This document shows, piece after piece, positions 1-64,000 of a DNA stretch of 64,000 nt. Within the stretch, counting starts at the first letter, position 1. Every line of letters starts with the position of its first letter. The notes under the pieces were generated by a model. That model did no database searches and was not told the DNA's origin. It worked only from the letters and a program-made list of their open reading frames with translations. Origin of the DNA: Heloderma charlesbogerti. Its lineage: Eukaryota; Chordata; Lepidosauria; Squamata; Helodermatidae. The stretch is from positions 2,482,501-2,546,500 of the forward strand of contig JANEZZ010001956.1 of NCBI GenBank assembly GCA_026122225.1. Direction: 5' to 3'. Both the position numbers and the translations under genes were made by a program.

Positions 1-275
1 GGAACCAAATGTGTTAGGATTTACATGAATCTGCCCCATGGGTTCCACAGCAGATCCGCTTCTCCTCTGTTGGGTGGGTTCCACGGACTTGTGGATCGTT
101 TTTCTAACTTTCCTGAATTTTGCACAAATTTTGTCATAGAAAAATACACAAACTAAAAAACCCTCGCCCCCAAATGCAAATTTTTCCTATAGGCTAAAGC
201 ATTTGGGGGGATTTGCTCCTTTTTTGTTCATGCAAATTTGCCCAAAAGTGCATTTGCACAAATTTGGAAACAAAA
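1..275. mobile_element. Probable nonautonomous hAT fragment, cut by window edge
   Basis: AT-rich stretch with repeated GCACAAATTT and GCAAATTT words on both strands and a duplicated 'ggttccac' motif. The same vocabulary occurs in the better-bounded hAT-like elements at 26721-27174 and 29772-30652. The left end lies outside the window, so termini and TSD cannot be checked. Confidence 0.35.
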
Positions 276-1044
276 CAGTCCAATTCTGTCGAAGAGTGGA
301 GAACGGAACAAAAAGCACCTGATAATCAGTGAAACACAGAGAGAATGGATTTTACACAATTTGTACATCCCTGAGGGGAGTTTGTTGTTGCACAAATGTT
401 CAAATAAACCAGCCACCACTACCACCGTCTGCATGCTGAAGTAGTACAATCCCAAAAGTGAGCGCTATACCAGCTCACAACACTTCTGGAAGTGTAGTAC
501 AGTCCTTACAGAGCAAAGCTGTGTCTTCTATATGTGCCACGGGCAGTTCTAGCACTTCTCTTTTTAGAAACTGGCTACTAGTGGTGATTGCAGATCCAGA
601 TGTTACACTTTGTTGCTGGATCAGCAAGCCCAGTCTTTGCTAGAATCCTGCCATAACCAGAAGCTTTGATAACCGAGCCAACTGGGCTTGCTTCCAGGAC
701 TTAATTTGTTTAGAAAATTGTGCTTTCTGAGGAAGGAGTGGGAATCCCAGTGTTCAGAAGACAGCCCTGGAAGTGAGACCTGACCCAATAGTAGAATATA
801 AATGGAATTAGGGGGTTTAATTGTACGGATTGCTGTGCAACCTTTTTCTCTCTCTCCTGGCCCTGTCATTGTGCCTGACATGCAGAAGCAAGCAAGCAAA
901 CAAGTGATGCTTTTCTTGGCATGGGATTAAATGATGGGGAAAGCTTCGCCGACTTAATTCATGCATGTCAGGCTCCCATTAAAAGCACAGGAGCACAACT
1001 AGAAAAAAGGTGGCAACTATATTATATAGTAATGGAATATTTGT

Positions 1045-1330
1045 AGGGTTGTAGACCTTCAGGCCTGGGGGCCAAATTCAGCTCCACAGAAGGCCCTGCC
1101 CCCTTTCCCATGGCCCTTCCCCCTTTTCCCTAGCTTTTGTGCAGTTTTTTCCCCATTCTAAAAGGTTGAAATGTCCCTCCTAGTTACCGACAGTAAGAGC
1201 TTTAAGCTACAGTATGCCAATATTTTTGTCCCACCCTTTTTGCTTTTTGGCCCTGCCCATGGCCCCCAAGACCTTCTCCGAAATGGAATTTGGCCCTTGT
1301 GCTGAAAGAGTTTCTGCACCCCACATGTAT
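1045..1330 (+). repeat. Dispersed ~300-bp repeat, copy 1 of 3
   Basis: Runs from a 'gaccttcaggcctggggg' motif through 'gcagttttttccccattcta' to 'ttctgcacccc'. Clear relatives lie at 47490-47815 (same strand) and 56895-57230 (opposite strand). They share the 'aaaaggttgaaatg' block and the 'cttctccgaaatggaatttgg' block. The outer ends resemble hAT termini (AGGGGTGCAGCACC / GGTGCTGCACCCCT), so a nonautonomous DNA transposon is the likely origin. No protein is encoded; open frames here are chance. Confidence 0.55.
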
Positions 1331-1407
1331 TGGTTTGTCCAGCATTACCACTGTGCAAATCAATATGTTTGTACAAGAAAAATCCAGAGTAAACACTAAG
1401 AAGGAAG

Positions 1408-1559
1408 CAGGGTGGCCAGATGCAAGAAAGGACAGGGTTTCTGTATCTGTAATTGTGAGGAAGATGAGGGAATTTCAGCAAGCTACACTTGCTGAAATGT
1501 CCTCTTCCCAACTATGAGATGTAAAAGAAGATAGGGCTCCTGCACATCTGGCCACCCTA
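1408..1559. mobile_element. Short TIR element (GGTGGCCAGATG ends)
   Basis: Inverted ends: CAGGGTGGCCAGATGCA at the left and TGCACATCTGGCCACCCTA at the right. There is an internal hairpin near 1472-1497 (TTTCAGCAAG / CTTGCTGAAA). The ends match the general hAT MITE pattern, but the flanking 8-mers do not form a convincing TSD. Confidence 0.55.
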
Positions 1560-2399
1560 CTATCAACAGCGACGGCCATCTAAATACAACAGCACATGTC
1601 GCAAGCATATAAATGTATTTCCATAGACACAAAATGCTAGACTAACCCCTGTAGAGTAGATGGGTTAGTCCCCTAGGTGGAGTCCTCACTAAGAGGGAGG
1701 GCTAAGACAAGAAACAAACAAACAAAAGAGTCTGTCTGTTCCGCTGGGAAGCTGAATGCTGGAGATTATGTTTATGGGCTTATCTTGTATAAAGTAAACT
1801 GAGCTGATATTTGCATACAGCAGACTTGCAAGGGGACGGGGAATCATTTGTGTATCTTTGATATTTGTTATAACTAAGTATATTATTATTGCAGGGCTGA
1901 ATTACAATGTTTGAGTTGCAAATTGTGGATTGTCCTGTGGACTGAATTTAGGAAATCTACAAAAGGGACTACTGAAATATTCAGCGTCTGGAGAAACCAA
2001 AGACACGTTGGAACTGGCCTGCTGCAAGGCTGCAAGCAAGAAATCCATATTTTTATTTGAACTCAGAGGGACTGATTCCTGCATTTATTTGTACTGGAAA
2101 ATTGTTGCATGTTTGTGTAATTTAATTCTTACTAAAGACATCTTTGTTCAGTTATATCTTTGCAAGTTTTATTCTGATTAAGCCCACAGGACCCATGCAA
2201 GTAGAGGTTATACCAGCACCCAGCTTCCTAGCCATCCACTCCACAAAACCACGTATCCAGATAAGACATACAGAAGAAGCTGCATTATACCCTTTCAGGC
2301 TGTTTGTTCATCTAGCCCAGTATTCTGGGGTATCCAATGTGGTGCCTGTGGACACATATCTTGGTCTGATTTTCATTTTATTCCTTAAGATGTTTTAAA

Positions 2400-2805
2400 A
2401 TTATTTTTTAACTGGGAAGTTGGCAAGCCGCAAAGTGCCCTTTTGGCTGCTAAAAGACTGATACTACGATATTGGAAGGATAAACGCTCACCACCTATAA
2501 CGCAATGGACTGAAGACTTCACAGCACTAGCAACATTTGAAAGAGTGGTATATAGGAGTAACTTGCAAATGGACTTATATGCGGATATTTGCTCTGCTTT
2601 TACTAAAGTGTATGCGTCTGTGTAACCTCCCCTCCGCTTTTCTCTCTCAAATATTGTAATGTTAGAAACTGAGGATTTTGAACATGTTGTTGTATTTTTA
2701 TTCCGTTCTTTTTTCTTTCTTTTTTTAGGTTTTGTAATGTTTTCAGGTTGTTTTGTTTTGTAAAAATTCACAATAAATAAAAATATTTATTTTTTAAAAA
2801 AAGCA
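2400..2805 (+). mobile_element. L1-type LINE 3' end (5'-truncated)
   Basis: The plus-strand frame 2443-2625 translates to a stretch like the extreme C-terminus of L1 ORF2 (AAKRLILRYWK... then QMDLYADICSAF). A pyrimidine/T-rich 3' UTR follows, then an AATAAATAAAAAT tail and an A-rich stretch near 2790-2805. Only about 60 codons of ORF2 remain, so this is a dead 5'-truncated copy. An L1/Tx1 relationship is likely; the subfamily cannot be given. Confidence 0.6.
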
Positions 2806-2834
2806 AAGTGCTCTCCTGTGTCATCTTTATCTGG

Positions 2835-3060
2835 GCTCATAACAGTGGGTTTGTGTTTTGGAGCACACATTCCACCTCAGCCTTGGATTTAGGTTCTTCT
2901 TCAGCAGGTTAACTTTCTTTTTGCCTCAGCAGGTTGCCTTCTGGGAAATGAGTGTTTGGTGACTGGCCATGCCCATCATGGAAGCCATTTTATGAACTGG
3001 CAAGCGCCCCACGGCATCCATTTGGTGAGAGTATCCACTGCACTTTAGAAATTCCCAGTA
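2835..3060 (+). repeat. Dispersed repeat, related inversely to 17170-17365
   Basis: Blocks around 'tttgtgttttggag', 'agcaggttaactttctttt' and 'aaatgagtgttt' recur in reverse complement at 17170-17365. Parts also occur near 10350 and 33300 (the 'gccattttgt' block). Family unknown. Confidence 0.4.
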
Positions 3061-3226
3061 AAAGACTGAGAATGCCTGCAATACTGTCTGTTGTGTGCCC
3101 GGCAGCAGCTCTTCAGGGTTTCAGGCTTTCCCATCACCTGGCACCCAATCTTTTTAACTGGAGGTGTGAAGGCTTCACCCTGGTCCTTCTACCTAAGAAT
3201 CAGATGCTCTGGCATTGAATCGTGGC

Positions 3227-3250
3227 CTCTCTCTCTCTCTCTCTCTCTCT
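3227..3250 (+). repeat. (CT)n microsatellite
   Basis: Twelve uninterrupted CT units. Confidence 0.95.
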
Positions 3251-3529
3251 TTCCAGAATCCCTAAATTCTCAACTCAGGAGACCCAAAACATGACTGTAG
3301 TGCAAAGCTTCAATGCACAGTACTTAAATGTGCTCGAGATCGTTTAGGTAGCTAGTCCTAATCAAGGCATCAATCCTAATGAGCGGACTAGTTTCTCGAG
3401 GGCTGTAGATTGAAGTGAGGAGAAGGGAAAACCAAAAGAAACAAAAATATATATAAATCCAGATGGTTAATTAAACAGACCCCCATATACTGAGGCAATG
3501 ATAGGTACGGTGCTGCTTTTTAAAGCCAT

Positions 3530-3765
3530 GGGGCCAGAAAGGCTATAGGGAAAAACAGGCATCACTTTAAATTCCTATCTTGCAGCTATATCGTCTTTTC
3601 ATTTTTACTCTAGAGTAGGTGCAGGGCCCCCACTCTGGATCACAAAACCAGCGGGGGGGGGGCTTTTAAGAACTGGATGTGGGCCCTGCACCTACTCTAG
3701 AGTAAAAATGAAAACGGCATCAAGGCTAGATACAGATTTAAAGTGATGTCTGTTCTGGCCCTTCA
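3530..3765. mobile_element. Foldback (long inverted repeat) element
   Basis: Perfect 34-bp arms at 3596-3629 and 3681-3714 (core ACTCTAGAGTAGGTGCAGGG) around a ~51-bp loop with a G-run. Complementarity continues outward with gaps: the 'catcactttaaat' and 'ggccagaa' motifs near 3535-3573 are answered by 'atttaaagtgatg' and 'ttctggcc' near 3735-3762. No coding potential. It is a MITE or foldback element of unknown superfamily. Confidence 0.75.
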
Positions 3766-4128
3766 AAAAACAACAACAAAGGACATCCCCACAAGATTTT
3801 TAAGAACTCTTCTGTTCTAACTGAAGGCTACCCTTCAAAGCGAGCAGGAAAGTCACCAACTGAAACACACAGCAAATGGAGTGTGTCATTAGCGCAGCCT
3901 CCTCTCCTATAGATAAGTAGTTCCACCTTTTGAAAGCAGATACACATACAGCCAGTTGCCTTTGACTTTCTAGGGAAGGGCTCAAGAAGAGAACAACAAC
4001 ATCAAACACTTTGTGCAAGCCAGGGGCCACTTGACTTAAATATCACTTTTTTTTCCTTTCGACACAACCTTTGACAATGCAGAGCCTTTGGTGTCTATTA
4101 TATTGGTAGGGGAATCAATCAGTGAAGG

Positions 4129-4149
4129 CACACACACACACACACACAA
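4129..4149 (+). repeat. (CA)n microsatellite
   Basis: About ten CA units, with a second short CA tract about 15 bp downstream. Confidence 0.9.
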
Positions 4150-4387
4150 TCAGCGGGCACACACACCCCGCCCCTGGCTCCATTTTGTGGTGAGATTTCA
4201 CCCTCTACAAGAAATGGAAGCCTTCGCCAACTAGAGGAGATAATTAGCCCAGGGCATCTGGTGCTCTATGGAATTCTCAATCTGAACTACAAAAATCTCT
4301 ATGCCCGCTTGTGCAAGCCACTGAAAATGTAATCAGATCTTGTTTCGTACATTCATTAGGGAGTGGAGAAATATTCCTGACCAACTA

Positions 4388-4511
4388 AGGGCTCAATCCT
4401 ACGCCTGTTTGGACAGGAAAAACATCCTACTACAACTCCCAGCATGGCTGGCTGGGACATGCTGGGAGTTGTAGGACTTTCTCTCTGTAAAGATGCATAG
4501 GATTGCACCCT
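4388..4511. mobile_element. MITE with 17-bp inverted ends and inner hairpin
   Basis: Ends are AGGGCTCAATCCTACGC and GCATAGGATTGCACCCT (two mismatches when folded). Inside, CTACAACTCCCAGCATG pairs with CATGCTGGGAGTTGTAG. It lies 12 bp from the next element. Related 'cataggattg' ends occur near 48300 and 55920. Confidence 0.7.
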
Positions 4512-4523
4512 AACGCTATAAAC

Positions 4524-4669
4524 CAGCCTTCCCCAAACCGGTGTAGTCCAATTCCTCTGGAGGGCAACTCCCATCATCCACCGCAAGCATGCCATTGCAT
4601 ATATACTGGTTGGAGATGATGTAGTCCAACACAGCTGTAGTCTGGAGGATATCAGTTTGGGAAAGGCAG
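4524..4669. mobile_element. hAT-type MITE with 8-bp TSD
   Basis: Inverted ends CAGCCTTCCCCAAAC and GTTTGGGAAAGGCAG. It is flanked by CTATAAAC (4516-4523) and CTATAAAA (4670-4677), an 8-bp TSD with one mismatch. The interior has the 'acaactcccatcatcc' type sequence shared by many copies here. Confidence 0.8.
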
Positions 4670-5057
4670 CTATAAAAGCTGTTGTGTGTCCGGAGACAGT
4701 GGTAATGCTGTATATCTATATACAGACCAATTGAAAGGGCAGGTTGATACGTTCATTCATTGCTTATCAGCGTTTACAGGAGATGGCCCCATTTTAGCCG
4801 CATACACCAAGCAAACACTGCCACAGATCCAAAGAGAGAAGGGGGTGCCATGTCTGACTCACAACTGCAAGAGGGCAATTGTTCTCCACGTTTCAGACCA
4901 GCTGTGATTATTCTTCAGAAGCAACTACATCTCTCTAGCCAGCTCATTCATTCCATACAGTGAGAATGACGATGGCTATGAAGAATAAATTGAACTTATC
5001 TGCTAAGCCTGCATGTCAAAGGCAGAAATCCCTTTGCTTAAAATAAATAACAACTGC

Positions 5058-5080
5058 TACCACCACCACCACCACCACCA
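5058..5080 (+). repeat. (CAC)n microsatellite
   Basis: Seven to eight ACC/CAC units. Confidence 0.9.
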
Positions 5081-5405
5081 TTTCATCTGTGCTGGAAACA
5101 GTGGAAGTACACTATCACACACACTCTTAAATATATTACAGTATAACTGTGTTAGCCTTCTGTTTAAAAACTCAAGGGTTACGTGTAGCACAAATATAGA
5201 CTTCACTGTTTTAGTTGTTCAGATAGTTTGATAAATTAGCATGAGCTTTTGTGGGTTACAAACCACTCTTAAAATATGTTGCTTTTTTGGCACTGAAATC
5301 CTGAACAGAACCAAGAGAAGACCATAGAATTATTATCCCCATCCCATGCAAAATGTCTTTGCTGCCTTCCCTGCTGAAATCTGAAGAAGCACACCCGAAA
5401 TCAAC

Positions 5406-5408
5406 TTT

Positions 5409-5464
<56 letters not shown>
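5406..5464 (+). repeat. (TTTC)n microsatellite
   Basis: About fifteen uninterrupted TTTC units. The minus-strand KERKKERK-type frame over it is an artefact of the repeat. Confidence 0.95.
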
Positions 5465-5465
5465 T

Positions 5466-6210
5466 TGGAGGAGTCACCCAAACCTTTTCCTAATCCCTGT
5501 CTCCCTCTCCCTCACCCCCTGCCCCTCTCTCATCTATGAATAAAGCAAGAAGAGACTTCTACAACTGCTGTTGGAATGAGCCTACGGTAAGAGTAAAAGG
5601 TGAACAAAAGCTGATAAGAGAAACACACAGTTTTGCACACACATGAGCAACCCTTCCCTCCAACCCAGTGAAAAAACCAAAGCCTTTAACACTTTTCCAT
5701 TGAAGCAAACACACACACATTTAGCTTTGCAGCTTAAATAAGCTGAGTCAGAAAGTACTCACAGTATCCTTCTCTGGTAAGGCCATTGCGGAAGACATAC
5801 AGGGACTCTTTTGCAGGGCCACCCTCTGGCATCCTAAATGCTCCTGGGATGTCGCTCTGTTGAGTTTGTAATACTTCTGCTTGGTGCCTGTTCAACTAGG
5901 CGAGGGGGAAGTGGCATGGTGATTGTCACCTGCTTGCTTGTCACTTCCCCAGGGCAGGTGTGTCAATAGATCAGTCCCTTCCTCAGACTAGTCTCACCTG
6001 TGACCTTGTTGTAGCATTGTCCCACCAGGAGAGGGTGGGAAAGCAACCAGCTCTAGAAACATACTTGGAACTTAAATGTAAGTCAAGATACCAAAGGCTC
6101 AGTTTGTAGAATGTCTCTTTCGTTGTCAGGGAGAATGTCTCTTTCATTGTCAGGGAGGTTTCTCTGCCCAGGGCAAAAGGCTAACAATCTATTACAATCT
6201 ATTAAGTATG
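5466..6210. other. Anonymous DNA; small tandem duplication
   Basis: No gene or recognised repeat. A 24-bp unit containing GTCTCTTTC is tandemly duplicated at 6109-6132 and 6133-6156 with one difference. Confidence 0.5.
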
Positions 6211-6214
6211 TATC

Positions 6215-6350
6215 TTACCTTTATAATCCTCACAAGAGGCCCATGAGGTGAGCAGGGCTGAGAGATGGTGGCTTGCTTGTCCCGAACCACCCAGAAAACT
6301 TCATGAGTCAGGAGAGACTTGAACCCAGATCTCCACAGGGTCACATCTAC
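6215..6350 (-). mobile_element. tRNA-derived SINE (MIR-like), degraded
   Basis: Read on the minus strand it has a box-B-like GGGTTCAAGTCTC, then 'gtgac...', then a 3' 'cctcatgggcctcttgtgagg' block. Better copies of the same family lie at 34083-34230, 36900-37140 and 48495-48640. Confidence 0.6.
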
Positions 6351-6534
6351 TATTTAATGACATTGGGTTTTGCCTGCATCCAGTCATAGCTTTCAATGGA
6401 CAGGTCATTTCTTGAGTCAAATTGTGTACTGCTGCGTAGTTCAATCCCTATACTCTAAAAAGAGAAAGACACAGTAGTGCAGCTAAGGAATTTCAGACCC
6501 TGGACTTAATGGTCAGGGTGTGGTGGATGTATTT

Positions 6535-6660
6535 ATTTATTTATTACATTTCTATACTGTCCAATAGCTGAAACTCTCTGGGCAGTTCACAACAATTAAA
6601 ACCACAAAATATATCATAAAATACAATATGAAGTGCAAAAGCTTAAAACTACAGTATAAA
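6535..6660 (-). mobile_element. LINE 3' tail (L2/CR1-like)
   Basis: TTTATTTATTACATTTCTATACTGTCCAATAGC... is the reverse complement of a LINE 3' end that recurs at 7480-7700 (plus), 28555-28640, 48740-48860 and 54060-54180. Only the untranslated tail is present. Confidence 0.6.
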
Positions 6661-6845
6661 AAGTATTTATTACTTCAGTTGTGACCCCACCATAGCCATT
6701 CCATGCTTTACAACTGCTTCTACATTCCCGATATGTTAAAGCAAGCAGAAAAACAGACCATATTTGCTAACACACACATGCGCGTGCATGCGCACACACA
6801 CACTGAGTACTATAACCATGTGCAATTTTGGATTTTAATTCAGTT

Positions 6846-7275
6846 AATTTATGAAACTGCAGCTCATGCAAAATGCGGCAGCCAGATTGGTAACAGGGAC
6901 CAGAAGGTCCGAACATACAAGGGTGACTCTGGCCCACTTGCACCGGCTGCCTGTATGTTTCCGAGCCCAATTCAAGGTGCTGGTTTTAACCTATAAGGCT
7001 TTACATGGCTTGGGACCACAATACCTGACGGAGCGCCACTCCCGACACGAACCTACCCATATACTAACACTCAACATCTAAGGCCCTCCTCCGGCTGCCT
7101 ACACTGAGGGAAGCTCGGAGGACAGCAACAAGGGAGAGGGCCTTTTCGGTGGTGGCCCCCAAATTTTGGAATGATCTCCCTGATGAGGCCCACCTGGCAC
7201 CAACATTGTTATCTTCTCGGCGCCAGGTTAACACCTTTCTCTTCTCTCAGGCATTCAACAGTATATGATAGGTCT
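6846..7275 (+). pseudogene. L2/CR1-like LINE, C-terminal reverse-transcriptase fragment
   Basis: The frame beginning at 6851 encodes a typical LINE C-terminal segment (residues LQLMQNAAARLVTGTRR... then YKALHGLGPQYLTER). After the frame closes near 7080, homology continues in other frames ('ttttcggtggtggcccccaa', 'tggaatgatctccctga'), so the copy is broken by frameshifts. Paralogous segments lie at 7915-8360, 26108-26606, 41483-42012 and 47850-48250. It encodes the end of the replication enzyme of a non-LTR retrotransposon and is inactive. Confidence 0.75.
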
Positions 7276-7282
7276 TTAATTA

Positions 7283-7390
7283 TTTTTTATTTTTATTTAC
7301 AATATTTATATACCGCTCCTCATCAGAAGATTTCGGAGCGGTGAACAACATGATAAAAGAATAAAACAATGGTTAAAAGAGTCAAACTTT
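7283..7390 (-). mobile_element. LINE 3' tail inserted in the LINE above
   Basis: 'tatataccgctcctcatcag' followed by 'ggagcggtgaacaac' is the reverse complement of the 3' end seen in plus orientation at 48185-48240. It interrupts the plus-strand LINE 3' region that resumes at about 7480. Confidence 0.55.
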
Positions 7391-7479
7391 TTTTTTTTAA
7401 GACAAATCCCAACAAAGTGGAGTTCAACAAACCACGGATGGTCATGCAAGGAAGGCCTCTTGAAAGAACAATGATTGAT

Positions 7480-7700
7480 CTTGGAATGTCTTATGGCTAT
7501 GGTTGTTTGTTTTTGAGATTGTTTGTTTGAAGTTGTTTTAGATATATGTTTCTTTTGTGTATATTGTCTGTTCATGTGTTTTTATGTAAATGGTTTTTAA
7601 TCTCTGCATATTGTATTTTTAATGTTTTTAATCTTTGTAAACAGCTCAGAGAGCTCCAGCTACTGGGCAGTATAGAAATGTAAATAATAATGATGATGAT
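7480..7700 (+). mobile_element. LINE 3' UTR and tail (plus strand)
   Basis: T-rich 3' UTR ending 'cagctactgggcagtataga' then an AATAATGATGATGATGA-like tail. It probably belongs to the fragment at 6846-7275. Confidence 0.6.
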
Positions 7701-7914
7701 GACACCATCATGACTACTGGATAAAATTTTGCTGCTGCCCCCATCACCCGCTGCTCTCTGGGGGGTCATTTGGGGGGTCCTGGACTTTGGCCCGAAGATG
7801 CATTGCTAGCTGTACCACAAGAAACAAGCTGGACCTATATTCCTGGAGATAAGGGCCAAAAAACTTTATTTCAAAGCATAAATGGAGTTTTTATGGAGAA
7901 TTCCAGAACTCTGG

Positions 7915-8362
7915 TTTTATTTATTTATTTTATTTATTACTCGCCCATCTGGCCGGTCACCCAGCCACTCTGGGCGATGTACAACAATAAAAACAGTTTA
8001 TACAGTACAATTCAACATTAAAAACATCACATTTCTAAAATTACCCTAGCCCACCCCAAATGCCTGCCTGAACAACCATGTTTTTAATGCACGGCAGAAG
8101 CTCATTAAAGAGGGGGCATGGCGGAGTTCCCTAGGGAGGGAGTTCCACAGAGTGGGGGCCACCACAGAGAAGGCTCTCTCCCTCATCCTCACCAGCCTAG
8201 TTGTCCTGGCTGATGGGACAGAGAGAAGGCTGTCCAAGGCTGATCTTGTTGAGCAGCCTGTCTGGTTTTGCTGGAGGCGCTCCTTGAGAGAGGCTGGGCC
8301 GGAACTGTATAGGGTTTTAAAGGTCAAAACCTTTGGTTCAAAGGGTTGGCAGTTCACACGGA
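7915..8362 (-). pseudogene. L2-like LINE, ORF 3' end and tail
   Basis: Minus-strand frame 8357-8046 ends in the LINE C-terminal sequence with LWNSLPRELRHAPS and RALKTWLFR. The 3' UTR 'gggcgatgtaca' and a TTTATT tail occupy 7915-8045. A closely similar copy lies at 41483-42012. It is 5'-truncated and lacks the catalytic RT part. Confidence 0.8.
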
Positions 8363-8589
8363 AGTTAATGACACGTTGATGTCCCTACTCCAAGTAAGTT
8401 TGGACTGAAGGGCTGTGTCCTGAGGCACTTTTTTCAAGCTGACATGCACTTCCTAAAAGTAATATCATCCAAAGTATTGGAAGGTATGTGGAGTTGGCGG
8501 GGAGGCAGCGGATCTTTGGGAAGAGGAGGTGTTGAAGAAGCGGCTGCTTCTTGCACCAAGGGAAAATAAACACTACCTGCTCTCTGTCC

Positions 8590-8790
8590 CAGAAAATGGC
8601 CCTGTTCAGACATCACGCTAAGCCATGGTGGTTAGGCTTTTTTTGGCTAACCATGGTGGCTTAGCGTGGTGTGGGGTAGGGGGGAGAAAACCACGTTTCT
8701 CATGGTTACTGAGCCACCCCGGGTAACCACCCCCTGCTAAAGGGTTAAGGGCCCCTGGGATGGCTTACCACGTCGTCCGGTGGGCTCCCC
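8590..8790. mobile_element. Palindromic DNA element, probable
   Basis: CACGCTAAGCCA (8614-8625) is answered by TGGCTTAGCGTG (8656-8667) around 'ggttaggc...ggctaacc'. The same 'accatggt/aacccatgg' vocabulary with longer arms occurs at 54540-55060. Termini are not resolved. Confidence 0.45.
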
Positions 8791-8934
8791 AGTGGCTTAA
8801 ATGGGCTGAGGACATCCAGGCCACAACCATAGGGTCTGCTGGCTAGAGCACTGCAGGTGACCTTCTAGCCACCGCAGACTTTCTCTATGGTCATGCAGTC
8901 ATTCAGGACGCTGGAGTGGCCGCCAGGAAATTAG

Positions 8935-9268
8935 GCCAAAAGCTCTAGACTGCCTACCCCTCCAATCAGTGTCCCCCTTGCTCAGTCAATTTCCCATCTC
9001 ATGGCCATTGTCGCCAGCTGCAGTTGCTCCATCCTCCTCCTTCTCATCATTGCTACCACTTGCTTGGCAGGCAGAGAGCCGGTCAGCAGTGGCATGTACT
9101 GCTCCTCTTTCTCACACCACTGTTGTCTGGGCCAGAGCGAGAGGCAGGGGAACAAGCAGGTTGCAATGTTGAGGAGGAGGAGCAAATCTAGCAGGCTCTT
9201 GCAGTGGGCCCCTGCTGGGACGTGGGCCATGGGCAGGCAGCCAAACATGCCTACCCTTGAGGCCAGCC
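8935..9268 (+). repeat. Unclassified ~300-bp repeat family U1, copy 1
   Basis: Shared landmarks: a 'gttgctcc...cctcctcc' block, 'ttgtctgggccagagcgag', 'aacaagcaggttgcaa', 'agtgggcccctgctgg', and an end 'catgcctacccttgaggcc'. Relatives lie at 11280-11575 (inverted), 13255-13480 (inverted) and 39400-39735 (same orientation). Ends such as AGGGCTGGCGTCAAGGG hint at a hAT-type DNA element. No conserved reading frame. Confidence 0.55.
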
Positions 9269-9269
9269 C

Positions 9270-11220
9270 TACCTCCTATAAAGCAGCTTTATCTATTAAT
9301 TTCCGGAGGGTTAGCCTTGTTATGTCTGTTGCTACAAAAGCAACAAAGAATCTTTGTTATGTTAATATACTTGGTTCCTATGTTTTTAATTAATCACTGT
9401 TAATCTTGAGGGCCAGAAACTTGTCTATTTTGCTTATGAGACACCAAAGCGCCATGTACACTGATGGTGGAACAGAAATAATAAAACAAATTATAACAAT
9501 TTATTATTTGAGCCACAATGACGTGCTGACTCATCATACGTTTCGTCTAAAATAATAACCCCAAACCTTTAGTTGTGTGTGTGTGTGTTTTTTAAAACGG
9601 TAAATGTCTGTCATCTCAAATTACACATTTCACTCCACCCCCACCTCTTATCCTCATGTTCTTTCCCTTGGAATATTGCTTTAATAAAGAGCTTAAGCGC
9701 CAAAAATTACACACTGCTGTTAGCTGCAGGGAAGGTATTAGAAAGTATTCACAGATTAAGGAAGAGGGGGAAGAATCCAGCAAAAGCGTCAGTCGGGCTG
9801 ATTAGGGAGCAACTCCGCTGTCCAGGACAGGCCAGTCATGCTTCGCTAACCTTTTGGAACTCTTTGAGGATAAAGCTGCCAAAATCGGCTCTATGGTGGA
9901 CATTATAGTCAGAAGGGTTCAGCAAGCACTTGACAATGCTCAGGATTAATGTGCAAGGTAAAGTGGTGATAGAGCCAGAGAGAATTTGGTTCATTAAACT
10001 GAAAAGTGGCTATCAGGCCAGAACAATTAATAACTAGAAAGTCTTGCCAGATGAATCTCTTTTTTAAAAGAATGGAACACGCACTAACACAGGGGTACGC
10101 AATGGCACCAAAGCATCCTAGTCACCTTTCTTGCTGCCCACCAAGGTGTCCTACTCCTCCCACTTTAAAAAATAACATAACAGCTTGTCTTACCGACAGC
10201 TGGGACTGCTGTGAAATTCCTGTTGGGGCTGAAAACTGCAGGTTCAAAGGAGCTGTTTAGTGTGTTGGGGCTCAGACTCCACCTGTGCCTTGTACTCAGT
10301 CTTTCAGGCAGGTTCCTTGTCCTTTGTCTTGCCCTTCATGGGAGCCATTTTGTGGTGGTGCTCAGAAGAGTTTTTCAAATTGCCAGATTGTCAAATTTGC
10401 CCATGGCCTGGAAAGTTTTCCTACCCCTCCTATTATATCTCTTCTGGATGAATGACTACACACCTCAATACACAAAAGTAAATCCCACTCAGTAGAACAA
10501 GGCTTCTTTCCAGGTATGTATTTATTTGTTATGTTTTAATCCCATACCTTTTAATCCCTGGTGACAGTGGTGGTGAGAAGGTAGACTTACTTGGAGGGGG
10601 GGGGGGATTGAGGGTACCTTGCCTAAGGGCTCTCAAAAACCCAAAGCCAGCCTTGCTTGGGACCATGATTCACTGAACTCCGTGAGACTTCTGAGCGAAC
10701 CAGTCTAGGGTTATATTGTTAGATTGCTGCTATGAGAGAAAGAAGAAGGTGGTGCAGGGGCAGGTCAAGGTTGGAATTCCATACACATACTGTATGAGAA
10801 CTCCATTTAAAACAAATGGAGCATTTTGCAGCTGTAGTACAAAAATTCTAAACAAATCTTCTGGCAACACCGAGGCCTTATTCATATTTACATAGAAATC
10901 ACATTGGTGATGCAGTGCAGAAAGAAACCTGCAGTCAATTAACATGATTAGAGAAATGAATGGTATGTTGTTAATTATAAGAAGTGCCTGACAGTATTTT
11001 TTATTCAGTTTTGCTAGATCAGTATCTGGGGAGGGGAGGGGGATCTTCCTTTGTCAAAGGAAGGGACAGCATGTGAATTCTTGATGCCTTTTCATTTCAA
11101 ATGCCAGCAAGGTTCTAGTTCTCATGTTTGTAGAGAATAACTTGATAATGTGTGGCAGGTTCCTAGCAAAGCATCATCCAGCAATTGGACTGGTGAGCCA
11201 GGTCAACTGACATACCACCC
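9270..11220. other. Anonymous DNA
   Basis: I see no gene, SINE or LINE here. There is a short TG tract near 9575, a G9-run near 10599 and AT-rich patches. Confidence 0.4.
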
Positions 11221-11279
11221 AAATGCAACTATTTCGTACGTTCAGCATATATCCCCCTCGCCCTGTTCATGTTGCCATG

Positions 11280-11575
11280 AAGAGGGCTGGCGTCAAGGGT
11301 AGGCATGGTCTGGCACCTGTTGAAAGCCACACCCCAGTAGGGGCCCACAGACAAGAGCCCTCTGGATTTGCTCCTCCTCTTCACCATTGCAACCTGCTTC
11401 TTCCTCTGGCCCAGACAATGCTGGTGAATGAGGGGCAGCAAATGCCACGGCCTACTCATTTCCTGGCTCTCTGCCCATCCAGCAAACAAGCGAGCCTTGC
11501 TTGCAATGATGTGGGCCTTGGCAAGTGCCCAGCAATGCTGACCCCTGACGCTGTTCCTGGTTGGCACATCCCTAC
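11280..11575 (-). repeat. Unclassified repeat family U1, copy 2 (inverted)
   Basis: Reverse-complement of the family at 8935-9268. It begins 'agggctggcgtcaagggtag' and carries the 'cttcctctggcccagacaat' block. The open frames on both strands are not conserved between copies. Confidence 0.55.
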
Positions 11576-11599
11576 CTGGGACCCAAGATGACATAATGC

Positions 11600-12095
11600 A
11601 CAACTGAGAAGCGTTTACCGCTTACCAGCTATGAATTTCCTATTGGGAGTTTGTAGAAATTCTCCATGCAGTGGGCAAAGTGAGTAAGACCAAGACTACA
11701 CACTACAGTTGACACTGATTTTTTTTTCCTTAAGTAAAATGGGGATTCCCACTCAGGAGAAACATCGGAGTAATTTCAAAGGAAGCAAAAGGCATTTCAG
11801 CTTTCAGGAAGTGGGGAGGGGGACATCAGCAAATCTTGACATTTCTCAGAATCTCAAATACCCCCCTTCAGTATGGCCTTTTCTAACTCATTTCTGTTGA
11901 GAGGAGCTGCCACACCTATGAGGTGACAGGACACTCTGTACAGAATGCTTCCCAGGGTGCTGTTAATTATAATTTAGCATTATATCCTAAAGGAGCATGA
12001 GTCAATCAATAATTAAACCACAGAGTATTAGTGGTTGACACAGCAAACACGTTCATCACAGTTCTCGCTCTCTTCCCAAGCTTCTTCCACCACAC
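11600..12095. other. Anonymous DNA
   Basis: No feature recognised. Confidence 0.4.
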
Positions 12096-12099
12096 CACC

Positions 12100-12124
12100 A
12101 CACACACACACACACACACACACA
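12100..12124 (+). repeat. (CA)n microsatellite
   Basis: Twelve CA units. Confidence 0.95.
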
Positions 12125-12229
12125 TTTCCTCTAAGTCACAAGTGGAGACAGGATATCCAATAAACTGGACTATGGCTACTAGGCCAAGAAATGTTCTTGG
12201 AAGTCTCAATGGATGATTTAGGGGTTTAG

Positions 12230-12790
12230 GGCAGGGATGATCAAGGGGCTGGAGCATCTCCCCTATGAGAGAAAGTTACAACAGCTGGGATTGTTTAGCT
12301 TGGAAAAAAGGAGGGTAAGGGGAGCCATGATAGAGCTCTACAGAATTATGCATGGTGTGGAGAATGTGGAAAGGGAGACATTTTTCTCCCTCTCTCAAAA
12401 TACTAGAACCCAGGGTCATCCTATGAAGCTGATTGGTGGGAGATTCAGGACAGATAAGAGGACTTCTTCACACAGCACATAGTTAAACTGTGGAATTTGC
12501 TACCATAAAATGGAGTGATGGCCACCAATTTGGATGGCTTTAAAGGGGGGCTGGACAAATTCCTGGAGGAAAATGCTATGAGTCTTGATGGCTATATGCT
12601 ACCTCCACTACCAGAGGCAGTGAGTCTGTGTACACCAGATACAGGGGAACATGGGCAGGAGGGTGCTGTTGCGCTCATGCTTTGCTTGTGGATTTCCGGT
12701 CAACAGCTGGTTGGCCACTGTGTGAACAGAATGCTGGACTAGATTGACTCTTGGTCTGATCCAGCAGTCTGATCCATATGTTCTTATGAG
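12230..12790 (+). pseudogene. L3/CR1-like LINE, ORF C-terminus and 3' end
   Basis: The frame 12237-12482 encodes a CR1-group C-terminal motif (LQQLGLFSLEKRRVRGAMIELY then FFSLSQNTRTQGHP). After the stop the 3' region continues in the common sequence ending 'cagaatgctggactagattg' and 'ggtctgatccagca' near 12770. Minus-strand relatives of this tail lie at 38953-39370 and 51722-52022. Only the end of the polymerase ORF survives, so it is inactive. Confidence 0.75.
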
Positions 12791-13079
12791 GAATATGATC
12801 CAGATGTTGGCTGTGCTGGCTAAGGCTGATGGGTCCAAGAATTGCAGTCCAAGAACTTCTAGACGGTGACATCTTCCCCACCCCTAGTTTAGGGTCATGT
12901 CTACATTACAGATTTAGCAGGCATTCCCTCTCCGGGGGGGGCGGGGGCGCTAAGGAAAGGCAGCTCTTAACTGGAGCTGAACAAAAATGCCTTGCCCCCC
13001 AGTGTGCTGCCTCATTCTCAAATGGTGAATCTGAGGGGTGTGTTTTGGCAATTTTGAGGTGTGGACATAAGGCTGGCGT

Positions 13080-13238
13080 CAGTGGAGGGTGCTGGCTCTG
13101 ATTTCGGTGGGGCGGTGAATCCATTCTGGGTTTCTGTCAGAACCAGCCGGAACTCTAACAGAGCTATCCAAGGTGATGAACCCTATCCCTCCAAAATCGG
13201 TTCAGCCCTTTGGAAATCAGAACCACCAGCCTCCATTG
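13080..13238. mobile_element. hAT-type MITE, CAGTGGAGGCTGG family (degraded)
   Basis: Ends CAGTGGAGGGTGCTGGCTC and ACCAGCCTCCATTG. The inner arms 'ggtggggcggtgaatc' and 'aatcggttcagccc' are the diverged equivalents of those in the cleaner copies at 31043-31260, 52421-52529 and 63471-63628. The flanking 8-mers no longer match. Confidence 0.65.
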
Positions 13239-13254
13239 GCCAACAACATCAAGG

Positions 13255-13480
13255 ATAGACATGGCCCACTGACAAGAGCCCCCTGGACTTGCTCCTCCTC
13301 TCCACCACTGCAACCTGCGTGTTCCCCGGCCTCTTGCTCTGGCCCAGTGGTGGTGAGAAGAAGGAGCAGCAGATGCCGCTGCTGACTTGCCCGCTGGCTT
13401 TCTGCCTGTCAAGCAAACAAGTGGGAGCAATGATGAGAAAGCGGAGGAGGAGCGAGAGCAGCTGGGGACCATGGCGGTGC
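13255..13480 (-). repeat. Unclassified repeat family U1, copy 3 (inverted)
   Basis: 'caaggatagacatggcccac' corresponds to the family end. The 'ttgctcctcctctccaccac' and 'cttgctctggcccag' blocks follow. The overlapping 130-residue minus-strand frame is low-complexity Ser/Arg-rich and not shared with other copies. Confidence 0.5.
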
Positions 13481-14310
13481 GAAGGCGGACTCGCTGTGGA
13501 AGGAGGCCCGTTGAGGGCGCCTTGCCAAAGGGCCCTCCAAAACTTGGAGCTGGCACTAGGTGGGCGCTCTGGTGGCAGCAGTGTTTCTTTTTAAATCATG
13601 TTTATGCTGTCACCAGGGGCTGCCGGTGTACCACAGGTAAGACCCTGAAAAAGAGGCTAAAGCCCTGAAACTCAGGTCAACTCTGGACACTTGGCAGCAT
13701 TGTGTGTGTACAGCCTCCCTTTGAATTCCAACATCAAATGAAACAGCCCTGCATTTGCAACTTGCTATTTGTACAACGGTAGGAAAGACGCCCCTTCCTT
13801 TCTTTTCATCCTGCGCATTAAGATCTCTTACCTCAATGTTTGAAGCATTGCAAGTTTGCTCTTAAATAATCTGTGGGAGTTTGGTGTCCTCTAAGCAGGG
13901 GACAAGCCCAGTCCAGCAGATGTGTTTTTGTAGGCTTGCTCCTACCCACAGTTTGTGCAACCTCTATGTGCAGAACCTTATTTTTCCTGATGGTTATCTC
14001 TCCATATGATATACACAATAGCTTGGAGGTGCCCTTGAGTTTTTTCCAGGACTTTGATGTGCCAGGGCTCGCTTTGCCACTTAGATGTGGGGGAAAGGTA
14101 AAATCTCTTCAAACTGGGAAAGAAGAACTGGTTGATGGACGATATTGGCCATAGAAAAGGCTGTGGGTTTTCAGGCCCAGTTCTTGCAGATGGCAAGGTA
14201 CACCTGTTTTGTGACTGTACACTTCAGACTGCAGGAGGGAACTCACATATTTGCCAGCAATACCATACACAAAATCCCTACACATAAAAAACTGGCAGGA
14301 CAGAGAAATG
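13480..14310. other. Anonymous DNA
   Basis: No gene or repeat recognised. Confidence 0.4.
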
Positions 14311-14319
14311 GGATCTAAG

Positions 14320-14733
14320 TAGGAATGGGGGAGAATTTTGTTTCAGGTTGTTGTTTTTTTAAAAAAATTCCCCCAAATTCACAAAGTTCTCCATACTGAG
14401 GACAAAAAGAACTTGAGATGTTCTTAAAAAAAAATGAATGTGGGAGAAACCAAAATGGACAGAATTGCCCAGGGCTTTGAGTGCTTTGCTTTTAAAGTCT
14501 GGGCTCAAATCCTTGTGTATTCAATCATGTTAGTGCTTAAATAGGGTTGCCACCTCTTTTTGTCTGACAGGCTCCTCATCTACATGGCAGGCAAATACAA
14601 CGTGATCATTTTTGTGCTGGGAATAGTTGATAGGAATTTACCAAATGTTCTTAATATTCAGGACAGAAAGAACTCGCCATTTAAAAAATTCCAGTGCAGG
14701 AGAATGCTAAACTGACAAATTCACCCATCTCTA
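14320..14733. mobile_element. Nonautonomous hAT element, 414 bp
   Basis: Left end TAGGAATGGGGGAGAATTTTG and right end AAATTCACCCATCTCTA. Flanked by GATCTAAG (14312-14319) and GTTCTAAC (14734-14741), 6/8 identical. Interior is AT-rich and noncoding. Confidence 0.6.
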
Positions 14734-14739
14734 GTTCTA

Positions 14740-16165
14740 ACCTGTCTTTGCTATGATGTGCTAGTTTTCTATCTTATGTAAGAATATGGTAGTGTAAGGC
14801 TTATTACTAGAGTTCTATCAGAATGATTTTGCTCATTTTTGTTTTGAAGTGAAGCTTGAGCAGTGTAGATGTGCATAAAATTTTGAAACCTTGAAAAAGT
14901 TGAAAGATCAAGCTTTGGGTAGCTTGGGAAGGGAGAAGGGATGAAGCAAAGGGGAAGTGAATGCATATGCCCCACACTGTGCATGTAATGTAACACATGG
15001 CACACTGTGTGTATGCACATGTAGTAATGCTTACTCCTGTGAGGTCTTAGAGTGCTGGGCCAGTGAAAGGACAGGCCCAGAATGTTGGGAAAGGGGCTGA
15101 GGAAAAGTCGGTTGGTGATAGGTAGAGTAGGAGGAAGACAAGCTGAAGAGCTGAAAGATCACCAGAGGGAGAAGAGAAAGAAAAATCTTACATCACGTGT
15201 TTTTGACCTCTTACTGAAAGAAATGGTAAGTGATGTTTTTAAAAAGAACATCCTTTTTTGTTTTCACCTTAGCCAGTTTATTTGTAGTACACATATTTTA
15301 AAAGTGTAAAGTTGTTCCAGTCGCAAGGGGAATGGGCAAAAATATTTGTATCCAATCATTCTCAGACTACTAGCCCACATGGAGACACAGGATTTGCATT
15401 AGGTGCAATGAATATTTTTCTATGAACACATTATACTTACCAGAAGCCTTCATTTTGTCATTACATTTGTTTGTTTCTGAAATGCATACCCCACCATTCA
15501 ATGGCTAATTAGTCCTTGAATTTTTCTGCTGTGTGCTTCACTTGGCGTTCTGGCCTCTGCACCTTCTTCCCAGTTACATAGAACTAATTACACTCAGACA
15601 AAAATACAAAATCTTAAGAGAAACCCCTATACTCAACCTTCCCTCTCAGTGTTGCCAACTAGCAAAACCACAACAAAAATATCCTGGCCTGCTCTTGGAC
15701 CTTTAGAAGAGAGTAGATCTGCAGGAAGCATCAGGTGACGCTTTTCTTGGCAATGGAGTTAAACATGAGATGACAACCTGTGAACTGTTGCAGATAGGGA
15801 TGGACAGATGCCCCACAGTTCACGTCCTCTGGGCCCACGCCAAGCTGCTGATGCAGCTTACGTGCCCTGAGACCCGTGCTTGAGCTCTCCCCGTTTGCCA
15901 AGCTGCCTGCACTCACTGAGACCCATCTGGGAGTGCCCTTTTGTGAAAGAAAATGGCGATTGCGAATATGTGAACATCTAGTCTTACACAAAATGGTGCC
16001 TTGAATGGCCGATATACACAAGATTAAAGTCACAAAACGGTGAGTGTGTATATCGTGCAGGGGGACTCGAGCGGGGACAGTGGGCGCAGCTCGGGGGTGT
16101 GGGCAGGGGACCTAATTGGGCACCTATGCCATTCCTAGCTGCAGATCAAACTGCTGTGCAAGGGA
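14740..16165. other. Anonymous AT-rich DNA
   Basis: No recognised gene or repeat. Confidence 0.4.
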
Positions 16166-16224
16166 CAGCTCCTGGGGGTGGCCCAAAAGGGAGCACAGGA
16201 AGCTGCCTTATACCAGGTCAGGCA

Positions 16225-16465
16225 TTGGCCTGGTTCACACAACATGAGAGCCCCCGGGTTAAACATCCCTTGGGCTGTCGTGCGTGAGTGGGAGAGACTG
16301 GAAGCATCGCCTCTCGCGGCCCCACCACTTCCACTTTCAATCAGCAACCTGCAAGCAGCTCCTTTGTAGGTTTCTTAGTGTGTTGTCTGAACCTGGCTGG
16401 GTTAACCGCTGGGTTGCTCAGCCCCGAAACAACCCAGCATTCTGGGTTCGGATGACACATTCAGC
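16225..16465. mobile_element. Probable palindromic DNA element
   Basis: 'ggttcacacaac...cccgggttaa' near 16228-16262 is answered by 'gggttaaccgctgggttgct' and 'gggttcggatgacac' near 16400-16460, the same style as the element at 54540-55060. It follows a SINE 3' end ('agctgccttataccaggtca'). Confidence 0.4.
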
Positions 16466-16611
16466 AAGGAGCCAATTATGGGTTGCTAAGTGAAAGCAGA
16501 AGTGGCAAGCATGCTGCAGGCACTGTGCCCACTCTCTCCCTTTTGTCTCTGACAGCCCATGGGTTCTTTAACCCCATGCCAGGCAAATCAGCCCTATTTA
16601 TCCATTTAGAC

Positions 16612-16742
16612 CTCAGATGGGCAACTTGTGGCCCTCCAGATGTTTTGCCCTGCAACTCTCATAAGCCCTACCCAGCATAGTCCATGGTGAAGGATAATGA
16701 GAGCTGTAGGCCAGAACAACTGGAGGGACACAAGTGCCCCTC
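16612..16742. mobile_element. hAT-type MITE (GGCAACTTGTGGCCCTCCAG family), degraded
   Basis: 'gggcaacttgtggccctcca' at the left is answered by 'tggagggacacaagtgcccc' at the right. The interior 'ctgcaactctcataagccc' is typical of the group. Confidence 0.55.
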
Positions 16743-16764
16743 CCCCCCGAATCCTAGGCCAATA

Positions 16765-16925
16765 TTCTCCACGCACAATTGGTAGCAGCTGCCTTGGATG
16801 ACACAGATCTTTCCCATCATTAGTCCTTTTAACTAGGGATTGGTCCTTTTAACTAGAGATGCCAAGAATTGAACCTGAGGCCTTCTGGATTCAAAGCAGC
16901 TGCTCCACCACTGTGCTATGCTCCT
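16765..16925 (-). mobile_element. tRNA-derived SINE (squamate type), minus strand
   Basis: Read on the minus strand: an A-box-like 'agcacagtggtggagcagct', then box B AGGTTCAATTCTTGG, then the 'catctctagttaaaaggacc' body and a 3' part 'caaggcagctgcta'. Related fragments lie at 17560-17645, 30880-31042, 39775-39850 and 52320-52610. Confidence 0.65.
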
Positions 16926-16983
16926 TCCCAAATATTATAACCAGGCAGCTCAGCCTTATACCAGGTCACACAACTTGTCACCC

Positions 16984-17102
16984 AGTGCCAGCCTTCCCTG
17001 CCCTGGAGCCCTCCAGATGAGTTGGACCACAACTCTCATTACCCCAACCAGGAGGGCCATCCTGGCTGGGGATATGGAGGGCCAAACGTTGGGGAATGTT
17101 AT
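16984..17102. mobile_element. hAT-type MITE, degraded
   Basis: 'ccagccttccctgccctgga' at the left, and 'gccaaacgttggggaatg' at the right, with 'ggaccacaactctcattacc' inside. TSD not evident. Confidence 0.5.
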
Positions 17103-17169
17103 CTGGTAGTGGTTTTCTGGGATCTCAGGCAGAGGACGTTCCTCATTACCTGCTACCTCAGGTATCCTC

Positions 17170-17365
17170 GGCATTTTTTGATTAGGGGGCATGCTTGGAA
17201 TGTGGAGAGAGTGTCGTGGGTGCTCTCACAAAATGGCTGCCAAGTGGGGCATGGCTGGTCACAAAACACTCATTTCCCTGCTGAGACTTAAAAGAAAGTT
17301 AACGTGCCCAAGAACCTAAGTACAAGGCTGAGGCGGGGAGCTGAGCTCCAAAACACAAAACCACG
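17170..17365 (-). repeat. Dispersed repeat, inverse relative of 2835-3060
   Basis: Shares the 'aaaagaaagttaacgtgc' and 'ggagctgagctccaaaacac' region in reverse orientation. Class unknown. Confidence 0.4.
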
Positions 17366-17559
17366 CCTTTGAACCCAAATGAAGATGGTGCTGAAGAGCA
17401 GCACTTTGCTTTGCAACATGCCACCATCCCAGGTAAAAAGAAATTTAAATAACCTTAAGAATAAAATAAAATTGGGGAGGGGCAGGGAGCCTGGCAGAAC
17501 CAAGAGAAGTGTCTGTGGGCACCACACTGGAAACCCAGTGCTACCCGATCATTTTTGCT

Positions 17560-17645
17560 GGAGAAATAAGGGATTGAACCTGGGACATACAGTATGCAAA
17601 GGACGTGTCCTTCTCCAAACTGGTAACACCATTCATCTCTTCCCA
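17560..17645 (-). mobile_element. tRNA-SINE head fragment, minus strand
   Basis: 'gggattgaacctgggacata' is a reversed box B region followed by 'cagtatgcaaagg', matching the SINE head at 30990-31042. Confidence 0.5.
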
Positions 17646-17798
17646 AAGCATGCCCTCTCCCAAAGCACGATAATCTTGCCCTACTTTTTACTTTAGTTCC
17701 CTTGCCAGCCTCTTCCCGGAGGAGCTACCTCCCTCCTACAACCCAAATCTCTGCTACAGTTTATGTCCTTCTGTCATCATGGGGCCCCTCCCTTAGTT

Positions 17799-17933
17799 CA
17801 GCCTTTCCCAACTTTGGGTCCCCAGGTGGCATTGGACTACAACCCCCATAATCCCTGACCATTGGTCATGCTGGATGGGGAGATGGGAGTTGTATCTCAA
17901 CAACATCTAGGTGCTCAAGCTTGGGAAAGGCTG
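17799..17933. mobile_element. hAT-type MITE
   Basis: Inverted ends CAGCCTTTCCCAACTTTGG and CAAGCTTGGGAAAGGCTG. Flanked by CCTTAGTT and CCTGAGTC (6/8 identical). Interior 'actacaacccccataatccc' is typical of the family. Confidence 0.75.
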
Positions 17934-18003
17934 CCTGAGTCCCTGAAATCAATCAGTAAAGTCATGATTCTCCCTCACTTCCACTCATTCCTCTATCCCA
18001 AGA

Positions 18004-18284
18004 AGGGCTGGCCCTACCGTTAGGCATGGTGAGGCAGTCACTTTAGGCAGTAGATGCTGGAGGGTGGCCACAAGGTGCTGGAAGACAGAGCTTTGTGTTT
18101 CATGTGGTTTGCCCAGCGCCCCTTAAGCTAGGCTGCAGCCTTCTAAAACAATGGAGGACACTGTCTCCTCACCAGTGTTGAAGTAAAATTCAACTGCTAG
18201 TCTAGTCAGCTTCTGTACATGGAATGGGAAAAGGCACCATCTTGTCCTTTGCCTCAGGCACCAAAATGTCTTCTGCCAGCCCTG
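18004..18284. mobile_element. hAT-type element, GGGCTGGCCCTACC family
   Basis: Left end 'agggctggccctaccgttag', right end 'tctgccagccctg'. A better copy lies at 63075-63376 and a fragment at 43336-43400. The shared interior includes 'gtgttgaagtaaaattcaac' and 'gcaccatcttgt'. Noncoding. Confidence 0.65.
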
Positions 18285-18469
18285 TGAACCAAGAATGCTC
18301 CTTCCCCTCCATATTTTCTGTCTCTCATAAGGGCGAGCCCGCTCCCTCCTACAGCGACGCACTTTCCAAACGTCTGCATCCCAGTTTCACTTGGAAGCAA
18401 ATAATTAACTCATCCTGTTTTTGACCGGCCCCCTGAAACTTTCCCACCCAGCAATTAAAGCCTGCCCTC

Positions 18470-18695
18470 CCTCTCCCACATTCGGTGTATTAATTGCCAG
18501 AATCAAACTAATAATCCTTTGAATGGCACTAATCAAATGATGAATGACTTGGAACACAAATTAAATACTCTGTGCTGATTAATCTGAACCTGCCTCTGGC
18601 TTTTCTGTTGCTGATGCCGGTGCGTGCAGCACATAAGCCTGCATCATTTGACAGAAGGGAAAAAGTGAGGCATTTCATGTTAAGCAAAAGGAAAA
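18470..18695. promoter_or_regulatory. Candidate conserved noncoding block
   Basis: Repeat-free, AT-rich stretch with several homeodomain-style cores: TTAATTGCC (18490s), AATCAAACTAATAATCC, ACTAATCAAATGATG and TGATTAATCTGAAC. This composition resembles vertebrate developmental enhancers. That is inference from motif texture only; no comparison was possible. Confidence 0.25.
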
Positions 18696-18763
18696 AATAA
18701 TTCACATTATGGCACTGAGCAATCTACTGTATATGAGCAAGCCGCTGGCATGGAGGTCTGGTG

Positions 18764-19348
18764 TAGGGATGTACAAATCCCTTACCTGGTTCCAGTCGGG
18801 GCATCTGGGGGCGGGGAGGCGATCCATCCCTCCCCCCTGGAATCCTCCTCAGCTGGCTCCGCTCCGCAGCAAAGCCACAGAGCCACCTGCCAGGGCCAGC
18901 CGCAGCCGGACTTCTGGCTGCTGCTGCCATGCTGCGGACTCAAATGGCGGCTGCTACACCGGCCACCATTTGTGTCCCTGCCTTAGGCCATGATAGGCTA
19001 TGTAAGTATTTACGTAGCCTATAATGGCAAAGAGCAGGGACGCAAATGGCACCCATTACGCCATTTGCATCCCTGCTCCTTTCGTGATAGGCTACATAAA
19101 TACTTACATAGCCTATCACGGCCTATGGCAGGGACGCAAATGGCGGCCGCTACGACGGCCGCCATTTCATTCCTCAGGGCTGCAGAAGGAGGATGACCCG
19201 ACCTGGAGCATCCGTCGCCAGGTAGAGTCCATCCCGGGAGGATTTTGGGGGGTGGGGGGGTAGTCCATTCCGCCACGGACTCCAGGGGGCCGGATTCCAA
19301 AGAATCCGGCCTCACTGGAGTCCATGGCAGATTTCTCCAACATCCCTA
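18764..19348 (+). mobile_element. PAL element copy 1: hAT-like MITE with hairpin array
   Basis: 585 bp with inverted ends TAGGGATGT... and ...ACATCCCTA and a perfect 8-bp TSD GTCTGGTG (18756-18763, 19349-19356). 'Plus' here means the TAGGGATGTAC end comes first. Between GC-rich flanks lies an alternating array of two hairpin classes: B (AAATGGCG core) at 18941-18972, 19032-19078 and 19138-19167, and A (GATAGGCTACGTAAAT core) at 18986-19028 and 19083-19120. The end domain repeats 'gactcca...ctggagtcc' as another inverted pair. No protein is encoded. The terminal pattern and TSD length point to hAT; movement would need a transposase supplied elsewhere. Confidence 0.9.
18941..19167. repeat. Alternating B-A-B-A-B hairpin array of PAL copy 1
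   Basis: Five consecutive inverted repeats, each 30-47 nt, spaced about 50 bp centre to centre. Best arms: GAGCAGGGACGCAAATGGC with GCCATTTGCATCCCTGCTC (one mismatch), and AAATGGCGGCCG with CGGCCGCCATTT (perfect). Confidence 0.9.
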
Positions 19349-19544
19349 GTCTGGTGGTATGTCTGGCTAAAGAACTCTGGAAAGATTATTATCTTCAAAG
19401 CATACCTCTCCTTCCCAACTCCAAAGCATGTCTTCATATCAAGAAGTCACAAATTTCATGCATCTGGTGAAGGTGGGTCTAGCCTATGAAAGTGAATGCT
19501 ACAAATCAGTTTGCCAGGTCATATCGATGTAACACAAGCTTATA

Positions 19545-19735
19545 TTGGTATACCATCTTAACTGCGATGACTGGATGCCTGATTTCATCTGATCTCGGAG
19601 GCTAAGCAGGCTCATCCCTGGTTAGTACTTGGAAGGGAGACCGCCTGGGAATCAGGCTTCCTGCACTGAGCAGGGGGGTTGGACTCGATGGTCTTGTAGG
19701 CCACTTCCAACCCTATGATTCTATGATTTTATGAC
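19545..19735 (+). mobile_element. 5S rRNA-derived SINE with LINE-like tail
   Basis: Positions about 19545-19655 match vertebrate 5S rRNA in its internal promoter region: 'ctgatctcggaggctaagca' (box A region), 'ctggttagtacttgg' and 'gggagaccgcctgggaat' (box C). The true 5S ending is replaced by a tail 'ggggggttggactcgatggt' to 'ttctatgattttatga'. The same tail is found on L3/CR1-like copies at 38760-38815 and 41466-42055. It is therefore a retroposed chimera, not a working 5S gene. Confidence 0.8.
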
Positions 19736-19739
19736 TTTT

Positions 19740-20175
19740 CCACTTGTGAAAAGAACCCTGGGTGTTGCAGTTTGGAGAGGGTGCTGCTGACAAATCTCTT
19801 TGGGTCAATCCAGATGTGATGACATTGGCGATCTGTGAATAAATCTCAGAAGTGTCAATGGCACTTTAGACTGGGAACATAGTGGGGGGAGGCAGTTAAC
19901 ACTTTCCCCATAAGAACAAGAGAAGAGTGTTAGAAGTGGCTGAATAATGCAGACTGAATCCAGAAAGTGAAAGTCTTAGCGAACTTTACTGAGCCATAAC
20001 AGTCCCCTGGCTAAGCAGCCAGAAGTATAAAACAGCACAGCAAAACAGGCCAGGCTTCGAAGACTGAGACCACTACTACTACAAAATATGCTGAATATGC
20101 AAGTCTTCTTATACACAAGAAAGCCTGGCTAAAAAGGAAAACTTATTTGGCTCCACCTGGCTGCTAGGCAACATC
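19740..20175. other. Anonymous DNA
   Basis: No firm feature. The stretch 19960-20010 ('gtgaaagtcttagcgaactt') reads like LTR-type sequence but has no partner repeat in the window. Confidence 0.3.
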
Positions 20176-20181
20176 CCAATT

Positions 20182-20284
20182 AACAGCTCTGGATGCATCA
20201 GAGAGACTTGAGTGCAGGGGTCACAAGTGGGGAGGGAACTTGTGATTCCTGCACCCAATGCTCTGATGCATCCCGAGCTGTTCA
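20182..20284. repeat. Inverted repeat (hairpin)
   Basis: AACAGCTCTGGATGCATCAGAG at the left pairs with CTCTGATGCATCCCGAGCTGTT at the right with one bulge. Inside, 'gtgcaggggtcacaag' pairs with 'cttgtgattcctgcac'. Element class unknown. Confidence 0.65.
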
Positions 20285-20549
20285 TTAGCTCTGCACTGCT
20301 GACATTGCCGGAGATCTTCTCCCATCAGATTCTGAATGGTGGCCACCATTTTTTAAATCCAAAAGGAGCAAAGCTTCATGGTGATGTAATGTCACTCTGA
20401 CTAGAGTAGTGGGAAATAAATAGTGGATGCCAGCCAGCAACTCCAGAAGAAGAGCTCCACTGGGGGCAATAGGTATCTGTAATATTGTTCCCTGCCTCCC
20501 AAATGCGTCAAGCTGTTCCTCCCTATTTCATCACCATTGAACAGGGTAG

Positions 20550-21102
20550 TGTCAGGAGCGCCCTAGCTGCCTCTTACAGACCCCTCCAATAGCCAACTCA
20601 AGACACAGATGACGAGGATTCTTTCCAAGGCTTTATTCCTTTATTACTTAATGACACTTACAGATACTAATCACCTGCGACTAAGCAAGGAACTGCACTG
20701 GGTAGATAGCAGAGTAGCCTAAGCTCCAGGTAAGGCAGTTGGTCCCCGTTTAAAGGAGAAGTGCGGGAAGACTCTGAACTTATGGGCTATGGAGAGGTCC
20801 TCCCTCTTACCCGTGGATCCTCGGGACGCGACCATTGTTTGAGCGACAAATGAGCGGAGTGCCTCCTTTTGGCGCCCTCCATCTGTCGCCGCTCCCTGTG
20901 TCTGCGCCGAGCGTCCAGCAAGCCCCCCTCCACCACTTTCTCACTGCCAGGGTCACTATCTCTCACAGGAATGCTGGCAGGAGGAATCTCTGCCAGCTGC
21001 TGTGTTTGTGAGAGATGAGTGAGCTCCTCTCCCACGGATTGCTGTTCTTCCTCAGAATCAGAACTGCTCTGGGGCTCTATGGGCTCAGTTTCCACCCTGT
21101 CA
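20550..21102 (-). mobile_element. Solo LTR of a Ty3/gypsy chromovirus
   Basis: 553 bp, beginning TGTCAGGAGCG and ending CCACCCTGTCA on the plus strand. It is flanked by GGTAG and GGCAG, a 5-bp TSD with one mismatch. It is homologous to the LTRs of the element at 57439-63002: same coding strand, same 'cagttggtccccgttt' block (20737-20755), and a reversed polyadenylation motif region (TTTATTCC near 20632). Recombination between two LTRs is the usual origin of such a solo copy. It is diverged from the complete element, so it comes from a different insertion or subfamily. Confidence 0.88.
20787..21102 (-). pseudogene. Pol C-terminal tail coding region inside the solo LTR
   Basis: An uninterrupted frame enters from the LTR 5' edge and closes at 20787, 316 nt in. 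That is the same distance as in the 3' LTR of the complete element (57642-57957). The peptide has an acidic/Ser block (QSSSDSEEE) then Arg-rich RRRHRERRQMEGAKRR and ends RPEDPRVRGRTSP. With pol removed, the frame has no natural start here (the upstream ATG-like codon lies just outside), so it is a relic. The conserved length and frame suggest coding function in the parent. Confidence 0.6.
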
Positions 21103-21149
21103 GGCAGCAAAGTGAGGGTGGGTGGGCATTTCAGCTTGGCCCTGCCAGG

Positions 21150-21490
21150 TATACTTGGGTGGCCATGTGCCCTTTTTTTTTTTACAGAGGGCAGTTCTCT
21201 ATTTAAAGGGCCCGGTCCAAGTCCGATTTAAAGATAAAGAATCGTAAGAAGTGTTGCCCACCAAAAGTTAGCGCCCGGACACTAGACTGAGCGGGCAGGC
21301 ACACAGGTTACCTGGCCACAGTCTTCCCCACTATGAAGTTGGATTTCTATTTAAATTATAATAAGGATTTCTAAATTCACATTTATGTATGTAAAGTTGC
21401 ATATGCAGACTGTATGCATATCTGTGTCCTCTTTTTTGCTGGTGCATTTCGCTTTTTCTTGGGTGGGGGGCAATACATAAGTGGCCTTCA
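21150..21490 (+). mobile_element. Nonautonomous hAT element, GGTGGCCATGTGCC family
   Basis: Begins 'gggtggccatgtgccc', contains 'cagagggcagttctctattt', 'aaagataaagaatcgtaaga' and 'ctggccacagtcttcccc', and ends 'aatacataagtggcctt'. Relatives lie at 29560-30835 (interrupted), 31930-32610, 34690-35075 and 45345-45635. Ends have the hAT style; TSD not resolved. Confidence 0.55.
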
Positions 21491-21494
21491 TTAG

Positions 21495-22140
21495 AAACTT
21501 AAACCATGTCCCCACTGAAGAACCCCAAAAGGTTTACAAAGTAGTCGTGGTTCCCCAAGAACACAGTTCAAAAACCACTGGTCTAGAGTGGGCAGGGCAG
21601 GGCAGGGGCAGGGAAACTTGCCTAGACATTTGGTTTCTTAAGGTTTATATTCCATCTGTTCGGGTCTTTAAAATTTGCCTGAAGTTGAAAATGCAATTAA
21701 GGGCTCTTAATATTGCAGTTCTAGTGACATCCTTGGCCATTGATCATTCTAGCCAAGACAAGGGTTGAGAAAGCCAACGCAAAAGCACATCATTCTCTGA
21801 CTCCAATAATCTGTCACCCAGGGAAATTCTTTGCCCAATATTCCGTCATGCAGATGGATCATAATTTGCCCAAGTTTCTTTAGGCAACTAACCCCCTTTT
21901 CCCTTTCTTTTTGGTGGTGGGGTAGAGCATATTAAAAAAAATGTGCTAAATTCACAAGCAAATGTATAACTTGTATCATTCTGTTCTTAATACTCCATTA
22001 ATATCCCACTCTTTGGCCAATGGTCCTCAAAGTCGCTAATGAGAATTAAAAACAGGAACACTGCAATATTTTTCAAAGTCATACAATTCAGCTAGAAGCC
22101 TGCAGTGCAGACAAAGAATTTTCAGGTACATTCAAAATTC
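21495..22140. other. Anonymous DNA
   Basis: No recognised feature. Confidence 0.4.
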
Positions 22141-22149
22141 TGCCCCGCT

Positions 22150-22173
22150 TCTGCTACTGCTGCTGCTGCTGCT
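22150..22173 (+). repeat. (CTG)n short tract
   Basis: About seven CTG/CTA units. Confidence 0.8.
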
Positions 22174-22369
22174 TGTTTTTGCCCTCTTAGGTTTGCCAGC
22201 TCATAATGCCTCAGTGAAAGCAGAACCCACAACTGACAGAAATTCCCCTATTAAGTTCTAAGGGTGCCATCCTCCCATTTAAATCACTTGCTTCCCCCCA
22301 AGTCTAGCTGATTGGTGGGGGTTCAATGTGAGGGGAGGGAAGGGAAGATGGAGGAAGGTGTGTATATGA

Positions 22370-22494
22370 GTATGTGTGTGTATACTCATACATATACATA
22401 TAATTCGTGAGGAGAGGGGTAGACATGTGTGTGTGTATGTATGTATATATATATATATATGTATATACATGTGTGTGTGTGTGTGTGTGTATTT
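22370..22494 (+). repeat. Compound TG/TATG/TA microsatellite
   Basis: Mixed GTGTGT, TATGTATG and TATATATA tracts ending in (GT)10. Confidence 0.9.
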
Positions 22495-22534
22495 GTGGGG
22501 GGAAGTGAGTGTATGTTTTTATTCTGCTGTCATT

Positions 22535-22678
22535 GTTCTATTTTTAATTGTTTTTAATTGTGCTTTAATGTATTTGCTTATTATTGTTTTTATCAAGTTT
22601 TATTAGTGATTGCAAGCCGCCTTGAGTGCCATTTTTGGTAGAAAGATGGGGTTCAAATCAATCAATAAAAGAGTGTGG
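22535..22678 (+). mobile_element. LINE 3' tail (L2/CR1-like)
   Basis: 'gcaagccgccttgagtgcca' then 'gtagaaagatggggttcaaa' and a TCAATCAATAAA tail. It is the plus-strand counterpart of the tail at 25921-25990. Confidence 0.65.
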
Positions 22679-22728
22679 GTGGGTGGGTGCGTGCATGCAT
22701 GTGCTTGTGGGGGGGGTACATGAGAACA

Positions 22729-23046
22729 GTGGGGCCGCGGTGGCTTAGTGGTTAAGACGCTGAACTGCAGACTGGAAGGTCGGCAGGTCAGCAGTTCGAG
22801 ACCCGAGTGCCATGACGGAGTGAGCTCCCGTCTTCAGTCCCAGCTTCTGCCAACCTAGCAGTTCGAAAGCAAGAAATTGCAAGTAGATAAATAGGTACCG
22901 CCTCGGCAGGAAAGGTAACAGCGTTCCGTGCCGGCCACATGACCACGGAAGCGTCTTCGGACAGCGCTGGCTCTTCGGCTTAGAAACGGGGATGAGCACC
23001 GCACCCTAGAGTCGGACACGACTGGTTGGGGACACCTTTACCTTTT
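22729..23046 (+). mobile_element. Sauria-type tRNA SINE, complete, with TSD
   Basis: A tRNA-derived head (GGGGCCGCGGTGGCTTAGTGG = box A region; AGCAGTTCGAGACCC = box B), a conserved body, and a 3' end AGAGTCGGACACGACT followed by a 'ctttaccttt' tail. The 3' end matches the BovB LINE 3' end in this window (25890-25910), consistent with BovB mobilisation. Perfect TSD TACATGAGAACA at 22717-22728 and 23047-23058. A second copy lies at 44494-44812. Such SINEs are known from squamates and support the assignment of the source. Confidence 0.92.
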
Positions 23047-23068
23047 TACATGAGAACAAGGGGGACAG

Positions 23069-23070
<2 letters not shown>

Positions 23071-23109
<39 letters not shown>
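23071..23109 (+). repeat. (TG)n microsatellite
   Basis: Nineteen uninterrupted TG units just after the Sauria SINE. Confidence 0.95.
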
Positions 23110-23113
<4 letters not shown>

Positions 23114-23565
23114 AGAGAAGGGGAGGCCCTGGCCACACCCACCACAGCTCAGAACCCACCCACTGCCACCTTTGGCCACACCCACCACCAGCAGGAGGTT
23201 CCGCCACCTGTTGCCAGATGTAGCACTCAAGGGGCAAAAGAAGTTGCCTGCCTCTGCCTAGATCTAGCAACCTGCTTCCCCCTTAACCCACAGTCACCAG
23301 TTTACCAGACCTGCCTGAGCTATGAACTTCCTTCCTGCCAATCCTGCAGAACCCTTTCTGTCCCTAGGGACTATGCAAAGTTTTGTCCCGTTCAGGCCCA
23401 GCTCCAGGTAGGGCACCTTCTGGCAGACATTTCAGTGGACTAGAGCCCAAGTAATGAGATCCATGACATGGCAGATGCACGCATGCACACACACAACCAG
23501 TGCTCAGGAAGGCTGGGAATGTAATCCAAAACATTACAAGGGCACAAGGTTGAGGATGGATGTTG
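23110..23565. other. Anonymous DNA with CCACACCC repeats
   Basis: 'ggccacacccaccac' occurs twice within 50 bp near 23132-23190. Nothing else recognised. Confidence 0.4.
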
Positions 23566-23569
23566 CAGC

Positions 23570-23697
23570 TAGACCAGTATCCCCTAACCTCGTGCTCTCC
23601 AGATGTCTTTGACTAAAACTCCCATCAGACCCCATTGGGGATGATGGGATTTGTAGTGCAATGCATCTTGAGGGTTCCAGGTTGGGGAAAGCTGAGC
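23570..23697. mobile_element. hAT-type MITE, degraded
   Basis: 'ccagtatcccctaacctcgt' at the left is answered by 'ggttccaggttggggaaagc' at the right. Interior 'ctaaaactcccatcagaccc' matches the family of 4524-4669. Confidence 0.6.
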
Positions 23698-23759
23698 TAA
23701 ACTGTCTTCTCCACACTTCTCTTGGCCAACTGAAAACTCTACTATGAGAAGGGTCCTGA

Positions 23760-23905
23760 CGACTTCCTATGTTTTAATATTCTTGTATTGTGATTTTATT
23801 AAGGTATTTTGATTTTACTTGTAAACTACCTTGGAAGGATTTGTATCCTTAAAGATGGGATAATGGGTACAAGATGGGTACAAACAAATAAACATAAATA
23901 TTATT
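23760..23905 (+). mobile_element. LINE 3' tail
   Basis: T-rich 3' UTR with 'gtaaactaccttggaaggat' and an AAATAAACATAAAT tail, tail-to-tail with the minus-strand LINE that follows. Confidence 0.5.
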
Positions 23906-23927
23906 TACTTATTTGCACCCCACCTGT

Positions 23928-25920
23928 TGGCTTAAATTGAAGAACGTAGGGAAAACCACTAAACCATTCAGGTATAACCTAAATCTTACCCCTTATGAAT
24001 ATACAGTGGAGGTGAGGAATAGATTTAAGGGATTAGATGAGGCTTTACAAGTAGCTGAGGAAAGAAGGGAAGTGAAAAGCAAGGGAGAAAGGGGAAAACA
24101 TATCCAACTGAATGCAGAGTTCCAGAGAATAGCAAGGAGAGACAAGAAGGCCTTCTTAAATGAACAATGCAAAAAAATTGAGGAAAACAATAGAATGGGA
24201 AAGACTAGAGATCTTTTCAAGAAAATCGGAGATATCAAGGGAACATTTTGTGCAAAGACAGGCATGATAAAGGACAAAGAAGGCAGGGACCTAACAGAAG
24301 CAGATGAGATTAAGAAGAGGTGGCAAGAATACACAGAAGAACTATACAGGAAAGATCTTAATGTCCCTGATAGCCATGATAGTGTGGTCACTGAACTTGA
24401 GCTGGCCATCCTAGAGAGTGAAGTCAAGTGGGCCTTAGGAAGCATTACTAACAACAAAGCTAGCGGAGATGACAGTCTTCCAGCTGAGCTATTTAAGATC
24501 CTAAAAGATGATGCTGTTTAAAGTGCTGCACTCAATATGCCAACAAATTTGGAACACTCAACAATGGCCACAAGACTGGAAAAGGTCAGTTTACATTCCA
24601 ATTCCAAAGAAGGGCAATGCCAAAGAGTGTTCAAACTACCGTACAATTGTGCTCATTTCACATGCCAGCAAGGTTACGCTCAAAATCCTACAAGCTAGGC
24701 TTCAGCAGTATGTGAACCGAGAACTACCAGAAGTACAAGCTGGATTTCGAAGAGGCAGAGGAACTAGAGATCAAATTGCCAACATTCGCTGGATCATGGA
24801 GAAAGCAAGAGAATTCCAGAAAAACGTCTATTTCTGCTTCATTGACTACGCGAAAGCCTTTGATTGTGTGGATCACAACAAACTGTGGCAAATACTGAAA
24901 GAGATGGGAGTACCAGACCACCTTACCTGTCTCCTGAGAAACCTGTACGAGGGTCAAGAAGCAACAGTAAGAACCAGACATGGAACAACCGATTGGTTCA
25001 AAATTGGGAAAGGAGTACGACAAGGCTGTATATTGTCGCCCTGCTTATTTAATTTATATGCAGAGTACATCATGAGAAATGCCGGGCTGGATGAATCACA
25101 GGTCAGAATTAAGATTGCCGGGAGAATTATCAACAACCTCAGATACGCAGACGATACCACCCTAATGGCAGAAAGCGAAGAGGATCTAAAGAGCCTCTTG
25201 TTCAGGGTGAGAGTGGAGAGTGCAAAAGCTGGTTTGAAACTCAACGTTAAAAAAACTAAGATCATGGCATCTGGCCCCATCACTTCCTGGCATATAGAAG
25301 GGGAAGAAATGGAAGCAGTGACAGATTTTATTTTCTTGGGCTCCAAGATCACCGCAGACGGTGACTGTAGCCATGAAATTAAAAGACGCTTGCTCCTTGA
25401 TAGGAAAGCTATGGCAAACCTAGACAGCATAATAAGAAGCAGAGATATCACCTTGCCAACAAAGGTTTGTATAATCAAAGCTATGGTTTTCCCAGTAGCA
25501 ACGTATGGCTGTGAGAGCTGGACTATAAGGAAGGCTGAGCGCTGAAGAATCGATGCTTTCGAACTGTGGTGCTGGAGAAGACTCTTACAAGTCCCCTGGA
25601 CTGCAAGGAGGTCAAATCAGTCAATCCTAAAGGAAATCAACCCTGAGTGCTCATTGGAAGGACAGATACTGAAGCTGAGGCTCAAATATTTTGGCCACCT
25701 AATGTGAAGAGAAAAGTCACTGGAAAAGACCCTGATGCTGGGAAAGATTGAAGGCAAAAGGAGAAGGGGATGGCAGAGGATGAGATGGCTAGATAGCATC
25801 ACCGATGCAATAAATATGGACTTGAGCACACTCCAGGAGAGAGCGCAGGACAGGAAGGCCTAGCATGCTATGGTCCATGGGGTCACGAAGAGTCGGACAC
25901 GACTTAACGACTGAACAACA
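23928..25920 (+). mobile_element. BovB (RTE clade) LINE, 5'-truncated, with 11-bp TSD
   Basis: About 1,993 bp containing the distal part of the single BovB ORF and the BovB 3' end ('gtccatggggtcacgaagag', 'gtcggacacgact', then an ACAACAA tail). TSD ACCCCACCTGT at 23917-23927 and 25921-25931. The insertion split an older minus-strand LINE. BovB replicates by target-primed reverse transcription and is known to be patchily distributed and horizontally spread among squamates and ruminants. The 5' endonuclease region is missing, so the copy cannot move itself. Confidence 0.93.
23937..25899 (+). pseudogene. BovB ORF relic: linker and reverse transcriptase
   Basis: First segment up to 24519 (VGKTTKPFRYNLN... 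to ELFKILKDDAV) covers the end of the region before the RT. The joint FKGLDEALQVAEERRE appears shorter than usual for the family, suggesting an internal in-frame deletion. A 1-nt insertion of T near 24518-24520 shifts frame. The second segment, to 25545, carries RT motifs: GFRRGRGTRDQIANIRW, FIDYAKAFDCVDH, GVRQGCILSPCLFNLYAEYI and the catalytic YADD (LRYADDTTLMAESEED). In-frame TGA codons at 25543 and near 25705 and a TAG near 25860 interrupt the C-terminal part, which otherwise continues (RIDAFELWCWRRLL, MLGKIEGKRRRGW, MVHGVTKSRTRL). Confidence 0.92.
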
Positions 25921-26720
25921 ACCCCACCTGTCTACCACAAAAATGGCACTCAAGGTGGCTTAGAGAACCAGTTAAAATGGATTAAAACAATATATTAATA
26001 TGCAATAAAAACATAACAATTACAGAAAAAATATTATTAAAAACAGCACCCAAGCCATCAGACAACCCATCACTTACAAGCTAAAGTGGACTTAAATAAA
26101 ATGTACTTTGCCTGCATATGGACAACAGAGATGGAGCAAATCTAGCCTCCCTTGGGAGGGAGGAAGTTCCATAGCCTGGGAGCAGCCACTGAAAAGGCCC
26201 TCTTTTGGGTCACCACCAAACGTGTCTCTGAAGATGGCAATCTTGAAAGAAGGGCCTCTTCAGAGGATCTTAGGGACCAGGCAAGCTCATATGGGAGAAG
26301 ACGGCCTTTCAAGTAGCCTGGCCCCAAGCCACATAGGGCTTTATAGGTCATAACCAGCATTTTGAATTCTGCCCAGAAACAGACTGGTAGCCAATGAATA
26401 TGTTGTAACAAGGGAGTCATGTGCTCCCTGTAACTGACCCTGGTCAGCAGTCTGTCCACAGCATTCTGGACCAGCTGAAGTTTCTGAACAGTTTTTGAAG
26501 GCAGCCCCACATAAATCGCATTACAGTAGTCCAAATAGGATGTAACTGAGGCAGGTGTGACTATTATCGCTGTTGTTATTACAATATGCCAACTAAGGAT
26601 AACCATTTATCTTATGAAGTGGGCTCAGGCAGGTCCATGCAAATTTTTGCCACATTAAATGTTAGTCTTTAAGATAGGATGGCAATGTTCTGACCTGAAG
26701 CACACCGCATTAATCTCAAG

Positions 26721-27174
26721 TAGGGATGTCCATTGCTTCCAAAGCCGGCCTTTTTAGGGCCTGATGGATCCCTACTGTCCACATGGCTTGGCTTGCATTC
26801 ATGAACTGAACCACAGGCTTTCCCCAAAATCTGGGAACTATCCTTCCCCGTTAAATGGACATTTGTGCAAACCGCAGCTGCAAATTAAGCAAATTGCGGC
26901 TGCAGTGTGCACAAATTAAGCAAATTGCAGCCACAATTTGCGCAAATTATGGCCACAGTTTGTGCAAATTAAGCAAATTATGGCTGCCATTTGTGCAAAT
27001 ATCAATTTAAGAGGAAAACCCCCCCGCAAAAATCCGTCAGCTGGACCAACTCTATCTGCCTCAAGTTGAGTCAGCTTGTGGGTAAGCAAGCCAAAGTCTA
27101 GGGGGTTGAGCTGATAAAAGCTTGGCAAACTTCACACTTCCCCCTACCCCCGACTGATTCCTCCAACGTCCCTA
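26721..27174. mobile_element. Nonautonomous hAT element with short internal repeats
   Basis: TAGGGATGTCC at the left and TCCAACGTCCCTA at the right. Flanks ATCTCAAG and ATCTCGGC (5/8 identical) at 26713-26720 and 27175-27182. Positions 26865-27000 hold several degenerate repeats of 'ttgtgcaaattaagcaaatt' with 'gcggctgca' or 'tggctgcca' spacers. Confidence 0.65.
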
Positions 27175-27184
27175 ATCTCGGCAC

Positions 27185-28550
27185 AGTGGACTGGACCTAG
27201 GATCTATCATCTGTTGGTCGAAGGGCTCTGCTCGTGGAAGGTGTTTCTGCCTGATTTTCGTGGATCTTCTCCTCTGAATCACAGCTCCCCCTTCAGCAGC
27301 GTCCCCTGACTGGAAGGGGTGCTGTGGGCAGGGGGAGGAGGCGGGATGTCTGCTTCCACCAGCCCAGTTGCACATACCTAAATCTGGATCCAACCCACTA
27401 TCCCCGGAAACCTCACTGGCAGGCTACCAAAACAGGTGTTAGGTAGCAGCAGCATGGATAGGATTTAACTAAACTGATAGCCAAAAGACCTGGCATCTAG
27501 TAGCGCATATGGTTGTCCCGTCAGTATTAAACTGCTGAAAGCTTTTTTGCTTGCAGAATGAGGCATTAAATAGATTCAAAGAGACAAAGTTGTTGACTGG
27601 GATCAACAAACGTACAGGGATCTACGTTTATCTTAACAGTTAGGGGGCTTAATTCAATATCCATTTGTTAAAGAACTTGGAGATCCTTGCTATATTCAAC
27701 AGAATTCGTAACCAGGACTTTTAAAGGGTTTTATGGGAATAACATCCTGTCTTGCTGAAACATGCCACAAATTTCGAATCAGGTAGAAAAAAAATCTGGC
27801 TTCAGGTAAAGGAAACTTAGAAATTGGAAGCTGATAAAATGCAAATGGCAGTGACCTCTGGAAAAAGGAATTTGGATTGCTTAGGGCAAAGGTTTTCTTT
27901 CTGATCACATCAGTTCTAATAGCTGCATCATGGCTGTGCTACAGTTTGGGGGCACAAAACAGCTCAGAATTAGTCGCGGTGCAACGCAACTTTTATTCAC
28001 TTCTGTGGTTCTGGATGCAGTGTCTGGTACTTGTAGTAGTAACGATGTTAAGCATATTGGAGACATGGGAAACAAGGGCTGTAATTTGCAAATCTATGGT
28101 GAGCCCATATATGAGTGAATCACCTTAAAAAAACAAAAGAAAAAAAGCTTATACCCTGTAACCAAGTAAACAACCCTTAGATGCTTTAAGGCAGATTGGG
28201 ACACCAGGAGATACAAGTTTGGTCCTTTGGCCTGAGGTTTCCCACTCCCGATGTATAAGGTGCCTGGTTCAACACCAGGATCTGGTTCAAAGAATCTTCA
28301 ATGCCAGGGATGAGAAACTTCTAAAATCCTATTATTGTCAGGACTTGATACTGGGTCTCAAACTGGTGATAGACTCCTCCTCATGGTAGGGTCACCCATG
28401 CTGACCAGCCCATTTGTATTTTCAGAAGTTCCTGGTGACCTGCACTTTTCACTATTATCCTGTAAAACCTGGAAACATGTCTTTTAGCTTTGGGAGTTTA
28501 ACAATCCAATACCCAGTGTGAAGCCTTTTTGTGGTAATCTTGAAACAACT
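27185..28550. other. Anonymous DNA
   Basis: No exon, repeat or RNA gene recognised. SINE-like 'ggttcaacaccaggatctgg' near 28266 is too short to assign. Confidence 0.4.
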
Positions 28551-28554
28551 AATA

Positions 28555-28640
28555 TTTAATTTGTTTGTTTGTTTATTACATTTCTATACCACCCCATAGT
28601 CGAAGCTCTCTGGGTGGTTTACAAAAGTTTACAAAAAGAT
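28555..28640 (-). mobile_element. LINE 3' tail
   Basis: 'tttattacatttctatacca' then 'gtcgaagctctctgggtggt': reverse complement of the L2/CR1-like tail seen at 7640-7700. Confidence 0.6.
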
Positions 28641-28644
28641 TTTA

Positions 28645-29215
28645 CTGCTAACTACCAGTCTGTAATGCGTTTAGCAAATTTAAACAGCTTTGCTTTAAAA
28701 AGAGAAGAAGCTTTCTCTAGACACTACTAAAAAACCTAACAGTCACAGAAAGGAAATTAGAAATCCAACTGGACCAAATTTGTGCCAATATACTTACTGT
28801 CTAGGAGTCCCAATGGATCAATAAACATTAGGCCCACAGCATTCAAGGCATTACCCAACTGGCTGGATGTTGTGTCAAAAAAGAAAATTTACTTCCAGAT
28901 GCGTGTCAAGAAGAGGTCCTGAGAGAATGATAGTTTCATATTTTTTTGAGAGAATCTTCCTTTCTCAACCTACAGTGATTAACTTGGGGGCAAAAAAGTA
29001 AGAAGGAAATTTATCCCCATCCCCCTCAAATCTCAGTCTAGTCAACTGAGTCAAATCTAATGACTGAATAAAGCATAAGCAAGTATGAACAGATAAGTAA
29101 GTTCCTAAAACTGCCCTTGGATAGTTCCTGTACCAGGAATAAACCTATGTATCTTTTGGGAGTTTGCTTCGTGGCATCAACAGAAGTTGTTGCTTGGACT
29201 CAGTAAACACTTACC
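28645..29215. other. Anonymous DNA
   Basis: Nothing recognised. Confidence 0.4.
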
Positions 29216-29224
29216 CACCAAATC

Positions 29225-29300
29225 ACCCTTCCTCAGCCAGCATGGGAATGATGGGAGTTGCAGTCTAACACATCTGGAGGACACCAGGTTGGGCTGGGGG
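29225..29300. mobile_element. hAT-type MITE fragment
   Basis: 'cagccagcatgggaatgatg' 'ggagttgcagtctaacacat' and 'caccaggttggg' are one half of the common MITE family (compare 48641-48740). Confidence 0.5.
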
Positions 29301-29559
29301 TACACCACATCATATTTTCCATGAGTGTTTCAAAGCCTGGCTAGATCAGTTCATCCAGCACCTCATTTGTTCATCAACTCATTAGCCTTCACAATACCCC
29401 TGTGAGGTAGTAATAACTTATCCACAGGTAAATGGCTTGTTTTGCTGGCTCGTAACATCTGTAACATGCATCTGAAAACATCTGGAAGGAGGGGTGTGGG
29501 AAATTACAGAAGAAATTCTAATGAGTACCACTACTAGGGTTCAAGAGGCCTCTCATCAG

Positions 29560-30835
29560 AACCCTTGTTTGCAGAGTGACCAGTCTCAGCACGAAAGAGG
29601 AAATACATCACCAAAAAAGGTGCGCACACTTGCATAAAATTTCCATGTGCTGCTTTATATGTATAGATGCAGATTTAGTCATAATTACGGTAATGGAAAT
29701 GGAAATACAATCCATCTCACCATAGTGGGGAAGACAGTGACCACGTGACCTCTGTGCCTGCTACTCAGTCTCAGGGATGTGCAACACTGGGAATTCTGTT
29801 CTGTTTAACCCGATGGGATTCCACAGGGTTTCTGTTCTGTAAGCAACAGCGGACTGTAGCAGGGTTTTTTCCCCTGATTCCAGAAATGTTTTGTACGGGG
29901 GCGGGGGGTGCCTTTTGCACAATTAATAATTTGTGCAAATTGGATTATGGGGTGGGGGATCTTGAAATTTGCACAAATGGAGTCATAATTTTTAATGTTT
30001 TTTATGGGTGATCTTGCACAAGTGCACATGATCACAAGTCCGCCTGTCTACTACATAGCCCTGCAGCGGCATATTCCCCTCTTGTAAATATCCTTACCAG
30101 CCTAATCCTCTCCACACACTACTTCCTTTTGCCCAGCAGAGCCATATTCTCTGCGTATCAAAGAATTTGTCGATTTTTTCATCCTCCACGTAGGTGCTTC
30201 CAGATCAAAGTGGGGGCGGGATCACTGAAGGGAGGATGAAATTTACTTCTTTGACAAGGAGGAAATACTGTTCTGCTGGGCTAAATGAAGCAGTGTGTGG
30301 AGAAGATGAAACTGACAAAGGATATTTACAAGAGGGGAATATGCCTCTGCAGGGCTACCTAGTGGACAGGTGGACTTGCAATCATGCGCACTTGCACAAG
30401 ATCGCCATTTTAAAAAATAAATGAATAAATAAATAACCCATTTGTGCAAATTTCAAGAATCCCCCCAATCCAATTTGTGCAAACTGCCATCATTAAAAAA
30501 AAACAAAAAACACCACCCAGAATCTACGTATTGGATCAACTCGCTGCAGATCAAATCAACACCAGCAGGGGGAAATGGAACAAAATCCACCAGTGCCAAA
30601 CTTGACAAATCCATTGTGTTGTCACCCCCAAATGGAATTCTCATAATCTCTACTCTGTCTACTTTCCAGCTGCTAATTCCTGATGGGCAAAGTCAAGGTT
30701 TCTGCACCCCCTTCTTATGGTTCTTTATCTTTAACTTGGACCTGGCACCCCTACAAACAGAGGATGTGTTCAAATTGATGACTGAGAACCCGTCAAATAG
30801 AGGACTGCCCTCTGTAAAGTAGGATGCAAGGCCAC
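29560..30835 (-). mobile_element. Older hAT element (GGTGGCC family) split by another
   Basis: Left piece 29560-29771 ('agaggaaatacatcacc', 'aatccatctcaccatagtgg', 'gtgacctctgtgcctgctac') and right piece 30653-30835 ('ctgatgggcaaagtcaag', 'cttatggttctttatcttta', 'gactgccctctgtaaagtag') join into one copy of the family at 31930-32610 and 34690-35075. The split is caused by the element at 29772-30652. Confidence 0.6.
29772..30652. mobile_element. 881-bp foldback hAT-like element, near-palindromic
   Basis: Starts CAGGGATGTGCAAC and ends ATAATCTCTA. TSD CTCAGTCT / CTCTGTCT (29764-29771, 30653-30660; 7/8). The left half from about 29925 to 30185 is the imperfect reverse complement of about 30235-30485. 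For example 'atattcccctcttgtaaata' (30071-30090) pairs with 'tatttacaagaggggaatat' (30323-30342), and 'tttgtgcaaattgga' pairs with 'tccaatttgtgcaaa'. Noncoding. Confidence 0.8.
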
Positions 30836-30879
30836 CCAGCTTGTTTGCATTTGTGTTAATCTCATCTTCCCAACTCGGT

Positions 30880-31280
30880 ACATAGAAAGCTGCCATATAC
30901 TGGAGTCAAACTGCTGGTGCATCTTCTTAGCATTGTCTACTATGCTGACTAGCTGCGGCCATCCTGGGTGTCCAACAGGGGTCTTTTGCAGTTGGGTACT
31001 GAACCTGGGACTATTTGCATGCAAAGCATGTGGTCTGACTGCCAATGGAGGCTGGTGGCTCCGATTTTGGCGGGGCTGTGCTTCAATTCTGGGTTTCAGT
31101 CAGAACCAGCAAGAACTCCAAAGGAGCTATCCAGGGTGCTGAACCCATTTGGGGAAGAGGGATCAGCACCTTGGATAGCTCCTTTAGAGTTCTGGCTGGT
31201 TCTGACTGAAACCCAGAATGGATACACAGCCCAACCGAAATTGGAGCCACTGCTCCACTGCTGACTGCCTCTGAGCCCAC
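30880..31280 (-). mobile_element. tRNA-derived SINE, minus strand, split by a MITE
   Basis: 3' part 'catagaaagctgccatatac' near 30882, body 'cattgtctactatgctgact', then the head with 'ggtactgaacctgggact' (reversed box B) and 'catgcaaagcatgtggtct'. The tRNA-like head is interrupted at 31043 and the last bases resume after 31260. Confidence 0.65.
31043..31260. mobile_element. hAT-type MITE, CAGTGGAGGCTGG family, perfect TSD
   Basis: Ends CAATGGAGGCTGGTGGCTCC and GGAGCCACTGCTCCACTG, with perfect 8-bp TSD CTGACTGC (31035-31042, 31261-31268). Inner arms: 'ctgggtttcagtcagaacca' with 'tggttctgactgaaacccag'. Inserted in the SINE head above. Confidence 0.88.
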
Positions 31281-31289
31281 CCCCCTCCT

Positions 31290-31925
31290 CAAAGGCCAGG
31301 CTGAGATTGAACCTCCCCCACTTGTGGGAATCTGTAATGATTTTGAGCCTGTGAACATAAAACCAGAATAAGGACTGGCATAAAACCCAAGCTTAAACTG
31401 CAGTCAGACAGCCATTTGTATAGCAGTCTCTCAAGCCCTCCTCTGCTCCAAAAGCCACCATGTGACCTTACAGCACGTCCACACCATCAATTTTTAAGAA
31501 AGGGTTGACTAGGGCCCCCATAGAATGCCTCTAAATTATAAGCTATCACTACAGCGTCCAGCCAGTCTGGTGTAACGCTCTTAGCCAGGGGGAGGGGAGC
31601 AGGTTGAATGCGATTTCACGAGGCATCTGGGATCAGCAGTGGGCTTTTAAGAAGGCGAAGGATATCTAGAAAGAGTTGCAGTAAAAAACAAAACAAGCAG
31701 TCAAGTTAGCCGCATTTATCAAATAATACAAAACACAACGCCATAGCATAGAGGACACAGTCTAAGGCCTAGATTTCATTTCACACACTTCAGAGGAGGC
31801 AGTAAATAAAACCATCTGGGTAGTACCACCCCAGATCACAGAGTGGTACTGCATAACTGCACACTCAGCTCATACCCATTTTTAAAAATCCCCTGAGCTC
31901 AGAAAACTAGATGAGAAGGGTTCTA
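31290..31925. other. Anonymous DNA
   Basis: No feature recognised. Confidence 0.4.
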
Positions 31926-31929
31926 GCTA

Positions 31930-32610
31930 GGATGGCTAGGACATGCATCACAAAAAGAGGACACAAGCAGGCACAGATTTGTATAGAATCTGTTTATGGT
32001 AATTTATAGGTATGACAGAAATAGAATTAATCTCACCACAGTGGGGAAGACTGTGTCTGCACCTAGTCTGCTGTAAGGCGGCCACTTATGAATAACCCGA
32101 ACAAAGGATATGCATCCCCCCAAAAGAGGACAAAGTAGGACAGTGATTTGCATAAAATTTGCATATGCTAATTTGTACATATAGATGCAAATTTAGAAAT
32201 AATTTCAAAAGAAATATAATACTTACCCCCACGGTAGTGGAAAGTCTGTGACCAGGTGACCTGTGTGGCTGTCTGTTCAGTCTGCTGTCCAGGTGCTAAC
32301 TGTTGATGGGTAACAGTTCTTATGGTGCTTGATCTTTAAACTGGAACTGGACAGGACAGCCCTCCAAACAGAGGATGCCTTCAAAATAGAGGACATTCCT
32401 CAAGTGGCCCTTCAAATGGAGGACTGTCCTCTGTAAAAGAGGGCATATGTTCACCCTAGATCTTCTGTCCAGGTGTGAACTGTTGATGGGCAACTTCGAG
32501 GCTCTTTTGCTATCCTTTCTTAGGGTAGCATATCTTTATCTTTAAAGTGGACCACCTTGCAAATAAAGGATTGTCCTCTATAAAGTAGGACACATGGCCA
32601 CCCTAGTTCC
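31930..32610 (-). mobile_element. Two to three hAT elements of the GGTGGCC family, partly overlapping
   Basis: Repeated landmarks: 'aaaagaggacacaagcaggc' and 'aaaagaggacaaagtaggac', 'gtggggaagactgtgtctgc' and 'gtggaaagtctgtgaccagg', 'gaggactgtcctctgtaaaa' and 'ggattgtcctctataaagta', closing 'gacacatggccaccctag'. The arrangement suggests a rearranged or partly duplicated insertion. Confidence 0.5.
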
Positions 32611-32655
32611 AGCCTAACTTTCTTTCAGATGCACTACTTTTCTACCTGTAGGGAT

Positions 32656-32688
32656 TTCTTCTTCTTCTTCTTCTTCTTCTTCTTCTTC
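32656..32688 (+). repeat. (TTC)n microsatellite
   Basis: Eleven TTC units. Confidence 0.95.
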
Positions 32689-32699
32689 ATGTGGGACAT

Positions 32700-33355
32700 T
32701 TGAGCCTTCGCTTTCCATCTGCATTGCTAAAGGTGAGATCCAGGTTTACTAATCAGGTCTACATGTCTTTAGACACCCAACCCTGCCAGTCAGGTGTGCC
32801 GCCCCCACATCACACACAGAGGTTGAGTTTATAATAGGTTCAATCCAACAGGTGAGTTGGGAGCAGGGAAGGAATGGACAACATGGGTCTCTCAGGCAGT
32901 GTATGCCCAGGTATGGAGTCCCACTCTGAGACTGGAGATCTCTTTGTTGGTCTGTGGTGGGACCAATTCCTCCCTCCATATAATAATAGCAACTGAAGTA
33001 TTGAACCAGGGTCCACTCCAGATGTGAGGGGACCTCAGCAAGGTATCAATGGAGCCCTGGTTATAAATTTCCCACCGTACCGTAGGGTGTCCACCAGACC
33101 ATCATTCTGGAGGATTGTGGGACTTTTTAATGGCGGTGGCTTCCAGATGTAGCTGCCTGGCATGGGAGGTTGGTGGGCAGGGCTAGCATCAGTGTTGGGG
33201 CCTGCTAGTGTCCTTGGGCCTTAGGATGCAGGGTGCTTGTGCCAGTGCTAGCAGGAACCAAAGTCTTTCATGAGTAGTTGTATGGAGGGAAGCTTTGTGG
33301 GATGGAAACCTACAACAGCCACCATTTTGTCACATATTCTTTTTTCTTCTTGTCA
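32700..33355. other. Anonymous DNA
   Basis: No feature recognised. Confidence 0.4.
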
Positions 33356-33359
33356 CTCT

Positions 33360-34075
33360 TCCTCCAAGTTCCTCAATGCAGCACGCATAGCTCCTGTCCT
33401 GCTATGGCTGGATCAGGCTCAGGTTAAACAAAAGGGCAACCCAGAAGCAAGTCGGTCAACAGGCAATGGTCAAAAGCACAGTTTTATCAGGCAAGAGGGA
33501 GCAATCCAAAAGAGAGGCCTGAGGAGCAGCCAAGGTCAAAATACAGATAAACAGTCAGATACCATACACACAGTTCAAGAAACCGAGTCAATCAGCAGTC
33601 CAGGGTCAGTAGCACAGAGGCTCAATCACAAGTCAGCAAAACAGAATGCACAACAGTAGAAACTGGTAAAGAGACCATTTCAACACTGGGAAGGCAGACA
33701 CTGAAGGCTTTAACATTAAAGCCTGCTGAGCCCCACTCAGGACTCATCTGCGGTACATTAGAGCTGTCTGCTCAGAGCCCTACTCTTGAGAAGTCATTTT
33801 CTCCTGAGGAGTCTTTCTTCTCAAGTGGGAGCTCCTTCTCACGGGAGCCCAACTGGCCTGTTGCTTGAGGCTACGATGCTCCTGGGGGCCAGGGGTTGCT
33901 TGGCCTCTGCCTCAAAGTCCCCTCTGCCTGACAGGGACAGACCTGCAACCATCTCCCACAAGGACCCAGGCTCCTCCTGGTCTGGTGACAGTGACTGATC
34001 TGGGGTGCCCTCAGTTTCTGGGAGCTCTAGATCTTCCTCTGAGGAGATTCCTCCAGCACAGGCATGACTGCTGTC
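33360..34075 (-). repeat. Possible LTR-like or other interspersed repeat
   Basis: 'gtcaacaggcaatggtcaaa', 'ggtcaaaatacagataaaca' and 'cagtccagggtcagtagcac' have the texture of retroelement LTRs. A minus-strand frame 34096-33839 is acidic (SSEEDLELPETEG) but I recognise no family. No partner copy is in the window. Confidence 0.25.
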
Positions 34076-34082
34076 CCACTTG

Positions 34083-34230
34083 TATCCGCACAACACCCTG
34101 TGAGGTAGGTTGGGCTGATAAGAAGTGACTGGCCCACAAGGGCAACCAGTGGACTTTATGGTTGGTCACAGATTTCACACCAGGTCTCATGGTCCTGGTC
34201 TGACACTTCAACCACTACAGCCCAGTGACT
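34083..34230 (-). mobile_element. tRNA-derived SINE (MIR-like), minus strand
   Basis: Reverse complement gives 'gggctgtagtggttgaagtg' (box A region), a diverged box B within 'catgagacctggtgtgaaat', then 'agtccactggttgcccttgt' and 'caacctacctcacagggtgt'. Family copies: 36900-37140 and 48495-48640. Confidence 0.7.
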
Positions 34231-34234
34231 CTAT

Positions 34235-34685
34235 TATAAGAGTGGTAAAGTTCAAGTAAAGTTCCTTTGTTTCAGACAGGAGACTGGTGTGCCTGCATCA
34301 CTTATAATATTGGCAGTGGGAAATTACACTCCCTGCCCCCTCCACAAATTTTTTCCTGGGCTGGGGGCATGCAGTGGAATTGACACACCCTGGGACAGTA
34401 TCCAACTGTGTCATTCTGCTAGCTCAAATGACGTTGCGCTAGTGGAAATAGGTTCTGAACTAGGCACAAGAGGAGAATCCAACTGAAGTTACATTAGCAC
34501 AAGTGTGGTTGTGCAAGTGCTTGCAAGCATAAAACACAAACACTTGCATAACGGAAAGATTTGACGGAGCTCTGCTGCCGTTATTTGAGTTGGCGGAATG
34601 ACACCATTGGATTCTGCCCCTGGTATCGCTTCTGGCCATTCCATGTTCACTTCAGGTGTGTGGCTATCTATAACTTCTTCAGGAT
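34235..34685. other. Anonymous DNA
   Basis: No feature recognised. Confidence 0.4.
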
Positions 34686-34689
34686 TTCT

Positions 34690-35075
34690 AGCTACCCCAC
34701 ACAGTTAAGGTATTCTCAAAAAAGAGGACACCATTTTTGCATAACATCTGCACAGGCAAATTTACATGTATAGGTGGAAATTTAGAAACAATAGCTCTAA
34801 TTTAAATAGAAATGCAAGACATTTCACGGTAGTTGAAAAGGATGACAAGGTGACCTGTGTACCCTGCTGCTCCGTCTGCTGTCCAGGTGCTTCTGCAGCT
34901 GGGCAACTTCAAGGCCCCTGCCCTCCCAATTTCTTATGGCTCTGTATCTTTTTAACAGATTTGGACTAGGACCGGACAGTCAGGAAGAGGACATCTTCAA
35001 ATAGAGGACTGTCATCTACCAGCTCTCCAAAACAAAGGACTGTCCTCTGTAAAGTAGGACAACTGACCACCCTAG
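34690..35075 (-). mobile_element. Nonautonomous hAT element, GGTGGCC family
   Basis: 'aaaagaggacaccatttttg', 'acggtagttgaaaaggatga', 'caaaggactgtcctctgtaa' and end 'actgaccaccctag'. Compare 31930-32610. Confidence 0.6.
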
Positions 35076-35079
35076 TCAC

Positions 35080-36895
35080 AGTGCCCAGCACAGATCAAAT
35101 GTACGTGGACACAGTTTAGAATTAGAAAATGGGAGCACAGCAGCCATCTAAGCATGAAGAAAAACGGCACCAATGTTAGTTAAGCTGCAGCGGAGACATG
35201 CCCCATCCCTCGCTAAGAGTCTGTCTGCAGGATTTATCTTATGAATGATTTCCCATAGAGAAGTCTCCAAGGTCCTACGATGTGACATCACTTTCAGTGC
35301 TGTCTCTTGCCACAGCAGAACCACCCCGCCTTTTTGTGGCCGCCTGGGAAATACATCAGCCAAACACTGTTTCCCACTAAGCAGGAACTCCTGTGTTAAG
35401 AAGCTCCTCTTTAGCAATTTAGCCTTCTAGATGAGTTTAGCACAGTGGCCACAACAAGCCCAACTCAACCTTGGCAGAGTCTTGAATTTACCCAGCTGTG
35501 AAACTGTTTACTTTTTCTTCAGGTATGCTCCTTAGTAAAGCCATAAAGAACAAAAATGTTATGCTGGACTCCTTTCCCCATCCCCGCCCCCCAAGTCTAA
35601 GGGTTTCAGTTCCCTAAGGTCTCTGATTAACACAAGTGGTTTACTCTGATTAAGATAAATGGGTATCTCCACTGTAATCACATGTGCCAGATTACTGTGG
35701 CTAGAGTGCTGCATACTGTCAGTCTGGGTCTACACATGTACCAGATTGAGACAGTAGAATTATGAGATAGAGACTGTATCCACATGGAGAGTGCCTAGCG
35801 CTAACAATCTGAAGTCACTGTGCAGCTATTCTGTTTTTTCTTCCTTAAACAATTTTCCATGGTAAGAAAAAACACAGAAGCAGCAGTGGGAAAACATGGG
35901 AGAGTTGTGAGTACAAGACGCTGTCGTCTGGACCCCACTCATCCCTGCGTAACATTCCAGGGTGACGGCATGATAAAAGCCTTGTCTGGAAGCACCTGGA
36001 CTGTATGACCAAGCTGAACGTCTTGAACGTCAAGAATTGAGATCCAAGCGCTACACAAAAAGTGTTTCCTTTCCTGCTTTTCTGTTACATAACCTCTAGG
36101 TGGCACTATAGTATAGCAAAACAGTGCAATAACACAAGCTGGAAAAAAGCATTTTCTTTCACTTTCACAAATAATACTGCATTTTCCTGGCTGTAAAAAA
36201 ACTCGCTGAAAGCGCTGCTTAAAAACAGAAGCGAAACTGGAGGGTCACGATGTTGTCTAAAGAACTCATAAACAACTGTGAGCAGGGAATGACGAGCACA
36301 CAATAAATGCCTCATGTAGAAAAGCTCTGAATGCTCCCCCATTTAAACACACACACACACAACAGCAACCTACTGTCAGGTTGCTCTGCAAGTTAAAAAA
36401 CCAAAACACTGCAGGTTAAAAAATGGAGCACATTTTAGCTACACCCATTAGACAATACTGGGAGAGATGGAAAAATACTCTGTCGGCAAAATTAATTGGA
36501 TGTGATGTTTGTCATGTAGTTTGCCCTTGCACAGTTGTGTTTTAAGAAATAAATAGCTAATGTGTGTGTGGGGATACCATAATGTGGGGTCAGGGTGGCT
36601 TTAACCCTTCACCACCATCACCACCCACATGGGTTGGGCAATTCCAGTTGGGCCCATGACAGGGCCATGACATCCTTTCCCAGCAACACTGTCCTCATGT
36701 GGTTGACCCCACCCCTCCAGTCCATGCTTTTTTAAAAGATCTTTTTAAAAAACATCTTTTTTAAAAGATCAACTACACAATGGCAAACTACTCGACCAAA
36801 ATCAAGCCTAGCTGGGCCCTGAGGCAACTTCCCTGTGTTCCCTGGTGAAGCTTTTGAGGATGTATAGCTAAGCATGATCACCTGGTAACATCTTA
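35080..36895. other. Anonymous DNA
   Basis: No gene or clear repeat. A small self-complementary cluster of 'ttttttaaaagatc' repeats is at 36727-36770, and a CA tract near 36348. Confidence 0.4.
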
Positions 36896-36899
36896 AGAT

Positions 36900-37140
36900 T
36901 TTATTTATGTATTATATTTATATCCCACCATTTTTCCTGCAAGAAGCCCAAGGCAGCTTACATAATCCTTCTCCTCCTCCTCTCCATGTTATCCTCACAA
37001 CAACCCTGTGAGGTAGGTTAGGCTGTGAGTCAGTAACTGGCCTAAAGTCACCCAGTGAACTTTACGGCCAAATGGGGACTTGAACCCAGGTCTCCTGAGT
37101 CCCAGTCCAATACTCTAACTACTACGCCACACTGGCTGTC
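36900..37140 (-). mobile_element. tRNA-derived SINE (MIR-like), nearly complete
   Basis: On the minus strand: 'agccagtgtggcgtagtagt' head (box A), box B GGGTTCAAGTCCCC, 'cactgggtgactttaggcca', 'taacctacctcacagggttg' and a 3' part 'atgtaagctgccttgggctt' that resembles an L2/CR1 tail. The best copy of this family here. Confidence 0.8.
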
Positions 37141-37144
37141 ATCA

Positions 37145-38215
37145 AGCTGTGCTTAGTGGCACAGGAGCATGGGCCAACAAAAACACTGGCAACCCTAGTT
37201 AGGTTCCCCAGGGTTGGAAGAACCTTTCCTTAAAAATATTTTCCCCTTCTGTGACAGTAAAGTAATTAACATTGCTATCTACCCCTGCCCTGCCTGACCC
37301 AACTAGAAATAAACTCTAAAAATATAACGATGGAAAGAAAACCAAGTAGGTAGGGCAGAATTTACTAATGACTTGCTTTACTTTAATACAGGTTGAAACA
37401 GTGTATCTTTTACAAAATGAGAGGAAAATTAACATTTTGGATAATTATATAAGTTGGAAAAGAATGCCTTTTATTAAATACATTGATTAAAGGGAATAAA
37501 AATGCAGTTTCCTAATCTAGACTTATTAGGGAACAGATGGATAAAGCTCAGTGCACCATGAGCAAATTATTGCCAAATGTTCTGAAATAAGCTCACATCT
37601 TACCATTCCAGAGCTTTCAATCTGAAAGTCATATTGGTCGATTACCTGTGATCACCAATTTGTACTTTGATTAGGAAACCACCTAAAATGAAGTGCCCTC
37701 TTATGATCAGTAATTGATTCCCCGGACAGTAATTGATTCTAAACCTTAAGATGTCTTCCGTATGGTTCAAGCACGAAGACTCGCTCACAGATACTTTTCC
37801 AAAATTATATCTCATTACATCAGACTTGTCTCTTCATGGAACTCTGCTTAACTGTGCATGTTCTGATTCTTTTCTTTGTCATCTGACTTTCTGACTGGTT
37901 ACTGATCTCCTTTGATATACTGTACATGACATCCTAACAAAACCAAGGCTTTAATCAAAATGATGAGGATTTCAAGTGTGTGCCACTGTCAAAAGGCAGG
38001 GGAAGGCTAACGCTCAGCAGATGTGTGTTCTTGCAGGTCAGATGGAATGAATGGATTTAAGACACTCAAGCGAGGCTGTTAACCCTTCTTTTAAAAGTCA
38101 GTCTGGACGTTTGCATAACGCAGTTGCGTTACAAAGTGTGTGCTTGCGCATATAAATGTCCTTCGGAGACAGTGTAATTACAGCTGTCAGGGATGATGAT
38201 GATGCAACAAAGATG
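37145..38215. promoter_or_regulatory. AT-rich unique stretch; candidate conserved block 37540-37760
   Basis: About 1 kb without repeats. Positions 37540-37760 contain paired 'cagtaattgatt' motifs (37709 and 37727), 'tttgattaggaaaccacc' and 'cattccagagctttcaatct', the texture of a developmental enhancer. This is inference only. Confidence 0.25.
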
Positions 38216-38300
38216 GTGAAGGTCTTAGAGATCAAGTCCTATGTAGAAAGCTTGTAGGAGTTGGGTATGTTTAGTCTGGAGAAGAGGCGATTAAGAGGCA

Positions 38301-38362
38301 ATGCTATGGTCCATGGGGTCACGAAGAGTCGGACACGACTAAACGACTGAACAACAACAACA
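38301..38362 (+). mobile_element. BovB LINE, extreme 3' fragment
   Basis: 'atgctatggtccatggggtc', 'agagtcggacacgact' and an ACAACAACAA tail: nearly identical to the last 60 bp of the copy ending at 25920. Severe 5' truncation. Confidence 0.9.
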
Positions 38363-38406
38363 AATTGTATATAATATTCAAATATTTGAAGGAGTGTCAT
38401 GTAGAT

Positions 38407-38542
38407 CAGGGGTGGGCAGAAGGTAGATCTCCAGAGGTTTCAAACCTCAACTCGCAGAAGCCTCTACCAGCCTGCCCAATGGTCAGGAATCCTGAGAACT
38501 GAAGTCCAAAACATCTGAAGATCTCCTTTCTGCCCACCCCTG
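38407..38542. mobile_element. hAT-type MITE with perfect 8-bp TSD
   Basis: Ends CAGGGGTGGGCAGAAGG and TTTCTGCCCACCCCTG. TSD ATGTAGAT at 38399-38406 and 38543-38550. 136 bp, noncoding. Confidence 0.92.
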
Positions 38543-38879
38543 ATGTAGATGATGAAGCACATTTGTTTTCTGTTGCTCCAGAGGGCAGAGCCCAAACTAG
38601 CAGGTTCAAATTACAAGGGAGAGGAGTCTTACTAAACGTTAGGATGGAAGGACAGGATGAGGTGGAACAGACTGGCTTGGGAAGTGGTGGACTCTCCATT
38701 ATTGAGGTGGATGATGGATGGCCAGCTGTCAGGGATGCTATAACAGCAGATTTCCTCCATTGGCAGGGAGTTGGACTAGACAACCTTTGAAGTCCCTCCA
38801 ACCCAATGAGTCTATGGTTTTCTTTCAGCCAAGCTCTTGTGTCTTTTACAGGAAAAGGCCTGGGAACACTTCGTGCTGC

Positions 38880-38948
38880 AGTATTGTTGAAGCTGAGCAG
38901 GTTTCTACTTGATCGGGGCTTGGATGGGGGAATGTTGGGAGCTGCTCT
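38880..38948 (+). mobile_element. Degraded 5S-derived SINE fragment (tentative)
   Basis: 'gaagctgagcaggtttctac' and 'cttggatgggggaatgttgg' resemble 5S rRNA internal promoter segments, as in 19545-19735 but more diverged. Confidence 0.4.
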
Positions 38949-38952
38949 GAAT

Positions 38953-39370
38953 TTAAGAACATCAGAGGCGCTGCGCTGAATCAGACCCTATCTAGTCCTG
39001 CATTCTGCTCCCACCTGGGCCAACCAGATGCCTATGGTAAGCCCACAAGCAGGACATGATTGCAACTACACTTTCCTGTTCATGTTCCCCAGTCCCTGGT
39101 GTTGAGAGGAATACTGCCTCTAATCCTGGAGATAATATATAGCCATGATGACTAATAGCCACTGATACCCATATCTTCCATGAGTTTTTCTAATCATTTT
39201 TTAAAACCATCCAAGCTGGCAACCCTCACTAAGTATTGCAGTAGGAAATTGCATAGTTTGACTATGTGATGTACAACGTATTTCCTTTTATCTGTCCTGA
39301 ATCTCCCACCTTCAGCTTCATTGGATAACCCAGAAATGGAAAAACGTTCTCCCTCTCCACTTTCTCTGTC
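38953..39370 (-). mobile_element. L3/CR1-like LINE 3' end, minus strand
   Basis: Reverse complement of the 3' region at 12440-12785: 'gaatcagaccctatctagtc', 'ggccaaccagatgcctatgg', 'agccatgatgactaatagcc', 'aatctcccaccttcagcttc'. 3' UTR mainly. Confidence 0.7.
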
Positions 39371-39399
39371 TAATCAGTGCAGGCTCCAGGTTTCTGAGG

Positions 39400-39735
39400 G
39401 CCCTTGAGCAAGAGACCCTCAATGGATCCCCTCCCTCAGTGAATCTGTCTTCTCACCATCATTGTCACCAGCTGCTATTGCTCCTCATCCTCTTCCTCAT
39501 CCTCACTGTCACTTGCTTGCTCGACAGGCAGGGAGCCAGTGAGCAAGCAGGCAATGGCATCTCCTGCTCCTCCTTCTCACCACTACCCTTGTCTGGGACA
39601 AAATGAGAGGCAGGTAAACAAGCAGGATGCAACAGTGGAGAGGAGGAGCAAGTCCGGTAGGCTCCTGTCAGTGGGCCCCTGCTGGAGTGTGGGGCCTCAG
39701 CAGGTGCCTGACCATACCTACCCTTGATGCCTGCC
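39400..39735 (+). repeat. Unclassified repeat family U1, copy 4
   Basis: 'cagctgctattgctcctcat', 'cacttgcttgctcgacaggc', 'agtgggcccctgctggagtg' and 'ccatacctacccttgatgcc' align with the copy at 8935-9268. Confidence 0.55.
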
Positions 39736-39774
39736 CTGGTCTCAGGCAGGACCCCTTCCCAGCCACGCTACCTG

Positions 39775-39852
39775 ATATTGATTAACTGGAAATTCCTGGG
39801 ATTGAATTTGGGACCTTCTGCATGCAAAGCATGTGCTCTAACACCAATGGTG
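39775..39852 (-). mobile_element. tRNA-SINE head fragment, minus strand
   Basis: 'ttcctgggattgaatttggg' (reversed box B), 'ccttctgcatgcaaagcatg' and 'tgctctaacaccaatggtg' match the SINE head family. Confidence 0.6.
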
Positions 39853-40002
39853 TATCTAGAGCAGGACCTTGGGGCAGAAGTCCAAGGTTCCGCAGTTCAG
39901 GGCTTCCTAAATGACCACACAGAGGGCAGAGAGTAATGGGGCAGCAGCAAACAGACCCAGTACTTGCAGCTGAGTCCACCATGGCTGATGCTGCATTCAT
40001 CC

Positions 40003-40255
40003 TAGGGATGGCGGAGAATTCCACCACGGACCCCAATGAGGCCGGATTCTAAAGAATCTGGCCCCCAGAGTCCATGGCAGAACAGAGCACTTATCTCCGC
40101 CTCCCTCCGGAATCCTCTTCGGCCAGATTCTCCTTGCGGCAATCCCGTGGAGCTGCCGGCCAGCTCCGGAGCGCCAGCGATACGGCTGCCATTGCTGTAT
40201 CTCTGGCTGAGGGGGATTGACTGCGGACGCAAATGGTGTCCAGTATGCCATTTGT
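40003..40255 (-). mobile_element. PAL element, truncated copy
   Basis: Starts TAGGGATGGCGGAGAATTCC, the end opposite to the TAGGGATGTAC end, so the copy is inverted relative to 40316-41128. It has the terminal domain ('ccacggaccccaatgaggcc', 'cagagtccatggcag'), the GC-rich flank and one B hairpin half near 40216-40256, then stops. No second end or TSD follows. Confidence 0.75.
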
Positions 40256-40315
40256 GGCTGTAAAGGTCTTAGTTTAAGCTAAATGCAGCCATTTCAGTTG
40301 TTAATGATTTAATTT

Positions 40316-41128
40316 TAGGGATGTACAAAATTGGCCTTACCTGGCTCCGCCAGGTTCTGCTTGGGGGGAGGAGGCGCTCTGTCTGTCCCCCCGGAATCCT
40401 CCCCCCCGGAATCCTGGCCGGCTGGCTCCGCTCCGCAGGGATTCCGCGGAGCTGCCGGCTGGCTCCGCCAGCAGCCGGACATCCGGCCGCTGGCTAGCAG
40501 GGATGCAAATGGCGGCGGCTGTAGCCACCGCCGTTTGCGTCCCTGTAGTCAGCCGTGATAGGTTACGTAAATCTTTACATAGCCTATCACGTCTGACTTA
40601 AAAAAAAAACACATGCGCGTACGCAAATACGTAGCAGACGCGTACGTAGCAGACGCTATTTGCGTTCCCCCCTATTTTCGCCATCTTGGCCTATGTAAAT
40701 ATTTATGTAGACTAAAACGGACCAAAATAAGGAACGCAAATGGCGGTGGCCATAGCCGCCGCCATTTGCGTACGCGCGTTGTTGTTTTTTTAACGTCAAA
40801 CGTGATACGCTACGTAACGATTTACGTAGCCTATCACGTCGTTTTTTGTTTTTTTTAACCTAGCCATGATAGGCTACGTAAATCTTTACGTAGCCTATCA
40901 CGTCTTTTTTTTTTTTAATACTGGAAATGGCGGTGGTAGCAGCCGGTCGGAAGACCGGCCGCCAGAGCCGCCACCGCACGGAAGATCCACCCCAGGTAAG
41001 TCTCGTCCCGGGAGGGATCTGCGGAGGGGCAGGGGGGTGGGAGGCTGTTCTGCCACGGAGTTCGGGGGGGCAAATGCACTGGCATTCAGCCTCACCAAGA
41101 TCCGTGGCGGAATTCTCTGCCATCCCTA
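40316..41128 (+). mobile_element. PAL element copy 2, longest plus-oriented copy
   Basis: 813 bp, ends TAGGGATGTACAAAA and CTGCCATCCCTA, with perfect TSD TTTAATTT (40308-40315, 41129-41136). Array: B 40499-40544, A 40551-40594, B 40621-40665, A 40686-40722, B 40734-40771, A 40799-40840, A 40866-40903. The last A has perfect 16-bp arms (40867-40882 and 40885-40900) with a 2-nt loop. Donor-like CAGGTAAGT is at 40993-41001 (plus) and CAGGTAAGG at 40335-40343 (minus). Flanks are GC- and CpG-rich. Noncoding hAT-like MITE. Confidence 0.92.
40499..40903. repeat. Hairpin array of PAL copy 2
   Basis: Seven inverted repeats of the two classes in the order B-A-B-A-B-A-A. B at 40734-40771 has perfect arms ACGCAAATGGCGG / CCGCCATTTGCGT. 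B at 40621-40665 instead has ACGCAAATA at one arm and TATTTGCGT in place of CATTTGCGT at the other, i.e. both arms changed together. A/T homopolymer runs separate the last units. Confidence 0.92.
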
Positions 41129-41424
41129 TTTAATTTAGGATTATATTTTTACCAATAAGGAGGCATTATTTAATGTAGACCGCTTTGGGATTTTAATAGA
41201 TTGCACCCTCGATGATCATAAGCTCCTGAACTCAAATTCGGAGGCTTACGAGCATCCTATGCAGGGCAAGGGGGTGTGTGGAGGTAATCTTCACCTCCCC
41301 CTCCTCCCATCCTGCATTTTTTGCTAGATGGGCTTTTTTGCCTGTCTAGAAAAGGCATTTTGGAGGGGGAGCGAAGGAGGCTGGCAGAGGCTCAGATATC
41401 TCGTCTCTTGGCCTCTCCAGTCTC

Positions 41425-42055
41425 CTCCCGTCCTTGCTTTGACTTAGATTCCTGCATTGTGCAGGGGGTTAGACTCAGTGGTATTATATTTTATTTTTAT
41501 TTATTTTATTTATTAAATTTATTAATCGCCCATCTGACTGGTCACCCAGTCACTCTGGGCGATGTACAACCCACCATAAAACAATTTAAAACAATAAAAT
41601 TTTACCATAATTTTTTTTTTTTAAATACCCTAACCCACCCCAAATGCCAGCCTGAACAACCACGTTTTTAATGCACGACGGAAGCTCATTAAAGAGGGGG
41701 CATGACGGAGTTCCCTAGGGAGGGAGTTCCACAGAGTGGGGGCCACCACAGAGAAGGCCCTCTCCCTCGTCCCCACCAGTCTAGCTGTCCTGGCTGATGG
41801 GACAGAGAGAAGGCCATCCGAGGCTGATCTTCTTAAGCGGCCTGTCTGGTGTTGCTGGAGGCGCTCCTTAAGATAGGCTGGGCCGGAACCATATAGGGTT
41901 TTAAAGGTCAAAACCAACACCTTGAATTTGGCCCGGAAAACAACTGGTAACCAGTGCAACTCCTTCAGCACTGGAGTGATGTGATCTCGCCGGCGGCTGC
42001 CTTTAATCATAGGCCCCTTCCAACCCCACTATTCTATGATTCCATGATTGCCCAC
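41425..42055 (+). mobile_element. SINE/LINE tail ('ggggttagactcagtggt') split by an L2 copy
   Basis: 'gattcctgcattgtgcaggg' and 'ggttagactcagtggt' (to about 41482) resume after the L2 copy at 42012 with 'aggccccttccaaccccact' 'attctatgattccatgatt'. This is the same tail as on the 5S-derived SINE at 19670-19735. Confidence 0.6.
41483..42012 (-). pseudogene. L2-like LINE, ORF 3' end and tail
   Basis: Minus-strand frame 42010-41630 begins in the motif SRRRDHITPVLKELHWLPV, continues FKTLYGSGPAYLKERLQQH, and ends LWNSLPRELRHAPS...RALKTWLFRLAFGVG. 3' UTR and TTTATT tail at 41483-41629. Close relative of 7915-8362 but longer and with the last part of the ORF open, so a relatively young insertion. 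Lacks the RT catalytic domain. Confidence 0.85.
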
Positions 42056-42059
42056 CGGA

Positions 42060-42860
42060 ACACCCCCTTCTCCCTGTCTCCGAGGTTGAGTTCTTGACCT
42101 CGGAGGCCAGCTGGCGTGGTTCTTTCCTTGCTGTCTGTGAGGGGGAGGGGGAAAGTGGTCAGATCTCTGATTTTCCTCTCTGAGGTCAGAGCGCTGTCTC
42201 CAACCTCAGAGCTCAGAATCCAAATCATCCTATGGCCCCTCGGATGCTTTCTAGGGGTCATATGATTGCTCCCTAAGCGGTATAGATGTATTGTAAATAA
42301 ATAAATAGGTTTGGAATTTCTGTTGCTGCCACTGAAATGTCATAGGCTACGTTTGTGGCGGAGCTATATATTTACATACTTTTTCAGCTTCTGCTCATTT
42401 TTTAACCCTATTTTGAAACCACCCCTCATCCTTCCATGGAAGCATTTCGTTCATGGAAATAAATTCAGCTACAAAGTCCAGCTGTGCATTTCCTTATAAC
42501 CTGCACTGTTTAACTAGGAGCTACCACCAGTCTGTATTCCTGCAACCCTTGAATTATATCACTTTGTCCTCATTATGTTACAGTCTTTTAGTCCTGAAAT
42601 TCAATGTAAAAAACACAGTCCTCTTGACTAATAAGCACTCTTTTAAAGGAGACTGGGACTTTTTTTTTCTTGAGATAAGCAAACACATAGATGGTCTCCT
42701 TTAGTTTTAATGTGGAAGCTTCCCCCACTCCTCGTGATTGAGTCACAACGTCTGTGACTAAAATGAGATCTAAAAGGAGCTTGACAGTCCCTTTTCGAGA
42801 GAAACGTTTCAGGAATTTTGAGGCCAGCCACATGGATGCTGAAACAACAAGCAAAATGTC
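42060..42860. other. Anonymous DNA
   Basis: No gene or repeat recognised. An 'aacctcagagctcagaatcc' / 'gaggtcagagcgctg' pair near 42180-42220 is weakly self-complementary. Confidence 0.4.
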
Positions 42861-42868
42861 ACTCAGAG

Positions 42869-43329
42869 TAGGGATGGCAGAGAATTCTGCCACGGATCAC
42901 GGTGAGGCCGAATGCCAGTGCATTTGGCCCTCCGAGATCTGTGGCGGAATGGCCTGCCACCCCCCCACCCCCACCCCCCGCGGATCCCCCCGGGACAAGA
43001 CTTACCTGGGGCAGATCTTCCGGGCGGCGGCGGCTCCGGCGGCGGCTGGTCTTCCGACCGGCTGCCACCGCCGCCATTTGTGTATGTGGGTTTGTTTCCC
43101 CCCCCAGAGCCCTCCGCGGCCGGAAATCCAGCTGCAGATGGCTCTGGCCTGGCTGGGCCTGGCTGGATGCTCCGCGGAGCTGCCGCGGAGCACAGCCGGC
43201 CTCAGAGGATTCCAGGGGGGAGGAACGGATCGCCTCCCCCCCGGCGAGGATTCCAGGGCGAGGGACGGAACGCCTCCCCCCCACCATCAACAAAATCCAT
43301 GAAAGGTAAGTGACTTTCGTACATCCCTA
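42869..43329 (-). mobile_element. PAL element copy 3, lacks the hairpin array
   Basis: 461 bp, inverted orientation: TAGGGATGGCAGAG... to ...TCGTACATCCCTA. TSD ACTCAGAG / ACTCGGAG (7/8). Both GC-rich flanks are present, but the A hairpins are absent and only a half B unit ('ccgccgccatttgtgta') remains near 43070, so it is an internally deleted or array-less version. Outward donor-like motifs: CAGGTAAGT on the minus strand (43000-43008) and AAGGTAAGT on the plus strand (43303-43311). The overlapping 130-180-residue Pro/Arg-rich frames are CpG-rich chance frames. Confidence 0.88.
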
Positions 43330-43335
43330 ACTCGG

Positions 43336-43400
43336 AGCCAGCCCTACCATTAGGCAGAGTGAGATGGCTGCCTGAGGCAACTGATTTTGGGGGTCATAAA
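43336..43400 (+). mobile_element. Fragment of the GGGCTGGCCCTACC hAT family
   Basis: 'agccagccctaccattaggc' and 'ggctgcctgaggcaactga' match 63080-63120. PAL copy 3 is inserted at or near its end. Confidence 0.5.
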
Positions 43401-43404
43401 AGAG

Positions 43405-44275
43405 CAGCAAATTATTAGTTGTTTCATTTATTATTGTTGGTTGGTTTGTAATGCTTATATACTACTTAATATAATACAATCTTTTTCTGTCTTTTTACTA
43501 ACAGAGAAGGGGACAGGCAGGTTGGGAATTTTCTGCTCTCAAGGAGTGGGAGAGTAGTTCAGATTCTGAAGAAGAACTGCCAGACATGGGGGAGGTATGT
43601 TCCTAGGCTAGTCCAGACAAGGCTAGGCAGGCTCTTCAAGTTTCAAAGGTCTAGCTGGAAAGTCCCTCTTCACACCCCACACACCCCCGTGAGAGACAGC
43701 GAAGAGGGAGAGGCGGTGTTTGGCAAGTCTGAATTAATAGATGCAAGGCACAGACACAGAGCCAAGAGGGAGAAGGCCGGGGCGGAACTTAGAAGGTAGA
43801 AGGGAAGGTAGAAGGGAACTACCCGATTGGCCCTGTGTGAACAGCAGCGCTTAGAAGCCTCACGAGAGACAGACCTCCCCCCCACCCCTTAACTTAGGCT
43901 AGCGAGCCCGCCTTTCTTTCAAATGGTGGGCAATTTTCGTAGCTACCCTTTGAACCCCCTGAAGGCTTTTCCTTGCAGACTAAGAGTCGCTGAGAATTTG
44001 CATCTGCATGACCCTTTGTGGTAATAGATTAAAAACTGTAGACTGAAGCCTCTTGTCTGTGTTTTGATTCAGCGTTTGAAGTTCAGTGTGGGTAAAAGGA
44101 ATCCTGTCACCAGATGGGCCAGATTTTGATCCCCAGGCCTGGGGTTCCCCACGCCTGGCCTTATGTTTGGGCCAGCCCTGATTAGCCAAAAGATGCCTTC
44201 TGACCCTCTTCTGCTGAGGGAGTATCTGTCAGTACATTGCAGCCTTACTTTTAGCTATCTCTGTGGGTGGGTGGG
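43405..44275. other. Anonymous DNA
   Basis: No feature recognised. Confidence 0.4.
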
Positions 44276-44276
44276 G

Positions 44277-44278
<2 letters not shown>

Positions 44279-44308
<30 letters not shown>
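44279..44308 (+). repeat. (AC)n microsatellite
   Basis: Fifteen AC units. Confidence 0.95.
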
Positions 44309-44310
<2 letters not shown>

Positions 44311-44493
44311 TTAGTTTCTACTTTTTTTCTCCCATCCCTGTCCTGAGGGATTTTGACTAATGAAAATCAGATGTTTCACCTGAGGAGGACCCACAAAAAT
44401 TTGCTTCGAATTTTGCTTGAGGTGAAATTTTCAATGGCCCTTCTAATTAAAACTGTATTTAATTTATTCAGCACTAGTTGTCTGCTTACAGTA

Positions 44494-44812
44494 AAGGTAA
44501 AGGTGTCCCCAAGCAGTCGAGTCCGACTCTAGGGTGTGGTGCTCATCTCCATTTCTAAGCCGAAGAGCCAGCGCTGTCCGAAGACGCTTCCGTGGTCATG
44601 TGGCCGGCATGACTGAACACCGAGGTGCACAGAATGCTGTTACCTTTCCCGCCGAGGTGGTACCTATTTATCTACTTGCAATTTCTTGCTTTCGAACTGC
44701 TAGGTTGGCAGGAGCTGGGACTGAAGACGGGAGCTCACTCCGTCACGCAGCACTCGGGTCTCGAGTCCGGTCTGCAGTTCAGCGTCTTAACCACTAAGCC
44801 ACCGCGGCCCCT
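44494..44812 (-). mobile_element. Sauria-type tRNA SINE, complete, minus strand
   Basis: Reverse complement starts GGGGCCGCGGTGGCTTAGTGG and carries the same boxes, body and AGTCGGACTCGACTG 3' end as the copy at 22729-23046. Perfect 13-bp TSD TCTGCTTACAGTA at 44481-44493 and 44813-44825. High similarity to the other copy points to recent family activity. Confidence 0.92.
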
Positions 44813-44829
44813 TCTGCTTACAGTAGCCT

Positions 44830-45200
44830 TCTACAAATGTTTCAGTTTAGAAGAGGTATGGGAGGATGTGGTATTTAGCTTAAATTCATTTGATTCCTCA
44901 TTAGTTTATTTAAAAGGTAGCTGTGGTTGACGTAGTCTGTCACCTCAGGGCAGTGGTTTTCAGACTTTCCACATTCTGCCTACATCGATGCTTCTGAGGA
45001 ACCTATGAATACCTGTTACTATCAGATAAACAGGCAGCAGCTACAGGGTCCATTTCCCAGAAGATTTTCTGAGAAAATTTCTGATTTTTCTTTTCTTTTC
45101 CTCGCCCTCTTAGAAAAAGGAGGCCACTAAAGGATTTTCTCTGAAAATCCTCCATTTTGGAAGTCGCTATTTTCCTACTGCAATACCCAAGAACAATGGT
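44830..45200. other. Anonymous DNA
   Basis: Contains an inverted pair near 45060-45150 ('ttttctgagaaaatttctga' / 'aaaggattttctctgaaaat'); otherwise nothing recognised. Confidence 0.4.
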
Positions 45201-45344
45201 AAGTCCAGGGCATTGTGGAAGATGCAAAACGGTATCAAAGCTGCTGATACAGCTACTGCTGCTTCTTACTGGCTAAGGCTGTTGGGAATTGTAGGCCTAA
45301 ACATCTGGAGGGCCATGAGTTGCCCACCCCTGCTCTATTTGTAG

Positions 45345-45635
45345 GGCTGCCCTGTTCAATTCTGGTTTAAAGATAAAGAACCATAACAAGTGTTGCCCAT
45401 CAAAGGTTAGCACCAGAACAGCAGACTGAACGGGCAGGCACACTAGTCACCTGGTCACAGTCTTCCACACCATGGTGAGATACACTGTATTTCTCTTTAA
45501 ATTATAATAATTATTGATATGCATATGCTAAATTAGCATATGCAAGTTGTATGTAAATCGCAGTCCTCTTTTGTCCTCTCTTCTTGGTGATGCATTTCCT
45601 CTTTCTGTGCAATTCATAAGTGGCCACCCTACTCA
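45345..45635 (+). mobile_element. Nonautonomous hAT element, GGTGGCC family
   Basis: 'tagggctgccctgttcaatt', 'aaagataaagaaccataaca', 'ctggtcacagtcttccacac' and end 'cataagtggccaccctac'. Same orientation as 21150-21490. Confidence 0.6.
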
Positions 45636-46051
45636 CAAACAACCCCCAATCTCCCTTCATGTAGAAAACTAGGATCTCCGGAACCAAAGGAGGAGATTTC
45701 TTTTTGTTCTTGATATGGTATTTTACTGTGTCCAGAGAGATTTTTTCCCATGAGAAAGTATTCAAACATGCAGCCCTCTCTGCCTCTGTGCGACATGCAG
45801 TCCAGGAAAATATTTCACCACTTGCATGTGTGAACTGACGTGATGTCGGGTGCTATTGTAAAAAAATGTTCAAAATAGTGGCCTCACCACTGGTTCTTTA
45901 GCTGGCAGTCACATGCACCTATTCCTTTGCTTCTGGTTCTTTTTAAATTTGTCTTTTTTTGGTATTTGCAGTTCATTGTCGCATAAATATGTCTTTGTTC
46001 CTTTCACCTATTACTGAAAAACAATTTTAGTCTTTGATGATGTCCTAGGAT

Positions 46052-46969
46052 TAGGGATGGTGGAGAATTCCACCATGGATTTCAGTGAGGCCGAATGCAC
46101 TGGCATTTGGCTCCCCGAAATCCGTGGCGGAATGGCCTGCCACGCCCCCGCCACCCCGCAGATCCCCCCCGGGACGAGACTTACCTGGGGCGGATGTTCC
46201 AGACAGCGGTGGCTCCAGCAGTGGCTTCAGCGGTGGCGGCAGCTGGTCTTTTGACCAGCTGCTGCCGCAGCTGCCATTTGCAGTCTGGTCTTTTTTTTTT
46301 TTTACCCAGACATGATAGGCTACGTAAAGACTTACGTAGCCTATCATGTCTGGATTTTTTAAAAAAAGTCGTACGCAAATGGCGGCTATGGCCTTATTTT
46401 TTGCTGTTTTAGTCTATGTAAATATTTACGTAGACTATTACGGCGAATAAAAAGGGGAACACAAATAGCGTAGTGGGCACTATTTGTGTTCCTTTTTTAT
46501 TAGCCGTTTTAGCCTACATAAATATTTATGTAGGCTAGAACGGCGAAAAATGAAGGAACGCAAATAGCGCCCACTATGCTATTTGCGTTCCCCTTTTTTT
46601 CGCCGTTTTATCTTATGTAAATATTTACATAAGATAAATCAGCGAAAAATAGGGAACGCAAATGGCAGCTGCCATGGCCGCCGCCATTTGTGTATCCTGG
46701 GGGTTTTTTTGTGTGGGGGGTAGCCGTGATAGGCTACGTAAATTCTTACGTAGCCTATCACGGCTGCCTGGCTGGACGCCAATGGCGGCTGCTATGGCCG
46801 CCGTCATTTGCGTCCACAGCAGCCCGTCCACGGCCAGCTGCTCCGCGATCTGGCTGCAGAGCAGAGCTGGCTGTTGAGGATTCCGGGGGAAGCCCGGATC
46901 GCCTCCCCCCCATCCCCCCCCCACCGTGAAAGATTCCGCGAAAAGGTAAGTGGGTTTTGTACATCCCTA
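46052..46969 (-). mobile_element. PAL element copy 4, longest and best-preserved hairpins
   Basis: 918 bp, TAGGGATGGTGG... to ...TTGTACATCCCTA, with perfect TSD CCTAGGAT (46044-46051, 46970-46977). At least nine hairpins in about 510 bp: A 46307-46352 (perfect 21-bp arms), A 46411-46436, B 46456-46492 (perfect 13-bp arms), A 46504-46543 (perfect 26-nt core palindrome 46511-46536), B 46555-46591 (perfect 14-bp arms), A 46607-46638 (perfect 32-nt palindrome), B 46654-46692, A 46722-46765 (perfect 20-bp arms), B 46774-46815. Outward donor-like motifs: CAGGTAAGT (minus, 46179-46187) and AAGGTAAGT (plus, 46943-46951). No transposase is encoded. Confidence 0.93.
46307..46815. repeat. Hairpin array of PAL copy 4 with covarying arms
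   Basis: Class A units share the TAAATATTTA-like centre but their arms differ: GGCTACGTAA, AGCCTACATAAAT or TTTATCTTATGTAAAT, each with its own exact complement. Class B units likewise: GGAACACAAATAG versus GGAACGCAAATAGC versus AACGCAAATGGC. The array alternates A and B apart from the first two A units. Confidence 0.93.
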
Positions 46970-46984
46970 CCTAGGATGGTTTCG

Positions 46985-47195
46985 TGCATCAGTCATTGAT
47001 TCTTAGAACAAACAAACAAACACACTGGAGAGAATCTGTAGGAGAAAGGGAATGAAAGTGCATTCAAGGGATTCACAAAGTGCCTCTAGGACAAAAAGGC
47101 ATCTTCTTTTCTGCTTAGATTATACAAAAGCAGAAATAAGTTCTAACTAAAATATATATAGACCTAACATATATAGACCTAGTCCTGCTTTCTAC
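46985..47195. other. Anonymous DNA
   Basis: Short 'acatatatagacctaa' duplication near 47155-47180 only. Confidence 0.4.
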
Positions 47196-47198
47196 TAG

Positions 47199-47228
47199 GG
47201 GTGTGTGTGTGTGTGTGGGGGGGGGTGT
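47199..47228 (+). repeat. (GT)n followed by G-run
   Basis: 'gggtgtgtgtgtgtgtgtgt' then a G9 tract. Confidence 0.9.
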
Positions 47229-47489
47229 ATGTATGTCAGGGACAGGGGGAAAAAACCCTTTAAAACACTCTAGATGAGGGGCTCATGTCTGTTATTCTTA
47301 TATTGAACCCAACCCCTTTGCTTTCACATTACCACATGCAAAGTTGACTTATTATATATAACATTCGGTGTACAATATTTCAATTGGTTAGATTAATCAA
47401 TTAAAAATCAAATAAAACACTTTGACCAACTGAAACATTGCCCCAAATTAGGCAGATTATGTGTGTGCATGTGTGTGTGATCTATCTAT

Positions 47490-47815
47490 CTCAGGGGTAT
47501 CTCAGCCCAGGGAAAATCCAGCCAGCCTAGAGGCTGAATCCAGTTGTCCAGGATTACCAAGACGGCCTTACCCCCTTTCCTCCACCCACCAATCATTTGG
47601 TGGTATCACAGCTTTTGTGCAGTTTTTCACTATTCTAAAAGGTCGAATGCCTCTCTGAAGGCTTACTTACTGGCTTACTTTTAAGCTACAATAGGCTGGT
47701 ATGCTTTGGTATTTCTGGCCCTTCCCCCTTTTGCCTCCCCACCCCCCAGAATGCAGCACCCAAGAGCTTCTCCAAAATGGAATCCAGCCCTTGGGCTGGA
47801 AGAGGTTCACATCCC
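47490..47815 (+). repeat. Dispersed ~300-bp repeat, copy 2 of 3
   Basis: 'tcaggggtatctcagcccag', 'tgtgcagtttttcactattc', 'taaaaggtcgaatgcctctc' and 'cttctccaaaatggaatcca' align with 1045-1330. Confidence 0.55.
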
Positions 47816-47849
47816 TGCTTTATTGTTTTCTCATATTTTCTCATATTGT

Positions 47850-48250
47850 TTTCTCCCAGGATACCTGAGAGAGCACCTCCTTCTTCACCAGCTTGCCCAG
47901 TCACTGAAGTCATCGGAGGGCTTGCTCCTGGTGATTCCACATGGACCTATGGCCCGGTTGGAGTCCACCAGGAAAAGAGCCTTCAGTGTGGTGGCCCCCT
48001 TCCTGTGGAACTGCCTTTGGAGGTCAGGCGGGCACCAACGTTGTGTTGCTTTTGGCCCCTCCTGAAGACATTGCTATTTCGAGAGGCGTTCTCTGAGTGA
48101 CCAGCTGCAGTCTATTAAGTTCATAATCTGTTCTTTTAAAATGTTTTGTTTTAATTATGGGGTTTTATTCTTTTATCTTGTTGTTCACCGCTCTGAAATC
48201 TTTGATGTCGAAGGGTATATAAATATTGTCAATAAATACAAATACGCAAA
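47850..48250 (+). pseudogene. L2/CR1-like LINE, ORF end and 3' tail
   Basis: DNA-level match to other LINE C-termini ('tacctgagagagcacctcct', 'aagagccttcagtgtggtgg', 'ttcctgtggaactgccttt'); frame broken. 3' UTR ends 'gttcaccgctctgaaatctt' and tail 'atattgtcaataaataca'. The minus-strand tail at 7283-7390 is the same family. Confidence 0.7.
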
Positions 48251-48282
48251 TTTACTTGATTAATCAACCGATTGAGCAGACC

Positions 48283-48352
48283 ATGCAATCCTATACATGT
48301 CTTCCCCAGAAGTATATCTCACTGAGTTGCTTGGGTACAGGATTGCAGAGGT
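48283..48352. mobile_element. Short MITE with AATCCTAT / AGGATTGC ends
   Basis: 'gcaatcctatacatgtcttc' opens and 'gggtacaggattgcag' closes the segment. Same family as 55838-55922. Confidence 0.5.
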
Positions 48353-48494
48353 ACGGGTTTGCAGCCTAAGCCTTATACAATGAACCTGCTAAGGTTTCTT
48401 TACTTGTGTGATAGCCTTTATATCTGTCTGTCTAATCACATTATGTATTGTTTGTTTGTTTCATTTGAATTATAGTGTACATGTTTCTCTCCTG

Positions 48495-48640
48495 GCCCTG
48501 TATTATCCACACAACAACATGATGAGGTAGGTTAGGCTGAGAGATAGAGAGAGTAACAGGTCTAAGGTCATCATCCAGTGGACTTTGTGGCTGAGCGAGG
48601 AATTGAACCTGGGTCTCCCCTGTGCTGGTCTGACACTCAA
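48495..48640 (-). mobile_element. tRNA-derived SINE (MIR-like), minus strand
   Basis: 'caacatgatgaggtaggtta', 'ggtctaaggtcatcatccag' and 'attgaacctgggtctcccct' (reversed box B) match 36900-37140. Confidence 0.7.
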
Positions 48641-48740
48641 ACCCAGTGTTCCCCAACCTGATACCTTCTAGATGTGTTGGACTGCAACTGCCATGATTCT
48701 CAGCCAGCATGGCCACTAGATGGGAGTTGTAGTCTAACAC
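48641..48740. mobile_element. hAT-type MITE, partial
   Basis: 'cagtgttccccaacctgata' begins it; interior 'gactgcaactgccatgattc' and 'gggagttgtagtctaacaca'. The right terminus is replaced by a LINE tail. Confidence 0.6.
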
Positions 48741-48860
48741 ATTTATTACATTTCTATACTGCCCAATAGCGGAAGCTGTCTTGGAGATTCACAAAACAAA
48801 ATTTAAAACCATAAAATATAATAGCATAATGAGAGATTATGGAAAACATTTTTTAAAAAT
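48741..48860 (-). mobile_element. LINE 3' tail
   Basis: 'ttattacatttctatactgc' then 'ccaatagcggaagctgtctt' is the common L2/CR1-like tail reversed. Confidence 0.6.
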
Positions 48861-49029
48861 AAAGCAGAATGAAACTAAAGTAAAGAAACCAAAGTTAAAA
48901 GCCAGCAGCTGTGTAAGGATCTTATAGCATACTCACATATTTATCCTCACCAGGGATGTGCAAATCAGCAAAACCTGAGCTTGACAAAGTTCTCCTAATT
49001 CCATCTTGAAGCTCTTTCCAACTTGAGCC

Positions 49030-49617
49030 TAGGGGTGTACGAACCCCACTCTGCCCACCCCGGTCCGGGGCATCCACTGGGGGGGGAGGCGATCCGTCCC
49101 TCCCTCCGGAATCCTTTCTGGCCGGCTCCACTCTGCGGCAAGTCCGCGGAGCCACAGGCCAAGCCTGTCCGCAGCCAGACTTTTGTCCACTGCCATGCAA
49201 ATGGCGTCCGGCGTAGCGGACACCATTTGCATCCCTGCCCTTGGCCGTGATAGGCCATGCAAATATTTACGTAGCCTATCATGGCAAAGAACAGGGACGC
49301 AAATGGTGTAGTGGACGCCATTTGCGTCCCTGCCCTTGGCTGTGATAGGCTACGTAAATATTTACGTAGACAATCATGAAAAGAGCAGGGACACAAATGG
49401 CATCTGCTCTGCTACCCCGGACGCCATTTGCATCCGCAGCTCGGCAGGGGATGGCAGCAGACAGCAGCAGATGGACCCGGACTGGCCGGCGCCAGGTAGG
49501 GTCTGCCGGACTTCGTGGGGGGGGGGACAGTCCATTCCGCCACAGACTCCAGGGGGGGCGAATTCTAAAGAATCTGGCCTCACTGGAGTCTGTGGTGGAT
49601 TTCTCCGCCATCCCTAC
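49030..49617 (+). mobile_element. PAL element copy 5
   Basis: 588 bp, TAGGGGTGTACG... to ...CCGCCATCCCTA, TSD CTTGAGCC / CGTGAGCC (7/8). Array B 49195-49232, A 49243-49285, B 49292-49332 (perfect 15-bp arms), A 49339-49378 (containing the perfect palindrome CTACGTAAATATTTACGTAG at 49350-49369), B 49388-49437: the same B-A-B-A-B layout as copy 1. Noncoding. Confidence 0.92.
49195..49437. repeat. B-A-B-A-B hairpin array of PAL copy 5
   Basis: Arms include CAGGGACGCAAATGG / CCATTTGCGTCCCTG (49292-49332) and ATGCAAATGGCGTCCG / CGGACACCATTTGCAT (one mismatch). Unit spacing about 48-50 bp, as in copy 1. Confidence 0.9.
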
Positions 49618-50009
49618 GTGAGCCTGTATCAGATTGTGGGCTTTGTCTTTTTCTTTTCACGTAAAAATCCATGTTTATTTTCATACGTATTTTTCCAAAT
49701 GTCATCAATTGTGCACATCTTTGAAATGTACTCATTCTTCTCCCATTGATTAAAGTGTATTTGTGTGCATTTTTCAAGAGTATGCATTTTTTCATGTGCA
49801 TTTTTCAAATGTATGCATGCTGTCGAACACATTGGGGGAGGGGTCCACGAATCACACTGCAAGTTTGGAAGTGTACGGATTTCAAATGCAGGTTGCATCT
49901 GAGTGCATGTTTGCTCCAGAAGGTGCAAACTCAGTAAATCCTGATAAAAAATTTCTCATACATCCACAATCCTCACAACAACCCTGTGAGGTAGGTTAGG
50001 GAGAGAGAG

Positions 50010-51345
50010 AAAGGACACATTAGGATGGTACCGGATTGGGGAAGGCTGCACTCTCGCAAGCCAATCCCTTCCCAAAAATTTCTAAGAAATCTGCTGCTAC
50101 CTGAAAGCAACAAGAAATCATCATGGGGAGTGCAGATTTTCAGGAAACTGGGGGGATTTTGGCCCAGCATTAATTTTGGATGAGCACAAAGAGACACTCC
50201 TAGATCCTGTATGACATCAGGGGCCCTGATTTGGCAGGGGCCGTATGCTACAGTGACATTAGCAGACCAATGATGGAGCTGACCCTGGGCTGCTGTTAAA
50301 TGTCAGTGACATCGCCAGCTTAATTCCCCCCACGAAGAGCTTAAGGATCAGGTCTGGTTGTCTGCATTTGATTTATTATTATTATTTTCTTCTTTTCCCT
50401 TCCCTCCTAGTGCAAGGCTCACTATCCTAGAAATATGTGAAGTGTAAAGTGTTGAGGAACTGGCTAGTTTCACTTGTCATCCCAATGCCTGGAGCCTTTG
50501 CAAAAGAACTTATACACTTTGACGCTTGAGGCCCGGAGCGAATACTAAAGCACAGGACCTCTGTGAGCATGTTAAGAGAGCGTGAAGCAGCAGCACAAGG
50601 CAGCAGGTAAGGTCAGATTACTGGCTGCCTTCCATTTCACTGTCACACCGAGTCTTCCTAATGCGGTGTTTTCGGAACAGAGATAGAATCTGACTGCCAC
50701 CTGTGTGTTGTGTGCTGTGTGTGCTTGGCGTGGTGAGCACATTTAGCATCTGCAAGATTGAACTGGTTATGCCTAGAATACTGTAAGTGAGCACGCCTTT
50801 TTACTAGCCATAAAGAGGTTTAATCTATGTGTTGCCTTATGTTAAATCACAGTCTCAGGTTATGAATGGGTTGCTCTAACCATTAGATGGTGAGTTTCAT
50901 GAGCTATGGAACAGCCCTGGAGCCTTTTTTTTTCCCAAATGCAAGTGTCCAATTTTGGAACACCATGGCACTGATAATGAATGGTGCCTCTCTGTGTAAG
51001 CTCAGGGTGCATTTTCTTGCCCACAAAGAATTCCTCATACTTGTTCTGATTAGTGCTAAAGACAGACTAACAGTCGCACACTTGTGTTTGGGTCACTGCT
51101 CAAGAGAGATCTGAATAAATGCTGGTTTATATATTTCCCAGTGGAGAGCAGCCATTGTTTCTGTGCCCCAGTATGCTTTGGTGTGAACAAAGAGCCAATC
51201 TTATTTGTTGAATGTTTAAAATTGTTTTAGATATATGTGTGTTGGTGAGTGGTGAAGGGCTGTGCACGCTTACACGTGTTGGGTCTGATCATGGTAGACA
51301 TATTGCTTTATCCTGCCGACTCTCTTGTCACATGCTGCAGTTGGA
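50010..51345. other. Anonymous DNA
   Basis: About 1.3 kb without recognised repeats. 50240-50420 ('gacatcgccagcttaattcc', 'gtctgcatttgatttatta') has a possible conserved-element texture, but I cannot support it further. Confidence 0.3.
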
Positions 51346-51352
51346 CCTCCAC

Positions 51353-51634
51353 TAGGGCTATATGATAATTTCAGTTCAGTTCAGTAAGCATCAGAACTTG
51401 CCCCATTTGCAACCCTGAATGTGAACGGGAGTGCATTTTTCAGCCAAAGCTTGCATATTCCTCAGCTTGCGGTAGCATTTGAACAATGCATTAACTAGAA
51501 AGATGCACTCTTTAAAAATGTGAATTTTGCGGGGAAAAACACACATTTTCATGCTTTAGTCAATGCGGGAAAATTGTGCATTTGGGTAATGGAGAGCCTC
51601 AACAACTCAAACCTCGCTAATTCTCCCATCTCTA
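51353..51634. mobile_element. Nonautonomous hAT element, 282 bp
   Basis: TAGGGCTATATGATAA at the left, TTCTCCCATCTCTA at the right. Flanks ACCTCCAC and GCCTCCAT (6/8 identical). AT-rich interior with 'gtgcatttttcag' and 'aattgtgcatttgg' repeats. Confidence 0.65.
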
Positions 51635-51721
51635 GCCTCCATCTTTCCCTTTACTAGCAATATATTTTTCTCTTCTCCCCCTTCTCCTGCCTTGTTAGAT
51701 TCCCTCATCTGCAGCAGCTCA

Positions 51722-52022
51722 AATAAGAACATAAGAGCCCTGCTGGATCAGCCCAAGGGTCCATCTAGTCCAGCATTCCGTTCACACAGTGGCCAACCAG
51801 CTGTTGACCAGGAACCCGCAAGCAGGGCATGAGCGCAACAGCACCCTCCTGCCCATGTTCCCTGGCAACTGGTGTACATAGGCTCACTGCCTCTGGTACT
51901 GGAGGTAGCACATAGCCCTCAAGCCTAGTAGCCATTGATAGCCTTCTCCTCCAGGAATTTGCCTAAACCCCCTTTAAAGCCATCCAAATTGGCGGCCATC
52001 ACTACATCTGGTGGTAGCGAAT
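51722..52022 (-). mobile_element. L3/CR1-like LINE 3' end, minus strand
   Basis: 'agaacataagagccctgctg' 'gatcagcccaagggtccatc' to 'ccatccaaattggcggccat'. Reverse of 12500-12785 with high similarity. Confidence 0.75.
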
Positions 52023-52319
52023 GTACATTTGTACTTTTGCTTGAAGATTATCCCAATGGATGGCTCATGGGCTGCAGTAAATAACTGGCACCACTCCTGA
52101 GCCATCACTTTGCATCTGGCTCAAGCTGAACTGAACTGGGGGTTCTAGTAAAAAAAAAAGGACACCCTACATGCCTGAAATCTGCCCATTCTTCCATTCA
52201 GTGAACCACTGAACGAATGTCTTCCAAAGTGGACTCCAGTCTATCAGCCTGAGTAAAGGACAGTTACCGTGGAAGGACTGGCTTATGCACAGGATCGGTT
52301 TATACATGTTCTCCATCTG

Positions 52320-52610
52320 GGGATGTTACCTTGGTGGTGGAGCACATGCGTTGCATACAGAAGGTTCTGGACCTTCTGGCATCTCCAGGTAGAAGGATCA
52401 AAGAGCAGGTGGCATGAAAGCAGTGGAGGCTGGTGGCTCTGATGTCAGTGGAGAGCTCCTTTAGAGTTCTGACTGAAATCTGGAGCAGATTCACCGCCCC
52501 ACTGACATCGGAGTCACCAGCCTCTACTGCATGAAAGACCTCTAATGAAGCCCCTGGAGAGTACAACAGAAGACTAGATGGACAAATATTTTGACCTACT
52601 ATAATGCAGC
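52320..52610 (+). mobile_element. tRNA-derived SINE, plus strand, split by a MITE
   Basis: Head 'ggtggtggagcacatgcgtt', a degenerate box B near 'aggttctggacc', 'ttctggcatctccaggtaga', then after the MITE 'agcccctggagagtac' and 'ctagatggacaaat'. 3' end 'aatgcagcttcttatgtc'. Same family as 16765-16925. Confidence 0.7.
52421..52529. mobile_element. hAT-type MITE, CAGTGGAGGCTGG family, perfect TSD
   Basis: 109 bp, CAGTGGAGGCTGGTGGCTC to CCAGCCTCTACTG. Perfect TSD CATGAAAG (52413-52420, 52530-52537). Nearly a pure palindrome. Inserted in the SINE above. Confidence 0.92.
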
Positions 52611-53385
52611 TTCTTATGTCTTGTGCATAACCACAGCAAGAGTTGTAAGACGCATACAGTCGAATTGTTTCCTTCTCACCCCCAATGGCAGTAGTTAATC
52701 GTTTAGTTGTAACTAAACCCAGTCGTAACACAGAGCAGCCTCTGTTCTGCTCAAAGGCAAAATCTGTATCACTGCAGCAAAAGTCTTGTCTTGTTGACTT
52801 CTTTAGCCCTTCCTTTCTTGCTTGTCGCTGTGCTGCCCCAAGGCTGGTAAACATCACATTCTTTAAAATTGTATTCTCATTGCCTCTTGTGCTCCAGCGT
52901 CCCAGATAAACACAAGAAATTCAAGTGTCTTTTCATGAGTATGGGAAGCATCTCTATAGTCTTGCAATAGATAACCAGCAATACTTCATATGTAGCCATT
53001 GATTTTCTATATAGGGACATGCAGGAAATCGTACAAACAGCATGAATAAGAAAGCATCTAATAACATGTGAGACTTGTCCTGCTGCCACACTCAAAGGCT
53101 CGGTCCAGAATACTGATCTGGACACCAGAGAACAACCACAGTTTATAAAGTCAATATATACTGTATGAAGTAGCTGTATAGTTATGATAACCACCACAGG
53201 GAATGAAACCTAGAATTTTTAGATGCAAGCAGAGGGCAGAGGCACTATCTGACTTTTCTCTGAAGTTCACCCAGCTAGAGGAAAGATATTGATTTTCACC
53301 CCAGTCATTCCTCTTTCAAAAGTTATTTCATATTTGAAAGAAATGCATGAGTTTAGGAAGAAAAAGGGAGGGTAGTGCATCCTAA
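52611..53385. other. Anonymous DNA
   Basis: The 185-residue minus-strand frame 52857-52300 overlaps the SINE and MITE and shows no recognisable domain, so I treat it as chance. No repeat recognised in the remainder. Confidence 0.4.
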
Positions 53386-53387
53386 TT

Positions 53388-53443
53388 CCTCCTCCTCCTC
53401 CTCCTCCTCCTCCTCCTCCTCTTCTTCTTCTTCTTCTTCTTCT
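53388..53443 (+). repeat. (TCC)n(TTC)n compound microsatellite
   Basis: About eleven CTC/TCC units followed by seven TTC units. Confidence 0.95.
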
Positions 53444-53449
53444 TTATTT

Positions 53450-54055
53450 ATCTATCTTTCTTGGTAACTCTTTTGTGAACAAACCCCATAATCCTGTTGA
53501 ATCGGAAAGGGCACCATCCACCCAGATATTTTCCTGCACAGCCCCCACAGAAGTGAATAGGAGTAGTACAGGAAAACGTCCAGGCACATTGTGCCTGATA
53601 AATAATGCCTGATTCACATTGACGGCCCTTTAAAATGTACACAGGAGCCAGCTTTTTTGTTCTCTTGCCTTGGCACCTGTTAAATTGGAAGTGACGGCAG
53701 TGTTATAAGAAAGTATGTGGACACACAAGTTCCGTTATGTTTCAGTTCTTACTACTAAAGTTATTTTGCCAGATCGACGCTGGCTATCAGTATGAACTAG
53801 CAACATCGCCTGGGAAAAAAAAATGAGGCCCCAGTTTTGGCCTCGAACTGAATTTAGAGCTGAGCCAAACTTCCTCAGAGAAGAATTTTCTGAGAAGTTC
53901 AGTGCTGATGCTATGCCTGGATGTAGCGATGTTTGAGGTGGGGGAAATAATGGCTTCTGGCAGCGGGTTGTAAGGAGCCCTTTCATGGCTACTGCTGCAT
54001 AAGTGACACCAAAAGCATTTAAAGAAGGAGAGGGCAGCTCCCTGAAACAGTTTGT
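53450..54055. other. Anonymous DNA
   Basis: No feature recognised. Confidence 0.4.
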
Positions 54056-54059
54056 TGTT

Positions 54060-54180
54060 GTAATATCATCATCATCATTTCTATACCGCACATTAACCAA
54101 AGCTGTCTGGCTGGGTTACGAGACAAAGCTTGAAAGTTTAAAATACAATACCACAGTAAAACGTAATATAAAACCGTACG
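54060..54180 (-). mobile_element. LINE 3' tail
   Basis: 'catcatttctataccgcaca' and 'aaagctgtctggctgggtta' are a diverged copy of the reversed L2/CR1-like tail. Confidence 0.5.
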
Positions 54181-54376
54181 TTTAAAACAGAAGAAAACCA
54201 AAGTATAATCCCCCTCACCAATTTTTTTAAAATGAAATTTCCTCCCTCCCATTTTGCTACTCACAAATAGAAAAGTGAGCGGTGTGTGTGTGTTCCACTA
54301 CAGTCTTAGTTGGTACTAATAACCTTCATTGTTCAATGAGTTTCGGTCTACCCAGTCTAAATTCAACACCTTACCC

Positions 54377-54491
54377 CAGCCTTCTCCAACCTGGTTCCCT
54401 TCAGATGTGTTGAACTACAACTCCCATCCTCCCAATGGCCATGCTGCCTGGGATTGATCAGATCTGGAGAGAGCCAGGTTGGAGAAGGTTG
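54377..54491. mobile_element. hAT-type MITE
   Basis: CAGCCTTCTCCAACCTGGTT at the left and CCAGGTTGGAGAAGGTTG at the right. The flanking 8-mers CCTTACCC and GCTTATCT match weakly (5/8). Confidence 0.7.
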
Positions 54492-54539
54492 GCTTATCTT
54501 CTACATAAGCAGACTCACTGCACTGACTCAATGGGCCTG

Positions 54540-55060
54540 TTTGCACGATCATGTGTTCCGGGTGCCTTTGTTACCCACGGCAACAAGCCACCCTCACCAG
54601 AGTTGCATGACATGACAAGCCACACAGGCAAGGGTAACTATGCAAATCCACCTGGCATATGACCGGCATGTACGGTGGGGGAAATAATTCACCATGGCTT
54701 ACTTCCTCCTCCATGATTGTTTGAACCTGATCTCTGACCTGGTTCTCACGACACAACAACCCATCATGGCTTAATTCACTGTGGCTTGCTGTGCATTGCT
54801 GTGTCATGCGAACCCAGGTGGCAGGGGTTGTTTGAGGGTTAGACAACCCTCAAATAACCCATGGTTTGTTTTAGGGTTATTTTGGGGTTGTTTAACCCTC
54901 AAAAAAACCCTGCCGCCTGGGTTCACACGACACGACATGACAACCCATGGCAAGCTGGGTACCCACAGGTGCCACGCAAAGATGGTGTCTGTGGGTGCTT
55001 GGCACAATGCAACAGCCGCCATGCGTAAATTAACCCACAGTGGGATGTCATTTCATATGA
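54540..55060. mobile_element. Long palindromic DNA element
   Basis: Core arms: about 54810-54841 (GAACCCAGGTGGCAGGGGTT...) and about 54891-54924 (...AACCCTGCCGCCTGGGTTC), 32-34 bp with a few mismatches. Outer arms with 'gacacaacaacccatcatgg' and 'gacatgacaacccatggcaa' motifs. The centre contains short 'ccctcaaataaccc' and 'gggttattttgggg' pairs. Confidence 0.65.
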
Positions 55061-55064
55061 ACCA

Positions 55065-55650
55065 GAGCTCTGCCAGCCTGACCTTCTGTCTGTCTCCATC
55101 TGGTTCAAAGATTCCAGGAAGCCAACATGAAAAATAATACAAGACTCCATCAAGGGACTGGTCCACAATATATTAAATAACGTTAAGCTTCCTGACTTTA
55201 CAATACCAAATACAAAAATTGCCATTGTGAATAAAAATATTAGAAAAATTCTGATGCAACTGTGAGCTGCCCTGTAGCTTCAGAATGGAGGGGAAGGACA
55301 ATCCATCCCCAGCCAGTTCAGAGGACCAAGAATTGCTAAGAGACTTAAAGAACATGAATAAATACTGCCAGCTGCTCTCTCAGAGTCACTGCCACAGGGC
55401 AACAGCTGTTCTGGAGGTGTTCATGAGATATTTAGGATAATTCCAGGGCAGGGGCGGCGGGGGGGGGCAGGGAATGCTTCTGTGAAAAACTATATATATA
55501 TATTTGTAAGCTACTCAGAGCCTTAAGGATGGAGCAAGAACTATATATTGAAAAACCAACCAACTAACCATGGGTAGATCTGAGGCAATGAATGATTCTA
55601 CAGAGGTGGGACCACTATGGAAAAAGCCATCCCCCAAGTCTTCACCAGCC
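55065..55650. other. Anonymous DNA
   Basis: Only a G-run near 55458 and a TA tract near 55491 noted. Confidence 0.4.
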
Positions 55651-55654
55651 TAAA

Positions 55655-55790
55655 CCACTTCATCTCAACCAGATGTTGCTGGAATACAACTCCCATCATC
55701 CCTCACCATTGGCTATGCTGGCTAATGCTGATGGTGGTTGCAATCCAACCTCTGGATGGCCACACGTTCCCAAACCCCACATCTAAAGGA
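55655..55790. mobile_element. hAT-type MITE, degraded
   Basis: 'ggaatacaactcccatcatc' 'cctcaccattggctatgctg' interior is diagnostic; ends are worn. Confidence 0.5.
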
Positions 55791-55837
55791 AGTGTCTTGG
55801 CTAGCTGCCATGTTCCTCAACAATTTCTCATTTTAGG

Positions 55838-55922
55838 CTACAATCCAACACACTTTCCTGGGGGTAAGACCCATTCAACATAGTGAGGCTTACTTCTGAG
55901 CAGACATGCATAGGATTGAGTT
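55838..55922. mobile_element. Short MITE with AATCC / GGATT ends
   Basis: 'aggctacaatccaacacact' opens, 'gggtaagacccattcaacat' 'agtgaggcttacttctgagc' centre, 'atgcataggattgag' closes. Also seen in part at 63400-63470. Confidence 0.55.
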
Positions 55923-55929
55923 GATAATC

Positions 55930-56760
55930 TCTCATGTGGATAGAGTTCTGAACAAGCCCTCACCTCTCAATCTTAGGGGACGAGAGGGCTCATATGGGCC
56001 TGATTATTATCATCATCACCATTGATCATTTTTATTCAGCAGAATGTCGCATTCTACCCTTCACTCTCCCCACACACACCCATTACATCAATTCCTGTCC
56101 TTTCTGCCTTGCCTATGCCAAAATGCAGGATTAGATACACTAGAAGGCACTAATAGATTCAGAAGCTAGAAGGAAGCAAAGCAAGCAGCCAGCTAAACTT
56201 GGGGCAAGATAATTAACATTTTATATTTATACTTTCCAAATGGAAACAACTAGAGAACTTCAGATGCTTATTTGGGCCTGGTAGAGGCATGCACAACTTG
56301 AAGGCAAGAGGGTGAAATATGGTCGGTGCTGGACAGAAGGAAAAAAGTTTCCGTTGTCCACCATGATTAGAGGGGTCACTTGCTCTGGAAAGGAAAAGAG
56401 CACATCTCCTCAGCATCATGGTTGCTTCACGAGCAGAACTTTCCATTCTCCAGAAGTGCTTCCTGCCTGGGGCGGAAATCATTGGAAGGAATCCACATTT
56501 TGAGAATTATAAATACAAATGAAATGTAACATTCCAGCTATGGGGAATTTGGTTTAATAAGGCAGATGGTACTCTGGCATCTGTTCTCTTCCTCAGACCA
56601 GAAGGGATGTAGCCAACCCAAGACAAACAATAGCTATTTAGAGAACTGAAGGTGATATGTGGAGGTATAGCTGTCCATGTTGTACACCTTCATTTCCTTT
56701 ATCCTACTCTGGTCATCAGGCCTTTGCAGGATTCTGAAGTGCGACAAGTCCAACAAAATG
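55930..56760. other. Anonymous DNA
   Basis: No feature recognised. Confidence 0.4.
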
Positions 56761-56789
56761 TGTCTGACCAGAGACACCAATGAGATGAA

Positions 56790-56866
56790 TGTGAAACAAG
56801 GCCCCAAATGAGAAACAAGGCCCCAAATGAGAAACAAGGCCCCAAACCACATGAAACAAGGCCTCA
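56790..56866 (+). repeat. Minisatellite, ~4 units of about 19-21 bp
   Basis: Units begin 'gaaacaaggccccaaa' (the last 'gaaacaaggcctcaa') with small differences in the spacer. Confidence 0.85.
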
Positions 56867-56894
56867 ATCGTCTCATACAGATGCTCATCCAAAT

Positions 56895-57230
56895 CAAGGG
56901 TGTTGAACCTTTTTTAGCCTGTGGACCAAATTCCATTTCAGAGAGTCTGTTGGAGGCTGCATTCCAGTGGTGGGTGGGGCTGAAGGCAAAAAGGGTGGGG
57001 CCAAAATATCTGCATATTTTCACATCAAGCCCTTACTGCCAGTCACTAAGACTTAGGAGAAACATTTCAACCTTTTAGAATGGGGAAAAAAACTGCACAA
57101 ATGCCAGGAAACCACCCAAGGATCAGTAGTCAGGGGAAAGGGATTGGGCTAGGAGAAGGGGCATGGCAATTTGGGGAACCCTGGAGAGCCAGATTTGGTC
57201 CCTGAGCCTGAGGTGCTGCACCCCTGAGCT
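56895..57230 (-). repeat. Dispersed ~300-bp repeat, copy 3 of 3
   Basis: Reverse of 1045-1330: 'ccaaattccatttcagagag', 'catttcaaccttttagaatg', 'gggaaaaaaactgcac' and end 'gaggtgctgcacccctg'. Confidence 0.55.
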
Positions 57231-57433
57231 AAATGCAGGTATTATGAATTTATACAGCAGGATTTCAGCAACAAACCACACCCCCGGCTTCCATATGTTT
57301 GCTGCATCTTGGCCTACACCCAAACGCCAGAGCACTCATCAGCTTCTGTGTGTGCGATCTTGGACGCTCTACTTTCCAGGCTTTTGATGTGCATATTCAA
57401 GAACTGGTGTGTGTGGATGTACATGCATAGGTT

Positions 57434-57438
57434 CTGTA
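57434..57438. repeat. TSD (CTGTA), left
   Basis: Identical to 63003-63007; a 5-bp duplication made by the integrase. Confidence 0.93.
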
Positions 57439-57957
57439 TGTCAAGGGCTCCTTGGAGGCCTCTCTCAGTCTAAACCAGTAGCCAAGTCCAGACACAGACA
57501 AATGGATTCTTTTCAAAGCTTTATTCCTCTTTTACAACTTAACAACTCTACTGTTAGCAACTAGATATGAGCAGCAGAGTACGGTGGAACAGTTGGTCCC
57601 CGTTTGAAAGGGAATTACTGGCAGACCCCTGAACTTAAGGACTAGGGAGAGTCCCTCCCCTTTTCCCTTGGATCCTCCGGGCGCAGCCGTTGTTTGCGCG
57701 CCAACCGGGCACTACGCCTCCTTTCTGCGCTCTCCATTTGGCGCCGCTCTCTGCGTCGGCGTCGCGTATCCATCAAGTCTGCTTCCCGCGCTCTGTCACT
57801 CCCCGGACTGCTATCTAAGCTAGGAATGTTAGTGGGAGGAATCTCCGTCAGCTGTTGGCCCTGGGAAAGAGGAGCGCGCTCCCCTCCCAGGAGCGACTCC
57901 TCTTCCTCAGAATCAGAACTACTCTGGGATTCTATGGGCTCAGTGTCCACCCTGACA
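57439..57957 (-). repeat. Chromovirus 3' LTR (519 bp)
   Basis: In element orientation TGTCAGGG...CCTTGACA. It contains an AATAAAG polyadenylation-type motif (reversed 'ctttatt' near 57520) and encodes the last ~105 codons of the pol frame. It differs from the 5' LTR by scattered substitutions and two length changes (11 bp near 57582 and 5 bp near 57840). Confidence 0.95.
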
Positions 57958-58082
57958 TCATCCCCGCTCCCATGAGGCCCCCCCTCCTGCTCCTCCCCTG
58001 GGGCCCTGGGTTTGTGGGGGTACAGCTGGTGGAAGCGCCTCAGTAGCAACAGAGCATGCACATTTTCCGCGGGTTCCCAGGA
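57642..58082 (-). pseudogene. pol: Pol part 4: end of chromodomain and LTR-encoded tail
   Basis: Same frame as the integrase segment beyond the TGA at 58083. SWEPAENVHALLLLRRFHQLYP completes the chromodomain; a Gly/Glu-rich linker follows. The frame crosses the LTR edge at 57957 and continues for 316 nt inside the LTR. There it encodes an acidic/Ser stretch (SQSSSDSEEEE) and a strongly basic stretch (RRRRRERRQMESAERRRSAR), stopping at TAG 57642-57644. The basic part could bind nucleic acid or act in nuclear import; this is inference. The same-length open frame survives in the solo LTR at 20787-21102. Confidence 0.8.
57958..58010 (-). other. Purine-rich region next to the 3' LTR (candidate PPT)
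   Basis: Element strand has GGGGAGGAGCAGGAGGGGGG and then GGGAGCGGGGATGA abutting the LTR, suitable as a polypurine tract for plus-strand priming. It is also coding (pol tail). Confidence 0.45.
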
Positions 58083-59340
58083 TCACTCATCAGGCCCGTA
58101 CCCCTTCCAGTCCACCAGATATTGCAAGCGTCCACGAGAAAGGCGGGAGTCCAGAATCTCAGCAACCTCAAACTCCTCCTCCCCCTCCACCAGCACTGGC
58201 GGCAGGGGGGAGCCGACTGAGCAATGAGGGTCACCAGAAACCAGGGGGGACAGCAAGGACCGATGAAAAACAGGATGGATCTTCATGGAGGGGGGGAGAG
58301 CCAGGCAAAAAGCAACAGGGTTAATCTGGGCTGTAATCTGGAAAGGCCCCGTGAGGCGAGGCGCGAGCTTCCTTGCAGGCGAGTGAGAGGGGAGGTATTG
58401 GGTGGACAACCAAACCCAGTCCCCCGGTTGCAGAGACGGACCCGGCTGGCGCCGCCAGTCTGCAGAGGCCTTGTAGGCTGTCTTGGCTTGCTTGAGGGAG
58501 TCCCGTAAGAGGTGGTGTACTGCTCGCAACTCCTCTAAAAAGTCCTGGGCCGCTGGCACCAAAGAGAGAGCTAGGGTGGACGGTAAGGCCTTGGGGTGGT
58601 AACCAAAATTGGCAAAAAATGGAGTTTGGCGGGTGGAAGCATGGCAGGCATTGTTATAAGCAAATTCTGCGAGAGGCAGCAAGGAAAACCAGTCATCCTG
58701 CTGGTAATTGACATAACAGCGCAGATATTGCTCCAGAGTCGCACTGGTGCGCTCGGTCTGACCGTCCGTCTGTGGATGGTGGGCGGAGGAAAGACGGAGC
58801 GTCACATGGAGCAACGCAAGTAGCTCCCTCCAGAAATGGGGAGTGAATTGGGCCCCCCTATCCGAAATGAGACCCTTGGGCCATCTGTGGAGGTGGAAAA
58901 CATGTGCCACGAACAGCTCTGCCATCTCCCTGGCTGTGGGCAATCCAGAGCAGGGGATGAAATGGGCCATCTTAGAAAACAAATCCACCACCACCAGAAT
59001 AGTGGACTTACCGTGTGAGCGAGGCAAGTCAGTGATGAAGTCAAGGGAGAGCAGTTTCCAAGGTCCTGAGGGGGTAGGCAGGGGGTGAAGCAAGCCTGTG
59101 GGCTTGCCTGAGGGGGCCTTTGCCCGCTGGCAGGTTGGGCAGGAGGCGACATAGGACTTGACGTCCTGACACACACGAGGCCACCAAAAATCCCTCGTCA
59201 CTCCATGCAGGGTCTTGGCGACGCCAAAATGCCCAGCTGTGGGGGAGTCGTGGAACTGATGGAGGACCTTCTCGCGGAGGGGTCTAGAAGGCACATAGAC
59301 CCGGCCGGAATGGTAAAGCAGGCCACCTCGCAAAGAGAAG
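58083..59340 (-). pseudogene. pol: Pol part 3: integrase and start of chromodomain
   Basis: Joins cDNA to chromosomal DNA. Zinc-binding [15 protein letters not shown] and CPTCQRAK. Catalytic triad D98, D158 and E194 in the ORF numbered from 59333 ([30 protein letters not shown]), with the usual 35-residue D-E spacing, all intact. C-terminal GPFQI(T) and PVFHRSLL motifs precede a chromodomain ([21 protein letters not shown], then WKGYGPDE) that would bind modified histones and guide insertion. TGA at 58083-58085 (probably from CGA by CpG decay) truncates the chromodomain. Confidence 0.93.
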
Positions 59341-60417
59341 GGGGTAGAGTGGGGGGGCAGAGGCTAGCCCCAATTCCTCCACCTTTGTGCGAACAAAAGC
59401 ATCCTGAGCCTGTGCAGAGAGAAGGAGCTCCTCCCAAGAATGAGGTACCGCAGCTGCCGCCAGGCCTTGGGGGGGAAGAATCAGAGGGGGGGGGGAATTT
59501 TCCTCACTCCCTGGCTGGAGGTCAGGCTTACAAGAAAGAGCATCCGCTTGTAGGTTGTCTGAGGCTTTCACATGGCAAATCTTAAGGTGGAACCGAGAAA
59601 AAAAAAGCGACCACCTAATCTGCCGCTGGTTTAAGGCACGGGCTGTCTGAAGATGTTCCAGGTTGCGATGGTCGGTTCTAACTTCGACTGGGTGCTGTGC
59701 CCCCTCCAGGAGATGATGCCAGGTCTCCAAAGAGGACTTGATGGCCAACAGTTCCTTCTCCCAGATGGTATAATTCCTCTCAGACATGGTCAGTTTCCTG
59801 GAGTGGTAGGCACAGGGTTGCAGCCCACCGCCCTCCCGATCTGGCTGAAAGAGCACCGCCCCCACCGCGAAGTCAGAGGCATTGGTCTGCACTACAAAAG
59901 GCTTCCTCGGGTCAGGATGTAACAGGATCGGCTCAGAACTGAAAAGCTTCTTAAGTTCCTCGAAAGCCTGTTGGGCAGATGCTGTCCAATGAAAAGGAGA
60001 TTTCTTGCCCTTAAGGAGGTCCGTGAGAGGAGAAGTCAGACGAGCAAAACTGGGCAGGAACTTTCTGTAAAAATTAGCAAAACCCAGAAAACGTTGCAAG
60101 TCCTTCTTGGTGGATGGAGCCTGCCAGGAGAGGACAGCCTGGACCTTTGCAGGATCCATCCTGATACCGTCAGGCGAAATAATGTAGCCAAGAAAGTCCA
60201 AAGAGGTTAGGTCAAACGCACATTTCTCCAGCTTGGCATAAAGATGGTTCTCGCGGAGGCGCTGGAGGACGGCGGAGACATGAACCTGATGGGCGTGGGT
60301 GTCCTCAGAAAATATAAGTAAATCATCAAGATACACAATGAGGAAAGAGTCCAAATAGTCCCAGAAGATGGCATTCATAAAACGCGAAAAAGTGGTGGGG
60401 GGGGCAGGCGAGCCCAA
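59284..60417 (-). pseudogene. pol: Pol part 2: RT catalytic core and RNase H
   Basis: Resumes in another frame at PTTFSRFMN. It holds the RT catalytic YLDD (residues 29-32, near 60333), FLGYIISPDGI and WQAPSTKKDLQRFLGFANFYRKF. The RNase H region runs from FVVQTNASD through YTIWEKELLAIKSSLETWHHLL to VRTDHRNLEHL and ADALS. The first catalytic acid of the RNase H TDAS motif reads Asn (codon AAT at 59883-59881), a likely inactivating G-to-A change. The frame ends near 59340 where a 1-nt shift moves the sense to the integrase frame; the last residues of this ORF are out of frame. Confidence 0.9.
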
Positions 60418-61462
60418 AAGGCATTACTAGGTATTCATACGCTTCGTACCTGGTCCCGAAACTGGTCTTCCACTCATCCCCCTCCTGGATGTGAATGAGA
60501 TTGTATGCGTTACGCAGGTCCAACTTTGTGAAAATCTTGGCTCGCCCCAGGCGCTCCAGCATCTCAGGTATGAGGGGGAGGGGGTACTTGTCAGGAATGG
60601 AGACCGAATTTAGATTTCTGAAATCGTGCGCCGGGCAGAGCTCTCCAGATCGTTTGGCCACAAAGAAAGTAGGAGTGCAGGCGAGGGAGGAAGATGGGTG
60701 AATGAAACCACGTTTGAGATTTTTGTCCAAAAACTCCCGCAGAGCTCGAAGTTCTGGCTCCGACATTGAATACAGCCAGCCAGAAGGGATGGTCGCCCCC
60801 GGAATGAGGTTAATGGCACAGTCAAAAGGGCAGTGGGGGGGAAGCCGGTCAGCCTCCTTCTTGTCAAACACATCCCGAAAAGCTGCATACTTCTCTGGGA
60901 GGATGACGGTAGCTGAAGGACTGCCAGAAGCAGACAAGGAGGGGGAGGAAAGGGTTAAGGCCTGGGCTGGGACTGGCGCTTCCTCCAGGAGGCAATGCTC
61001 CCGGCAGTAGGGAGACGCAAACTCCACTTGCTGAAGCCCCCAAGAAATCTGAGGGTTGTGCTTAGAGAGCCAGGAAACACCCAGCACGATTGGGTATAAG
61101 GGAACCTTGGCTAAGTGAAACTGAATCTGCTCAATGTGGGACTGGGTGCGCAGAGTGAGCGGAACTGTAATACGGGTCACCGCACCCAAAGAGAGAGGAC
61201 GCCCATCAATGGTCTCCACTGCCAAGGGGGCAGGAAGGGGCAGGGTAGGAATTTTGTGGAAGAGGGCGAAGGTCTCATCCATGAAACTGGTCGTAGCCCC
61301 CGAGTCCACTAAAGCTAGGGCCTCCACCCCACCCCACTGAAAGGAGCGGAGGTGAACATGCAACAGCAGATGGGAGGGTGGGGGGGGTTGGGGAAGGCAC
61401 CCACCCGGTGGGGAACTGACCCCCACACTGGAGGCCCCCAACAAGCTTGGGGGGCAGTCTAG
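60326..61462 (-). pseudogene. pol: Pol part 1: protease and N-terminal reverse transcriptase
   Basis: In phase with gag after its TGA. The aspartic protease active site is VDSGATTSF (codons near 61306-61280), cleaving the polyprotein. RT fingers/palm follow: CPFDCAINLIPGA, FFVAKRSGELCPAHDFRNLN, FTKLDLRNAYNLIHIQEGDEWKT and EYLVMPFGL. The frame is lost in a C8 run (60400-60407 region) just after MPFGL; the sense frame is picked up by the next segment. Residues after that point in this frame are meaningless. No ATG start is expected. Confidence 0.9.
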
Positions 61463-61466
61463 TCAG
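61435..61466 (-). promoter_or_regulatory. Probable gag-pol readthrough signal (UGA-CUA-G plus stem-loop)
   Basis: The gag stop is TGA followed by CTAG, a context known to favour stop-codon readthrough. The pol frame continues in phase without another stop. Eight nt after the stop (CTAGACTG) the element strand forms a stem CCCCCAA / TTGGGGG with loop GCTTG (61453-61435). A second possible stem GTGGGG / CCCCAC follows. Readthrough rather than the -1 frameshift of Sushi-ichi/PEG10 is inferred from the frame relation. Confidence 0.6.
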
Positions 61467-62410
61467 GCCTGGGGACGAGGAGGAGGAGGAGGGGGAAGGA
61501 GAGGAGGAGGAGGCAGCGGAGCTGTGGATTTAACTCGGCAGGTCTTGGCGAAATGCCCCAGCTTTCCACATCGAAAACATCGGCGCTCAGCACACCGGCG
61601 CTCAAGCTCCTCTGGCGGCAGTGAGGCTCGGGTAGCTCCCAGCTGCATCAGGGTCTCCTCCACCCCCAACGCCGGAGCGGGTGGTGGGGGAGGAGGCAGG
61701 AAACGTGGGGGAATGGGAGGAGGGAAATCCTGGCCCCTGGCGCCCTGCCGGGTCTGCCAGCACCCCTCCAGCCGACTATCTATCTGAAGGCAGGACTGGA
61801 TGAGGTCCTCCAAAGTAGGCGGGCTGGGCGTGCGTGCTAACTCATCTAAGATCTCGTCGTTCAAACCATCCAAAAACTGAGCCACTAGTGCAGCATCATT
61901 CCACTGTAAATCCTGCATCAGCAAGCGAAAGATTGTCACGTAGCTGGAAACTGAGTCCTTGCCCTGCTGGAGGCGGCGTATCTCCCGAGAAGCCGTCTGT
62001 GTGCGCAGGGGGTCACCAAAAAAAAGTGCCATGGCTGTCATGAAACCTTGATAGTCCCCGAGCAGGGGGTCATTAGTGAGTAGGAGCCCCGAAGCCCATT
62101 TAGCTGCCATGTCTGACAGTAGGTTAATGATGAAACCCACACGAACCTGTTCCGTCTGGAAATCCTCAGGCCTAAGACGCATGTACAGCTCTGATTGGGC
62201 CCTGAAAATCTGAAAAAGTCCTTTCTCACCAGAAAACTTCTCTGGCAAAGCCACTGGGCACTTACGGCGGGGGGGGGGAATCGGAGGTGGAGGGGGTTGA
62301 ACCGCAGCCTGTAGATTCTGCATGGCAGCCGTCAGTTGAGCCATCTGATCACGGAGCATCAGGTTCTTTTGCGCTAGAGCTTGCACCGCTGGGTCCCCGG
62401 CACCCTCCAT
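61463..62410 (-). CDS. gag: Chromovirus Gag, 315 aa, intact
   Basis: Structural protein that packages the element RNA into cytoplasmic particles. The start is the ATG at 62410 (MEGAGDPAVQ), the first in frame after the LTR and primer site; the open frame upstream runs through the LTR. N-terminal ~40 residues look coiled-coil (ALAQKNLMLRDQMAQLTAAM), then a Pro-rich linker, then the retrotransposon Gag domain (about residues 52-210, with FSGEKGLFQIFRAQ, AAKWASGLL and IRRLQQGKDSVSSY). A single CCHC zinc knuckle CFRCGKLGHFAKTC lies near residues 287-300, with Pro-rich stretches around it. Similarity is to Sushi-ichi Gag, the ancestor of mammalian PEG10/RTL genes. It ends at TGA (61463-61465), with pol continuing in the same frame. 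Confidence 0.9.
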   Translation of the reverse strand: MEGAGDPAVQALAQKNLMLRDQMAQLTAAMQNLQAAVQPPPPPIPPPRRKCPVALPEKFSGEKGLFQIFRAQSELYMRLRPEDFQTEQVRVGFIINLLSDMAAKWASGLLLTNDPLLGDYQGFMTAMALFFGDPLRTQTASREIRRLQQGKDSVSSYVTIFRLLMQDLQWNDAALVAQFLDGLNDEILDELARTPSPPTLEDLIQSCLQIDSRLEGCWQTRQGARGQDFPPPIPPRFLPPPPPPAPALGVEETLMQLGATRASLPPEELERRCAERRCFRCGKLGHFAKTCRVKSTAPLPPPPLLPPPPPPRPQA

Positions 62411-62451
62411 AAGGCAGTAGGAGAAAAAAGAGAGAGGGAAAAAAAAAAAGA

Positions 62452-62465
62452 GGAACAGGGACCAA
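62452..62465 (-). other. Candidate tRNA primer-binding site
   Basis: Just inside the 5' LTR the element strand reads TGGTCCCTGTTCC, beginning 2 nt after the LTR. A TGG start complements the universal CCA 3' end of tRNA. I cannot name the tRNA with confidence. Confidence 0.5.
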
Positions 62466-62467
62466 GC

Positions 62468-63002
62468 TGTCAAGGGCTCCTTGGAGGCCTCTCTCAGTCT
62501 AATCCAGTAGCCAAGTCCAGACACAGACAAATGGATTCTTTTCAAAGCTTTATTCCTCTTTTACAACTTAACAACTCTACCGTTAGCAACTAGATATGAG
62601 CAGCAGAGTACCTATGCCCTACGTTGCAACAGTTGGTCCCCGTTTGAAAGGGAATTACTGGCAGACCCCTGAACTTAAGGACTAGGGAGAGTCCCTCCCC
62701 TTTTCCCTTGGATCCTCTGGGTGCAGCTGTTGTTTGCGCGCCAACCGGGCACTACGCCTCCTTTCTGCGCCCTCCATTTGGTGCCGCTCTCTGCCTCGGC
62801 GTCGCACATCCATCAAGTCTGCTTCCCGCGCTCTGTCACTCCCCGGACTGCTATCTAAGCTAGGAATGCCGGTGGGAGGAATGGAATCTCCGTCAGCTGC
62901 TGGCCCTGGGAAAGAAGAGCGCGCTCCTCTCCCAGGAGCGACTCCTCTTCCTCAGAAGCAGAACTACTCTGGGATTCTATGGGCTCAGTGTCCACCCTGA
63001 CA
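62468..63002 (-). repeat. Chromovirus 5' LTR (535 bp)
   Basis: Same sequence as the 3' LTR with an 11-bp excess near 62612-62628 and a 5-bp 'ggaat' duplication near 62879-62887. The duplication would break the pol-tail frame if it were in the 3' copy. Confidence 0.95.
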
Positions 63003-63007
63003 CTGTA
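63003..63007. repeat. TSD (CTGTA), right
   Basis: Identical to 57434-57438. Confidence 0.93.
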
Positions 63008-63074
63008 CACAAGGTACGACAAAGGAAGTCCTGGAGGCTGCTGTAATGCTGCATCACTGTCCATGCATCCATGA

Positions 63075-63376
63075 CAGGGCCAGCCCTACCATAAAGCAGG
63101 GTGAGGCAGTTGCCTCAGGCAGCGGATGCTGGGAGGTGGCAGCAAGATGTTGGAGAAGAGAGGTGTGGGCAGTGCAGCCTGCTCTGCACTCCCTAAGTTA
63201 GCCTGCTGCCTTCGGTGGTGTGTGCGTGCGTGCATGCGTGTGTGTGGAGGATGTTATCCCAGTGACAGTGTTGAAGAAAGATTCAACTACCAGTCCAGTC
63301 AATTTCTGTATGTGGAATGGGAGGGGGCACCATCTTGTATCTCCCTCAGGCAGCAAAATATCTCAGGCCGGCCCTG
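63075..63376. mobile_element. hAT-type element, CAGGGCCAGCCC family
   Basis: 302 bp from CAGGGCCAGCCCTACC to CAGGCCGGCCCTG. Flanks ATCCATGA / GTCTATGG match 5/8. Shared interior with 18004-18284 ('gtgttgaagaaagattcaac', 'gcaccatcttgt'). Contains a GTGTGCGTGCGTGCATGCG stretch. Confidence 0.7.
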
Positions 63377-63470
63377 GTCTATGGCACCCAGATTTAGGCT
63401 ATTGTCCTATCTGGGAGACCATCCCGTTGAACTCAATAGGACTAACTTCTGAGTACATATCCATAGGATG

Positions 63471-63628
63471 TAGCAGAGGCTGGTGCCTCTGATGTCAGTG
63501 GGGCGGTGAATCTGCTCTGGGTTTCTGCGGAGCACCTTGGATAGCTCCTTTAGAGTTCTGACTGGGTCTGACTGAAACCCGGAGCAGATTCACCGCCCCA
63601 CTGACACTGGAGTCTCCAGCCTCTACTA
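63471..63628. mobile_element. hAT-type MITE, (C/T)AG..GAGGCTGG family, perfect TSD
   Basis: 158 bp, TAGCAGAGGCTGG to CCAGCCTCTACTA, perfect TSD ATAGGATG (63463-63470, 63629-63636). Inner arms 'cagtggggcggtgaatctgc' and 'gcagattcaccgccccactg' are perfectly complementary. Confidence 0.92.
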
Positions 63629-63639
63629 ATAGGATGTCT

Positions 63640-64000
63640 ATCTCTGTGCAGGGCTTATAACAGCACCTTCAGCACTCTGTGTCAAAGCTATCATCTGGCT
63701 ACAGTTTAAGAGCCAACCAGCAGTATATTGCAAATTACTGTGGTGGGTAATATAGCAGCGGGATGCACAGGGAAGTCTATATTGGCCCAGGCAGTGCGTA
63801 TTCCCTCACAAAAGAAAAGAAGACAGAACTCCAGATAACTCCAGTTCTGGGATAAAAGCAACTAAATGTTGCAATCCGCGTTAACTCTGCAAATCAAGTA
63901 AATATTCATGGTTCCTCTTATTTTGTATAATTTCTTCTGCTATGTTAACTATTTTGCACGGTGTATTTGGCTTCTGCTGATCAAGGGGAAGGGCAAAATG
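63640..64000. other. Anonymous DNA to window end
   Basis: No feature recognised. Confidence 0.4.

Follow-up and report, generated by a model that had tools for sequence, protein, structure and literature searches.

How can the arms of a row of hairpins differ from one unit to the next while each arm keeps a complementary partner? This question is raised by an array within positions 46052 to 46969 of a 64,000-nucleotide stretch of Heloderma charlesbogerti DNA (the window; GC content, 0.47; observed/expected CpG ratio, 0.33). A sequence-only reading of the stretch had offered fold-back copying, mutual correction of the arms by gene conversion, or selection of the structure as possible answers. 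The analysis described below favors, with a probability of about 78%, a non-autonomous hAT-like MITE-type transposon whose nested-palindrome middle was made by fold-back copying. The first of the three answers is thus retained, with the copying placed in the amplified masters rather than in the copy seen at this locus.

The element and its hairpin array

The hairpins of the array make up the core of a non-autonomous, MITE-type DNA transposon of 918 bp with hAT-like ends, designated C4. Its terminal inverted repeat consists of the ends TAGGGATG and CATCCCTA, and the element is bounded at both sides by a perfect 8-bp target-site duplication (TSD). The window holds five copies of the family (C1 to C5) and one truncated copy starting at 40003. 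All five full copies have 8-bp TSDs, three of them perfect and two matching at 7 of 8 positions.

18764 to 19348, forward strand: copy C1, hairpin order B A B A B, TSD GTCTGGTG present twice
40316 to 41128, forward strand: copy C2, TSD TTTAATTT present twice
42869 to 43329, reverse strand: copy C3, both ends present, no hairpin array, TSD 7/8
46044 to 46051: left TSD of C4, CCTAGGAT, 8 bp
46052 to 46969, reverse strand: whole element C4, 918 bp, read from its TAGGGATGTAC end
46970 to 46977: right TSD of C4, CCTAGGAT, 8 bp
49030 to 49616, forward strand: copy C5, hairpin order B A B A B, TSD 7/8

The same ends, TAGGGATG...CATCCCTA, were found in the consensuses of two genomic subfamilies, termed C4 type and C2 type, while the consensus of a third, the C5 type, starts with TAGGGGTG. 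The short terminal inverted repeats of the hAT superfamily are of the T/CAGNG type, and the family consensuses carry ends of this type. Long terminal inverted repeats, as in FB or Galileo elements, were absent from the family: the ends match over only about 8 bp, and the palindrome is central. Genomic copies likewise carried TSDs, at 8/8 in 15 and at 7/8 in 3 further of 24 C4-type copies (18/24 together), at 8/8 in 12 and 7/8 in 7 of 28 C5-type copies (19/28), and at 8/8 in 8 and 7/8 in 5 of 14 C2-type copies (13/14). No coding capacity was found in the family, and its copy number is high.

The array of C4 is laid out as follows.

46273 to 46286: single B arm at the outer end of the array
46306 to 46353: hairpin A5, perfect 22-bp arms and 4-nt loop, with a private paired change that is a CpG double hit
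46370 to 46698: core palindrome B2-A2-B3-A3-B4-A4-B5, with its center in A3 near 46523/46524
46370 to 46383: remnant of hairpin B5, the right arm remaining after a private 20-nt deletion
46402 to 46445: hairpin A4, central block GTC
46456 to 46492: hairpin B4, with the CpG double hit GGAACACAAATAG as its private paired change
46502 to 46545: hairpin A3, center of the core palindrome, central block GCC, private paired change a CpG double hit; holds the 26-nt palindrome
46555 to 46591: hairpin B3, loop core the inverse of that of B4
46601 to 46644: hairpin A2, central block TCT, private paired change a CpG double hit; holds the 32-nt palindrome
46651 to 46698: hairpin B2
46722 to 46765: hairpin A1, perfect 20-bp arms and 4-nt loop
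46773 to 46816: hairpin B1

The four palindromes quoted in the sequence-only reading (26 nt at 46511 to 46536, 32 nt at 46607 to 46638, the 20-bp arms with a 4-nt loop at 46722 to 46765, and A5) are present as written. The arms of A5 are indeed perfect, and they extend over 22 bp with a 4-nt loop rather than over the 21 bp at 46307 to 46352 given before. Nine two-armed hairpins, five A and four B, were also confirmed, while the apparent "A, A" start of the array proved to conceal the B remnant at about 46370 to 46383. Since C4 has lost 20 nt at B5 relative to the family consensus, the underlying order of A and B alternates strictly. What had been taken for two hairpin classes are the two junctions of a single monomer of about 50 nt that alternates in orientation, and the notion of two separate designs was dropped.

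Pairing in the window and decay in genomic copies

Folding of the C4 region as forward-strand DNA, forward-strand RNA, and reverse-strand RNA, a check suggested together with the original observation, gave z-scores of -25.9, -26.7, and -27.6, respectively. None of 100 shuffled sequences was equally stable in any of the three folds, which puts the stability far beyond chance. Among the window copies, the two arms of a unit resembled each other more closely than they did the arms of other units, for both A and B. The 13 A units showed 55 mismatches, whereas permutation gave 74.6 on average (49 of 20,000 permutations; 239 of 20,000 within copies), and the 14 B units showed 33 against 44.7 (24 and 1,363 of 20,000, respectively). 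The covariation score of the 13 A units was above that of column shuffles (0 of 500), and the five A units of C4 showed 7.5 same-branch compensated changes, compared with 0.97 under a tree-based null (0 of 2,000) that was built for this analysis and ignores column conservation. Under this null, the A units outside C4 gave no signal (776 of 2,000; covariation score, 103 of 2,000) and the B units outside C4 a weak one (82 and 140 of 2,000). In each of the five sets, percent pairing was above the null (0 to 3 of 2,000), as measured against an expectation that leaves conserved columns out of account. On the window data alone, the idea of covarying arms thus looked right.

One way to account for such data would be that the two arms of each hairpin repair each other after insertion, by quasipalindrome template switching or gene conversion; the greater likeness of arms within than between units and the strong signal in C4 are both in its favor. 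We then turned to the copies of the element elsewhere in the genome. A search of the 2.30-Gb assembly with C4 returned 16,267 first-look candidates, of which 40 were scored and 30 loci used. Four of these (L133, L134, L141, and L144) had flanks identical to those of other loci and were dropped, leaving 26 distinct C4-type copies for alignment. The copies were 5.9 to 12.0% from their 952-bp consensus, in which the hairpins were almost perfectly paired, both for B (19/19 in B1, 15/15 in B3 and in B4, and 16/17 in B2 and in B5) and for A (20/20 in A1, 36/36 in A5, 30/32 in A2, 28/32 in A3, and 29/32 in A4). Near-perfect hairpins were found in all three subfamily consensuses, that of the C2 type being built from 14 genomic copies plus C2 and that of the C5 type from 28 copies after removal of two duplicates. 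The paired differences between units, including the central blocks GGC, TCT, GCC, and GTC, were already present in the C4-type consensus; they are therefore older than the copies and are a property of the amplified master.

After insertion, the hairpin arms decay independently. At 171 non-CpG pairs in the 26 copies, we counted 4,103 intact cells, 224 single changes, and 104 gapped cells, and the double changes comprised 6 compensated and 9 uncompensated ones. Column shuffles gave 3.1 compensated doubles on average and reached 6 in 84 of 1,000 cases, so that the 26 copies showed no compensated substitutions above independence of the kind expected of a structured RNA. Five of the six compensated doubles were in one copy, L152, whose right half mirrors its left half. 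The other two subfamilies behaved alike, with 44 single changes and 1 compensated change at non-CpG pairs in the C2 type and 108 and 4, respectively, in the C5 type (counts without a shuffle control).

At 53 CpG pairs, 38 compensated doubles were observed against 47.6 expected (at least 38 in 972 of 1,000 shuffles). Where both mirrored CpGs had decayed, the outcome was complementary in 35 and non-complementary in 54 cases for the C4 type, 15 and 13 for the C2 type, and 35 and 43 for the C5 type. CpG transitions, i.e., double hits, account for all four of the compensated changes found in C4 alone (in A2, A3, A5, and B4); among them is the paired contrast between GGAACACAAATAG and GGAACGCAAATAGC that had been cited for class B. 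CpG decay at mirrored sites can thus mimic compensatory change.

The claim that the arms of C4 stay complementary while they change therefore does not hold against the other copies; the unit-by-unit alignment, proposed at the outset as a check, showed independent arm substitutions in the copies examined, the very outcome named beforehand as speaking against it. Arm correction in place, contradicted by the ratio of single to compensated changes, by the mirrored CpGs, and by the nature of the C4-private changes, was rejected and is in our judgment very improbable.

An artifact of assembling or sequencing hairpin-rich DNA would be a simpler source of perfect palindromes. Some places do recur with identical flanks (within L132 to L134; among L139, L141, and L144; and within L160 to L162), and these groups are either assembly duplicates or recent segmental copies. 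The core nevertheless recurs at many loci, so the palindromes are not unique to one place in the assembly, and the 26 loci have different flanks, mostly TSDs of their own, and each its own substitutions, which makes an artifact extremely improbable.

Substitution rates bore on two further explanations. At non-CpG sites, the rate relative to the flanks was 0.63 in the A cores and 0.77 in the B arms (three subfamilies with 25, 15, and 28 copies), with L152 and the sites having a minor base in at least four copies dropped. Unfiltered C4-type rates were 2.5% in the arms, 4.3% in the flanks, and 5.6% at unpaired sites of the array. Within the A arms, the inner 14 bp changed at 1.4% and the outer parts at 3.7% (22 copies, with L145, L149, L151, and L152 dropped). 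These values may be biased: the copies had been ranked by how closely they resembled queries bearing the array, which is perhaps why the arms change more slowly. The exact left 25-mer of the element occurred at 78 places; among 10 examined, 3 (L207, L208, and L215) tiled the full consensus in order and the remaining 7 were rearranged or partial copies. One locus, L214, had a doubled left end (c4 1 to 29 followed by 1 to 35) and a core inverted relative to the C4 consensus.

The slower arms speak for selection of the hairpins as a structured RNA or as a DNA structure that aids spread, as do the great stability of the fold and the near-perfect hairpins in three subfamily consensuses. Selection predicts an excess of compensated changes, which was absent from the inserted copies, although these copies do not bear on selection in the masters. 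Furthermore, C3 has the ends and a TSD but no array, and 46052 to 46969 gave no Rfam match at the gathering score. We consider a selected structure unlikely.

Alternatively, the arms might be putative repeated binding sites for a transposase or a host protein, by analogy with what has been proposed for the repeats inside the long terminal inverted repeats of Galileo (PMC3688188). Conserved motifs do repeat in every hairpin, and slow arm change would be expected of such sites. Perfect or core-wide palindromes are unnecessary for binding, however, and C3 was inserted without an array, unless the array was lost later. All in all, this explanation appears doubtful to us. As regards the motifs themselves, CAAATGGCGGC in the B arms (e.g., at 46658 to 46672) is what we take to be a YY1-site-like sequence, and AAACGG on the right side of A2 to A4 presumably resembles the motif of the Ac transposase.

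Palindromic masters and flipped loops

The paired differences between units are usually what is taken as evidence for a selected RNA. Here they occur with no compensated excess in the copies, probably because both arms were written together by fold-back mutation. The traces expected of such copying were sought in the consensuses. In the C4-type consensus, B2 and B5 are exact reverse complements of each other, as are B3 and B4, and the arms around the A3 center match at 154 of 162 aligned sites (4.9% apart), the center lying at 472/473, near the consensus midpoint of 476. In the C2-type consensus, a palindrome of 182 bp is perfect, and the arms agree at 147 of the 148 sites aligned (0.7% apart). 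The core of the C5-type consensus is mirrored about B2. At locus L198, two 950-bp modules each have a truncated B as their center, with 91 to 93% self-complementarity over some 500 nt. The palindrome centers therefore differ among the types (A, A3, B2, and truncated B), and near-identical mirrored arms about differing centers are what template switching is expected to leave.

Between subfamilies, the C2 and C4 arms are 11 to 18% apart (the lowest value coming from 65 sites only). The centers differ, and arms are far closer inside a subfamily than across subfamilies; both together point to fold-back having occurred repeatedly in the masters. These observations also bear on the alternative that all subfamilies inherited one ancestral palindrome that was never folded again, its centers being shifted by later deletions and duplications. 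The same monomer is common to all subfamilies, as that alternative would have it. The small distances within the C2 and C4 types compared with those between types, the differing centers, and the mirrored halves that L152 and L212 each have of their own argue against it, and we regard it as improbable. L212 consists of c4 1 to 386 followed by c4 383 to 232, inverted at 91%. Of its differences from the C4 consensus, 2 are common to both arms, 6 are confined to the left and 9 to the right; since few are shared, this fold predates most of the decay and is old rather than fresh. A smaller step was seen between A2 and A4, which differ by a small block paired within each (TATCTTACG versus TAGTCTACG), the rest of the palindrome being near-identical; at least one local arm-to-arm step is therefore also needed.

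We then determined the orientation of loops and units in the C5-type copies. Of the 28 copies, 16 had the B2 loop in forward and 12 in inverted orientation, and the central loop of C5 itself is inverted relative to its own subfamily consensus. Inverted loops between otherwise homologous units are a further trace of template switching. Combining the B2 loop with the types of spacer next to A1 and A2 gave 13 configuration strings, some of them ambiguous, and five strings were both unambiguous and present in at least two copies. Two copies, L166 and L172, match the exact inversion of the commonest arrangement, which was found in nine copies. Sites associated with loop orientation lay in or beside the right arm of A1 (lowest P, 1.5e-5), and the lowest P elsewhere was 0.004 (1,185 tests). 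This fits loop flips that are uncoupled from their flanks, in data that have little power for linkage and in which masters differing only by a flip look alike.

The fold-back reading can be put as a sequence of steps. During replication of a master or repair of the gap left by its excision, a polymerase would switch templates on reaching the apex of a hairpin and copy half of the core back as its mirror image. Each such event would perfect the hairpin at the apex and invert the neighboring hairpins, and a loop or unit could flip. The monomer of about 50 nt would in this way be set head to head and tail to tail, which would be read as alternating A and B hairpins. A hAT transposase would then act in trans on the ends of the folded master and so amplify it. 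The inserted copies would decay afterward, the core probably being a passenger. Against this reading stand the arm rates of 0.63 and 0.77 relative to the flanks, which a pure passenger would not predict unless ascertainment is their cause. The excess of percent pairing over the tree-based null in the window copies, the local step between A2 and A4, and the age of the L212 fold likewise count against it. It is also conceivable, and we offer this tentatively, that the transposition cycle itself keeps refolding and shuffling the core. Rounds of excision and repair would mirror a half or flip a cassette, making a natural shufflon without a dedicated recombinase in which the orientation states record fold-backs copy by copy.

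Mobility, known relatives, and other features of the window

The mobility of the family could be read from the paralogous loci L198 and L199. For three family insertions in L198, the corresponding empty site with a single TSD copy was found in L199, i.e., the precise insertion expected of a hAT element; the same three sites were sought in a further locus, L197, where one was found and two were not. One of the insertions (L198, 1554 to 2111; TSD, CATTCCAG) interrupts a hAT transposase gene and has its empty site in both L199 and L197. A composite transposon made of the two 950-bp modules of L198 and the hAT transposase between them was considered and discarded: the modules carry separate TSDs, and L199 shows an empty site for every one of the three insertions. 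Also rejected was GTACATCCCTA, near the L198 transposase, as the end of an autonomous element, homology between the loci continuing past it. Transposases of the hAT type are common in the genome (at least 150 matches, 871 candidates). Family ends around a hAT transposase gene, which would mark an autonomous partner, were found at none of the eight loci inspected.

We compared the family with known systems. It resembles hAT MITEs in its 8-bp TSDs, a short terminal inverted repeat starting with TAGGG, no coding capacity found, and high copy number, and differs from them in a core of nested palindromes whose center varies by subfamily. Bacterial BIME/REP arrays likewise have palindromic units of alternating orientation; unlike the present element, they are bacterial, unrelated in sequence, and not bounded by terminal inverted repeats and TSDs. 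Galileo, a foldback-type element of the P superfamily in Drosophila, shares the large inverted repeats with internal repeats and the dynamic structure, yet its repeats are terminal and its internal repeats direct, in contrast to the short ends, central palindrome, and alternating units found here. One Galileo study discusses template switching during gap repair as the origin of the variants of that element (PMC4168063). Template switching can create perfect stems in one event, compensated multibase changes, and inverted loops, as a study of hairpin mutations states (PMC8794818). All three have their likeness here, although that study deals with RNA genes, whereas the present case concerns transposon masters, longer palindromes (a perfect one of 182 bp), and no ongoing repair in the inserted copies. 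Microinversions, in which short segments are inverted exactly between inverted repeats, are described as events of 17 to 33 nt between species in another paper (PMC8755829); here, in contrast, copies of one element carry the same loop in either orientation.

Among the titles and opening lines of abstracts listed in literature searches, we found no squamate hAT element with such a core and no transposon family with a nested palindromic core, varied centers, and cassettes in both orientations. Non-autonomous hAT elements and the template-switch process being already known, what appears new is the nested palindromic core with varied centers and flipped cassettes. With its thousands of candidate copies, the family could allow template switching to be measured in the nuclear genome of a vertebrate as regards its start, tract length, and flip frequency. 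Relatives elsewhere were sought with a 15-mer of the A arm, which matched 109 stretches of genome contigs and 13 of viral contigs. Among the matches listed, 80 of them for the genome contigs, there was one 15-mer match per stretch, and so no mirrored arm, and they were treated as chance. Phage records gave no match.

Several other features of the window and the family are worth recording. GGTAAG motifs resembling splice donors face outward near both ends of the C4 consensus (position 24, reverse; position 826, forward), the C2 consensus (25 and 671), and the two modules of L198 (24 and 815/832), while the C5 consensus has, by the same motif, the left one only. Judged from sequence, these motifs could be remnants of promoter-exon units. 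At the gathering score, the only Rfam match in the whole window was to 5S rRNA at 19566 to 19657 (38.5 bits). It corresponds to the 5S rRNA-like head of a SINE adjoining copy C1, with a tail that we assume to be Sauria-SINE-like. A reverse transcriptase frame (RVT_1) lies at 24508 to 25545, and a Ty3-type LTR retrotransposon occupies 57439 to 63002, with gag, protease, reverse transcriptase, RNase H, integrase, and chromo domain in four frames and LTR-like ends that are 93.5% identical. Further self-inverted repeats, some of which share sequence, are located at 3554 to 3754, 20178 to 20286, 29930 to 30483, 31055 to 31250, 54801 to 54933, and 63471 to 63628.
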